Part shown: positions 1 to 42,261 of the stretch, piece after piece
Numbering within the stretch: position 1 is the first letter of the stretch
How the letters are laid out: each line of letters opens with the position of its first letter
Assembly: GCA_024239035.1 (NCBI GenBank)
Contig: JANBVK010000001.1
Location: 1-42,261 of the forward strand
Source of the DNA: Patescibacteria group bacterium
Lineage (GTDB): Bacteria; Patescibacteriota; Minisyncoccia; UBA6257; GWB1-50-10
Direction of reading: 5' to 3'
Length of the DNA stretch: 42,261 bases
Position numbers and translations under genes: made by a program
Notes under the pieces: model-generated
Seen by the model: the letters and a program-made list of their open reading frames with translations, nothing else
The model's database searches: none
Told to the model about the DNA's origin: nothing

Positions 1-1
1 A

Positions 2-826
2 GGTTTCAGCATTCTCATAAACAATGGGGGTGATGAAACATCAGTAAGGACTGTTAATCTTACCCTCTCTGCAGGAGACGACACGGAGTTTGTTGAGTTA
101 TCTGAAAACTCTCTGTTTATTGGGCCTATATCAGATGAACCAGGTAAGACGGGTTTCAGGAGAGACTTGTTCAAACCCACTATGACCTATGTCCTTACTG
201 ATGATCCCGGGGAACACACCATATACGCCAGATTCTACACATCATCCCTTGGCACACCATCAGAGACGGTATCGGACGATATTATACTCATTAAGAGAGA
301 CGACACACCTGAGAGAGACGACACGGTAACTCTACCCCCTCTCCTTACTCAAGAAATGGACTATGGAGCAGCCGGTGACGAGGTAAGCCGTCTCCAAATG
401 TTTCTAGCTGAAGATCCTTCTCTATATCCTGAGGATCAAGTAACCGGTTTCTTTGGATCACTTACCAGAGAAGCAGTCAAAAGGTTTCAATGCAAGCATC
501 AGATCATCTGTGAAGGAGATCCTCTCCCCGGCTACGGGAGAGTAGGACCAAGCACCCTCAAGAAGTTAAATGAGCTAATTCAAGCAAAAGCGAAAGAAGC
601 TCCTCCCTCGTCACCTAAAGAAACAGAGATAGAACTAGAATTAGAAGAAGACATAGAAGTTCTGGAAACCCGCGTCCAGACTCTCCAGAGACAGACGCTG
701 GAACTCCTTAACAAAATCATTGAAACCCTCCAAAGGAATATTGAGGCTCTGCAGGATAAATTTTCTAGAGCAACAAAAGAGATAAACGCTTTTGCCGGCC
801 TCCTATTTTCTGTATTCAACTTCTAG
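2..826 (+). CDS. Peptidoglycan-binding-domain protein, 5'-truncated by window edge
   Basis: Frame open from base 2; contains DYGAAGDEVSRLQMFLAEDPSLYPEDQVTGFFGSLTREAVKRFQ...GRVGPSTLKKLNEL, PG_binding_1-like; coiled-coil C-terminus. Confidence 0.75.
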   Translation, partial: GFSILINNGGDETSVRTVNLTLSAGDDTEFVELSENSLFIGPISDEPGKTGFRRDLFKPTMTYVLTDDPGEHTIYARFYTSSLGTPSETVSDDIILIKRDDTPERDDTVTLPPLLTQEMDYGAAGDEVSRLQMFLAEDPSLYPEDQVTGFFGSLTREAVKRFQCKHQIICEGDPLPGYGRVGPSTLKKLNELIQAKAKEAPPSSPKETEIELELEEDIEVLETRVQTLQRQTLELLNKIIETLQRNIEALQDKFSRATKEINAFAGLLFSVFNF

Positions 827-889
827 CGCTTACTAAGCGTAAGATTGACACGTAAAAGCTAAACGTTGTAAGCTAAAAGCTACTTATTT

Positions 890-1444
890 ATGTTAGCGAT
901 AAAATTCAGACGACAAGGCAAAAAACATCAGGCCTCTTACCGGGTCGTGGTTGCTGAGAAACGTTCTAAATTGCGGGGACGGTTTGTTGATGATTTAGGT
1001 TGGTTTGACCCTCACAGTAAAAAGTTTGATATAAAGAAAGAAAAAGTGGAACACTGGATAAAAGTTGGCGCTAAACCCACCGACAGCGTCCATAACCTCT
1101 TAGTAAAAGCAGAGATTATCAAAGCTCCGAAAATTTCAGTTCACAGCAGGAAACCGAAGAAATTAAAAGATAAAGCTCCGGCGCCCGAAAGCAAGATTCT
1201 TGACCAGAGCGTTGGAGAAACTGAAGTGAAAGAAGACGTGAAGCCGGAAGAAGTGGAGGAGAAGAAAAAACCCGCCTCCGCTCCGGCTACGGCGGGCAAG
1301 GAGGAAGAGAAAGTAGTTAAAGAAAAACCCGAAGCAAAAGCAGAAACGGAAGTAAAAGCGAAACAAGAAGAAAAAAAAGAAACGGCTGTGGCCAAGCCTT
1401 CAGACGATGAGAAAAAGGAGAGTAAGGAGGGTAAGGAGAGTTGA
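890..1444 (+). CDS. rpsP: 30S ribosomal protein S16 with long low-complexity C-terminal extension
   Basis: MLAIKFRRQGKKHQASYRVVVAEKRSKLRGRFVDDLGWFDP is S16; followed by ~100 aa K/E/A/P-rich tail. Confidence 0.95.
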   Translation: MLAIKFRRQGKKHQASYRVVVAEKRSKLRGRFVDDLGWFDPHSKKFDIKKEKVEHWIKVGAKPTDSVHNLLVKAEIIKAPKISVHSRKPKKLKDKAPAPESKILDQSVGETEVKEDVKPEEVEEKKKPASAPATAGKEEEKVVKEKPEAKAETEVKAKQEEKKETAVAKPSDDEKKESKEGKES

Positions 1445-1537
1445 CTTTTTAGGAATAGTCTGGTAAGATTGGTTAATTAGCAATAATCTAGAAAAGGTCG
1501 AAAAGTAAGATAAACAGAAAAGTTAGTAGGATAGACT

Positions 1538-1825
1538 ATGCCTAACAACACCGTAGATCAAGAATTTCTTGAATATCTGATTAAGTCTATTGTTGATCAT
1601 CCCGATGACGTGAAGGTTGATCGCAAAGTAGATGAGATGGGAGTGTTGCTTTTACTTAAAGTTAATCCCCAAGACATGGGACAGGTTGTCGGTCGTCAGG
1701 GTTCAACCGCCAATGCGATTCGCAGTCTTCTTCGTATAGTAGGTATCAAGAATAATGCGCGGGTGAATTTGAAGATTGAAGAGCCGGAAGGTTCCACTAG
1801 AGCTCCTAGAACTGAAACTAAGTAA
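1538..1825 (+). CDS. khpA: KH domain RNA-binding protein (KhpA-like)
   Basis: DMGQVVGRQGSTANAIRSLLR KH GxxG motif; located between rpsP and trmD. Confidence 0.85.
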   Translation: MPNNTVDQEFLEYLIKSIVDHPDDVKVDRKVDEMGVLLLLKVNPQDMGQVVGRQGSTANAIRSLLRIVGIKNNARVNLKIEEPEGSTRAPRTETK

Positions 1826-1857
1826 GGCAGGTACGCTCTAATATAAAATCTTTTAGG

Positions 1858-1892
1858 AAAAACTGAGCCACTTATTTCGGCTCAGTTTTTCT
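1858..1892 (+). terminator. Rho-independent terminator
   Basis: AAAAACTGAGCC-acttatttc-GGCTCAGTTTTTCT. Confidence 0.85.
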
Positions 1893-1925
1893 ATTAAGTG
1901 GTGACTAGCGTAAAAACCGAGGTTT

Positions 1926-2660
1926 TTGCTTTGTGTGAGTAAGTTGTGGTGTAATAAAATTATGATCACATTTGACGTAATAACCATTTTCCCGGAAGTG
2001 TTTGATCCTTATTTGAAAACCTCTATTTTAGGAAGAGCCCAAAAGAAAAAATTGATTAAGGTTAATTTGATAAATCTTCGCCGCTTTACGACTGATAATC
2101 ACAGGACGGTTGATGATACGCCGTTCGGCGGGGGACCGGGAATGGTTTTAAAGATTGAGCCGATATACAAAGCGGTTCAATCGTTGAAAGCTAAAAGCCG
2201 CAAAATCCTGCCTGCCGGCAGGCAGGTAAAAACTAGAGTGATACTGTTCTCCCCCCGAGGTAAAAAATTTAATCAAAAGACAGCAAAGAGATTAAGTAAG
2301 TACGATCAGCTGATTCTAATCAGCGGGCGTTACGAAGGAGTGGATGAAAGAGTGGCTAAACACATTGCTGACGAAGAAATATCGATAGGCGACTATATAC
2401 TCTCCGGCGGTGAACTGCCGGCGCTGGTGTTAATTGAGGCGGTGAGTCGCCATGTCTCCGGAGTGCTTGGAAAGAAAGAATCTTTAGAAGAGATAAAGGG
2501 GTCGTACCCTGTTTATACCCGGCCTGCAGAATTTACGCCAAAAGATAGTTCGACTAGCTCACCACAAGGAAAAACCCGACGCGGATTAAAAGTTCCTAAA
2601 GTTCTGTTATCAGGAAACCATAAAAAAATAGATGAATGGAGAAAAAAACATTCGTCTTAG
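1926..2660 (+). CDS. trmD: tRNA (guanine-N1)-methyltransferase
   Basis: FGGGPGMVLKIEPI, ISGRYEGVDERV, EEISIGDYILSGGELPALVLIEAVSR; true start probably ATG at 1962 (MITFDVITIFPE). Confidence 0.93.
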   Translation: MLCVSKLWCNKIMITFDVITIFPEVFDPYLKTSILGRAQKKKLIKVNLINLRRFTTDNHRTVDDTPFGGGPGMVLKIEPIYKAVQSLKAKSRKILPAGRQVKTRVILFSPRGKKFNQKTAKRLSKYDQLILISGRYEGVDERVAKHIADEEISIGDYILSGGELPALVLIEAVSRHVSGVLGKKESLEEIKGSYPVYTRPAEFTPKDSSTSSPQGKTRRGLKVPKVLLSGNHKKIDEWRKKHSS

Positions 2661-2715
2661 TATAATTGTGCGGGGTTTTGACACAGTAGAAATTTTCAGT
2701 TAGCATGTAAATTCT

Positions 2716-3450
2716 ATGGATATTACTTTAAATGAAACAGTGCTGTCAGAGATGGCGGAATTTGGGGTTATCTACGGCCACAAAAAATCAAAAACTCACC
2801 CTCTTATGAAACCGGTCATTATAGATAACAGAAACGAAATAGAATTATTGGATCCTGAAGCGGTGGTCAGCAGCTTAAGTAGGGCAATTGAATTTTTAAC
2901 CTTAAAAGCAAAGCAGGGAATGTTGATGCTCTTGGTTGGTACATTACCATCGGCAAAAGAAACAGTTGAAAAGTTTGCGCTGGAGTTTAAGTTTCCTTAT
3001 GTGACAAATCGCTGGCTTGGGGGAACGCTGACAAATTTTAAAGTAATTCATGAGCGGAATTTATATTACCAGGAGCTGAAAGTGAAAAAAGAGAAGGGGG
3101 AATTGGTCAAATATACCAAAAAAGAACAGCTTAAGTTCAGCCGTGAAATTGAAAAACTTAAAAGAAACTTTGAAGGACTGGTTCCTCTTAATAGATTACC
3201 GGATGTCCTTTTCATAGTTGATATAGAAAAACATGATACGGCGGTGAAAGAAGCCCGTCATCTTGGTATTCCGGTAGTCGCAATAGTTGACACTGACGAT
3301 GACCCGAGATTAGTGCAGTACCCAATTTTTGCAAGTGATCACAGTAAAAAAGGTATAGAATGGGTTATGGAGAATGTAAGAAAAAACTTAAGCGGGGTTA
3401 GCAAAGAAGAAGACCCCGGTGATAGTGAGAAAACAAAGAGTGAAGACTGA
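2716..3450 (+). CDS. rpsB: 30S ribosomal protein S2
   Basis: FGVIYGHKKSKTHPLMKP, NRWLGGTLTNF, DVLFIVDIEKHDTAVKEARHLGIPVVAIVDTDDDP. Confidence 0.95.
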   Translation: MDITLNETVLSEMAEFGVIYGHKKSKTHPLMKPVIIDNRNEIELLDPEAVVSSLSRAIEFLTLKAKQGMLMLLVGTLPSAKETVEKFALEFKFPYVTNRWLGGTLTNFKVIHERNLYYQELKVKKEKGELVKYTKKEQLKFSREIEKLKRNFEGLVPLNRLPDVLFIVDIEKHDTAVKEARHLGIPVVAIVDTDDDPRLVQYPIFASDHSKKGIEWVMENVRKNLSGVSKEEDPGDSEKTKSED

Positions 3451-3880
3451 CGTTAAAAAATTGCGGGAGGCGACAGGGGCAGGCGTTATGGAGTGTAAGA
3501 GAGCTTTGGATAAAAGCGGGGGAGACTTTGATAAAGCTCTTCAAGTTATTCAAGAGCGGGGAGTTGTCACAGCCGGAAAGAAAAGCGAGAGAAAAACCGG
3601 TGCCGGCATTTTAGAGTCTTATGTCCATAACGGCCGAGTGGGCGTGCTTCTGGAAATTAGATCCGAGACAGACTTTGTCGCCCGATCAAAAGATTTCCGT
3701 GAATTGGCTCATAGTCTGGCAATGCAGATAGCTGCCATGGTACCGAATGACGTTGAAGAACTTCTCGGACAGTTATATATTAAAGATGAGTCCGTGAAAG
3801 TGGAGGACGTAGTGAAACAACTAATAGCGAAAGTTGGCGAGAATGTTAAAATAGAAAGGTTTTGCAGGTACGAAATCTAG
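3419..3880 (+). CDS. tsf: Elongation factor Ts, short form
   Basis: VKKLREATGAGVMECKRALDKSGGDFDKALQVIQERGVVTAGKKSER...GVLLEIRSETDFVARSKDFRELAHSLAMQIAA; GTG start overlapping rpsB. Confidence 0.92.
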   Translation: MIVRKQRVKTDVKKLREATGAGVMECKRALDKSGGDFDKALQVIQERGVVTAGKKSERKTGAGILESYVHNGRVGVLLEIRSETDFVARSKDFRELAHSLAMQIAAMVPNDVEELLGQLYIKDESVKVEDVVKQLIAKVGENVKIERFCRYEI

Positions 3881-3881
3881 T

Positions 3882-4211
3882 ATGTTCAAATTCATCATAG
3901 AAATGTTAATAATGGTAAGCTTGGGTACTATTTTGTATTTACTTGCCAGAACGATGCCGAGGGTTGATGATAGAGAAACGGATATCCCATCCTTAAAAAC
4001 TCACTGGATAATGGGCTATTTAGAGAAAGCTGACCAAAGGCTAAAATTCTATTGGGAGAAAACCTTACGCCGGTCGGGTATTGTCATATTGAAATTGGAC
4101 AATGCAATAAACAAAAAATTGAGCCGTCTTAAGAAAGAAAATGCAAAGGAGAGCACCTTTTCAATAACAGAAACAGAGGGAGACAAAAAGGAGGATAAAG
4201 ATGCTGTTTAA
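3882..4211 (+). CDS. Hypothetical protein with N-terminal transmembrane segment
   Basis: ORF; hydrophobic N-terminus MFKFIIEMLIMVSLGTILYLLART. Confidence 0.6.
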   Translation: MFKFIIEMLIMVSLGTILYLLARTMPRVDDRETDIPSLKTHWIMGYLEKADQRLKFYWEKTLRRSGIVILKLDNAINKKLSRLKKENAKESTFSITETEGDKKEDKDAV

Positions 4212-4216
4212 TTAAT

Positions 4217-4299
4217 GCGCAGGTGGTAGAGTGGTCAATTACACGAGTCTGTAAAACTCGCGCCTTAGGGCTACGCAGGTTCGAATCCTGCCCTGCGCA
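4217..4299 (+). tRNA. tRNA-Tyr (GTA)
   Basis: Acceptor GCGCAGG/CCTGCGC, anticodon arm CGAGT-CTGTAAA-ACTCG, long variable arm, T-arm GCAGG-TTCGAAT-CCTGC. Confidence 0.93.
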
Positions 4300-4300
4300 C

Positions 4301-4434
4301 ATGAAAACCCCGACCCCCGCTTAAGACACCTGTCGGGTTTCTTAGCTCCCTTCGGTCGGATCTTCCAGCAGCTGGGTTTTCATTCTGACTTCCTCTTATT
4401 AGGAAATCAGGGTGGTTTGAACGGAGAAGGTCTA
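4301..4434 (+). repeat. Hairpin-rich segment flanked by a 10-bp direct repeat of the tRNA-Tyr 3' end
   Basis: CCTGCGCACA at 4292-4301 and 4435-4444; internal ATGAAAACCC (4301-4310)/GGGTTTTCAT (4374-4383). Confidence 0.55.
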
Positions 4435-4475
4435 CCTGCGCACACTTCAACCATTTTTTTATTTGATTTACTCTT

Positions 4476-4513
4476 GTCCTCACTTCGTCCACATATGTGG
4501 ACGAAGTGAGGAC
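4476..4513. repeat. 38-bp perfect palindrome
   Basis: GTCCTCACTTCGTCCACAT|ATGTGGACGAAGTGAGGAC, every base pairs. Confidence 0.95.
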
Positions 4514-4617
4514 AGTGATGGTTTTGTGTTTCTCTTTGCATCTGATAATACTTATTGTTACTATATTTGTAGTAAGAAATCGGCTCTTTGCATAACTTCA
4601 AAAACAGGAGGTGACTC

Positions 4618-5106
4618 TTGGAAAAGGCGGGCATTGTAGCATTTGCGTTCGGAACTCCGCACACCATCAGTTCCAACCAGCGTATCGCTCGCATCGCCTC
4701 ACAGATGGCGCATGCACTCGATATTCCTGTGTACACACAGTTCGATATTCACTGTGAACCAGGGGTCGAAGTGGAGTACACCAGCGAGCCAGGCGATCCG
4801 CCGCCGACTCTCCGGATAGCGAGAGGTGCCGTTCAATGGGCTAAGCAGCGAGAGTTTAGAGAACTCTGGATTGTCGCCGCTAAGCCGCATCTCTGGCGTT
4901 GTATTAGGGACCTCACCTATGCAGTACGGAAAGCCAGAGTAGAGATTAAAGTCCTCGTCTGCAAAGAAATCGAACAGTCCACTGAAAGCGACTGGTTCTG
5001 CCCGGACTCGACGCAGGCGCGCACTCGTTCCTGGGAGAATTGGTATGGCAGGGAACGAATCCTCAAGCTTATGCCGATATTTCTCTATAAGTATTTGGCG
5101 AGTTGA
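4618..5106 (+). CDS. Hypothetical protein
   Basis: 162 aa ORF with strong SD (AGGAGGTGA) and TTG start, followed by a terminator; weak resemblance to DUF218/YdcF-type proteins. Confidence 0.65.
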   Translation: MEKAGIVAFAFGTPHTISSNQRIARIASQMAHALDIPVYTQFDIHCEPGVEVEYTSEPGDPPPTLRIARGAVQWAKQREFRELWIVAAKPHLWRCIRDLTYAVRKARVEIKVLVCKEIEQSTESDWFCPDSTQARTRSWENWYGRERILKLMPIFLYKYLAS

Positions 5107-5126
5107 TGCGAAGGCTGGTCGCTAAT

Positions 5127-5168
5127 CGAACCCCTCGTGGTTTAACCACTTGGGGTTCGCCTTTTTTT
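5127..5168 (+). terminator. Rho-independent terminator
   Basis: CGAACCCC...GGGGTTCG followed by CCTTTTTTTA. Confidence 0.9.
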
Positions 5169-5170
5169 AT

Positions 5171-5206
5171 TTTGATAGAATTTGCCGCCGAGAGTAAAAC
5201 CTGATA
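5171..5206 (+). promoter_or_regulatory. Putative promoter upstream of purH
   Basis: GAATTTGCCGCC...TAAAACCTGATAAT; a related sequence lies upstream of the tRNA-Thr genes. Confidence 0.5.
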
Positions 5207-5294
5207 ATCTTTGAACCAGTTAATTGGCAGTTTATATGATGGAATCTGTTGTTTTGATGATTTCCTACTCTCTCACTGATAATGAGGTGTTGAA

Positions 5295-6893
5295 ATGAGG
5301 AACGCGATTATTTCGGTTTATCGCAAAGACGGTATCGTTGAATTCGCCCGGGAGCTTGTAGCGCTCGATTGGCGCATCATTTCCTCGGACGGCACTGCGA
5401 GGGTGCTCCGGGAAGCGGGGGTTGAGGTGACGGACGTCGCTGATATTTCCGGGTTTCCTCCGATGCTCGGCCACCGCGTGGTCACCCTCGTTCCGCAAAT
5501 CCACGGCGGCCTGCTTGCAACGGAGGCACAGCGGGAGGAACTTGATCAACTGGGATTTCCGTGGATTGATCTTGCTTGCGTGGACCTTTACCCATTAAAA
5601 GAGGAGGTGCGGCGGCAGGGCGCGACTCGCGAGTCGGTTATTGAGAAAACTGACATCGGAGGTCTCGCTCTAATTCGTTCGGCTGCCAAGGGCCGCCGTA
5701 TCGTCATAGTGGATCCTGAAGACCGCGAGATGGTGGTCCAGTGGCTCAAAGAAGGTGAATCGGACGGAGATGTTTCAAGGGATATGCTTGCTGCGAGAGC
5801 TGAAGCAATTGCAGCCGACTATTGTTTGGAGTCCGCCCGTTACCTTTCTGAGGGAGCCATCGATGGCGTAATCGGTGACGAGATACGGTTCTGCGAATAT
5901 GGCGAAAATGCCTGGCAGACACCTGCTAATCTCTTCACTTGCGGCACTGGTGATTCTCTTGCACTTGACTGCTTCAAATTTGTTGAGGGCGGTGCGCCCA
6001 GTTTCAATAACTGGTGTGATGTGGATCGTCTGTTGCAAACCATCACTCACATCGCGGCTGCCTACGAGACAAACGGGATGTCGGCACCCTTCATAGCTGT
6101 GGGGGTCAAGCACGGTAATTCTTGTGGAGCGGCGACGGCGGATAACGTGATTGAGGCACTCCGCAGGATGATCATAGGCGATCCCCTAGCGCTCTTTGGG
6201 GGATTGGTCATGACGAATTTCCCCATCGGTGAGGAAGAGGCCGTCTACCTCCGTCGGTGGAATATGACCGGAGCAGGAAAAAGGCTCCTTGACGGCGTGT
6301 TTGCTCCTTCGTTTAGCGATGAGGCAAAGAAGGAACTCAAACGGAAGAGGGGCAAATGCCGCTTACTTGAAAACCCCGCGCTTGCCAGTCTCGGTTCTGA
6401 TTCGCTTGATTCTGGTTTGCGTTTCCGGTACGTGCGCGGCGGGTTCTTGCGGCAACCCAACTATACCTATGTGCTTGACCTGAACGATTCGGATATTGAG
6501 TGTGTGGGTACACCTTTGTTTTCCGCTGCGTTGCAGGATATTCTTCTTGCATGGGCGGTGGGAAGCACAAGCAACTCGAACACGGTCACGCTTGCGAAAG
6601 ATGGTGCCGTGATTGGGAACGGTACAGGCCGACAGGATCGAGTGGGTGCGGCGGAGCTCGCGGTAACGCTAGCTGAGCGAAGTGGGCACGACATCCATGG
6701 CGCAGTTGCTTACTCGGACAGTTTCTTCCCGTTCTCGGACGGACCCAGTGTTCTCATAAAGGCGGGGGTGAAAGCTATTCTTGCCTCAAAGGGGTCTGTG
6801 AACGACGAAGCGATCCGAGATGTGTGCCGGAAGGGTGGGGTAACTCTTTATCTTATCCCTGACCAAAAGGGCCGCGGGTTCTTTGGTCACTAG
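5295..6893 (+). CDS. purH: Bifunctional AICAR transformylase/IMP cyclohydrolase
   Basis: IISSDGTARVLREAGVEVTDVADISGFPPMLGHRVVTLVPQIHGGLLA, VDLYPL, IEKTDIGGLALIRSAAK, KHGNSCGAA, SDSFFPFSDGP. Confidence 0.93.
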   Translation: MRNAIISVYRKDGIVEFARELVALDWRIISSDGTARVLREAGVEVTDVADISGFPPMLGHRVVTLVPQIHGGLLATEAQREELDQLGFPWIDLACVDLYPLKEEVRRQGATRESVIEKTDIGGLALIRSAAKGRRIVIVDPEDREMVVQWLKEGESDGDVSRDMLAARAEAIAADYCLESARYLSEGAIDGVIGDEIRFCEYGENAWQTPANLFTCGTGDSLALDCFKFVEGGAPSFNNWCDVDRLLQTITHIAAAYETNGMSAPFIAVGVKHGNSCGAATADNVIEALRRMIIGDPLALFGGLVMTNFPIGEEEAVYLRRWNMTGAGKRLLDGVFAPSFSDEAKKELKRKRGKCRLLENPALASLGSDSLDSGLRFRYVRGGFLRQPNYTYVLDLNDSDIECVGTPLFSAALQDILLAWAVGSTSNSNTVTLAKDGAVIGNGTGRQDRVGAAELAVTLAERSGHDIHGAVAYSDSFFPFSDGPSVLIKAGVKAILASKGSVNDEAIRDVCRKGGVTLYLIPDQKGRGFFGH

Positions 6894-6916
6894 ACGGACA
6901 ATGTAGCACAAGTAAT

Positions 6917-6960
6917 TCAAAGGGGTGTTGTCGGTAATGCGATGGCACCTCTTTTTCTTT
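6917..6960 (+). terminator. Putative terminator after purH
   Basis: AGGGGTG...CACCTCT followed by TTTTCTTTTT. Confidence 0.6.
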
Positions 6961-6965
6961 TTGAT

Positions 6966-7006
6966 TTGTAAAAGAATTTGCCGCCAAAGTTAAAATCTGA
7001 TAATTT
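6966..7006 (+). promoter_or_regulatory. Putative promoter upstream of tRNA-Thr/rpmG cluster
   Basis: GAATTTGCCGCCAAAGTTAAAATCTGATAAT, parallel to 5171-5206. Confidence 0.5.
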
Positions 7007-7018
7007 TAGAGCACGTGT

Positions 7019-7093
7019 GCCACCTTAGCTCAGCGGCAGAGCAACTGTTTTGTAAACAGTAGGTCCACGGTTCGAATCCGTGAGGTGGCTCCA
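7019..7093 (+). tRNA. tRNA-Thr (TGT), CCA encoded
   Basis: Acceptor GCCACCT/AGGTGGC, anticodon arm ACTGT-TTTGTAA-ACAGT, T-arm CACGG-TTCGAAT-CCGTG. Confidence 0.93.
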
Positions 7094-7223
7094 GGTACTT
7101 GCCCGTAGCAAGTACGAAAGGGGGTCGGGGAAAAGCGGAAGGGTTTCCCCGTGTCGGAATGAGCGAGCAAAGCGAGCGGACACAAAACCGAGGGTTTTGT
7201 GGGAGCGAATGAAGATGAGCGAT

Positions 7224-7295
7224 GCCAGGGTAGCTCAGTGGCAGAGCAACTGCATGGTAAGCAGTAGGTCGGGAGTTCGATCCTCCCCTCTGGCT
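7224..7295 (+). tRNA. tRNA-Thr (GGT)
   Basis: Acceptor GCCAGGG/CTCTGGC, anticodon arm ACTGC-ATGGTAA-GCAGT, T-arm GGGAG-TTCGATC-CTCCC. Confidence 0.92.
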
Positions 7296-7345
7296 CAGGG
7301 ATTTTACTTGAATTAAAGAAACCCCTCGGTACACTCGGGGTGCTC

Positions 7346-7395
7346 ATAATTCTAGATAATTTTTTGCGTTTAAGCGCAAAAAATTATAGAATTAT
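7346..7395 (+). promoter_or_regulatory. Long AT-rich hairpin directly upstream of the rpmG start codon
   Basis: ATAATTCTA-(GA)-TAATTTTTTGCG / CGCAAAAAATTA-TAGAATTAT; ATG at 7399. Confidence 0.7.
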
Positions 7396-7398
7396 GGC

Positions 7399-7569
7399 AT
7401 GGCAAAGGGGAAATTTACAGAACAATTAGTGCGGCTTAGGTGTACTGCCTGCAAGAAGGTTAATTACAATAAGCGCAAGAATAAAAAGACGGTGGAGCGG
7501 AAACTTGAATTAAAGAAGTTTTGTCGTTGGTGTAGGAAGCATAAAACTCATAAGGAGAGTAAGAAGTAA
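7399..7569 (+). CDS. rpmG: 50S ribosomal protein L33
   Basis: MAKGKFTEQLVRLRCTACKKVNYNKRKNKKTVERKLELKKFCRWCRKHKTHKESKK*; not in ORF track because short. Confidence 0.92.
   Translation: MAKGKFTEQLVRLRCTACKKVNYNKRKNKKTVERKLELKKFCRWCRKHKTHKESKK
7513..7569 (+). repeat. Putative attL (rpmG 3' end)
   Basis: Aligns without gaps to 39620-39676; 48/57 identical by hand count. Confidence 0.75.
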
Positions 7570-7590
7570 GAAAAAATCTCCTTTAAAGAA

Positions 7591-7619
7591 ATGCCCCGTG
7601 GAAACGGGGCATTTTTGTT
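7591..7619 (+). terminator. Rho-independent terminator after rpmG
   Basis: ATGCCCCGT-ggaa-ACGGGGCATTTTTGTT. Confidence 0.92.
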
Positions 7620-7685
7620 GTCCGATCTCGTCAAAGGTCGCGCTGATGCCGAGCGATATCGGTAAGACTAGCAACTATTATAAAC

Positions 7686-7856
7686 GTGAAACGTATTAAT
7701 GGTGTAACCATTCTCGACGGCAGTGATATAAAAAACCACTGCGGCCGGCACCGACGAAAATGGAATTACTGCAAACACAAGAGACAATTTTGTAGTTGTA
7801 AAGAGTGCCAAAAAGATGCGGTGAGATTCATCGCACTCAATCAAGTAAATCAATGA
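7686..7856 (+). CDS. Small Cys/His-rich phage protein (candidate zinc binder)
   Basis: GTG start, 56 aa: VKRINGVTILDGSDIKNHCGRHRRKWNYCKHKRQFCSCKECQKDAVRFIALNQVNQ; ATGA overlap with next gene. Confidence 0.55.
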   Translation: MKRINGVTILDGSDIKNHCGRHRRKWNYCKHKRQFCSCKECQKDAVRFIALNQVNQ

Positions 7857-9064
7857 TCAATAATTCACAACAGAGTCGAGTACCCAGTAATTTCTTCACC
7901 GAAGCCGAGAACACCAAACCATACTTCAAAGCTGGGCTGCAAGGGTTAGCCGGCTCCGGCAAAACTTACACATCCGCTTTAATCGCCAAAGGCCTCCACG
8001 CACGGATCAAATCAGAAAAACCGGTTGTCATATTCGATACAGAGAAAGCCGCGAAATTCTTAAAGCCGATGTTCGCGGAGGCGAAGATTCCCGTCCTTGT
8101 AAGGGAATCAAAATCACTAACCGATCTCATGGAGGCGATGCGTATGATGCGAGAAGAGGGCTTATCCGATATTCTTATCATCGATTCTATCTCCCACGTC
8201 TGGGAAAACTTTCTTGGTGCATACAAGAAAAAAATCGGCCGTGCCAACTTCCAATTCCAGGACTGGGGCCTGATTAAGCCGGCCTGGAAAGAAAGTTTTT
8301 CGGATCCGTTCGTAGGTGATCCATACCACATCATTATGTGTGGCAGAGCGGGTTACGAATACGGCTATGAGATGAACGAGGACACTCATAAAAAGGAGCT
8401 CCGAAAAACCGGCATCAAGATGAAGGTGGAGGGCGAGACCGCCTACGAGCCGGATCTTCTCATTCAAATGGAGCGCTTTCAGGAAATGGAGGGTAATAGT
8501 CTGAAGCGCGTGATCCGCACCGCGACGGTTATAAAAGACCGATCGACGGTAACCGATGGCAAGGTGTTCGAGAACCCTACCTACGAACATTTCGCGCCGG
8601 CCGTCGAGGTGATGCTCTCTGATCCATTCGCTAAAGCCGGGAACTTGTTGCCTGAGGGCGACCCGGCCGCCATGATCCGCACCGAAGAAGAAAAGTGGGA
8701 GTACCGCCGAGAACTCAAAACTCTCCTCGAGGAAATTGAAGGCCTCCTAAATAGAGTCTTCCCAAGTTCAGTGGGTAAGGACCGGGCGAACAAACTAAGC
8801 TCTCTCGATATGGCTTTCGGCACCACGTCCGAAACGGCCATGAAAGAAATGAGGCCGGACGAATTGCGCGAAGGCTTCCGAAAACTAATGGACATCCTGG
8901 TCGAGGCAGGATCCGCCTATTGGTCGGAACGAGACAGTCGAAGGATTCTAAATATCGGCAAGGATCCCGCCGCCACACCGCCTAGTGAGCTGAAAGACGG
9001 AGAACCGCCCGAAAGCGTCTCAAAACCGCCGAAGAAAAAGGATAAGGCTCCTGAAGCCAAGTAG
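7853..9064 (+). CDS. Phage RecA/Sak4-like ATPase
   Basis: AGLQGLAGSGKTYTSALIAKGL Walker A, VVIFDTEKAAKF, ILIIDSISHVWE Walker B. Confidence 0.8.
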   Translation: MINNSQQSRVPSNFFTEAENTKPYFKAGLQGLAGSGKTYTSALIAKGLHARIKSEKPVVIFDTEKAAKFLKPMFAEAKIPVLVRESKSLTDLMEAMRMMREEGLSDILIIDSISHVWENFLGAYKKKIGRANFQFQDWGLIKPAWKESFSDPFVGDPYHIIMCGRAGYEYGYEMNEDTHKKELRKTGIKMKVEGETAYEPDLLIQMERFQEMEGNSLKRVIRTATVIKDRSTVTDGKVFENPTYEHFAPAVEVMLSDPFAKAGNLLPEGDPAAMIRTEEEKWEYRRELKTLLEEIEGLLNRVFPSSVGKDRANKLSSLDMAFGTTSETAMKEMRPDELREGFRKLMDILVEAGSAYWSERDSRRILNIGKDPAATPPSELKDGEPPESVSKPPKKKDKAPEAK

Positions 9065-9079
9065 AAATTGGCTCTCGAC

Positions 9080-9110
9080 TTTGCCCTCACGCTCTCGCGA
9101 TGAGGGCAAA
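9080..9110 (+). repeat. Intergenic hairpin
   Basis: TTTGCCCTC-acgctctcgcgat-GAGGGCAAA. Confidence 0.7.
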
Positions 9111-9473
9111 GATGGGGAGCTAAAAATAAACCCCCATATAGCCGGGACTGTGGATAAACAAGAAGATCAAAGAAGAATACCACCGCACGTTGAACGAGTT
9201 ATTAGTAATGTGTTTCAACTTCTCGTAAAACATCCGGTGTTGTTCGGAGTAGAAAAGCGGAAAAGAGCAATTTGGAGATACTGGCAGGAGTATGACGGCG
9301 TGAAAAACAGCATTGGCTATCCTAAATTTGCGAATCTCACTCACACAGAAACTATTGCGCGCGCCATAAGATATTGGAATGAAAACGAAATAAGACGTCA
9401 AAGGGTAATGAATGAAGCAGAAAAACATCAACAAGACCAATCCTTAGCACGCTTAAAAGAGTCTGTGAGTTAA
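9081..9473 (+). CDS. Hypothetical phage protein (start uncertain)
   Basis: ORF between ATPase and O-like gene; annotated TTG start lies in a hairpin, so the true start may be downstream. Confidence 0.55.
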   Translation: MPSRSRDEGKDGELKINPHIAGTVDKQEDQRRIPPHVERVISNVFQLLVKHPVLFGVEKRKRAIWRYWQEYDGVKNSIGYPKFANLTHTETIARAIRYWNENEIRRQRVMNEAEKHQQDQSLARLKESVS

Positions 9474-9474
9474 T

Positions 9475-10509
9475 ATGGAAAATAAAAAACACAAAAGTAT
9501 TCTTCCAAACACAACTCAGGTCCCGCATCTTATTATTCGGACATGGATGCCACGACTTAAAGATACGGAGTTGCGCATACTTCTTGTAATTACTGATCAA
9601 ACTCTCGGCTGGATTGAAGATCGGGCAACCGGCCGGCGCAAAGAACAGGATTGGATATCGCATTATCAACTCTGTAAGAAATCGGGAAGGGCAAGCAGAT
9701 CAGTTTCACGAGCAGCTAAAGTGCTTATTGAAAAACATAGGATAGTCGGGGCGTACGATGAGCAAGGAAACGCCCTGGATACGGCGGGAAAGCGCCAAAA
9801 ATGCGGGTATAGGATTTATTACCGCCTAGCCCTCCATTTGCCTCCTATGACCATTTTTGATACCCCTGCCAAAAGTGCTGGGGTAGCAGATAAGCACCTA
9901 CCCCTGCCAAAAGTGCGTTCGCCAAAAGTGCGAACTACAAAAGTAACCGTTATTACAAAAGGGGTTTTGTCTAAAAAAGACAAAACCTTGCGAACGGCAG
10001 AGCCGATCGCCTCTAAAAGTAAAAATTTAAAAGAAAACAAGAGATCACTGCACAGTCAATTCATAGAATTTTGGCACGAGACAACTCAGCGTGCGCGCGG
10101 TATAAAGCCGGTTATCACAGGCAAGGATGCCCGGAACCTAAAGAGAGTATTGGATATGGGTATTTTGAACCAGTACCGGCTGGAGCAGCTGGCCGCCTAC
10201 TTCCTGGCGCATCCGACGTTTAGGAAATTTAGTCCATCGATTGCGACGTTCCTTTCAGCTGGTATTTTGAACGGTCTAATGAATCGCATGGAGAATGATC
10301 CTAATTTTTGGAAGGAACTTGAGGTGTTTGCAATGCGGCACCTAAAACCGCCGAGCTTCGGAAAAACATTTACAGAAGAAAATCCAAGCGAAATGATCGA
10401 GCGCTTGGCACGATTAAAAGCAAAACTCTTTAAAGAGCCGTTTACTCCAGCTGAGCGCACGAAGTTTCAAGAGGAGGCCGCGGTGGAGGAAAGAGCAGCA
10501 AGAACATGA
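9475..10509 (+). CDS. Phage replication initiator, lambda O-like N-terminal winged helix
   Basis: PHLIIRTWMPRLKDTELRILLVITDQTLGWIEDRATGRRKEQDWISHYQLCKKSGRASRSVSRAAKVLIEKHRI matches the replication protein O N-terminal pattern. Confidence 0.72.
   Translation: MENKKHKSILPNTTQVPHLIIRTWMPRLKDTELRILLVITDQTLGWIEDRATGRRKEQDWISHYQLCKKSGRASRSVSRAAKVLIEKHRIVGAYDEQGNALDTAGKRQKCGYRIYYRLALHLPPMTIFDTPAKSAGVADKHLPLPKVRSPKVRTTKVTVITKGVLSKKDKTLRTAEPIASKSKNLKENKRSLHSQFIEFWHETTQRARGIKPVITGKDARNLKRVLDMGILNQYRLEQLAAYFLAHPTFRKFSPSIATFLSAGILNGLMNRMENDPNFWKELEVFAMRHLKPPSFGKTFTEENPSEMIERLARLKAKLFKEPFTPAERTKFQEEAAVEERAART
9861..9946 (+). repeat. Iteron-like direct repeats (TACCCCTGCCAAAAGTGC / GCCAAAAGTGC)
   Basis: 18-mer at 9861-9878 and 9899-9916; GCCAAAAGTGC again at 9921-9931; degenerate copy near 9936. 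Confidence 0.75.
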
Positions 10510-10670
10510 ATGGCAGTAAAAGGTCGAACCATAAAAAAACAAGTAAACAGGGCCGGCAACGGTTCAGGATGATTACTGATACCCAATCAAATTAGTAATT
10601 AGAAATCTTCTTTGTCATTACATCGCCGCGTAAGCTCCAAAAATCCGAAAGAGGCCTGAAAGAATTTTAC

Positions 10671-10946
10671 ATGTATAAAGAAATCATAAAAAAATATCTG
10701 ATAATCGTTATAACCATTTTCCTGTTCGGTTTCGCGGCGGGGATGTTGGTTAGCATTCCTTTCCGGCCGGATCCCGAAATCATAGTTAAGGAAAAGCCCT
10801 GCACTCTGAACCAACAGATCCTAGACGTGATCAGGACAGAGGAGACACTGAAGTCGCAGCTGTGCATCAGGAACGGTCAGCTGCCTGACAGGAGTATTTA
10901 TAACGGGGAGTTCAAAGGTTGTGTTCCACCACCGGAAGGATTTTAA
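10671..10946 (+). CDS. Small phage membrane protein
   Basis: 91 aa with one N-terminal transmembrane helix (YLIIVITIFLFGFAAGMLV). Confidence 0.6.
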   Translation: MYKEIIKKYLIIVITIFLFGFAAGMLVSIPFRPDPEIIVKEKPCTLNQQILDVIRTEETLKSQLCIRNGQLPDRSIYNGEFKGCVPPPEGF

Positions 10947-11007
10947 GTGGAGATAAAGTCAAAACATAACAAGTAATTAAAGTCGTAAATCAATAAAAAA
11001 TAAAACA

Positions 11008-12402
11008 ATGACTATAAAATTAATAAAAATTACAGAGTGCTGTGAGTCAAAAACGAACACTCGCGGCAAGGATGCGTTCCAAGGCCCGGCGTTCAACGAT
11101 CTTGTGGCGAGTATCAAAGAGAAAGGGGTAATAGTGCCGGTGATTGTCCGGGAAACAAGCTCAAGTAACAGATCAGTCGCTTACGAAGTTGTCGCTGGGA
11201 GTCGCCGGCTCCAAGCGGCAGCTATTGCGGACTTACAGCAAATCCCAGCAGACGTGCGGGAGCTGTCCGACGTCGAGGCCAGGGAGATACAAATCATAGA
11301 GAACTTACAGCGCGAAGACATCCACCCCGTTGCCGAGGGGGAGGAGTATCGCAAACTTATAGAAGTGTCGGGATATGAGGTGAAGGACGTAGCCGCGAAA
11401 GTGGGCAAGTCGGAGAGCTATGTTCGGCAGCGATTACTGCTTACCAATCTCACCAAAGCTGCTTCGAAGGAGTATCGGGCCGGGAAAATAGACTACGGCC
11501 GCGCGGTTTTGGTAGCGGGGCTTAGCCCCAACGACCAGGAAACGGTTATAAAAGAAATAAAGAGCGGGTGGAATGCACCGACTGCAGTGGCTCTTAAGGA
11601 GCTTATAGAAAGAGAGATATACAAACCTCTCGCAAGTCAGCCGTGGCTCCACGATAAGAAAGTGGCCGAAGCCGTCGGACCATGCAAGGAGTGCCCGCCA
11701 AACAGGAGCGATCTCTTTGGAGAAATAAAAGACGGCCAGTGCACAGACTTAGTTTGTTGGAAGCGCAAGATGGATCTTTATGTCGATTACCGCAAAGGGG
11801 GAATTAAGGATCTTATCCTCGTTAGAAAGGACTACGGATCGGCAAGCAAAGGCGTTCTCTCCCGCAGCAACTATGAGTCCTTGGGCTCGAAGAAGAAACA
11901 ACATTGCAGTTATGCTAGGCAAGCCATCGCGGTAGAGGGACCGGGAGCCGGAAGTATCTTTTGGATCTGTGCTGATGGCAGTTGTAAAAAGCATCACTAC
12001 TCGTTCACGTCTTATGAGCAGACGCCGGCTGAAAAGAAAAGACGGAAGAAGCAACTCCAGCGCGTGCAGGCAGAAAAAGACAAAGAGGATAAGAGAATCT
12101 TAATAGCGCTCAAAAAAGTGAGGTGGCCGATGTCAAAGAAGGTCCTGGACGCGATACTCGAGAAGCAACTGGGACGAGGTCCGCAAATCCTCCGGCCGGT
12201 CATGAACCGCCACAAGTTGAAGATAAAATTGGTAACGCGCAAGAACTGGGAAGGCAAGATGGTCAAGGAACGCGATGTTGGGGCGACACTCCGGGACGCT
12301 GCAAAGAATATGAAGCCGCGTGAGAGGCTGCAGCTGGTGATCGAGATCATCCTGGAGGACTCCTGGGAAGAGGCGAGGGAGAAAATAATCAAGATGCTAT
12401 GA
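11008..12402 (+). CDS. ParB/Spo0J-like protein
   Basis: ParB N-domain features (VAGSRRLQAAAIADLQQIPADVRELSDVEAREIQIIENLQREDIHPVAEGEEYRKL), HTH, Cys cluster CKECPP...CTDLVCWKRK. Confidence 0.85.
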   Translation: MTIKLIKITECCESKTNTRGKDAFQGPAFNDLVASIKEKGVIVPVIVRETSSSNRSVAYEVVAGSRRLQAAAIADLQQIPADVRELSDVEAREIQIIENLQREDIHPVAEGEEYRKLIEVSGYEVKDVAAKVGKSESYVRQRLLLTNLTKAASKEYRAGKIDYGRAVLVAGLSPNDQETVIKEIKSGWNAPTAVALKELIEREIYKPLASQPWLHDKKVAEAVGPCKECPPNRSDLFGEIKDGQCTDLVCWKRKMDLYVDYRKGGIKDLILVRKDYGSASKGVLSRSNYESLGSKKKQHCSYARQAIAVEGPGAGSIFWICADGSCKKHHYSFTSYEQTPAEKKRRKKQLQRVQAEKDKEDKRILIALKKVRWPMSKKVLDAILEKQLGRGPQILRPVMNRHKLKIKLVTRKNWEGKMVKERDVGATLRDAAKNMKPRERLQLVIEIILEDSWEEAREKIIKML

Positions 12403-12794
12403 GTATAGAAGAAACAATTAAAAAAGCGATAGAGGGTGGGTATGGAATGCTCGGATGGAAAAACTATCAGGAACTTATTGTTGGACAACACGATGACCCT
12501 CAAGCGAAAGATGGTTTTTGGAATGTTTATCTTCATTGGAAAGGTAACAATCAAAATATCCTTAGCAGAAAAATAATGGTTGAGAGAATTTTCCTCGACC
12601 CCAAATTCTGGCAATCACTCGGTAAGGCGTTGGGGTGGAAAAACCAATTAGGAAGTTGCCCATTGAACTGTGAATGTGAGGGTGGAATTGTTAATTGTGG
12701 GTGGAAAGGTGAATCGTGGCTCTACTATTGGCATCGCTTCACAGACCACCTCGCCGAAGAAAAACCAATAGAAGAATTTTTTAAGGAATTATGA
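12399..12794 (+). CDS. Hypothetical phage protein
   Basis: 131 aa ORF translationally coupled (4-nt overlaps) to both neighbours. Confidence 0.65.
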   Translation: MSIEETIKKAIEGGYGMLGWKNYQELIVGQHDDPQAKDGFWNVYLHWKGNNQNILSRKIMVERIFLDPKFWQSLGKALGWKNQLGSCPLNCECEGGIVNCGWKGESWLYYWHRFTDHLAEEKPIEEFFKEL

Positions 12795-14605
12795 GTAAAA
12801 TCAAACTTAAAATTTCAAAAGAGATCTCTCTGCCGCTTGAAATAGTTACCCAAGTTATTGCCATTCTTGCAAAGCGCCGTGCTGGCAAGAGCTACATGAT
12901 GCGCCGGCTAGTTGAGCAACTTTTCACGTCGGGACAGCAAGTCATTCTCGTGGATCCGAAAGGCGACCAGTGGGGCATACGTTCCTCGTCAGATGGCAAA
13001 AAGCCAGGTCTTCCTATTGTTATTCTCGGTGGCGAGCATGGTGATGCGCCGCTTGAAGTGAACGCTGGTGAAGTAGTGGCCAAACTCATCGTAGAAGAAC
13101 AGGTTAGTGTTCTGCTTGACTTATCGCCGTTTCGCAAACATGAGGTGGCGACGTTCATGACGGCGTTATTGGAGAATATTTACCGCCTCAAAGCGCGGGA
13201 AATCTATCGTACTCCTTGCATGATAGTGATAGACGAGGCAGACGCCATAGCACCCCAAAAACCTCAGAAAGGCGAGGAGCGCATGCTTGGCGCCGCAGAG
13301 GACATCGTACGCCGCGGAGGCCAACGAGGGATAGGATGTACGTTAGTAACCCAACGTTCAGCCGTGCTTAATAAAAATGTTCTTACGCAGGCGCAGATGC
13401 TTGTAGTGTTGCGAACCATAGCGCCACAAGATCTCGCTGCTATGAAAGCGTGGATAGATGTTCATGGCTCTCCAGAACAAGGTAAGACGCTAATGGATTC
13501 CCTACCTTCCTTACCTGTTGGGGATGCGTGGTTTTGGTCTCCTGGCTGGCCCACAGATGAGGGTATTTTCAAGCGCACACATGTGCTCCCCATTAATACG
13601 TTTGACTCCGCGGCTACCCCGAAGTCGGGCGAAAGGAAAGTTGTGCCTAAAAATCTCGCCGACGTTAATCTAAATGTTTTGAAAAAACAGATGGCCGCGA
13701 CGATAGAGAAAGCGAAGAACGAAAATCCGAAGGTGTTGCATAGACGCATTGCCGAGCTTGAACGGGAAATGAAAACTCATAAGTGCCCGGCCGTAAAACA
13801 GCAACCAGTAAAGATCGAACGTATCGAGATCCCCACGATTGGAAAGCGAGCTCTTGAGAAGTTTGAGAAAAGCGAAAAGGAAATCAGAGCGATGCTCAAA
13901 AAGACTAGAGAGCTTTCTATTATGGCCGATAAATCTGCAACATCGATTCTGTCAGCGATGGATATTCTCTCCAAAGAAGTTCATAAAGTTGCGCAAAAAG
14001 CGTCGGCAATGGCAATGCCGCCTGCCGGCAGGCAGGCAGGCCCTGAACGGGCGCCCGTTCAGGTAGAAAAAAAGCAGCACATCGAGGTTCCCCCGCGGGG
14101 GCCCGGGTTCGAGTCCCGGCCGGCGCTCACAGATGAAGATGAATCAGGACCGCTCAATCAAGGTGAGAGGAAAGTTTTAATTGCTATCGCCCAGCATGTA
14201 GATGGAGTTAAAACCGAACATATTGCGGTGCTAACTAGCTATAAAAAGACCTCTCGCCGTGTTTATCTCCAAAAGCTTTCACAGCGTGGATATATTACGA
14301 AGTCAGACAATAATTTCTTTGCAACCGATATCGGTATAGCAGCACTTGGCTCTGATTTTAAGTCGCTTCCGATTGGATCTGAACTGCGTGAACATTTGAA
14401 ACAGACATTACCTGAAGGAGAGGCAAAGATATTTAACGTGCTCATTGAGCGTTATCCGGATGGAGTAAATCGTGAAGAACTTATGGATCTGACCGGATAT
14501 AAAAAAACATCCATGAGAGTTTATTTCCAAAGACTCAGCGCGCGAAAAGTAATTGAAGTTATTGAGGGCGAGGCAAAGGTCGCAGATAAATTGTTTGAAC
14601 AATAA
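12791..14605 (+). CDS. HerA/FtsK-type (DUF87-like) ATPase with tandem C-terminal winged-helix repeats
   Basis: IAILAKRRAGKSYMMRRLVEQL Walker A, CMIVIDEADAIAP Walker B, GIGCTLVTQRSAVLNKNVLTQAQMLVVLRT; two repeats around LTSYKKTSRRVYLQKLSQRG/LTGYKKTSMRVYFQRLSARK. Confidence 0.82.
   Translation: MSKIKLKISKEISLPLEIVTQVIAILAKRRAGKSYMMRRLVEQLFTSGQQVILVDPKGDQWGIRSSSDGKKPGLPIVILGGEHGDAPLEVNAGEVVAKLIVEEQVSVLLDLSPFRKHEVATFMTALLENIYRLKAREIYRTPCMIVIDEADAIAPQKPQKGEERMLGAAEDIVRRGGQRGIGCTLVTQRSAVLNKNVLTQAQMLVVLRTIAPQDLAAMKAWIDVHGSPEQGKTLMDSLPSLPVGDAWFWSPGWPTDEGIFKRTHVLPINTFDSAATPKSGERKVVPKNLADVNLNVLKKQMAATIEKAKNENPKVLHRRIAELEREMKTHKCPAVKQQPVKIERIEIPTIGKRALEKFEKSEKEIRAMLKKTRELSIMADKSATSILSAMDILSKEVHKVAQKASAMAMPPAGRQAGPERAPVQVEKKQHIEVPPRGPGFESRPALTDEDESGPLNQGERKVLIAIAQHVDGVKTEHIAVLTSYKKTSRRVYLQKLSQRGYITKSDNNFFATDIGIAALGSDFKSLPIGSELREHLKQTLPEGEAKIFNVLIERYPDGVNREELMDLTGYKKTSMRVYFQRLSARKVIEVIEGEAKVADKLFEQ
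14020..14040. repeat. In-frame PAGRQ-encoding palindromic element
   Basis: GCCTGCCGGCAGGCAGGCAGG; the same CCTGCCGGCAGGCAGG occurs in trmD at 2211-2226. Confidence 0.8.
14042..14063. repeat. 22-bp perfect palindrome inside the ATPase gene
   Basis: CCTGAACGGGC|GCCCGTTCAGG. Confidence 0.9.
14090..14128 (+). repeat. tRNA 3'-end-like fragment within the ATPase coding sequence
   Basis: T-arm CCGGG-TTCGAGT-CCCGG followed by CCGGCGC acceptor-like strand; preceded by a CCCC..GGGG variable-arm-like hairpin. Confidence 0.5.
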
Positions 14606-14615
14606 AAATAAAATC

Positions 14616-14891
14616 ATGGCAAAAGTAAGAGCATATATAAGAGTCGGAAAATCAAAAAGAATTGACTATAAAGTCAGTGCTTCTCCGAAGCCGAATTACG
14701 CCCCACTTGAATCGTTGAGAGGTATGAGGAAAGAATTTCAGCCAACAGTGGCATTCGCAGTGGATTTTGATATTCCGGACGAACTTTTTGAACAGGCAGA
14801 AAAGTTAATCGGGGAGGTTAAGGTTTCTGCGGATCAGGCGACGATAGCGGCAGATATTTCTAAAGACACAAAGATTGAACCAAAAACATGA
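14616..14891 (+). CDS. Hypothetical phage protein
   Basis: ORF; ATG at 14616 more likely than the track start. Confidence 0.6.
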   Translation: MAKVRAYIRVGKSKRIDYKVSASPKPNYAPLESLRGMRKEFQPTVAFAVDFDIPDELFEQAEKLIGEVKVSADQATIAADISKDTKIEPKT

Positions 14892-14907
14892 AGGAATTAG
14901 AAGAATC

Positions 14908-15141
14908 ATGAGAACAGCCATTACAAGAGCAGTGGAGGAAATTAGAACTCAATATAATTTGAGCGATGAGGTTATTGCTGATGAGTTTTCAAGGATGGTT
15001 AAAATCAATCTCCCGGCAATAAAAAAGGAAATTGCAATTAAATTTTATACTCCAAAAGCCGATATTAAAAAACAAATTCGCCAGGCATTAAAAGAAGAAA
15101 AATTAACGCAAAAATCTTTTAAACAAAATCGTCTAATTTAA
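14908..15141 (+). CDS. Hypothetical phage protein
   Basis: ORF MRTAITRAVEEIRTQYNLSDEVIADEF... Confidence 0.55.
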   Translation: MRTAITRAVEEIRTQYNLSDEVIADEFSRMVKINLPAIKKEIAIKFYTPKADIKKQIRQALKEEKLTQKSFKQNRLI

Positions 15142-15143
15142 AC

Positions 15144-15389
15144 ATGATTGAAATACCAAAAGGGAAATGGGACGAAAAAGGGACGTATAGGCAGGTTTTC
15201 TTAATAGACCAAGGAAACAGGCCAAGCGTTAATCTTTGTTGTCCTAGTTGTGGCGGGACGGCAGGACTGCATGATCACGAAATAGCAGACGATGGAACAG
15301 TCAATCCAAGCGTTCAATGCCCGTACGAGGGGTGTAAATTTCATGAATATATCAGGTTAAAAGATTGGAAAGGTCGATTACAAAAATAA
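15144..15389 (+). CDS. Small zinc-ribbon-like phage protein
   Basis: CCPSCGG...CPYEGC cysteine pairs. Confidence 0.6.
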   Translation: MIEIPKGKWDEKGTYRQVFLIDQGNRPSVNLCCPSCGGTAGLHDHEIADDGTVNPSVQCPYEGCKFHEYIRLKDWKGRLQK

Positions 15390-15399
15390 AATCACAAAC

Positions 15400-15615
15400 A
15401 TGAATCAAAAGTTCTTTATAGCGGAGAATGGCAATCTCGTTGTTCTTTACATAAATGAAGCAGGCACGAGGCATGTTGCCGTTTGCGAGCCGATTGAGGA
15501 CGTTGTTTTTCTTTCGGTAGTCAAAGAAGGCAGAAAAGTAGGGAAAGGTCAGCGGCTCTGTAAAAAATGCGGGCAGCCAGGACACACGAAACGAACTTGC
15601 CCGAAGCGAGGATAA
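15400..15615 (+). CDS. Small phage protein with C-terminal CCHC zinc knuckle
   Basis: CKKCGQPGHTKRTC = C-X2-C-X4-H-X4-C. Confidence 0.72.
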   Translation: MNQKFFIAENGNLVVLYINEAGTRHVAVCEPIEDVVFLSVVKEGRKVGKGQRLCKKCGQPGHTKRTCPKRG

Positions 15616-15623
15616 GAAAAGCC

Positions 15624-15980
15624 ATGAATAAAAAAGTATTAGATCAACTAACCGATGAGCTTTTTGCGTTGGTAGGCGACGAAGATCTTGACGACGAAAA
15701 GCTGCGAGAGGCGTCAGAGGGTCTTTTGCCCTCATTGTGCGATGCGTTGCATGAAGCAGGGTATGGTACGCGGTGGTTCAAAATCTGGAGCAATGAACAC
15801 CGCGCCTGGTGGAAACCGGGCCGCCACGGCTACACGACAAACCGGAAAGAAGCAGGCGCGTACCCCTTTAATGAAGCGTGCGAGATATTGGAAAGCGCGA
15901 ACATCGGATTGCACGATGTGCCCAATGAGGCAATGGTCGAGATAGTAGCCGACGAGCCGGCAGCAAAAAGTATAGGTTAG
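15624..15980 (+). CDS. Hypothetical phage protein
   Basis: ORF; ATG at 15624. Confidence 0.6.
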   Translation: MNKKVLDQLTDELFALVGDEDLDDEKLREASEGLLPSLCDALHEAGYGTRWFKIWSNEHRAWWKPGRHGYTTNRKEAGAYPFNEACEILESANIGLHDVPNEAMVEIVADEPAAKSIG

Positions 15981-15986
15981 ACATAT

Positions 15987-16027
15987 CTGGCGCAACTCTT
16001 ATCTATCACTTTTAAGAATTGCGCCAG
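15987..16027 (+). repeat. Intergenic inverted repeat
   Basis: CTGGCGCAA ... TTGCGCCAG. Confidence 0.65.
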
Positions 16028-16041
16028 GTAAGAAGCATCAG

Positions 16042-16428
16042 ATGAATAAAGAAATAAATACACACAATCTTATAGTTAATTTTGGAAAACATAAGGGGCA
16101 ACGTTGGACGCGGATACCAATTTCTTACTTACAATGGCTCGCGAATGAAGTAGATAGCGAGAAAGGCGAGATAGCCAAAGCTGAATTAAAGCGGCGGGGA
16201 GTTACTATGCCGACCTCACTGAGATTAAGCGGGCATTCAATAGACAGGGCTTCGCAAATAACAACAGTGTGGGCGAAAGAGGGTGTGTATAGTTGGCTGC
16301 AAAAAACAGGCGAGGAGGCCCTAAAGGAGGCGGCCGGAAAAGAAGAAGTGAGTTATAAGCATTTTAAATTTGTATTTGTTTATGGAGAGTATTACCCGAC
16401 TTTAAAAACTATTATCCAAAAAAAGTAA
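16042..16428 (+). CDS. Phage protein, DUF3820-like N-terminus
   Basis: VNFGKHKGQRWTRIPISYLQWLANE. Confidence 0.6.
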   Translation: MNKEINTHNLIVNFGKHKGQRWTRIPISYLQWLANEVDSEKGEIAKAELKRRGVTMPTSLRLSGHSIDRASQITTVWAKEGVYSWLQKTGEEALKEAAGKEEVSYKHFKFVFVYGEYYPTLKTIIQKK

Positions 16429-16433
16429 TTCCA

Positions 16434-16862
16434 ATGATTATTAAATTCACAATTCACGGCAACCAAGAGTATTACAACGGGAATCCTGTGCCGTTCCAGC
16501 GGATGCTGAATTATGCCTGGCGGCGCGCATCGACTCGATATGTGGAATGGCAGCAGTACGTTCGCGATCAATACTTCGAAACCCGCAGAGCGCTCGGGCT
16601 GCAGGCAATAATTAGTGACAATGGTGACCCTAACGGGATTGAGATGGTGCGTACTACCGAAATTAAACCGTTCAACACAAAACGGAAAGCACAGATGGAT
16701 ATTGAGATTTATTGGAAAAATAACGCGCATGGCGATCCCGACAATGTGTGGAAGGGGGTGGCTGATGCGTTGTTTAAAGACGACAAGAACCTCGACGGTT
16801 CGTTCAAAAGTCAAGTGGCCAAGAATAAGAAAGGTCGTGTCGAGGTGAAAATTACCATCTAG
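16434..16862 (+). CDS. RusA-family Holliday junction resolvase
   Basis: GDPDNVWKGVADALFKDDKNLDGS, RusA-type DxDN...K..DAL motif. Confidence 0.8.
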   Translation: MIIKFTIHGNQEYYNGNPVPFQRMLNYAWRRASTRYVEWQQYVRDQYFETRRALGLQAIISDNGDPNGIEMVRTTEIKPFNTKRKAQMDIEIYWKNNAHGDPDNVWKGVADALFKDDKNLDGSFKSQVAKNKKGRVEVKITI

Positions 16863-16864
16863 CC

Positions 16865-17182
16865 ATGCTAAAAAAACAACACGTGTGGGTCCATGACCGG
16901 ACCAACAAAGGAACGTACAAACCGAACACTCACCCGCTTGAGAAATTTGAGTTGAATGAAGACCCAAAGCTTAAAGGAAAAGCGTGCAAGATCTGCGGAC
17001 AGAAAGAAACTAATCACTACGCAGGCGGTGAGGATCACTCACACTGCATCATAGAGTGTGAGAACTGCGGCATGCCCTGGAGGTGCGATGTTGAAATACC
17101 GAAGGATCGCCTGGAGTGCAGCAATAAGCGAGTCGACATACATCCAGAATCAATACGGCCAGTAGGCCTAAAAAAGAAATGA
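16865..17182 (+). CDS. Cys-rich phage protein
   Basis: CKICGQ ... CIIECENCGMPWRC. Confidence 0.6.
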   Translation: MLKKQHVWVHDRTNKGTYKPNTHPLEKFELNEDPKLKGKACKICGQKETNHYAGGEDHSHCIIECENCGMPWRCDVEIPKDRLECSNKRVDIHPESIRPVGLKKK

Positions 17183-17544
17183 TCCAATTCCTAAAGAAAA
17201 AATCATATAAAAGGAAACTTATCGCTCAGCTTGAACAAAAGGCATACAGCAAGGGCGTAGAAGCGTGTTACCAGGAGAGCATCCTTCGTGATTTGTTAAA
17301 GCTGGTTGAGCACGAAACCAAGCGCGCAGAGGAGAAAAATACAGAGCTTAAAAAACTCGCTTTCTCTCATACTCGCGAAGATCGTGAAAAAATAAAAATT
17401 CTTGGAAAAGAGCATACCGATATCATCGAGCACATCAAGCAGTACAACCAAAACGTAGCCTTAATGCGCGAGCATATTGCCACTGAACAATCCCAAGCTG
17501 CACAATCCCGGGACAAGGCAAAGTTTATTAAGGAGAACTTATGA
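17179..17544 (+). CDS. Hypothetical coiled-coil phage protein
   Basis: ORF overlapping previous gene by 4 nt. Confidence 0.55.
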   Translation: MIQFLKKKSYKRKLIAQLEQKAYSKGVEACYQESILRDLLKLVEHETKRAEEKNTELKKLAFSHTREDREKIKILGKEHTDIIEHIKQYNQNVALMREHIATEQSQAAQSRDKAKFIKENL

Positions 17545-17720
17545 AGGATAAGAGTACGATATTACCAGCGAATCAAAAACCCCGCATTAAGTTCGTGAAA
17601 AAAGCCGGCCTCTGGTGCAGGACAACATGGGTCGACGATAAACAGAAACAAGAATGGTTTAAGGAGAAGCCCATCGAGAAAAAACCGGAAAGTAAAATAG
17701 AACACCATGATGAGTTTTAA
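17541..17720 (+). CDS. Small hypothetical phage protein
   Basis: MKDKSTILPANQKPRIKFVKKAGLWCRTTWVDDKQKQEWFKEKPIEKKPESKIEHHDEF*; overlaps both neighbours. Confidence 0.55.
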   Translation: MKDKSTILPANQKPRIKFVKKAGLWCRTTWVDDKQKQEWFKEKPIEKKPESKIEHHDEF

Positions 17721-19003
17721 TGAAAATTGAACAGATAAAAATTAAGGATATCCGTTTTTCGGAATACAATCCGCGGAAGATTACTGATACGGAGCTCACG
17801 AAACTATGTGAGAGCATCCGCATGTTCGGGTTCGTTAACCCGGTAGTGGTAAATACACATACCTGCGAGAAATGCGCCGACCGGAACCTCGTGCTTATTG
17901 GTGGGCATCAGAGAGTCAAAGCGGCCGAATCTGAAGGAATGGATGAAGTGCCGACGGTAAAAGTAGATCTTCACCTCGAGCAGGAGAAGATCTTAAACCT
18001 ATCACTAAACAGGATCGGCGGTGCGTGGGACGCTGACAAGCTGGCGGATCTAATTTTGGATATCAGAGGATCAAGCATACTTCCCATGTCGGGATTCAAT
18101 GAAGATGAGATCAGTCGTATACTCGATAGCAGGCTTATTGATGATACCGATTATGGGAACGAGGAGACAATCCCCGAAGATCATGATTCGCAAATCGGCG
18201 AAGTGTACGATCTTGGGGTTCACCGGCTTGTGTGCGGCGACTCAACCGACCCTAAAACGTTTGATCTCCTCCTCGGTGATGAAAAGGCGGACATGGTATG
18301 GACTGATCCGCCATACAACGTTGCTTATGAGAGCCGCGGAAAAAGATTAAGAGAGGAAAACAAGTCAACCATTAAGAATAACGACCTACCACCCGAACAG
18401 TTCCAGGAGCTTATTGATAAATCGTTTTTTAACATGCTGCAGTGCGCAAAAAGCGGAGCGGTGTTTTATATCTGCTCGGGTTGGTCAAGTTATCCGGTGT
18501 TTTTCGAGCAACTCAAAAAACACGGATTCAAGTTGTCAGGTACGATCGTATGGGTTAAAAATATCGCATCGAAGGGATGGGGCGATTATGACTACAAGCA
18601 TGAATGGATTGTCCGGGCCCGGAAAAAAGAAGAAAAGGAAAAAGTAAAGGGAGTAAGCATTATTTACGGTTGGAAAGAAGGGTCAGCACATAAATTCTTC
18701 GGCAGTAGGGACGAGTTTGACGTGTGGGAGATGCCGCGCAAAGCGGTGATGCAATACCTGCACCCCACCGAAAAACCCGACTGGCTGCCTATGCGGGCGA
18801 TCCGCAACTCCTCAAAACGCGGGGATATTATTCTTGATCCGTACACAGGGTCGGGCAGTGTAATGCTTGCAGCGGAGAAAACCGGCCGGCGGGCGTACAT
18901 GATTGAATACGATCCGCGGTTCTGCGATGTTATCCGGCGGCGGTACGAAACAATATTGAGAAAAAATCAGGAAATTAAAGGTCGACCGCAAAATAATCAG
19001 TGA
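17720..19003 (+). CDS. ParB-domain/DNA methyltransferase fusion (N4-C or N6-A type)
   Basis: N-term ParB-like LVLIGGHQRVKAAESEGMDEVPTVKV; C-term DMVWTDPPYNVAYES and LDPYTGSGSVMLAAEKTGRRAYMIEYDP. Confidence 0.88.
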   Translation: MKIEQIKIKDIRFSEYNPRKITDTELTKLCESIRMFGFVNPVVVNTHTCEKCADRNLVLIGGHQRVKAAESEGMDEVPTVKVDLHLEQEKILNLSLNRIGGAWDADKLADLILDIRGSSILPMSGFNEDEISRILDSRLIDDTDYGNEETIPEDHDSQIGEVYDLGVHRLVCGDSTDPKTFDLLLGDEKADMVWTDPPYNVAYESRGKRLREENKSTIKNNDLPPEQFQELIDKSFFNMLQCAKSGAVFYICSGWSSYPVFFEQLKKHGFKLSGTIVWVKNIASKGWGDYDYKHEWIVRARKKEEKEKVKGVSIIYGWKEGSAHKFFGSRDEFDVWEMPRKAVMQYLHPTEKPDWLPMRAIRNSSKRGDIILDPYTGSGSVMLAAEKTGRRAYMIEYDPRFCDVIRRRYETILRKNQEIKGRPQNNQ

Positions 19004-19013
19004 CAAAACCACT

Positions 19014-19226
19014 ATGTATATTGTGATTATTAAAAAACTCGTAAAAGATAAGAGGAAGCAGGGAGGAGTCGAGGTTGAACAGACAATTGAGCAGACAATC
19101 TTTGAACAACGCATCGAGAACGAGAACTTTGACCCTAAAAAGGTGATTGCTGCAGTTAACAGTTTTGAGTACCGGGAACCTCAGAAAAACCCGAGTTCAG
19201 GAAATCAGAGCCCACCAGGTAGCTGA
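19014..19226 (+). CDS. Hypothetical phage protein
   Basis: ORF. Confidence 0.45.
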   Translation: MYIVIIKKLVKDKRKQGGVEVEQTIEQTIFEQRIENENFDPKKVIAAVNSFEYREPQKNPSSGNQSPPGS

Positions 19227-19261
19227 TAAAAAGATAAAACCACCAAAAACCACAATCATTA

Positions 19262-19855
19262 ATGCCAAGTAGACCAAAGGAAGTAGAACAAAATCTAAGG
19301 CGGGTTATTCGTGATGCAATTGTATACGATCCGCTTATTTCTGTGCGAGGTCTCCAGGACATTTTATTAAAGCAGGGTTTCAAGACGACTAGAGAGAATG
19401 TGCTTGACTGGCACTACGTTGCAAATCTCGTCCGCAAAGTGAGGAGGGAGTCTGTCGAGAAGTCTGATAAAAAAAGACTGCAAACGCGTTTCGGTGAGCT
19501 TAGTGAGAAATACCGTGTTATCTCTGAGCGGTTGATCCGGATAGCGTTTTACACCAAAGAAATGAGGCAGCTAGGTATGAAGCCGCCGAGTTATGATGAG
19601 CAGATGAAAGCCCTGGACATGATTTTCAAGCTTGACCTGGCCATTCTGCAAGCGGAGATGGATGCAGGTATCTACCAGCGAAAACTCGGATCAATGGATA
19701 TAACAACCCCAATACCGCTCGACAACGCAGTAAAACTTAACATGCTGCAGGTTTTTCATCATTGGGGTCTTATTAAAGAACCACCAAAGAGAATAGATAT
19801 TAATGATAGCCGAGACATTAAAACAATTTCAGAGCCAACAAAACCTAAGTCCTGA
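19262..19855 (+). CDS. Putative terminase small subunit
   Basis: Position directly upstream of TerL, basic HTH-like N-terminus. Confidence 0.5.
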   Translation: MPSRPKEVEQNLRRVIRDAIVYDPLISVRGLQDILLKQGFKTTRENVLDWHYVANLVRKVRRESVEKSDKKRLQTRFGELSEKYRVISERLIRIAFYTKEMRQLGMKPPSYDEQMKALDMIFKLDLAILQAEMDAGIYQRKLGSMDITTPIPLDNAVKLNMLQVFHHWGLIKEPPKRIDINDSRDIKTISEPTKPKS

Positions 19856-21260
19856 AGAATTAGGACAACTTCTTGAGCATCCGGAAGTTAGAAAAGAACT
19901 CCGAAAAACTTACAAGGGGTTTTGTTTTGTATATTCTTCGCATTATTTAAGATTACCTCCCGCTGAATTTCACCCGGAAATGATTGATCTTTTAGGCGAC
20001 TGGCTGGAAGACATGCTCGCACTCGTCGCTTTTAGAGGATCAGCGAAGACAACTCTTGGAAACACATTGCTTACTTTATGGGCAGCTCTTGAAAAAGAAA
20101 GTCCATTCATACTGCCATTTAACGAAACTGGTGACGTTGCAGTTTTAAATATCGCAAACATTCGTCACGAGCTTGAGAACAACGAGCTTCTCATCCAGGA
20201 CTACGGCGATATGAGCAAGGGGATTAGCAAAAACAGGAGCTGGACAAAGCTTAATCTTCTTCTCGCAAACGGCGTGCGCATTATGGGACGTTCACGGGGG
20301 CAAAAAGTCCGCGGACTTATACATCGCGGCCACCGTCCCAGCTTTGTGATTATTGATGACCCGGAGGAACTCCACAAAGTAAAAGGTGAAGCATACCGGG
20401 AGAGAACGGAACAGTGGCTGCGCTCAGACGTAATACCTGCGATTGATGAGTTTGGTTCGCGGTTAATATTACTCCTTAATCTTCTTCACCGTGATTCACT
20501 AGCAGCGCGCATTAAAAACGATCCACTCTTTACTTATAGAGAATATCCAGTCCTTGACGAGAAAGACAATATTATGTGGAAGGGAAAGTACCCGGACATG
20601 GAAGCGATAAAAAAACAGGAGCAAAAGGTTACGTCTTTAAAAAAGGGATCGCGGGGCACGTGGATGCGGGAGTACATGCTCAAAGTTATCTCGGAAGAAG
20701 AACAGGTAATTAAGGAGGAGTGGATCAGACGTTACGATAAAGTACCAACTGAAGCTATAAAGAGCGGGGTGGGGGTTGACCTTGCAATCAGCAAAAAGGA
20801 TACGGCCAACAAAACGGCAATGGTATCGGGAGTGCTCGCGTTTGTTGATGGCATGCCGAAAATCTATGTTCTCCCAAATCCAGTTAACGCTAGATTCACT
20901 TTTAACGAAACTATGAGTGAGATGAGAAGCATTGCTCTAGGACTCCGGATCTACGCTCCGCCGATGTTTTTTATAGAAGATGTGGCGTTCCAAAAAGCAG
21001 CAATTCAAGAAGCAGAACGCAAGATGATCGCTGTTAAAGGGATGAAACCGGGAAGTGACAAGAGATCGCGACTTGGAACTGCATCGGTTTATGTACAAAA
21101 CGGCACAGTGTTGTTTCCTAAAAAAGGTTGTGAAGATTTAATTGATCAACTCATCGGTTTTGGCGTAGAAGATGATGACGACTTGGCCGATGGATTTGTA
21201 TACATGGTGCTCGGGCTGGCCGAGGAGGGCCTTGAACAAGATGGAGTAGTAATGTTATGA
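19803..21260 (+). CDS. Terminase large subunit
   Basis: LVAFRGSAKTTLGNTLLTLWA Walker A, SFVIIDDPEELHKV Walker B, GVDLAISKKDTANKTAM nuclease-like motif. Confidence 0.88.
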   Translation: MIAETLKQFQSQQNLSPEELGQLLEHPEVRKELRKTYKGFCFVYSSHYLRLPPAEFHPEMIDLLGDWLEDMLALVAFRGSAKTTLGNTLLTLWAALEKESPFILPFNETGDVAVLNIANIRHELENNELLIQDYGDMSKGISKNRSWTKLNLLLANGVRIMGRSRGQKVRGLIHRGHRPSFVIIDDPEELHKVKGEAYRERTEQWLRSDVIPAIDEFGSRLILLLNLLHRDSLAARIKNDPLFTYREYPVLDEKDNIMWKGKYPDMEAIKKQEQKVTSLKKGSRGTWMREYMLKVISEEEQVIKEEWIRRYDKVPTEAIKSGVGVDLAISKKDTANKTAMVSGVLAFVDGMPKIYVLPNPVNARFTFNETMSEMRSIALGLRIYAPPMFFIEDVAFQKAAIQEAERKMIAVKGMKPGSDKRSRLGTASVYVQNGTVLFPKKGCEDLIDQLIGFGVEDDDDLADGFVYMVLGLAEEGLEQDGVVML

Positions 21261-21466
21261 ACGGTAAGAAACCAACAACAAGAACTATGCGCGAGGTACC
21301 GGACGAGTGGGACCGGCTGATGCGTGTCGCCGCGGCGATTAATTACGGATCCGCAAAGGTGGTATTTAAAGATGGCAAGCCGGTGCGGATTGATGCGGCC
21401 ATAAAGCAAATAAAACTCGATAGCGAGGATGATTTTAATGAAGGATTGAAAACGATACCGCTTTAA
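21257..21466 (+). CDS. Hypothetical phage protein
   Basis: ORF overlapping terL stop. Confidence 0.5.
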   Translation: MNGKKPTTRTMREVPDEWDRLMRVAAAINYGSAKVVFKDGKPVRIDAAIKQIKLDSEDDFNEGLKTIPL

Positions 21467-21480
21467 AGTATTGTGGTATC

Positions 21481-21780
21481 ATGGATGAGGAACAAAAAAG
21501 GAGAGCTCATCAAGCGCTCAAAGAGATAGAAGATATTTTAAAAGGAGTAACGGATCTATACCCCATTTACAAAGAAGCAGTCGCGGAGGGGGAGAAAGGA
21601 AGTGGCTTGAGATCTCTAAGGATATTAAAGAAAGTCAGCGGAATTATTAAAAATTACAGCATGGGGAATGCAGATCTTAAACTAGGAAGATTAATGGATT
21701 TCTTTGGTAGTATAATCACTGGTAAAGCAAGAAGCGCTGCGAGCGAAATTGATCAGCCGGACGAGGAGAAAGACGATTAA
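21481..21780 (+). CDS. Hypothetical phage protein
   Basis: ORF. Confidence 0.5.
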   Translation: MDEEQKRRAHQALKEIEDILKGVTDLYPIYKEAVAEGEKGSGLRSLRILKKVSGIIKNYSMGNADLKLGRLMDFFGSIITGKARSAASEIDQPDEEKDD

Positions 21781-21792
21781 TTATCTTCAAAA

Positions 21793-21820
21793 CGTCCACA
21801 TATGTGGACAAAGTGAGGAC
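21793..21820. repeat. Second copy of the CGTCCACATATGTGGAC(G/A)AAGTGAGGAC repeat
   Basis: One mismatch to the half-palindrome at 4486-4513. Confidence 0.85.
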
Positions 21821-21869
21821 GCTTAAAGTCGCCTGTTTTTTATCCACAGACAAAACAGAGTGGATTTGT

Positions 21870-21991
21870 TATAATAAAAGCGTAAATTAACAATTCATTC
21901 CCAGCTCGGGGATGGGTCCGAGTGGAGCAACCATAGGACTTGTGACCTTGCCTTTCTATTTAGAGGCTCGTGTCACGAGTCCTTTTTTATT
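21870..21991 (+). ncRNA. Structured leader copy A (promoter, hairpin, conserved linker, terminator-like hairpin) upstream of portal
   Basis: TATAAT 21870-21875; GCTCGG/CCGAGT hairpin; AGTGGAGCAACCATAGGACT; GGACTTGTGAC/GTCACGAGTCC then TTTTTT. Confidence 0.75.
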
Positions 21992-22000
21992 TGCGTTTCT

Positions 22001-24205
22001 ATGGATGTTTTTATCAACAAACTTCTTGGTAAGGTAGGTCTTGTTCGTAAGTCAAGCATATCTACCTCATCTTCGTTGGGCGGCTCAGACCCTTTTGCGA
22101 TTTGGCGTGGCTCAAAAAAAATCTCAGTTGAAAAAGCAATGGGGGTGTACAGCGGTTGGGTTTACACTGCTGTGCGGGCAATTGCGGAAGAAATAGGGCG
22201 CATTCCTTTCCATTTATTTCAGATAAAGAAGGATGGATCGATTGAGGAGCTGTTCGATCATGATCTTCTTAATCTCTTGTTCGCTCCGAATCCGCATCAC
22301 ACAGGATACGAGCTGAAGTACAACACACTCGCACACCTCGAGCTCGGTGGGAATTCATATTGGTTACTTGACGGCGTTAAAAATGATACCGACCAACCGC
22401 GCAATATTTATTGGCTGAGTCCTAAGTACATGACGGTTGAGAAGGGCGAGATTCCTGAGATTGTAAAAGGTTACACTTACCGCATCGGATCAAAAACTAC
22501 AAAGTATCAGCCGCACGAAATTCTTCACATCCGTTATCCCGATCCCAACGATCCCTTTGAGGGTATCGGAACGGTGCAGTCAATCGCGCAATGGATCGAT
22601 GCGGATAACTATGCTACTGAATTCAATCGCCGCTTTTTCTTAAATGGTGCTCGGATCGGCGGATTTCTTGAGTCGGAAAACGCGCGCACTCCCGAACAGT
22701 TAGAATTTTTGAAAAAATCTTTTGAAGAAATTTATAAGGGTGTTGAGAACGCGTACAAGATAGCGGCGTTGCCGAAAGGGACAAGTTATAAAGAAGGTCA
22801 GTCAAAGATTAAGGACATGGACTTTGCGAATCTGCAGCGTGATAGCCGGGATAAGATACTCGCAGGATTCCGGGTGCCGAAAACTACCCTGGGCGCTGCC
22901 GAGAGCGACACTAACCGCGCCACTGCAGAGACCGCCGATTTCGTTTTCGCTGCCCGGACAATCAAACCCAAAATGGAACTGCTTGTTACATTTTTGAACG
23001 AGCGATTGGTGCCGCGATACGGTGACGACATATATCTCGACTTTGATAATCCAGTACCAGAGAACCGGGAACAGCGGATTAAAGAAATGGAAGCGGCCAC
23101 CGGCAAACAACCAGTGATAAGTATTAACGAGGCGCGCGAACAATACTTTACGCTGCCGCCTATTGAAAACGGTGATGCCGTAAGAGGCGACTTAATGAAA
23201 CAGCCGATCGGTGAACCCGAAAAGCGGCGGAAGAATGTGGTAAACATTAAAACCAAAAACGGCAGGACGATACCGAAAACAAGATTCGCCTTAAATCTGA
23301 AACGCAGAAAAGACGCATCGAAAGAGATCGCGGGTTGTCTCGTTGATGAGGTGAAAAAAATCGGAGAAGATGCAGAAAAGATAAAAGAAAGAGCGCAGCA
23401 GGGGATCGCAGAACTAAACGACGAACAGTACGAAGCTATCTGGAAAGTATTTATCACACGCATATCGCCATTTGAGAAGCGGCAAGTAGAGGCGTTGCGA
23501 GATTTCAACAGTAAGCAAAAAGATGAAGTGCTTAAGAATCTTGAGAGTGCTCTCAAGGCCCTCCCGGCAGAGAAAGCGATCAACCCCGATGATTTATTTA
23601 AAAAGGGTGAATGGGTTGGCGTGCTCGTTGATTTAGAGACACCAATCCTTACTGAACTCTATGAAGAGGAAGGATCCGCGGCTGCTGAGTTTCTGGGATT
23701 TGATGATTTAAACATTCTCACGCCCGCAAACAAAAAAGCGTTAGATGAGTCCGTTGAGCTCATGGCCGAATCCTACAACGAATCAACGCTGAAACTCCTT
23801 AAAAAGAAGCTTGAGGAAGGCCAGCGCGAGGGGTTGCCTCTTGAGGAGTTGAAGGAAACGGTCCGCAGCGTGTATGCCTTCAGTGATGAAGTGCGGGCAG
23901 AACGGGTTGCCCGGACAGAGACGTTTAGAATCGCTAACAAAGCGACAAAAGATGCCTGGAAAGAAACAGAAGTTGTAAAAACTATCAAGTGGTACACAGC
24001 TCAAGATGAACGGGTTGATCCTGAAATCTGTGCGCCGCTCCATGGGAAAGTGATCTCAATTGAAGATAACTTTTTCAATAAGGGAGATGAAATAGAACTC
24101 AGTAATGGTGGAACATTTAAGGTCGATTATGACGACGTGGGAAGTCCACCCATCCACGTCAGTTGCCGATGCTATATGAGACCGGAAGAAATAAGCATCG
24201 ATTAA
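22001..24205 (+). CDS. HK97-type portal fused to Mu F/SPP1 gp7-like head morphogenesis domain
   Basis: Portal N-terminal two-thirds (VYTAVRAIAEEIGRIPFHLFQ...); C-terminal RVARTETFRIANKATKDAWKE...WYTAQDERVDPEICAPLHGK...PPIHVSCRCYMRPE. Confidence 0.85.
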   Translation: MDVFINKLLGKVGLVRKSSISTSSSLGGSDPFAIWRGSKKISVEKAMGVYSGWVYTAVRAIAEEIGRIPFHLFQIKKDGSIEELFDHDLLNLLFAPNPHHTGYELKYNTLAHLELGGNSYWLLDGVKNDTDQPRNIYWLSPKYMTVEKGEIPEIVKGYTYRIGSKTTKYQPHEILHIRYPDPNDPFEGIGTVQSIAQWIDADNYATEFNRRFFLNGARIGGFLESENARTPEQLEFLKKSFEEIYKGVENAYKIAALPKGTSYKEGQSKIKDMDFANLQRDSRDKILAGFRVPKTTLGAAESDTNRATAETADFVFAARTIKPKMELLVTFLNERLVPRYGDDIYLDFDNPVPENREQRIKEMEAATGKQPVISINEAREQYFTLPPIENGDAVRGDLMKQPIGEPEKRRKNVVNIKTKNGRTIPKTRFALNLKRRKDASKEIAGCLVDEVKKIGEDAEKIKERAQQGIAELNDEQYEAIWKVFITRISPFEKRQVEALRDFNSKQKDEVLKNLESALKALPAEKAINPDDLFKKGEWVGVLVDLETPILTELYEEEGSAAAEFLGFDDLNILTPANKKALDESVELMAESYNESTLKLLKKKLEEGQREGLPLEELKETVRSVYAFSDEVRAERVARTETFRIANKATKDAWKETEVVKTIKWYTAQDERVDPEICAPLHGKVISIEDNFFNKGDEIELSNGGTFKVDYDDVGSPPIHVSCRCYMRPEEISID

Positions 24206-24237
24206 GTCGAATAAACCAATAACTAAATTAAAATATT

Positions 24238-25398
24238 ATGAACGAAAAATTTAAAAAACTAACAGAGGAAATAAAGCAGAAACTTGAGGTACGCTTCAAA
24301 AGCGAGGAGGTGCAAAAGTCTATTGCAGTAATAAAAGAAGCCGAGGATACGGGGACGTTTGAGGTAATCATTTCAACCGCAGACGTTGACCGTGCGGGAG
24401 AGTCAATCAAACAAGAGGGTTGGGAACTCAGTTTTTATAAGAAGAATCCGATCGTCCTTTGGGCTCATGGTTACGATAGTTTGCCGATCGGTCTCACTGA
24501 GAGCATTGAGGTCCGCGATGGAAAATTGATTGCTAAAGGTAAGTTCGCGCCAAAAGAGGCCAATCCGTTCGCCGAGCAGATCCGCCGGCTATATGACCTT
24601 AAATTTATACGCACGGCAAGCGTCGGATTCATTCCGAAAGAAATGGAGGACAACGTAATCACAAAAGCAGAGCTTCTTGAGTGGAGCTTCGTTCCTATTC
24701 CTGCCAACCCCCAGGCGGTATCGCTTTTGACCGCTCAAAAATTAGATGTGGCAGAACTCGTCACAAAAGGAATTGTTATTAAGGAGGAAAGTGGAGATCA
24801 ACCGCCAGCAAAAAAGAAAGGAGAAATCTCAGACGAAGTGGAAGCAGGAGACAATTTAGACGAGAAATTTGGGAAATTAGATAAGGTATTCGATATCATA
24901 AATGCCTTCCTTGATGTTTATCTCCAGGACACAACCCCTGTTGGAAAATTTAATGATCTTCTCGCAGAGACAATAAAGCTGCTGCAAAAACTTATTGAAG
25001 GAGACGTAAAGGATACGGATGGTGAGGTAGAAAAAAGCATTAAGCTGGCCGGTTCACAGCGTATTCACGAGATGATCCGAGAGTTATACAAAAAAAAGGA
25101 CGATAAGAACAATAAGATCTCTTCCAAAGAAACGATAATTAATCAGTTAGAAAAAATAGTCGTTGCCTTGCGGGAACTGCCCAACGCAGCCACCCCGAAG
25201 GGTGACGCATCCGAGGAGCATCCACGAAGCGTGGATGGGATAAAAAAAAGGCCGAAGGATGCGGGAGTTGGTGACGGGCATGAGTTTAACGACTTTATAT
25301 TCGCGCGCGAACTCTTGCGTTCGTTTGATGAAAAGCTCAATGACGCTCTCGAACGCTTTAATAAAAAAGCACGAGAACGTTTTGAGTTAAAAAAATAG
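24238..25398 (+). CDS. HK97-family prohead protease (S78) with long scaffold-like C-terminus
   Basis: VIISTADVDRAGESIKQEGWELSFYKKNPIVLWAHGYDSLPIG...FIRTASVGFIPKE. Confidence 0.82.
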   Translation: MNEKFKKLTEEIKQKLEVRFKSEEVQKSIAVIKEAEDTGTFEVIISTADVDRAGESIKQEGWELSFYKKNPIVLWAHGYDSLPIGLTESIEVRDGKLIAKGKFAPKEANPFAEQIRRLYDLKFIRTASVGFIPKEMEDNVITKAELLEWSFVPIPANPQAVSLLTAQKLDVAELVTKGIVIKEESGDQPPAKKKGEISDEVEAGDNLDEKFGKLDKVFDIINAFLDVYLQDTTPVGKFNDLLAETIKLLQKLIEGDVKDTDGEVEKSIKLAGSQRIHEMIRELYKKKDDKNNKISSKETIINQLEKIVVALRELPNAATPKGDASEEHPRSVDGIKKRPKDAGVGDGHEFNDFIFARELLRSFDEKLNDALERFNKKARERFELKK

Positions 25399-25400
25399 AT

Positions 25401-26594
25401 ATGAACGAAAAACAGTTAGAAGTACTTAGGGAACAGATGGCTTCTGTAATCGATAAAGTGATGGAAGAACGCCTTAGGCCGATTATCGGTGAGGAGGTTG
25501 CCGGTCAGGTGAAAAAGATTGTTGAGGATCTTCGCCTTGAGCGTGCGCTCTCTGGTAAAGACAAGACAGGTCTTTCTGATTCGATGAAAAGGGACTTTGT
25601 GAAAGTAGCGCAAGCTACCGCTTTAGGTGAGAAAATTGACAGCAAAGCAAACGAAGCTCTTATCGAAGAGCAGGATAACCGCGGTGGTTACCTTGTGGCG
25701 ACCGAAGTGGCGAACGCAATTCTTCGGATTGCGGCATCTGTCGGGCTTATTTCTTCTCAGGCCCAGCGATGGCCAATGAGCACGGACGAGAAACTCATTC
25801 CTAAATACACAGGAGCGTTCCTTGAAGGTGAATTCCTCGGCGTTGATGTGGCCGGTTCTGTTACGGGCATTACCTTTGCACAGGCACGACTCATCATCAA
25901 GAAATGGCAGCTTGCATTTGTGGTTGGAAACGATCTTTTGGCGGACGCGGGCGTTGACCTTGCTGACTGGCTTCTTGCCCTGGGCGGTGAGGCGCTGGCA
26001 AACATGTTTGACAAGCAGGGGTTCGCGGGAACCGGTGCACCATTTGTTGGTTTGCTTGAGAGCTCTGACGTTACGGTCTTTACTCTACCAACTGGTGAGG
26101 ACACTTTTGCTGAGTTCGATCCAGTTACGGACGCATCTGATGTTATTGCGCAGGTTGAGGAATCTGTCCTTAATGAATCTGCTTGGTACATGGAGCGAAC
26201 CGTATGGGCAAAGATTCGTGCAAAGAAAGATTCAAATGGGCAGCCATTACTTTCTTTGGGCGGGCAGCCATCAATGGCAGTTATACAGAACAACCCGACG
26301 GGCGGTGGCGTAAAGATAGCAGGTGAGATGATGGGTTATCCAGTGTTCACCAACCGGCATTTCCCAGCAAACTCTGCATCGGCCGTAAGCACAAAGTTTA
26401 TGGTCTTCGGCAACATGAAGGCGATGGCTATCGGTGACAGAGGTGAGATGCGGGTTGAGGAATTTCGGTCAGGTGATTTCGGTGGAAAGGAAATTGCGCG
26501 AGCGGATCAGCGGGCACTTATTTATAAGAGGCGCCTTGCTCTTACGATTGCTCTCGGCGCAGCATTCGCTGTAGTAAAGACAGCTGCATCCTAG
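25401..26594 (+). CDS. Major capsid protein, HK97 fold
   Basis: EEQDNRGGYLVATEVANAILRIAASVGLISSQAQRWPM...; located after protease. Confidence 0.88.
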   Translation: MNEKQLEVLREQMASVIDKVMEERLRPIIGEEVAGQVKKIVEDLRLERALSGKDKTGLSDSMKRDFVKVAQATALGEKIDSKANEALIEEQDNRGGYLVATEVANAILRIAASVGLISSQAQRWPMSTDEKLIPKYTGAFLEGEFLGVDVAGSVTGITFAQARLIIKKWQLAFVVGNDLLADAGVDLADWLLALGGEALANMFDKQGFAGTGAPFVGLLESSDVTVFTLPTGEDTFAEFDPVTDASDVIAQVEESVLNESAWYMERTVWAKIRAKKDSNGQPLLSLGGQPSMAVIQNNPTGGGVKIAGEMMGYPVFTNRHFPANSASAVSTKFMVFGNMKAMAIGDRGEMRVEEFRSGDFGGKEIARADQRALIYKRRLALTIALGAAFAVVKTAAS

Positions 26595-26615
26595 GCTTAA
26601 GCAATAACTCTCTCT

Positions 26616-26642
26616 TAGCCGTGCTGATCCTCGGCGCGGCTA
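26616..26642 (+). promoter_or_regulatory. Stable hairpin directly downstream of major capsid gene
   Basis: TAGCCGTGCTGA-tcc-TCGGCGCGGCTA, 12-bp stem with two G-U. Confidence 0.7.
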
Positions 26643-26643
26643 T

Positions 26644-26679
26644 CAGAGAATTAGATCCAAACAGAGAATTAGATCCAAA
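26644..26679 (+). repeat. 18-bp tandem duplication
   Basis: CAGAGAATTAGATCCAAA twice in tandem. Confidence 0.95.
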
Positions 26680-26726
26680 AGTTATTAATCGAAAGGTCGA
26701 AATTTAATTAATTACTATTTATTTAC

Positions 26727-27122
26727 ATGAGCGATGTAACAAGAAAATACCGAGTTTTGAAACCAATCGGCTTTGACGGCAGGAAGGAAGTCGGAGAGAT
26801 CCTTGAGATCGACGAAGTTGTTGCGCAAAACATCGGTACGGATTATCTCGAAGAAGTGAAGGAAGGCGGAGGCGAGGGTAATCCTGCTCCCGCTAGTCCT
26901 GGTGAAGGTGAGCCAGCGGTTAATGGTGAGCCCTCAGTCGGCGGTGAAGGCGGTGAAGTGACAAAATCACAGTACAAGGTTCTTAAAGAGCTAGAGTATC
27001 CGGAAGGGACAGCACATGAGGAAGGCGCAGTTCTTGAATTAACAGATGAGGAAGCAGGCAAGTTTGCAGAAGGATCGATTGAAAAAGTAGAAGCTGGGGA
27101 GAGCGGAGGCAAGGGTAATTAA
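26727..27122 (+). CDS. Phage protein with two related ~40-aa modules joined by a Gly/Pro/Glu linker
   Basis: KYRVLKPIGFDGRKEVGEILEIDEVVAQNIGTDYLEEV vs QYKVLKELEYPEGTAHEEGAVLELTDEEAGKFAEGSIEKVE. Confidence 0.65.
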   Translation: MSDVTRKYRVLKPIGFDGRKEVGEILEIDEVVAQNIGTDYLEEVKEGGGEGNPAPASPGEGEPAVNGEPSVGGEGGEVTKSQYKVLKELEYPEGTAHEEGAVLELTDEEAGKFAEGSIEKVEAGESGGKGN

Positions 27123-27126
27123 TAAT

Positions 27127-27226
27127 AGCGTCCCAAACGATTAAGTTCGTGCTGGAGTCCCTGCTACGTCTGACACAGGCGCGGCAAAAAGTCGAGGGAC
27201 GAGGCGGGTGTCAACCCAAGGACGCT
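27127..27226 (+). ncRNA. Predicted multibranched intergenic RNA structure
   Basis: AGCGTCC/GGACGCT closing helix; GTCCCT/AGGGAC; CGTCTG-ACA-CAGGCG; GGGT-GTCA-ACCC. Confidence 0.45.
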
Positions 27227-27247
27227 TAAGCGAAAGACAAAATAATA

Positions 27248-27646
27248 ATGAGAAGTTTATACGATGCAATTAAGTTCGTTACCACGCTCGTAGCAGCATC
27301 ACGAACGGCTGATGCTAACGGTGCGGCTGTTGATACCCAAGGGTTTAACAGCGCTGTTGCAGTGATTGATGTCGGTGTAGTTGATGAAACGACAGGAGAT
27401 GAAACCTACCTCTTTAAAGTTCAGGAAAGCGATACCTCTGGAGGTTCTTACGCCGATGTTACAGGTGCTTCATTGACAGTCACCGTAGCGAACGACAATA
27501 AAGCACATAAGATTCGTATTGTAGGCATTGGTTCTAATCGCAAGCGATGGTTGCGTGTGATATTGGACGTTGCTGGTACAACGCCAATCTGTCCATCGAG
27601 CGTTGTTATTGCACTTGGCCGCGCCTACCAGGAGCCACTAGCGTAG
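27248..27646 (+). CDS. Putative head decoration/structural protein
   Basis: ORF after capsid; beta-rich. Confidence 0.5.
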   Translation: MRSLYDAIKFVTTLVAASRTADANGAAVDTQGFNSAVAVIDVGVVDETTGDETYLFKVQESDTSGGSYADVTGASLTVTVANDNKAHKIRIVGIGSNRKRWLRVILDVAGTTPICPSSVVIALGRAYQEPLA

Positions 27647-27741
27647 GCAATCTTACCAAGGATTGAACTCTAGCTACGCGTCCTCTTTTCCGGTCATTGG
27701 AGGGGACGCGAAGCGAGGGCTGAACCCTCAGAATTAAAAAC

Positions 27742-28380
27742 ATGGCGGAGAAACTACTTGCATATGCGCTGACCACAGTGCAAAGAGTTAAGGACAGAAT
27801 GAGTATAAGTGTTACTGATAGTGACACGCTTATTCAGCGGCTCATAAATGGGGTAACTGATTTCGTAGAAGGTGAATGCAACAGGCGATTTAAGGAAGAT
27901 ACCTACACCAACGAGGTCTACACGATTCACGGCGGGAAACGGGAGTTCGTGTTTTTAAAGCAAGCGCCTGTCTCCGTCCTTACTACGCTTGAATACCGGG
28001 CAGGAACACCCGGGAACCCGAACTACACCGCGTTCATCCGCGACAACTATGAGCTCCTGGAAGCCGGCAAGTCGGGAATCATAAAGATATTCGGCGGTGT
28101 TCCAAGGGGCATTGACTCAATCCGGGCAACGTATACTGCAGGATACAAAATCAATTTCGCAAACGCAGGTGATGCCGGTGATACAACTCCGACTCATACT
28201 TTACCTGCAGACTTAAGTGATCTCTGCGAACGATTGGTAGTGCGCTGGTTTAAAAAGCGGGATCAGGCCGGGAAAGAATCGCAAGCATTTGAAGGGGGAA
28301 CAATTACGTGGAAAGATCTTCTCGATAGCGAGGACCGGGACACTATTGCGCGATACGTACGGCTCGCACCATTTGTATAA
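27742..28380 (+). CDS. Head-tail connector (gp6-like)
   Basis: DSDTLIQRLINGVTDFVEGECNRRF...SIRATYTAGY...DLCERLVVRWFKKRDQAGKES. Confidence 0.7.
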   Translation: MAEKLLAYALTTVQRVKDRMSISVTDSDTLIQRLINGVTDFVEGECNRRFKEDTYTNEVYTIHGGKREFVFLKQAPVSVLTTLEYRAGTPGNPNYTAFIRDNYELLEAGKSGIIKIFGGVPRGIDSIRATYTAGYKINFANAGDAGDTTPTHTLPADLSDLCERLVVRWFKKRDQAGKESQAFEGGTITWKDLLDSEDRDTIARYVRLAPFV

Positions 28381-28383
28381 ATC

Positions 28384-28842
28384 ATGAGTGAAATAAGAAT
28401 AAAAATTAAAGGATTAAACAGATTGCAAAGGGCGCTCAGGGAGTCGCCGAGGATTAGCGAACCGATCCTTCAGAGAACCATAGATGCGAGCCAGGCAGTA
28501 ATGGCAAAGCATACTGTGCGCGGGGTTGTGCCGTGGAAAACGGGGAATTTGCTGCAGTCGTTTCGGTTTAGTCGTGGCCGGCTCAGAGCACGATGGTTTC
28601 CAAAGGCAAATTACGCGCTTTTTGTCCATGAGGGTACGCGGCCGCACACTATACGAGTGAGGAATAAGCGGGTGCTTGCAAATAAAAAAACAGGCCAGAT
28701 ATTCGGGACCGTTGTTAATCACCCCGGGATGAAGCCAAACCGGTATATGAATCGGATTGTAGATCGATCAGAGAGAGACATTAAAACATTGTTCCAAAGG
28801 GCGGCGGAGAAAATAGCGAGCGCGATAGCAAGAAAAATTTAA
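28384..28842 (+). CDS. HK97 gp10-like head-tail/virion morphogenesis protein
   Basis: VPWKTGNLLQSFRF...YALFVHEGTRPHTI. Confidence 0.7.
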   Translation: MSEIRIKIKGLNRLQRALRESPRISEPILQRTIDASQAVMAKHTVRGVVPWKTGNLLQSFRFSRGRLRARWFPKANYALFVHEGTRPHTIRVRNKRVLANKKTGQIFGTVVNHPGMKPNRYMNRIVDRSERDIKTLFQRAAEKIASAIARKI

Positions 28843-28843
28843 A

Positions 28844-29278
28844 ATGCTTACCGACATAAAAAATGAAATAAAAACTTTGCTTGATGCGCTCAAAACTGCA
28901 GGGACGCTCGGCTTTGTAATATCTACCGACTTTAAAAAGGACATTACCGATTACAATATCGGCAAATACCCCGCCGCGATTCTTGCTGCACCTTCAATTT
29001 CAAGTGAGGTGATCACCAACAGAGATAATTTAAGGACTTACAAATTTGACATTCTAATCCTAGAGAAGGGCGAAAACGTAACGTCGGCAAACCAAATCGA
29101 AACCCTTGTCGAGACAATTATTGATAAATTTGATAATGACCCAACGCTCAATGGGAAAGCGGACGGTGGGGTCGAGCCGTCCACATCAGAGCCCGAGGCG
29201 ACAACGATCGGTGACCAAACATACATTGCGTTTATCGTAACAATCCGCGCCCGGGCCACAAAAGCATTAACGTTTTAA
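28844..29278 (+). CDS. Putative tail completion protein
   Basis: Position and size; ORF. Confidence 0.5.
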   Translation: MLTDIKNEIKTLLDALKTAGTLGFVISTDFKKDITDYNIGKYPAAILAAPSISSEVITNRDNLRTYKFDILILEKGENVTSANQIETLVETIIDKFDNDPTLNGKADGGVEPSTSEPEATTIGDQTYIAFIVTIRARATKALTF

Positions 29279-29469
29279 TCATATAATTGAAAAAGCGCAG
29301 AACAAACAAATAACGCAGCCGGACAAGGAGCAGCTGCAAGAGTTCCATTTCTCGGGTGGTTTGGAATATAAACCCCTCACGGTAAGAGCGAAAAACCGCG
29401 AGGAAGCTGAGAAGCTTTGGAAGGAACAACGTAAAAAGGTCGAGTAAAACAAAATAATAAAATATAACC

Positions 29470-30447
29470 ATGAAAGGAATTGGAAAATTATTTCAACTGG
29501 GCATCACTAAGGAGGCGGTGCGGGGCACTGCGGAAGCGGCCACCACATACTGGATTCCGTGGTCAGAGCTTTCAATTGATGAAGCTGATGCGAAAGTTGC
29601 CGATGAGCAAAGCCGCGGAGTGATTGAGGATTCAGTAGGGGCTGAGATTGTAAAGCAATGGGCAGAGGGTAACCTTACCGCGCCAATTGCTGATAAACAT
29701 TTCCCGTTAGTTCTGCTTTCGGCGCTCGGAAGCATCGCGAGTGCTATTAAAGAAACCACTGCTTATAACCATACCGTGACAGTACAGCAAGGGGCGCAGC
29801 ATCAGAGCTTAACTCTGTTTGTTGATGATCCGCTCGGCGCGCAGGATTACAAACACGCGCTTGGTGTGGTGCAATCCCTTCAGATTCGCTACGAGAGAGA
29901 CAAATTTATTGACTACGTCGTGAGTCTACTTGCAAAGAAGGGGGCAACGGCAACGCTTACGCCAGCAAACACAACTGAGAACCGTTTTCTACCACAGCAC
30001 TTAACTTTCAAACTCGCTGCTAATCTGGCAGGGCTTGACGCTGCTCAAGCGACGAAGGTCAAGTTACTTACCTTGACGATTGATAAGAACCTTGAATCTG
30101 ATGACGTACTCGGAAATAAAGAGCCGGAGGACTTCCTTAATAAACAACTCACGATATCAGGTGAAGTTGAGGCAATCTGGGAGAATGAGACCGACTTCAA
30201 AAATGCAGCGGTTGCAGGAACACCGAAGGCAATGCGGATTGACCTCAAGAACAGCGATGTCACGATTGGTGCTTCATCAAACCCGCAAATTAAGATTGAT
30301 CTTGCAAAAGTGGTCTTTGAACCAGTGAGCCGGGCAATCACACTAGGAGATATTGTCACGCAGCGGCTCGCGTTCAAAGCACACTACTCGATATCGGATA
30401 GCAAGATGATCGAAATCGTTGCGACAAACGAAGTAACAAGTTACTAA
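29470..30447 (+). CDS. Putative major tail tube protein
   Basis: Position between tail completion and tail chaperone genes; 325 aa. Confidence 0.6.
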   Translation: MKGIGKLFQLGITKEAVRGTAEAATTYWIPWSELSIDEADAKVADEQSRGVIEDSVGAEIVKQWAEGNLTAPIADKHFPLVLLSALGSIASAIKETTAYNHTVTVQQGAQHQSLTLFVDDPLGAQDYKHALGVVQSLQIRYERDKFIDYVVSLLAKKGATATLTPANTTENRFLPQHLTFKLAANLAGLDAAQATKVKLLTLTIDKNLESDDVLGNKEPEDFLNKQLTISGEVEAIWENETDFKNAAVAGTPKAMRIDLKNSDVTIGASSNPQIKIDLAKVVFEPVSRAITLGDIVTQRLAFKAHYSISDSKMIEIVATNEVTSY

Positions 30448-30451
30448 TCAA

Positions 30452-30475
30452 AACCCCGCTCATTGGAGCGGGGGA
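30452..30475 (-). terminator. Terminator for the minus-strand gene
   Basis: On minus strand CCCCGCTCCAATGAGCGGGGTTTTGATT. Confidence 0.65.
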
Positions 30476-30502
30476 GAGAGCTAAGTTCTTTGAATCACGT
30501 AA

Positions 30503-30850
30503 TCATGGAGAATAATTAATATCTGGTGTCAGGGATTTTGCAAGACCGTTATCTGCAAAAATACTGCTTGCTGTTACAATCCACCGAGCACCAATCGAGT
30601 CAGTAACGATAAAACCTTCTCCGCCTAGATTACGTTCTGCAAGACCACTGAAAGCATAGTTTGGATTAAGAGAGATGATATGTTCTGCGTTGTTTAAAAT
30701 GAGTTGATTAACTCTATTTACTGCCTTAGGTCCAGTAAGATCTGCTGAATTAAAAAGCGAATCAAGAATAATGATTAGTAAAATAAATCCAATAAAATAT
30801 ATTAGCCAACGGAACCACCGTTTCCCCCATAATGATTTCTTATTATCCAT
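30503..30850 (-). CDS. Lone minus-strand membrane-anchored protein (moron candidate)
   Basis: 115 aa with N-terminal TM helix WLIYFIGFILLIIILDSLF; own terminator. Confidence 0.65.
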   Translation of the reverse strand: MDNKKSLWGKRWFRWLIYFIGFILLIIILDSLFNSADLTGPKAVNRVNQLILNNAEHIISLNPNYAFSGLAERNLGGEGFIVTDSIGARWIVTASSIFADNGLAKSLTPDINYSP

Positions 30851-30902
30851 AAAAATAAAAACAAATATAAAGGTCGACTCTTAATTATTAACTATCATAT
30901 TT

Positions 30903-31226
30903 ATGCCTCAATTACAAGATACCCGGAAAACCGTTAATGTAAAACTTCAGGCCATCGAAGGTGGCGAAGTGAGCGTTTACACCTCTCTACTTGCGAGCGA
31001 TATTGAGAAATTTGATCAGGTAGACGATGCCAGTGACAGCAAAAAGATTGTGCCCTTAGTAACTATGCTTATTAAGGACTGGAATTTGACCAATGATAAA
31101 GACGAAGTACTACCAATCACTGAGGAGAACGTGCGTAAACTCGATATCAGGGATGTTAAAGTGATCCTCGATCAACTGAAAGAAATCACGGCTTTTTTAA
31201 CCGAAGGCGCGGTTGGGAAAAAATAA
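30903..31226 (+). CDS. Putative tail assembly chaperone (gpG-like)
   Basis: Position before tape measure; slippery GGGAAAAAAT near stop with -1 frame open to 31336. Confidence 0.62.
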   Translation: MPQLQDTRKTVNVKLQAIEGGEVSVYTSLLASDIEKFDQVDDASDSKKIVPLVTMLIKDWNLTNDKDEVLPITEENVRKLDIRDVKVILDQLKEITAFLTEGAVGKK

Positions 31227-31246
31227 AAACACTTATCTGTTTTAAG

Positions 31247-31336
31247 ATGAAGTGGACAGAGCAAGAATTTTTGAACCAGCGCCTAGATTTTATAGAAGGA
31301 ATTGCGGAGCATATGCGTAATAGACAGAAAAAATAA
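31247..31336 (+). CDS. Putative gpT-like -1 frameshift extension (or 29-aa ORF)
   Basis: MKWTEQEFLNQRLDFIEGIAEHMRNRQKK*; same frame is open back to the slippery site. Confidence 0.55.
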   Translation: MKWTEQEFLNQRLDFIEGIAEHMRNRQKK

Positions 31337-31337
31337 A

Positions 31338-32810
31338 ATGGCGAGTACGGTCATCCAAATTTTATTACAAGCGCGAGATGAAGCATCAGCAAAGATGCGG
31401 GGGCTTTCGGGTTCTATAAGGAAACTCGGCGGTGTTGTTAAATCTTTTATTCCCGTACTGGGAGTTATTGGACTGGGTCTTGCTTTCAAAAATATTATAC
31501 AAAGCGCTGCAGAATTTGAGCAGCAAATGTCAAATATAGCAACGCTCATTAGCGGTGATTCAACCGAAGCCATTAAAGGATTCACAAAAGGTATACAGGA
31601 ATTGTCAAAGGTAATTCCCAAAGACCCTAAAGAACTCGGAGCGGCTGCATACCAGATTGTGTCGGCCGGAATATCAGATGTGAATGAAGCGCTTGATGTG
31701 CTGAAGTCATCGTCGCGTTTGGCCGTAGCGGGTCTTGGTACAACTGAAGAAGCGACCGACTTGCTCACTTCAGCTCTCAATGCTTTCGGAATTAGCTCTG
31801 ACAAGTCGGAAGAGACTGCAGCAATTCTTTTTAACACCGTAAAGCAGGGAAAAACAACGGTTGCGCAGCTCTCCCGGGCATTCGGTATGGTTGCGCCGAT
31901 AGCGGCCGAGATGGGAGTCTCTTTAGAAGAATTACAAGCAGCAACCGCAGCTCTCACCCTCACAGGTCTACAAACGTCCGTTGCACAAACTCAACTGAGA
32001 GCGGCAATGGCGTCGCTTATGAAACCGACCAAGGAGGCAAAAGATCTCTTTGACTCGCTGGGCGTCGTATCATTCAAGCAGCTCATAGACAAATCAGGCG
32101 GGCTAGTAGGCGCTTTTGAAAAATTAAAAGAGGCAGCAGCCGGAAATGAGGAAGCGCTTGCCAAAGCTGCAGGATCGGTAGAAGGACTAAATGCCATCCT
32201 TTCTTTAACAGGATCGCAAAGTGAAGCTTTTGCTAAAACAATGGAATCAACGAAAGATGCAACCGTTAATTTTGATGAGGCTGTTCAAAAACAAAACGAG
32301 ACAGCTAAGGCACAATTTCAGCTTTTGAAAAATAAGCTCAATGTTGAATTACAAAAGTTAGCGCTTATTATTCTGCCAGCTTTAGTGGAAATAATGAAAG
32401 TCCTTCCTACTATTGTTAACGCATTTTTTATAAAACCATTCAACGATGCAACTGAAGCAGTCGCTAATGTTATTTTCAAAGTCATGCAGGCGATCGATGC
32501 TATGAGAAGATTTAGAAGTAGTGTTTCGGGCGCGATAAGCTCTGCGTCCTCAAGTGTGAGTGGGTTTGTTTCTAATGTCTTGGGTGGTGCGCGAAATGTG
32601 CTCGGGCTTCAGCACGGCGGTATTGTGACCCGGCCGACTCTCGCTATGATCGGCGAGGCGGGACCGGAAGCTGTAATTCCGTTACGGGGCGCGGCCGGCA
32701 TTGGTGGAATCACCATCAACATGAGCGGAACGTTCATGACGGCCAGAGAGGCAGCGCTTGAATTTGCAAATGAAATCGCAAACGAAATAAAACGGCAGAT
32801 AAGGGTATAA
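31338..32810 (+). CDS. Phage tail tape measure protein
   Basis: LQARDEASAKMRGLSGSIRKLGGVVKSFIPVLG...; C-term HGGIVTRPTLAMIGEAGPEAVIPL; ATG at 31338. Confidence 0.85.
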   Translation: MASTVIQILLQARDEASAKMRGLSGSIRKLGGVVKSFIPVLGVIGLGLAFKNIIQSAAEFEQQMSNIATLISGDSTEAIKGFTKGIQELSKVIPKDPKELGAAAYQIVSAGISDVNEALDVLKSSSRLAVAGLGTTEEATDLLTSALNAFGISSDKSEETAAILFNTVKQGKTTVAQLSRAFGMVAPIAAEMGVSLEELQAATAALTLTGLQTSVAQTQLRAAMASLMKPTKEAKDLFDSLGVVSFKQLIDKSGGLVGAFEKLKEAAAGNEEALAKAAGSVEGLNAILSLTGSQSEAFAKTMESTKDATVNFDEAVQKQNETAKAQFQLLKNKLNVELQKLALIILPALVEIMKVLPTIVNAFFIKPFNDATEAVANVIFKVMQAIDAMRRFRSSVSGAISSASSSVSGFVSNVLGGARNVLGLQHGGIVTRPTLAMIGEAGPEAVIPLRGAAGIGGITINMSGTFMTAREAALEFANEIANEIKRQIRV

Positions 32811-32813
32811 ATT

Positions 32814-34238
32814 ATGGCACTTGTTCTCAAAATAAATACCATCGACAGGAATGACCATATTGCCTGGGATACGCTTACCAAGAGTGAACGGCTGACAAAA
32901 GAGCCCGATATCCTGCAGTTTAACATTAGAGAAACGCCCTCAAAGACGATCCCTGCGCTCGGAGATTCGGTAGAGCTCCTAGAGGACGCAGTAAAGATAT
33001 TTGGCGGCATCATTACCGAAAGGTTGGAGAACGTCATTGGCGGCCGGCTCATCGGGTACAAGATTAGATGCAAGGATCACCACCACACCCTCGACAAGGA
33101 GCTCGTAGTAAAGAGCTACGAAAACCAGACAGCCCGCGCGATCATTCTTGATATCATTACAACCTTCACCGACGGCTCATTTACAACAGCGAACGTCCCG
33201 ACAAGCACGCCGACTATAGGCTCAATAAAATTCAACTACGAGCCGGTAAGTAAAGCGATCCAAAAGATTGCTGATCTTATTAACTGGGATTGGTATGTTG
33301 ACTACGATAAGGACATTAATTTCTTTGATGATCAGACAAATACCGCGCCCTTTGATGTTGAGGATTCAAATGACAAGATAGAGTGGCCAACGTTGAAGTT
33401 AGAGCGCAATATTCACGAACTCAAGAATTCAATCATTGTACGCGGCGGGAAATATAAAAGCACAATTGCCGAAGCTGATGCCGTTGATAAATACGATGCA
33501 GACGGTCTGCAGCGGACATTCCCGCTTGTGTACCGATACAGCAACATCAGCGTTAAAGTCGCGGGAGCTGCGAAGACGGTCGGTACGGACTTCCTTAGTG
33601 ATCCTCTGGCATTTGATTGCCTTTACAATTTCCAGGAAAAACTGATTAAGTTCCGTGAGAACAACAAACCTGCGGTAGGGGATGATGTAGTAGTTTTTGG
33701 CGATTCCCACATACCACTGATCGCAAAAGTGCGGGACCAGATAAGCGTTTCAACTTACGGCGAGTATCAGCACATAATTGTTAAAAAGAACATTATTTCA
33801 ATCACTGAAGCGCAGCAGCTGGCAAAGTCAGAGCTGCGGCGGTGGTCAGACGGCTTATATGAGGTGCGGTTCAGGACAACCGAAACGGGTTTGAAAACCG
33901 GGCAGCAGATACGCATTAACAGCACGATTCGCGGCATTGACAAGAAATTTAAAATAAACGGGATTACGGGGAAAGCCCGGGGGAGTGATCATATGGAATA
34001 CCAAGCGTTTCTCTTGGCATCGGGCGATGTAACCTTTACGGACATGATGGTGGGGCTGCTTGGAAAGGACAGGGAGAACATTGATGTTGCCGATGATGAA
34101 GTGTTGCAGAGGCTTGAGATATTTCCCGAGACAATCAATATTGGCGAATTAGTGACCACAATTAAAAAATCACCTCCCTACACGTGGGGAGTGGGTGGAT
34201 CAAATGACTTCAAATGGAACTTTGCGACATGGGCATAA
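32814..34238 (+). CDS. Tail hub/baseplate-like protein
   Basis: Follows tape measure; GDSVELLEDAVKIFGGIITERLE...KIRCKDHHHTLDKELV pattern of tail hub proteins. Confidence 0.65.
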   Translation: MALVLKINTIDRNDHIAWDTLTKSERLTKEPDILQFNIRETPSKTIPALGDSVELLEDAVKIFGGIITERLENVIGGRLIGYKIRCKDHHHTLDKELVVKSYENQTARAIILDIITTFTDGSFTTANVPTSTPTIGSIKFNYEPVSKAIQKIADLINWDWYVDYDKDINFFDDQTNTAPFDVEDSNDKIEWPTLKLERNIHELKNSIIVRGGKYKSTIAEADAVDKYDADGLQRTFPLVYRYSNISVKVAGAAKTVGTDFLSDPLAFDCLYNFQEKLIKFRENNKPAVGDDVVVFGDSHIPLIAKVRDQISVSTYGEYQHIIVKKNIISITEAQQLAKSELRRWSDGLYEVRFRTTETGLKTGQQIRINSTIRGIDKKFKINGITGKARGSDHMEYQAFLLASGDVTFTDMMVGLLGKDRENIDVADDEVLQRLEIFPETINIGELVTTIKKSPPYTWGVGGSNDFKWNFATWA

Positions 34239-34732
34239 AGAAACACAATCTAATAAAACTACCTGATAGCTTCGGAGTCCGTGGCAGAATTATTATTAGA
34301 ACTTATAGGGTGGGGACAAAGAAACTTCTTCGCGAATTGATAGTTCCTAACCTTGTGGTTTCAAGCTCTGATCATGGGCGTAACTTGATAGCCCAGCGGC
34401 TAGCCGGCACGAACACCTATACCCTCAATATCACCCACGGTGAGATCGGAACGGGCACAGCAACGCCCTTAAACAACGATACTGCTCTCCAGACCCCGAC
34501 CTTAAGAAAAGCAAAGACACTTGAATCAGTGAGTAATAATATCGTTACTATTCAATTCTTTATGTCAGACGCAGAACTTGCAGATGGCACATACAACGAA
34601 TTCGGGACGTTCGTGGACGGATCGGCAACAATCGGGACAGGACAACTGTTTAACAGAGCATTATTTGCGACTCCCTACATAAAAGCAAGCGGCGAGGATA
34701 CTACCGTAGAGGTTGAATTCACGATCACGTAG
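34229..34732 (+). CDS. Putative tail tip protein
   Basis: MGIKKHNLIKLPDSFGVRG...; position. Confidence 0.5.
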   Translation: MGIKKHNLIKLPDSFGVRGRIIIRTYRVGTKKLLRELIVPNLVVSSSDHGRNLIAQRLAGTNTYTLNITHGEIGTGTATPLNNDTALQTPTLRKAKTLESVSNNIVTIQFFMSDAELADGTYNEFGTFVDGSATIGTGQLFNRALFATPYIKASGEDTTVEVEFTIT

Positions 34733-34738
34733 ATGTGG

Positions 34739-34860
34739 TATAATTAGGACATATAATTGAAAATCAATACTCGCGATAGGCGAGTTTGAGTCTAAGTGGA
34801 ATAACCATAGGACTCGCGGTTTACCTGATCTCCAGGATAAGCTGCGGGTCCCTTTTATTT
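34739..34860 (+). ncRNA. Structured leader copy B upstream of the fibre gene
   Basis: TATAAT; ACTCGC-gatag-GCGAGT; AAGTGGAATAACCATAGGACT; GGACTCGCGG/CTGCGGGTCC then CTTTTATTT. Confidence 0.75.
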
Positions 34861-34865
34861 AAACC

Positions 34866-36824
34866 ATGGCACGCAGCGCAGAAGTCAATATAGGAGATAA
34901 CGCATTAGCAGCTCAATACAATAATCTCCGCAAGGATGCGATTGCGGCGGCGCATTTGCTTGCCCACGAGCAGGCAACTCCTGATCTCACTCTTAAAGTT
35001 GAATCGGGAGTTTATTATATTGGTTCAACGCGCGTTGCGTTTGCGGGCGGGAACAGTCCCTCTTTTGTTGCACCGACTACAAACCCCCGCATTGACCTTC
35101 TTGTGATTGACAGCGCAGGAGTGCTCTCGATTGTCCAGGGCACGGAAGCGCCGAGCCCGAGCATACCGACCTACCCGCAGGATAAGGTAACTCTTTGTGA
35201 AGTGTTTAACCGCGTTGGCGAAACAAGCATTAAAGACATAGATGATACATCGAACGGTTACATTCAGCGGGACGTCCGCCCATTTTTAGGGAAATCCTTT
35301 GATCCAGCAAGCGTGGATCAGGACATTATTCCTGCAACCGACGATACCCACGATCTAGGAAGCGCAGCAAAACAATGGGCTGAGGTCCGAACCGTCAAAA
35401 TTTTCGTGGATGGCGCGGAAATGAAAGGGACACTTGAATCGTTTACTGCAGGCGAAAATCTTACCATCGGTGATCCCGCTGGCGTTGCATCTGGAAATAA
35501 GGTAAAGAAGGCATTTAATTACGGCGCAGCACTAGGGTCAGAGACAGTATTTAAAGCAACTGCAACCACAAACGTTGCGGCTGCACAAATTGCCGATGAT
35601 AAGTTCGTTCTTGCTTACTGGGACGGCACAAATGTAAGAGCAAGAGTGGCAACGGTATCGGGCACCACGCCTAGTTTCGGAACGGAAGTGACTATCAGCG
35701 GCGTAGCGTCGCAACCTGTCATAGATGTTTGTAAATTAGACACCGATAAATTTGTAGTTGTTTACTCACAAGGAAACCGAACGCGACTCGGTCGCCCCTG
35801 TTCGGTATCAGGAACAACTATTACACTCGGGACAATCAAAGATTTCGGCGACTTTCCAAGCGCGGACACATCAATTATAAAATGCGCCCAGCTTGATGTT
35901 GACAAATTTGTTGTGATGGCGGGAGCGCTGGACACAGCAGTAGTAATCTGGGCAAATACTGTAAGCGCATTAGTAATCACAAAAGGTAGTGACACTGCTC
36001 TTGGAATGGGAGCGCCGCCGACAGACAGCAAACACAATGCAAACGCTTCGCTTGCACAGGTTGACACCGATAAATTTGTGGCTGCATATCGAAAGGTGTC
36101 CGACAACGATGGCTATGTAAAAATAGGGACCGTAAGCGGAACAATCATCACGCTCGGAGGAGAGACGTCTTTCAACGCAGCCGATACGAGCGAGATTGAC
36201 GCTGTATGCCCGACCACCACCAATCTCATTGTCTCTTACAAAGACGAAGGTAATTCAAACCAGGGGACTCTGGTTGCAGCGACAATATCAGGCACTACGC
36301 CAACTTTTGGGAGCGAGGTGGTTTTTGAAACAGGCATTACTAATTTTACTTCAATAGCGAAAGTAGGCAGTAAGACAGTCGTCATTGCCTACCAAGACGC
36401 GGGAGACTCGAATCATGGAAAGGTGGTATCGGCAAAGATAAACGGGAATACGGTGAGCGGCGTAGGGACGGGCTTGGCGATTACTACGTTTAACGCGGCA
36501 ACCACGACCTACATTGCGATAGCAGACACAAATTCAACAGGATCGTTTATTGTGGGCTATCGCGATGAAGGCAATTCAAACCAGGGGACGGCCGTTGTTG
36601 GTGAAGGTGACACCGTTCAAAACTTTACTGGAATTGTACAAGCAACGGTAACTTCTGGTAATCCTGTCGACGTGAAACTGATCGGGACAGACAGCAACCA
36701 GAGCGGATTGACTACGGGACAAAAGTATTTCGCTGTTGACGGAGCATTAAGCACCAGTAATGAGAATGGCGATGATTCTAAGGTTGGCTGGGCAAAGACG
36801 GCAACCTCGATCGTAATAACATAA
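34866..36824 (+). CDS. Putative tail fibre/receptor-binding protein with propeller-like repeats
   Basis: Recurring (V/L)DTDKFV(V/A)(V/A)Y...VSGTTxxxGxEV(T/V)(I/F) units over ~350 aa. Confidence 0.72.
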   Translation: MARSAEVNIGDNALAAQYNNLRKDAIAAAHLLAHEQATPDLTLKVESGVYYIGSTRVAFAGGNSPSFVAPTTNPRIDLLVIDSAGVLSIVQGTEAPSPSIPTYPQDKVTLCEVFNRVGETSIKDIDDTSNGYIQRDVRPFLGKSFDPASVDQDIIPATDDTHDLGSAAKQWAEVRTVKIFVDGAEMKGTLESFTAGENLTIGDPAGVASGNKVKKAFNYGAALGSETVFKATATTNVAAAQIADDKFVLAYWDGTNVRARVATVSGTTPSFGTEVTISGVASQPVIDVCKLDTDKFVVVYSQGNRTRLGRPCSVSGTTITLGTIKDFGDFPSADTSIIKCAQLDVDKFVVMAGALDTAVVIWANTVSALVITKGSDTALGMGAPPTDSKHNANASLAQVDTDKFVAAYRKVSDNDGYVKIGTVSGTIITLGGETSFNAADTSEIDAVCPTTTNLIVSYKDEGNSNQGTLVAATISGTTPTFGSEVVFETGITNFTSIAKVGSKTVVIAYQDAGDSNHGKVVSAKINGNTVSGVGTGLAITTFNAATTTYIAIADTNSTGSFIVGYRDEGNSNQGTAVVGEGDTVQNFTGIVQATVTSGNPVDVKLIGTDSNQSGLTTGQKYFAVDGALSTSNENGDDSKVGWAKTATSIVIT

Positions 36825-36834
36825 TCAAATAAAC

Positions 36835-37068
36835 ATGGATAACCAAAATCTGCACAACGAAATAATGCGTGCCATCGGACATCTTGAGGGGACAGTTAAA
36901 GAAGGATTCAAAAATACAGAGAACCATTTTAAATCAATAAACGGAAAGGTTGAAAGACATGACAAGGAAATTAATGCTCTAAAAACAAAAGCCACTATCC
37001 TTTGGGGCGGGGCAACTTTGACGGCAATTGCAGTCTGGGAGTTCATTAAAAGTAAAATTTACAGATAA
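36835..37068 (+). CDS. XhlA-like lysis-associated protein
   Basis: Short coiled coil plus C-terminal TM, directly upstream of endolysin. Confidence 0.6.
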   Translation: MDNQNLHNEIMRAIGHLEGTVKEGFKNTENHFKSINGKVERHDKEINALKTKATILWGGATLTAIAVWEFIKSKIYR

Positions 37069-37070
37069 AA

Positions 37071-37685
37071 ATGAGAACGCTTCAACTATATTATTCTTTA
37101 CACCCCTGGACGGTTGCCCAAAAATTCGGCCTAAACGGCGAATTCTATCGCAAGAATGGAATAAACATCAAAGGCCATAACGGCATCGATGCGGTCCGGG
37201 GCGGCGGCCACGAAATTCACGCCGCAAATGTCCGGGCCGCCCACGACGGAGTAGTCACTTACGTCGGTGTGGACAACAAAGAAGGATACGGCGTCGTGAT
37301 AAGGACCAAAAAACAGTTTCTCGATGTGAACGGTCAGCCGCATTTCTGGAAAACGATCTACTGGCATCTCCTACCGAACATTCCGGTCAAAGTCGGACAA
37401 GAAGTGAAAATCGGCGACATACTCGGCGAAGCCGACAATACCGGTTTCAGCTTTGGCAGTCATCTCCATTTCGGCTTGAAGCCGATTTACCAGGGCGAAA
37501 ACGACTGGACGTGGTTCAATCTCGATCAAAGCAATGGTTATTTTGGAGCGGTGGATCCCGAGCCGTACTTTACTGGATTGACTGCCTATGATCTCACGAC
37601 AAAGTTCCGCGACATCGCAAAGATTCTCAAAGAGATATTTAACTTGATAATGAGCTTCAAAAAGATAGTTTCTAAAAGGTCGTAA
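37071..37685 (+). CDS. M23-family peptidase endolysin
   Basis: GHNGIDAVRG, AHDGVVTYVG, SHLHFGLK metal-binding motifs. Confidence 0.85.
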   Translation: MRTLQLYYSLHPWTVAQKFGLNGEFYRKNGINIKGHNGIDAVRGGGHEIHAANVRAAHDGVVTYVGVDNKEGYGVVIRTKKQFLDVNGQPHFWKTIYWHLLPNIPVKVGQEVKIGDILGEADNTGFSFGSHLHFGLKPIYQGENDWTWFNLDQSNGYFGAVDPEPYFTGLTAYDLTTKFRDIAKILKEIFNLIMSFKKIVSKRS

Positions 37686-37698
37686 TAAAAAATTCACC

Positions 37699-37977
37699 AT
37701 GGAAATAGGAAACATTCAAGAACTCTGGTCTGTAATCGGAGCCTATGCGTTAACTGGCGTGATCGTAACGACACTGATTCAGGTTACGAAAGAATGGATT
37801 AGCTCCCGGCGCGGTAAAGTATTTTGGGCAATTATCATATCGCTTGCTGCCGGCGTCGGCATTTACTTCCTGAATCTCCTGCCCGGCTCGTGGCTCGTGA
37901 TGCTCGCTGGCATTTATGGATCGGCCAATACGTTCTATTTACTGTTTTTCAAATCAAAGGAAGACAAGGGGACTTAG
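37699..37977 (+). CDS. Putative holin, at least two TM segments
   Basis: 92 aa, hydrophobic, downstream of endolysin. Confidence 0.6.
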   Translation: MEIGNIQELWSVIGAYALTGVIVTTLIQVTKEWISSRRGKVFWAIIISLAAGVGIYFLNLLPGSWLVMLAGIYGSANTFYLLFFKSKEDKGT

Positions 37978-37980
37978 TGC

Positions 37981-38009
37981 TTGACACGCAAAGTACCGCG
38001 CTCTATACT
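37981..38009 (+). promoter_or_regulatory. Sigma70-like promoter
   Basis: TTGACA-N17-TATACT. Confidence 0.85.
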
Positions 38010-38015
38010 CCTTAC

Positions 38016-38192
38016 CACAATTAAAAAACCTATTGTCCCGGAAGGGATCACCCGCAGCGGCGGGAGATATGACCGATGGGGTTCAAAATTGCCGAGAGAG
38101 GCAATATAATGATAACGCGATGGCGAAAGCTGTCGTAGTGCCTTGCAAGGCGCGCACGAACCCACCGTTGAGTCATATCGCGGTGGGTTTCG
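38016..38192 (+). ncRNA. Structured leader/small RNA upstream of integrase
   Basis: Hairpins TCCC-GGAA-GGGA, CCCGC-AGCG-GCGGG, ATTGCC-GAGAGA-GGCAAT, CGATGGC-GAAA-GCTGTCG, GCCTTGCAAGGC, then AACCCACCG/CGGTGGGTT. Confidence 0.6.
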
Positions 38193-38197
38193 TGTTT

Positions 38198-39160
38198 ATG
38201 AAATTCAGTGATGCAATAGAAAAATTTATTAACAGATCTGATTTAGAGAGAGCAGAAGGAACTGTAAAAGCGTATGAACAAGATCTCAAGAGATTCTGCG
38301 TCTTCACGCACAACCCTATCATCACAGAGATAACAGAAGAGAATGTGGTGGCGTACTTCCGGTTGCTCATCGAGTTGAAATACAAAAAGAATGCGTTTAT
38401 TCCCATACAACAATCCTTAATAAACTTCTTTAGATATTGGAGGAGAAAGGGACTTTACGTTCTGGATCACGAATTGATCCCCCGGACCAAAAAAGAATTC
38501 AGGATGCCGGATGTCGCCACAGAGGAAGATTACAGGAAGATGTTGGCGGCCATTCCTCAAGACACCAACCAGGCATTCCACATCAGGAACCGCGCCATGG
38601 TCATGTTCCTTGAAGCGACCGGCTGTCGCAACGGTGAGATGTGCTCTCTCAATATTGGTGATTCTAACTCTAGTCAAATCAAAAAAAATTACCTCGATCT
38701 AAGAAATCAAAAAGCATTGATCGAGACAGAAAAGAATAGAGGCAGTAGGCCCATTAGAGAGATATATTGGAAGGACAGCAAAGAAACTCACGAGGCGTTA
38801 TTAAAATGGATCGCAAGACGTTCTGAAATGAAAAAACATATAGTTTTTAAGGACCCTGACGCTCTCTTCGTAGGTTGTATGGGCTGGCAAGTAGGGAAAC
38901 GGCTGATGAACAGTGCAGTATGTATTGCGCTGCGCAAAATTTCAAGGAGTGCCGGGCTTACTTACAATTTTCATCCTCACATGCTCCGCCATAAATTCGG
39001 GCACGATCTTAATCGTGAAGGAGCAAATGCCTTTACAATTGCCGGGCTATTAGGACATGTTTTAGTAGAGAGTTCAAAAATTTATACGGAGATGGATAAT
39101 AAAGAGAGGCAAGAGGCGTATGTGAAATATAAGGGGGACCGGCACAAGAAAGACCAGTAG
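38198..39160 (+). CDS. int: Tyrosine recombinase (phage integrase)
   Basis: RAMVMFLEATGCRNGEMCSL, HPHMLRHKFGHDL, AGLLGHVLVESSKIYTEM; start at 38198 preferred over track start. Confidence 0.9.
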   Translation: MKFSDAIEKFINRSDLERAEGTVKAYEQDLKRFCVFTHNPIITEITEENVVAYFRLLIELKYKKNAFIPIQQSLINFFRYWRRKGLYVLDHELIPRTKKEFRMPDVATEEDYRKMLAAIPQDTNQAFHIRNRAMVMFLEATGCRNGEMCSLNIGDSNSSQIKKNYLDLRNQKALIETEKNRGSRPIREIYWKDSKETHEALLKWIARRSEMKKHIVFKDPDALFVGCMGWQVGKRLMNSAVCIALRKISRSAGLTYNFHPHMLRHKFGHDLNREGANAFTIAGLLGHVLVESSKIYTEMDNKERQEAYVKYKGDRHKKDQ

Positions 39161-39182
39161 CTGTCCACAACCTACTCACTTG

Positions 39183-39212
39183 ACTCGTTAGGAGTAGGTA
39201 TTAGAATTATGG
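39183..39212 (+). promoter_or_regulatory. Putative promoter with operator-like motif in spacer
   Basis: Approximately TTGACT-N16-TAGAAT containing CGTTAGGAGTA. Confidence 0.5.
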
Positions 39213-39215
39213 CAT

Positions 39216-39467
39216 ATGAAACCAAAAGTAAACCGAAATGAGGAAATTGTTGCGCTCCACGATCATGACCCTATTAAGTATTCTTTTGGCAATCTTGCGA
39301 AAAAATACAGGAATTCAAAGACAAAAAAGCCACTTTCTAAACAAACAATTTACGAGATTTATATTCGAGAAAAAGCAAGGCGTGGAAATAAGAGTGCGCT
39401 TAATTCATCACTCGTGAAAAACAAGTATCCGCAGTTTTTGAAGCGTAAGGAGTTATCCACAGTTTGA
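39216..39467 (+). CDS. Small HTH-like phage protein (regulator/excisionase candidate)
   Basis: 83 aa basic protein; YSFGNLAKKYRNSKTKKPLSKQTIYEIYIREKARRG. Confidence 0.5.
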   Translation: MKPKVNRNEEIVALHDHDPIKYSFGNLAKKYRNSKTKKPLSKQTIYEIYIREKARRGNKSALNSSLVKNKYPQFLKRKELSTV

Positions 39468-39537
39468 TATTTGATATCGTAAGGAGTATAAGTATACTAA
39501 AAATAAGAAAGCACATTAGAAATCAAATAAAATAAAT

Positions 39538-39593
39538 TGCTCGCCTGCCGAGTTCGTGACTGTGGCCACAGTCATGGGTTCAGCAGACGAGCA
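39538..39593 (+). ncRNA. 56-nt near-perfect hairpin next to the right attachment region
   Basis: 28-nt arms, 22 Watson-Crick pairs, 4 G-U, 2 C-A mismatches. Confidence 0.65.
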
Positions 39594-39619
39594 ACATGGG
39601 GCATTTCTGCTCCTGCACT

Positions 39620-39676
39620 AAGAAGTTTTGCCGTTGGTGTAGAAAACACCAAACTCACAAAGAGAGCAAGAAGTAG
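39620..39676 (+). pseudogene. Remnant of rpmG 3' end / attR
   Basis: AAGAAGTTTTGCCGTTGGTGTAGAAAACACCAAACTCACAAAGAGAGCAAGAAGTAG encodes KKFCRWCRKHQTHKESKK*. Confidence 0.85.
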
Positions 39677-39688
39677 TTTTCTGTCTTA

Positions 39689-39759
39689 GGGGGTATAGTT
39701 CAATGGCAGAACGGCGGTCTCCAAAACCGTTAATCTGGGTTCGAATCCTAGTACCCCCG
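39689..39759 (+). tRNA. tRNA-Trp (CCA)
   Basis: Acceptor GGGGGTA/TACCCCC, anticodon loop CTCCAAA, T-arm TTCGAAT. Confidence 0.93.
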
Positions 39760-39770
39760 CAAATTTTGAA

Positions 39771-39794
39771 GACGTCCCCTTGTGGGACGTTTTT
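39771..39794 (+). terminator. Rho-independent terminator
   Basis: ACGTCCC-cttgt-GGGACGTTTTT. Confidence 0.85.
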
Positions 39795-39914
39795 GAAATT
39801 TTGTAGTGGGATTTGAACAGGGAAAAGCTTGAAATTCACCTACCTCTCCAATACCACAAACTCCGCCTCGGGGAGGGTATTAGAACTTTTTAGGATCTAT
39901 TCTAAAATTAGAAT

Positions 39915-40613
39915 ATGGAATATAAGCTTACATACTTTATAGTGGGCATTGGATTCTTGTTATTATGGTTATTCCTTTTTTTATGGCGTAAAGATACTAG
40001 AAAGGAAATGCTCAGTATGTCTGTTATTTTGGGAATTTTAGGGCCCATATCTAACTCATTATTTATTAAAGATTGGTGGACTCCTTTAACAATAGATGGC
40101 ACAGGTGTTGGTCTCATTGATTCTATATTAGTCGGATTTGCGATCGGTGGCATAGTTGGTGTTATTTATGAGGATATATTTAGAAAAAAACACAGGAGAG
40201 ATAAAAGATTAATCTCAAATAAAGAGCGGGTGTTATTTTATCTAATGGTCCCAGTTTCTTTAGGTATCTTTTTTGGTGGTTTCTACTTTTTTGAATTAAA
40301 TAGTTTCATAACAAGCACGTTAGCTCTTCTTGTTCCAGCTTTAGTGATTTTAATTAGAAGACCCGATTTAATTAAAGAGGCGTTCGTTACTGGCATACTT
40401 CTTGTGATAGTAGCTTTTGTGGTATATAACTTTGTTGAATTATTAACTCCTGGTTGGATACAAGCCTTTTTCCATTTTCAAAACACGCCAGCTATTATAA
40501 TATTCAATTTACCAATTGATGATATGTTTCATTATTTTTTCTTAGGTCTTTTTGCGGGACCACTATATGAATATTGGTGGGGCTTTAAACTAGTAAAGAA
40601 AGAGAGTAAATAA
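39915..40613 (+). CDS. Multi-pass membrane protein
   Basis: 232 aa with several hydrophobic helices. Confidence 0.75.
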   Translation: MEYKLTYFIVGIGFLLLWLFLFLWRKDTRKEMLSMSVILGILGPISNSLFIKDWWTPLTIDGTGVGLIDSILVGFAIGGIVGVIYEDIFRKKHRRDKRLISNKERVLFYLMVPVSLGIFFGGFYFFELNSFITSTLALLVPALVILIRRPDLIKEAFVTGILLVIVAFVVYNFVELLTPGWIQAFFHFQNTPAIIIFNLPIDDMFHYFFLGLFAGPLYEYWWGFKLVKKESK

Positions 40614-40705
40614 TTACCACTTTTCGGAAGTCCGACTTCTGATTTTTGGGGTCTTCGGCGTGTTTTTTGAGCGCTTCTAGCGTAGGATTTGGTATAATTC
40701 AGATC

Positions 40706-41164
40706 ATGAAAATCTTTATTGAAAACGAGGCAGGATCAAATCAGAAGAATCTTTATAACGAGAAAACCTTAGAATATAAGAAAACAGTGACAGTTTCTCG
40801 TGAATATCCGTATCCATACGGATTTATCTTAAATACCACAAATTCCGATGGTGATAATCTTGATTGCTTTATCATTACCGACAAAAAACTTCAGTCAGGG
40901 AAAATTTATGACTGTGAACCGGTTGGACTAATGGAACAAACAGAAACAGCCTGGGGACCTGACAGAAAAGGAGTAGAAGAACAAGACCATAATATTCTTG
41001 CGCTTCTGGAAGGAGAGAGTGCTGAGATAAATGATTTAGTTAAAGAAAAGCTTACAAACTTTGTACTCCATGTGTTTGATCACGTAAAAGGGAAGACTGT
41101 TCGGGTTGGAAAGTTTTTTGGAAAAGAAGAGGCACTTAAAGAGATTAAGAAATCATTGGATTGA
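40706..41164 (+). CDS. ppa: Inorganic pyrophosphatase
   Basis: VSREYPYPYGFILNTTNSDGDNLDCFIITDKKLQSGKIYDCEPVGLMEQTE; ATG at 40706. Confidence 0.85.
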   Translation: MKIFIENEAGSNQKNLYNEKTLEYKKTVTVSREYPYPYGFILNTTNSDGDNLDCFIITDKKLQSGKIYDCEPVGLMEQTETAWGPDRKGVEEQDHNILALLEGESAEINDLVKEKLTNFVLHVFDHVKGKTVRVGKFFGKEEALKEIKKSLD

Positions 41165-41260
41165 TCACGAGCGCCGTTATTACCTCAATTGCATTCAGAA
41201 TGAAGCGGAGTTATTGTTTTAAGAAATAGTGAGTAGAGAGGGGATAGAAAACTTCATTAT

Positions 41261-41620
41261 TTAATCAAGAAGTTTAAGAACATCGCTTTTTGATGTTTTA
41301 GATTTACTAATGGTTCCGCTTGGCAATTCAATTACGTATGGATATATAGGTTTCCAAAAATACATCCGGAAAGGCTTTAATGAGGAGCAGAGCCTCTGAA
41401 CTATAAAATGTTTGTCCACTACTATCACATCAATAACCTCTTTCATAAAAAAGGTATGTATTCCAAGCCGAGTTTCGAATAGCATAGAGCGCGGGTTTGA
41501 GGAGTTTAGAAGCCCTAATACTGAATCAGAAAGACTGGATGCTTTTTTAAGATCCCGCGACAATGTGGTTTTCCGTGTACTGTTATAAAGTATCATTGAT
41601 TTAGAATTATACATTCCCAC
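41261..41620 (-). CDS. DUF192-like protein
   Basis: RSMLFETRLGIHTFFMKEVIDVIVVDKHFIVQRLCSSLKPFRMYFWKPIYPYVIELPSGTI. Confidence 0.65.
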   Translation of the reverse strand: MGMYNSKSMILYNSTRKTTLSRDLKKASSLSDSVLGLLNSSNPRSMLFETRLGIHTFFMKEVIDVIVVDKHFIVQRLCSSLKPFRMYFWKPIYPYVIELPSGTISKSKTSKSDVLKLLD

Positions 41621-41710
41621 ACATCCTTAATAAATAGTGATTTATCCTGAACGAAGTTGAAGGAATAGTGGGGTGGCAGGACATAAAACTTTTTTCTATA
41701 ATTTATTCAT

Positions 41711-42261
41711 ATGTTTTTAGAGACAGTAAAGAAAGAAAAACATCTAGGACAGTTAATTGTTGTTGCTTTGTTTACGGCTGTTTTCGCTGGTGCATGGGAC
41801 GTGTGGTGGCATGGATTTTTGGGTCGTGAGAGTTTTTGGTCGCCACCGCATCTTTTGTTGTATTCCGCTGCTATTGTTGCAATCTTTGGGGGTATATATG
41901 GCTGGCGCAAGTATAGAAATAGAGTTTGGAAATGGCTTGGAATTGTATTGTTACTAGTGCCTATTTCAGCCCCATTTGATGAGTTGTGGCACAGGATATT
42001 TGGTGTAGAAGAGATTTCCAGCGTGTTAATACTATGGAGTCCTCCTCACATCATTCTTATTCTTGCTATCACGGTAGCTTTTATTCTACTCTTGCCGATC
42101 ATAAAAGGCAGCGAGGATGTTACAAGTGTACGTGTCTTTACTGCTCTTAATCTTGCCGGACTCTTTTCTCTTTTCTCTATTCTTACAAACCCACTTGAGC
42201 CGATTGGTCCATGGCATCTCCTAGGTTTTTGGGGTGTTGGTATTTTGACCTTTTCGCTTAT
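41711..42261 (+). CDS. Multi-pass membrane protein, truncated by window end
   Basis: MFLETVKKEKHLGQLIVVALFTAVFAGAWDVWWHGFLGRESFWSPPHLLLYSAAIVAIFGGIYGW... open to window end. Confidence 0.75.
   Translation, partial: MFLETVKKEKHLGQLIVVALFTAVFAGAWDVWWHGFLGRESFWSPPHLLLYSAAIVAIFGGIYGWRKYRNRVWKWLGIVLLLVPISAPFDELWHRIFGVEEISSVLILWSPPHIILILAITVAFILLLPIIKGSEDVTSVRVFTALNLAGLFSLFSILTNPLEPIGPWHLLGFWGVGILTFSL

Follow-up and report, generated by a model that had tools for sequence, protein, structure and literature searches.

In the BglG/SacY systems, the RNA antiterminator (RAT) is a hairpin of 23–30 nt that partly overlaps a terminator and depends on a protein for its stability (PMC4347634). ANTAR proteins also bring about protein-dependent antitermination via hairpin RNA (PMC4347634). 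Lambda Q uses a DNA element to load at a promoter-proximal pause (PMC7171158), and HK022 put is a phage RNA hairpin element acting on termination (PMC9378689). The late-gene leaders of the Patescibacteria prophage described here resemble each of these in part. Like BglG/SacY RAT, they have an antiterminator hairpin of ~23–30 nt that overlaps the 5′ arm of a terminator, but the hairpin has one GA/A internal loop and an A-rich loop closed by G-C, and it precedes phage head genes and surface genes rather than sugar genes. Furthermore, the cognate protein of BglG/SacY combines a CAT RNA-binding domain with PRD domains behind it, whereas the protein that accompanies these leaders matches only PF10055 (DUF2292). 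With lambda Q they share a terminator directly behind the late promoter and a candidate regulator gene just upstream; here, however, the determinant is a conserved RNA hairpin overlapping the terminator itself. HK022 put is likewise a phage RNA hairpin acting on termination, but it acts on polymerase without a dedicated protein and lies outside any terminator arm. ANTAR systems come close to the protein-dependent, hairpin-mediated antitermination that we propose, but their targets are tandem stem-loops, not a single hairpin with an internal loop. By analogy, the leader would work like a BglG/SacY RAT, but it is unrelated in sequence and we do not assign it to that system; as an RNA switch, it belongs to no type catalogued so far.

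The window, meaning the whole stretch of DNA analysed, is the initial 42,261 bases of a 621-kb contig in a genome of 794 kb. It holds a prophage region with terminase, portal, protease, capsid, tail and integrase genes. The integrase gene (38033–39160) adjoins tRNA-Trp (39689–39760), a likely attachment site, and the prophage also encodes a ParB-like domain fused to a DNA methyltransferase (17720–19003). The terminase gene lies upstream of the first leader, leader A, and the portal, protease and capsid genes lie downstream, which agrees with the early/late boundary that a sequence-only reading had placed here. The features at leader A are:

21257–21466, forward strand: DUF2292-like small protein, 69 aa, candidate hairpin-binding antiterminator
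21840–21848, forward strand: TTATCCACA, DnaA-box-like site upstream of the late promoter
21867–21875, forward strand: extended −10 promoter TGTTATAAT, from sequence
21897–21913, forward strand: hairpin 1, AUUCCC-AGCUC-GGGGAU, from sequence
21914–21941, forward strand: antiterminator hairpin, ~28 nt, GGGUCC-GA-GUGG-AGCAA-CCAU-A-GGACUU, from covariance model R1 (31.4 bits), covariation and nascent fold
21936–21988, forward strand: intrinsic terminator, from sequence, −27.1 kcal/mol
22001–24205, forward strand: portal gene, the first behind leader A (phrog_2662 portal, E 1.2e-103)

The promoter has TATAAT at 21870–21875 and the TG of the extended −10 at 21867–21868. In the fold of the nascent leader, GGGTCC (21914–21919) pairs with GGACTT (21936–21941) around an inner GTGG/CCAT stem. 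The terminator arms, GGACTTGTGAC (21936–21946) and GTCACGAGTCC (21972–21982), form 11 bp with one G-U and are followed by a tract of six U (21983–21988), with the portal ATG (22001) 12 nt later. Because the 5′ arm of the terminator is also the 3′ arm of the antiterminator, only one of the two structures can form. The whole leader folds to −50 kcal/mol vs −28.8 kcal/mol for shuffles (z −5.9). The sequence-only reading had located the promoter, terminator and U tract correctly. Its remark that GGTCC can pair with GGACT was right, as these arms form the conserved 28-nt hairpin, and the segment that it took for a linker does recur, but turns out to supply the inner stem and both loops, terminal and internal, of the antiterminator. 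The hairpin 1 that it offered as the switching partner (GCTCGG/CCGAGT) fared worse: its arms are able to pair, yet doing so prevents the conserved antiterminator from folding, and relatives do not preserve this hairpin. The form of hairpin 1 listed above keeps the antiterminator arm free.

The same design stands ahead of the second late operon, where a second copy had also been claimed; the supposed linker of leader A recurs there with 2 mismatches, against 0 such matches expected, and a search of the organism’s own genome with R1 returned just these two copies. The features at leader B are:

34736–34744, forward strand: extended −10 promoter TGGTATAAT, from sequence
34769–34785, forward strand: hairpin 1, ACTCGC-GATAG-GCGAGT, from sequence
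34788–34815, forward strand: antiterminator hairpin, GAGUCU-AA-GUGG-AAUAA-CCAU-A-GGACUC, from R1 (36.7 bits) and nascent fold
34810–34856, forward strand: intrinsic terminator, −28.6 kcal/mol
34866–36824, forward strand: first ORF behind leader B, 652 aa, without family match
37071–37685: M23 peptidase, after the 652-aa ORF in the second late operon

Besides the window, ~24 non-redundant related Patescibacteria phages and prophages have the same two-state leader before the portal gene. Leaders were collected from the regions upstream of portal homologues, which occur in Nomura-, Kaiser-, Peri- and Uhrbacteria records (a Kaiserbacteria genome is assigned to the same class as the window's genome); the 25 tabulated are the two window copies and 23 others, and L144/L147 add one more. 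Every tabulated leader is preceded by a promoter-like −10, and many, not all, by a hairpin of variable sequence in the position of hairpin 1. The antiterminator hairpin is 25–29 nt long, and its 3′ arm is the 5′ arm of the terminator in 25/25. Its consensus reads 5′ arm, (G/A)A, a 3–4 bp stem ending in G, a 4–5 nt A-rich loop, the C... side of the stem, A (or AC), and a 3′ arm GG(R)CY, which in the relatives is the first part of the terminator. Conservation is highest in the antiterminator, at its closing pair and in its terminal and internal loops, while the interior of the terminator varies freely. No leader was seen before the portal gene in L014 and L066, both of which encode a DUF2292-like protein, and L016 showed neither such a gene nor a leader at this place. 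In L020, the leader lies immediately downstream of the end of a reverse-transcriptase-like ORF (285 aa, YIRYADDFAIL).

The hairpin cores covary. In model set A2 (13 leaders), 93.8% of pairs are standard, 7 of 10 pairs show double-sided changes, and covariation is 0.656 vs at most 0.191 for slid pairings; across all hand-structured cores, 217 of 233 cells are standard vs at most 177 in 1000 shuffles, with 66 double-sided changes. Because knowledge of the structure guided the choice of these sets, checks that do not depend on them are important. R1 recovered the leaders of L012, L013, L026 and L030/L086, which are outside its training set, at the expected place with weak scores, and a scan of entire phage genomes for structure alone placed the leader site first in 11 of 12, missing that of G392. 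The predicted fold is the antiterminator for 21/25 nascent leaders and the terminator for 25/25 full leaders, with mean stabilities of −9.8 and −28.7 kcal/mol, respectively. Upstream pairing of this sort is found at 23/25 leaders vs 70/214 other terminators of these genomes. The shared arm, the mutually exclusive folds and the covariation of the antiterminator together mark the leader as an attenuator. A long-range pairing of the leader 5′ end with sequence past the U tract was dropped as not significant (p 0.056 vs non-cognate pairs), as were weak R1 matches in other CPR genomes (L119–L123), which are coding or chance sequence, and the first pattern matches (L005–L007), which are one coding sequence matched by chance.

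When 4227 Rfam 15 families, including riboswitches and T-box, were searched, only tRNAs in the window scored above the gathering threshold, and 16 relatives gave no Rfam match. The best sub-threshold match, RsaOG, was rejected at 24.2 bits against a gathering score of 50 bits. The lack of a known family, the conservation and covariation of the pairing and the overlap with the terminator support the novel structured leader with an attenuator arrangement that the sequence-only reading had put forward. Its description as riboswitch-like is not supported in the ligand sense: with a length of just 25–29 nt and a small protein that accompanies it, the element is better explained as a protein-dependent antiterminator.

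That protein is encoded by a gene of 59–84 aa that is kept between terL and the leader in nearly every relative. The window protein scores 18.6 bits (E 0.0014) against PF10055, below the Pfam cut-off of 22 bits; 10 of 21 homologues match the family at E ≤ 0.1 (best 6.9e-8). A profile of the small protein found a copy in all twelve portal-lineage records scanned, plus G408, and among 389 genomes of the phylum it matched 6 of the 8 portal genomes, all six with the leader, and one other genome weakly. Distances between hairpins track distances between the small proteins (partial r 0.44, p < 0.0005, n = 17) and show no correlation with those of the terminase (partial r −0.07) or portal (0.07). This correlation is unchanged when subgroups are removed, and is carried mostly by the stem arms, the inner part alone giving r 0.16 (p 0.048). 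DUF2292 is a predicted alpha-beta-beta protein of 53–90 aa (a helix plus a beta-hairpin), with predicted-structure pLDDT of 83 for a chromosomal DUF2292 and 70 for the window protein, and chromosomal DUF2292 has a conserved basic R-x-I-K/R-K segment. Fold searches with DUF2292 models and PDB sequence searches gave no solved relative and no link to a known RNA-binding fold, tblastn searches for DUF2292 in isolated phages gave no convincing match, and we found no described DUF2292 function in the literature searched, where just two papers name the family. An hhalign match of A4 to A6 (E 5e-10) was set aside as evidence, since A6 held the window protein and a phage protein.

Scanning viral contigs by RNA pattern, blind to proteins, revealed at least four further phage lineages in which a leader with overlapping terminator stands before head genes of other head modules. 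In G409/G411 the leader precedes a ChaB/protease gene with the capsid gene behind, and in G412, G413 and G407 it precedes a scaffold-like gene and a capsid gene; G410 is a fragment with the leader at the contig end. A DUF2292-like gene is present in three of these lineages, directly upstream of the leader in G409, G411 and G412 and 5.4 kb upstream in G413, with scores of 13.4–36.4 bits vs a background best of 8.2 bits (376 kb). The G413 protein exceeds the PF10055 cut-off (25.9 bits). No DUF2292-like gene was found in the G410 fragment, and the profile search of G407 gave only a non-significant candidate (7.0 bits, E 0.13); a weak DUF2292-like ORF of G407, at 16362–16556 on the minus strand, abuts the terminase gene. 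The leader of G407 (L153–L155) is at 12091–12118, between a podovirus-type portal gene and scaffold/capsid genes. A terminase query found no relative in the viral contigs.

The pairing of RNA and protein appears to extend beyond phages. In another Patescibacteria class, 58 of 241 genomes encode PF10055, and at 27 of 30 PF10055 loci, chosen by protein score alone, a hairpin and terminator lie within ~215 nt 3′ of the gene; the 700 nt upstream of the same genes gave 3 weaker matches. A typical element of that class is AAGCU-GA-CCG-CAAA-CGG-A-GGCUU plus a terminator, and the cores covary (0.369 vs 0.205). Model R2, built from these cores, matches 64 of the 241 genomes with 1–3 copies per genome. 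Both DUF2292 and the RNA occur in 55 genomes, DUF2292 only in 3, the RNA only in 9 and neither in 174 (Fisher 7e-41, phylogeny ignored). Judged by their neighbours, these loci look chromosomal. Behind DUF2292 lies a secreted repeat protein of ~360–400 aa without Pfam match; further targets are secreted repeat proteins of smaller size, camelysin/TasA-like proteins with an S26 signal peptidase behind them, and UDP-glucose/GDP-mannose dehydrogenases with epimerase, glycosyltransferase and PIG-L deacetylase. The element is not restricted to CPR phages, and precedes surface genes in Patescibacteria genomes too. Loci L209–L237 and L248–L267 form a candidate surface regulon under the same hairpin, with secreted NTGG-repeat proteins, camelysin/TasA-like proteins plus signal peptidase, and UDP-sugar dehydrogenases.

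We think it likely that the leaders work by protein-dependent antitermination, in which DUF2292 binds the hairpin, blocks the terminator and turns the late operons on. Each leader would be a transcription attenuator: RNA polymerase would start at the extended −10 promoter, and the nascent RNA would first fold the ~28-nt antiterminator hairpin. By default, the longer terminator would capture the 3′ arm of the antiterminator, and transcription would stop at the U tract, before the head operon at copy A and before the tail/lysis operon at copy B. The small phage DUF2292-family protein encoded just upstream may bind and hold the antiterminator hairpin, possibly recognising the closing G-C, the A-rich 4–5 nt loop and the GA/A internal loop, and the held hairpin would keep the terminator from forming so that the late operons are expressed. 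That the protein is the factor flipping the switch is suggested by its shared occurrence with the RNA in many other Patescibacteria; from the sequences, we infer hairpin binding by DUF2292, the antitermination polarity and the timing in the phage cycle. Adjacency of gene and leader also allows co-transfer without interaction. We lean towards the broader reading that DUF2292 is an RNA-binding antiterminator family that forms, with the hairpin, a widespread Patescibacteria regulon for cell-surface protein and surface polysaccharide genes, phages carrying their own protein and RNA copies for head genes.

The antiterminator could be real and yet be stabilised by a host protein, an RNA polymerase-associated factor or a small ligand, with DUF2292 merely a linked gene with another role. 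The RNA without DUF2292 in 9/241 genomes, the lack of a significant DUF2292-like protein in G407, and the presence of the DUF2292-like gene in L014 and L066, where no leader was seen ahead of the portal gene, would suit this alternative, but it is unlikely given the co-occurrence in 55 of 58 genomes, the adjacency across several phage lineages and another class, and a hairpin that covaries with DUF2292 and not with the equally adjacent portal. Opposite polarity, in which a protein or signal prevents the antiterminator and turns the genes off in a TRAP-like manner, is improbable. Polarity is not fixed by sequence alone, and read-through could be the default, but the unpaired positions that are conserved fall within the antiterminator fold, which suggests recognition of the folded form and is one reason why we propose that DUF2292 stabilises it; moreover, the terminator is ~19 kcal/mol more stable, so termination is likely the default and read-through should need help. 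An unregulated attenuator or insulator that holds read-through into strongly expressed structural genes at a constant level would fit the structural or surface protein targets in both settings and a small hairpin without large aptamer, but is most improbable, as such a static device would need neither the conservation in the loop and internal loop nor the accompanying protein.

Antitermination by DUF2292 would give this uncharacterised protein family a function and provide a new RNA family with a testable partner. Few regulatory circuits have been proposed for Patescibacteria, whose genetics is hard to study, and this would be one of them. It predicts how phages of Patescibacteria switch on their late genes, and ties this switch to a surface regulon in other Patescibacteria.

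DNA sites also occur upstream of the late promoter. The TTATCCACA box is exact in 8/25 leaders (0.01 expected) and present with at most 1 mismatch in 17/25 (0.7 expected); in many phages it lies 30–49 bp upstream of the late −10, and its variants fit TTWTNCACA. The organism’s own genome has 23 copies vs 3 for the reversed control, and outside the prophage the box is found 30–44 bp from a −10-like hexamer at several places. Such a DnaA box could tie late transcription to DnaA. A dispersed palindrome of ~36–40 bp around TTTATCCACATATGTGGACAAA also recurs in the same genome (window 4474–4513 and 21781–21820; L127, L130, L131, L134, L136, L139), one copy being just upstream of the late promoter.

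Follow-up and report, generated by a model that had tools for sequence, protein, structure and literature searches.

The window, meaning the whole stretch of 42,261 nucleotides that was analysed, belongs to a patescibacterial genome of 0.79 Mb and carries a run of host genes, named from their translations as those for bS16, a KH protein, TrmD, S2 and EF-Ts, followed by a tailed prophage. Along the prophage we found a terminase (19803-21260), a portal protein gene that is the first of the head block (22001-24205, + strand; PHROG portal protein, E 1e-103) and is followed by protease and capsid genes, a tape measure (31302-32810), a gene for a fibre-like structural protein of 652 aa (34866-36824, + strand; ORFs, Pfam and PHROG) and an integrase (38033-39160). 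Downstream of the fibre-like gene come a 77-aa protein, an M23 peptidase (37071-37685, Pfam/PHROG match) and a 92-aa protein. Going by position and by the M23 match, the 652-aa protein is possibly a fibre, and the three genes after it possibly form a lysis block. A 14-bp direct repeat, TAGAATTATGGCAT, lies just past the tRNA-Thr genes (7387-7400) and again just past the integrase (39202-39215). It is a possible attachment-site core, in which case the prophage would span about 7.4-39.2 kb, and the presence of another 14-bp repeat (8004/40733) leaves room for a chance origin. Reading of the sequence also suggested that the product of 17720-19003 has a ParB-like N-terminal part fused to a DNA methylase. 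Shortly before the portal leader, a gene at 21257-21466 encodes a 69-aa protein that had no Pfam or PHROG match and has relatives in many of the phages compared below, including two (L018 and L054) that lack the element described here.

The original prediction of two leader copies was borne out by the sequence: copy A (about 21870-21990) directly precedes the portal gene and copy B (34736-34860) directly precedes the fibre gene. The string AACCATAGGACT occurs exactly twice in the window, and these two sites are the only ones in the whole genome. Both copies share one layout, in which an extended -10 box is followed by about 60 nt and then by a strong terminator. The -10 boxes that had been proposed ahead of both are present as TGNTATAAT, with TGTTATAAT at 21867-21875 (+ strand) in copy A and TGGTATAAT at 34736-34744 (+ strand) in copy B; among the 22 leaders compared, a TATAAT-like box stands 60-66 nt ahead of the terminator in 10. 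A string like ACAAYTGAA is loosely repeated between promoter and P1, the first hairpin, in both copies (21882-21900 and 34752-34766) and also in L040, L034, L087, L041 and L013.

All parts of both leaders lie on the + strand. In copy B, the P1 hairpin ACTCGC-GATAG-GCGAGT (34769-34785), which is not present in all relatives, almost abuts a second structure, the antiterminator P2. The 5′ outer arm of P2 (P2a, TGAGTCT, 34787-34793) was delimited by a structural descriptor and by covariation, and its inner hairpin (P2b, GTGG-AATAA-CCAT, 34796-34808) by covariation in related phages. The switch strand GGACTCG (34810-34816) pairs with both of its partners, being at once the 3′ outer arm of P2 and the first bases of an intrinsic terminator hairpin (34810-34851, -27.8 kcal/mol) that is followed by CTTTTATTT. 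Copy A has the P1 hairpin CATTCCC-AGCTC-GGGGATG (21896-21914), the equivalent of which in L040 is ATTCCCGC...GCGGGGAT, the 5′ outer arm TGGGTCC (21913-21919, from the descriptor), the inner hairpin GTGG-AGCAA-CCAT (21922-21934, from the descriptor and covariation) and a terminator hairpin with a TTTTTTATT tail (21936-21982, -25.9 kcal/mol), whose first bases, GGACTTG, are the switch strand.

P2 is thus built of an outer stem, an RA/A internal loop, a 4-bp inner stem and an A-N-N-A-A loop. As in an attenuator, an intrinsic terminator with a GC-rich stem and a U-tract precedes the downstream gene, and the GGACT strand pairs in both of two alternative helices, which makes antiterminator and terminator mutually exclusive. 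The GAGTC at 34788-34792, which had been pointed out as a possible competitor of the terminator, can indeed pair with GACTC at 34811-34815 and turned out to be the outer arm of the antiterminator. The leaders fold far better than their shuffles (z of -4.3 and -6.2 for the two copies). The descriptor, written as outer stem, 2-3 nt, inner stem, 4-5 nt loop, inner stem, 1-2 nt and a terminator sharing the outer arm, matched only copies A and B in the window, and 49 dinucleotide shuffles of the window yielded 13 raw matches (about 0.27 per shuffle).

A search with the portal gene showed that 19 of 22 distinct related phage loci, with portals 44-56% identical, have the element immediately ahead of the portal gene. 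The exceptions are L018, L020/L022 and L054, and no element was found in a more distant portal clade (L047-L085). In L020 and L054 there seems to be a plain promoter directly ahead of the portal gene. The element is also borne by one genome of the same phylum and by one of the same class. In L186 (genome G617, of the same phylum) the 600 nt around the leader are identical to those of the viral contig L045, and the two are the same phage. The exact pattern AGTGGANNAACCATAGGAC occurred at four loci among the viral contigs, all of them chance matches within coding sequence, and 99 further genomes from the family and order contained no nearly identical pattern. A model search outside phage loci, in 389 genomes of the phylum and 392 of the class, gave no strong match, and blastn of the element produced no meaningful match to named phages. 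We did not count the weak matches L184, L188 and L189 (the last two from the genome search outside phage loci), in which the descriptor is absent.

Comparison of the relatives revealed which letters are kept. The inner stem GUGG/CCAU is replaced by AUGG/CCAU, AUCG/CGAU, GUUG/CAAU, AUUG/CAAU, ACGG/CCGG, CCGG/CCGG or CUUG/CAAG, around an A-N-N-A-A loop. The final A of the loop is found in 23 of 23 sequences; the closing G-C pair never varies, and for the most part the RA/A internal loop is preserved. As to geometry, L030 and L033 deviate, and L013, L335 and L230b have weak outer stems. The linker AGTGGA-N2-AACCAT, which had been read as single-stranded, contains the paired GUGG and CCAU, and relatives have other pairing letters at these places; rather than fixed single-stranded blocks, it is the structure that is kept while the exact linker letters vary. 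Nor is the loop GAT(A/G)GG a fixed block: P1 of copy A, supported by the closest relative L040, has the loop AGCTC, and P1 is absent or undetectable in about half of the relatives. Being unconserved across the leaders, this loop was ruled out as a binding motif.

The antiterminator covaries. Over 23 sequences, 89.9% of cells are paired and 41 cells are changed on both sides, with a covariation score of 0.607 compared with 0.221 +/- 0.027 for shuffled controls, which ignore relatedness, and with at most 0.177 for slid partners, which preserve it. The 16 leaders that could be aligned gap-free have 90.3% of their cells paired and reach a score of 0.634, compared with 0.266 +/- 0.034. For the terminator, the score in 13 of the leaders is 0.825 against 0.303 +/- 0.045. 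Since both helices covary, the covariation of the GGNNN strand extends to two separate partners, which is what a switch should show. As the descriptor had also played a part in choosing the leaders, how often such an antiterminator occurs is judged fairly from the other terminator-like sites in the same loci, of which 8 of 391 have one. The changes between copies A and B had been called compensatory, for which two copies are too few, and the description became true once the related phages were compared. Selection at the RNA level, also proposed from the two copies, is upheld by helices that are conserved and covarying in related phages.

We also looked for copies through the inner hairpin, in two scans with this hairpin and AGG alone and one that added a T-run. 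Most matches were due to chance, and the outer stem lay outside the search pattern, except for degenerate positions in one of the AGG scans. New loci with the full element were L227/L272, L321, L215/L303, L222/L224, L230 (twice), L335 and L336. In L227/L272 and L321 it stands before portals 44-47% identical to that of our prophage. The three innermost outer pairs form in seven of seven held-out copies, with the terminator also present, and the outer stem scored 0.571 against 0.301 +/- 0.071, bearing in mind that L215, L222 and L230 are mutually related and that the seven therefore amount to fewer independent cases. L230 and L336 are unrelated phages, as judged by the families of their portal, protease or capsid. 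L230 (IMGVR_UViG_3300025082_000022) bears two copies despite having no kinship to our prophage, one between terminase and portal and another before the capsid block; they lie at about 3188-3247 and 7422-7484 on the minus strand. This phage is distantly related (about 30%) to Pelagibacter, Roseobacter and Alcaligenes phages, and in these named relatives and one more no element was found, apart from a single weak match inside a gene. In L336 the element precedes the head protease and in L335 it follows a portal; overall, the copies found precede portal, head-protease, scaffold-position or capsid-block genes. Those of L215, L222 and L230 have no clear promoter in front and may act as switches inside operons.

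The association with late structural genes that had been proposed is supported. Two copies ahead of two structural operons, as claimed, are indeed what this prophage has, but a general two-operon switch is atypical of the group, copy B being peculiar. In five phages that share both of its flanking genes, these are separated by about 25 nt or less, with no leader between them, and we thus regard copy B as an insertion that this phage alone has among the relatives compared. In sequence it resembles the L040 portal leader more than it does copy A, which is weak evidence that it may have been acquired from elsewhere instead of duplicated in place.

We propose that each copy is a promoter-proximal transcription attenuator of late head or fibre-lysis genes, off by default and opened by a factor that stabilises P2, and we hold this to be the probable explanation, though well short of certain. 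The promoter-like boxes, the predicted mutually exclusive helices, their covariation and the position before structural genes can all be read from the sequence. A sigma-70-type promoter would start a leader RNA of about 100 nt, in which P1, in the leaders that have it, and the antiterminator P2 would be the first structures to fold. With the appearance of the terminator's 3′ half, the more stable terminator would capture the P2-closing strand GGNNN, and RNA polymerase would stop short of the portal gene in copy A and of the fibre/lysis genes in copy B. The late genes would be read when a trans-acting factor, for which a phage RNA-binding protein of late infection is the likeliest candidate, binds P2 and holds the switch strand.

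Minimum-energy folds of growing transcripts agree with this order of events in both copies: P1 forms, then P2 is the lowest-energy state between about nt 60 and nt 98, staying best for about 35 nt of further transcription until the terminator wins at the last bases of its 3′ arm, and the inner hairpin is predicted to persist in both states. That the terminator could be prevented by an upstream competing arm, as had been suggested, is supported. The terminators, at about -15 to -39 kcal/mol, are always more stable than P2, at -4 to -16 kcal/mol, so termination would be the expected default and read-through would need something that holds P2. We infer that P2 causes read-through and that a phage-encoded factor is the trigger; the conserved letters of the loop and internal loop suggest a putative binding site. 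Among the proteins encoded in the window, none is both restricted to element-bearing phages and recognisable as an RNA-binding regulator. An AAA protein (7805-9064) and a replication-O-like protein (9475-10509) occur only in element-bearing loci, with the loci unevenly covered, and both were set aside as candidates since they look like replication/recombination genes.

The lack of a recognisable factor among the window proteins would also suit a leader that needs none, in which competition between the folding of P2 and of the terminator sets a fixed partial read-through and hence the dose of portal or fibre. P2 forms first and is by itself stable enough (-4 to -16 kcal/mol) to compete during transcription, and P1 is optional. 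A fixed leak, however, needs no conserved letters, yet the loop-final A is kept in all 23 sequences, the closing G-C pair does not vary and RA/A is largely retained, and we consider this account unlikely, albeit the most serious of the competitors. Somewhat less likely again is that processive antitermination is loaded at the inner hairpin, in the manner of boxB/lambda N or of put RNA, with the overlap between hairpin and terminator being secondary. The hairpin is small, has an A-rich loop of five bases and sits just behind a late-gene promoter, and put of phage HK022 works as an RNA without a dedicated protein (PMC9378689). However, there is covariation between the outer arm and the 5′ arm of the terminator itself, which mere loading would not require, and put comprises about 70 nt in two long stems as against about 30 nt here.

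Conserved loop letters and an expression platform typical of riboswitches would likewise be expected if P2, or P1 and P2 together, were the aptamer of a small-molecule riboswitch, but such an aptamer would have only about 30 nt, the element stands only before phage structural genes and none that are metabolic, and it has no Rfam riboswitch match, so that we find this very improbable. That this is an ordinary terminator serving the genes upstream, preceded by a hairpin through chance, can hardly be entertained: the element does come after the end of an upstream gene, but most elements are preceded by a promoter-like -10, the antiterminator covaries, only 8 of 391 other terminators have one and the held-out copies contradict it too. 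Leader-peptide attenuation was rejected upon reading of the leaders, which have no start codon at a conserved place, ATGG being elsewhere ACGG, ATCG or ATTG.

The attenuator remains our preferred reading. A few model phages have a well-understood timing of their late genes. On this timing in patescibacterial phages, nearly all of which are sequence-only, the literature searched gave no account. From a conserved RNA switch in front of the portal, predictions follow for the stop sites of transcripts, for the bases that a factor contacts and for the genes that rise together. That the element occurs in phages whose portal, protease and capsid genes differ suggests a shared signal and makes a search for the factor worthwhile. 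It is conceivable, though we lean against it, that the element represents an undescribed class of antiterminator RNA common to unrelated phage lineages, placed before head/tail genes and reading one conserved signal (a late phage protein or a host elongation factor), and hence a widespread assembly switch. At gathering score, Rfam matches in the window are tRNAs only and no family fits the element; relaxed searches gave RsaOG (E 0.055) and Twister-P5 (E 0.65) on copy A and ctRNA_p42d (E 0.25) on L177, all far below the cut-offs. No description of the element was found in the literature searched, which did not extend to subscription journals and preprints.

Among known systems, the ANTAR-target leaders (EutV, NasR, AmiR) similarly have a P1 hairpin and a P2 hairpin that overlaps the terminator, and protein binding there favours P2 and read-through (PMC3369936, PMC8934654). 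Both of their hairpins carry hexaloops with A1 and G4 (PMC8934654), whereas P2 here has an A-N-N-A-A loop of five and sometimes four bases that does not follow this rule, and P1 is not always present; we therefore rejected an ANTAR-target RNA. The ANTAR domain PF03861 had no match in the genome, and none in the control genomes either. The RAT of BglG/LicT, which a protein stabilises, is, like our element, a short internal-loop hairpin that overlaps and shortens a terminator (PMC3369936). Unlike the element, it contains two internal loops, both asymmetric, and its genes are sugar genes controlled by the PTS, and it was discarded on the grounds that the element has one RA/A internal loop only; CAT_RBD (PF03123) had no match in the genome and matched in four control genomes. 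The late control of lambda and phage 21 (pR′, tR′, Q) also places an early terminator after a late promoter, and polymerase has to get past it for late expression (PMC6606751), but lambda Q is loaded from promoter DNA elements with no antiterminator RNA, while the conserved feature here is an RNA structure. HK022 put resembles the element as a set of cis-acting RNA hairpins near a phage promoter that allow read-through (PMC9378689), but it acts on RNA polymerase without pairing with the terminator. In the Caulobacter gene transfer agent, according to the part of the published account drawn on here, a phage-derived structural cluster is likewise held behind terminators, but GafZ sits at a promoter DNA element and that part describes no antiterminator hairpin for it (PMC11150451). 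The proposed attenuator is new as a family and known in its general principle, and it is set apart from both the ANTAR-target and the RAT RNAs.
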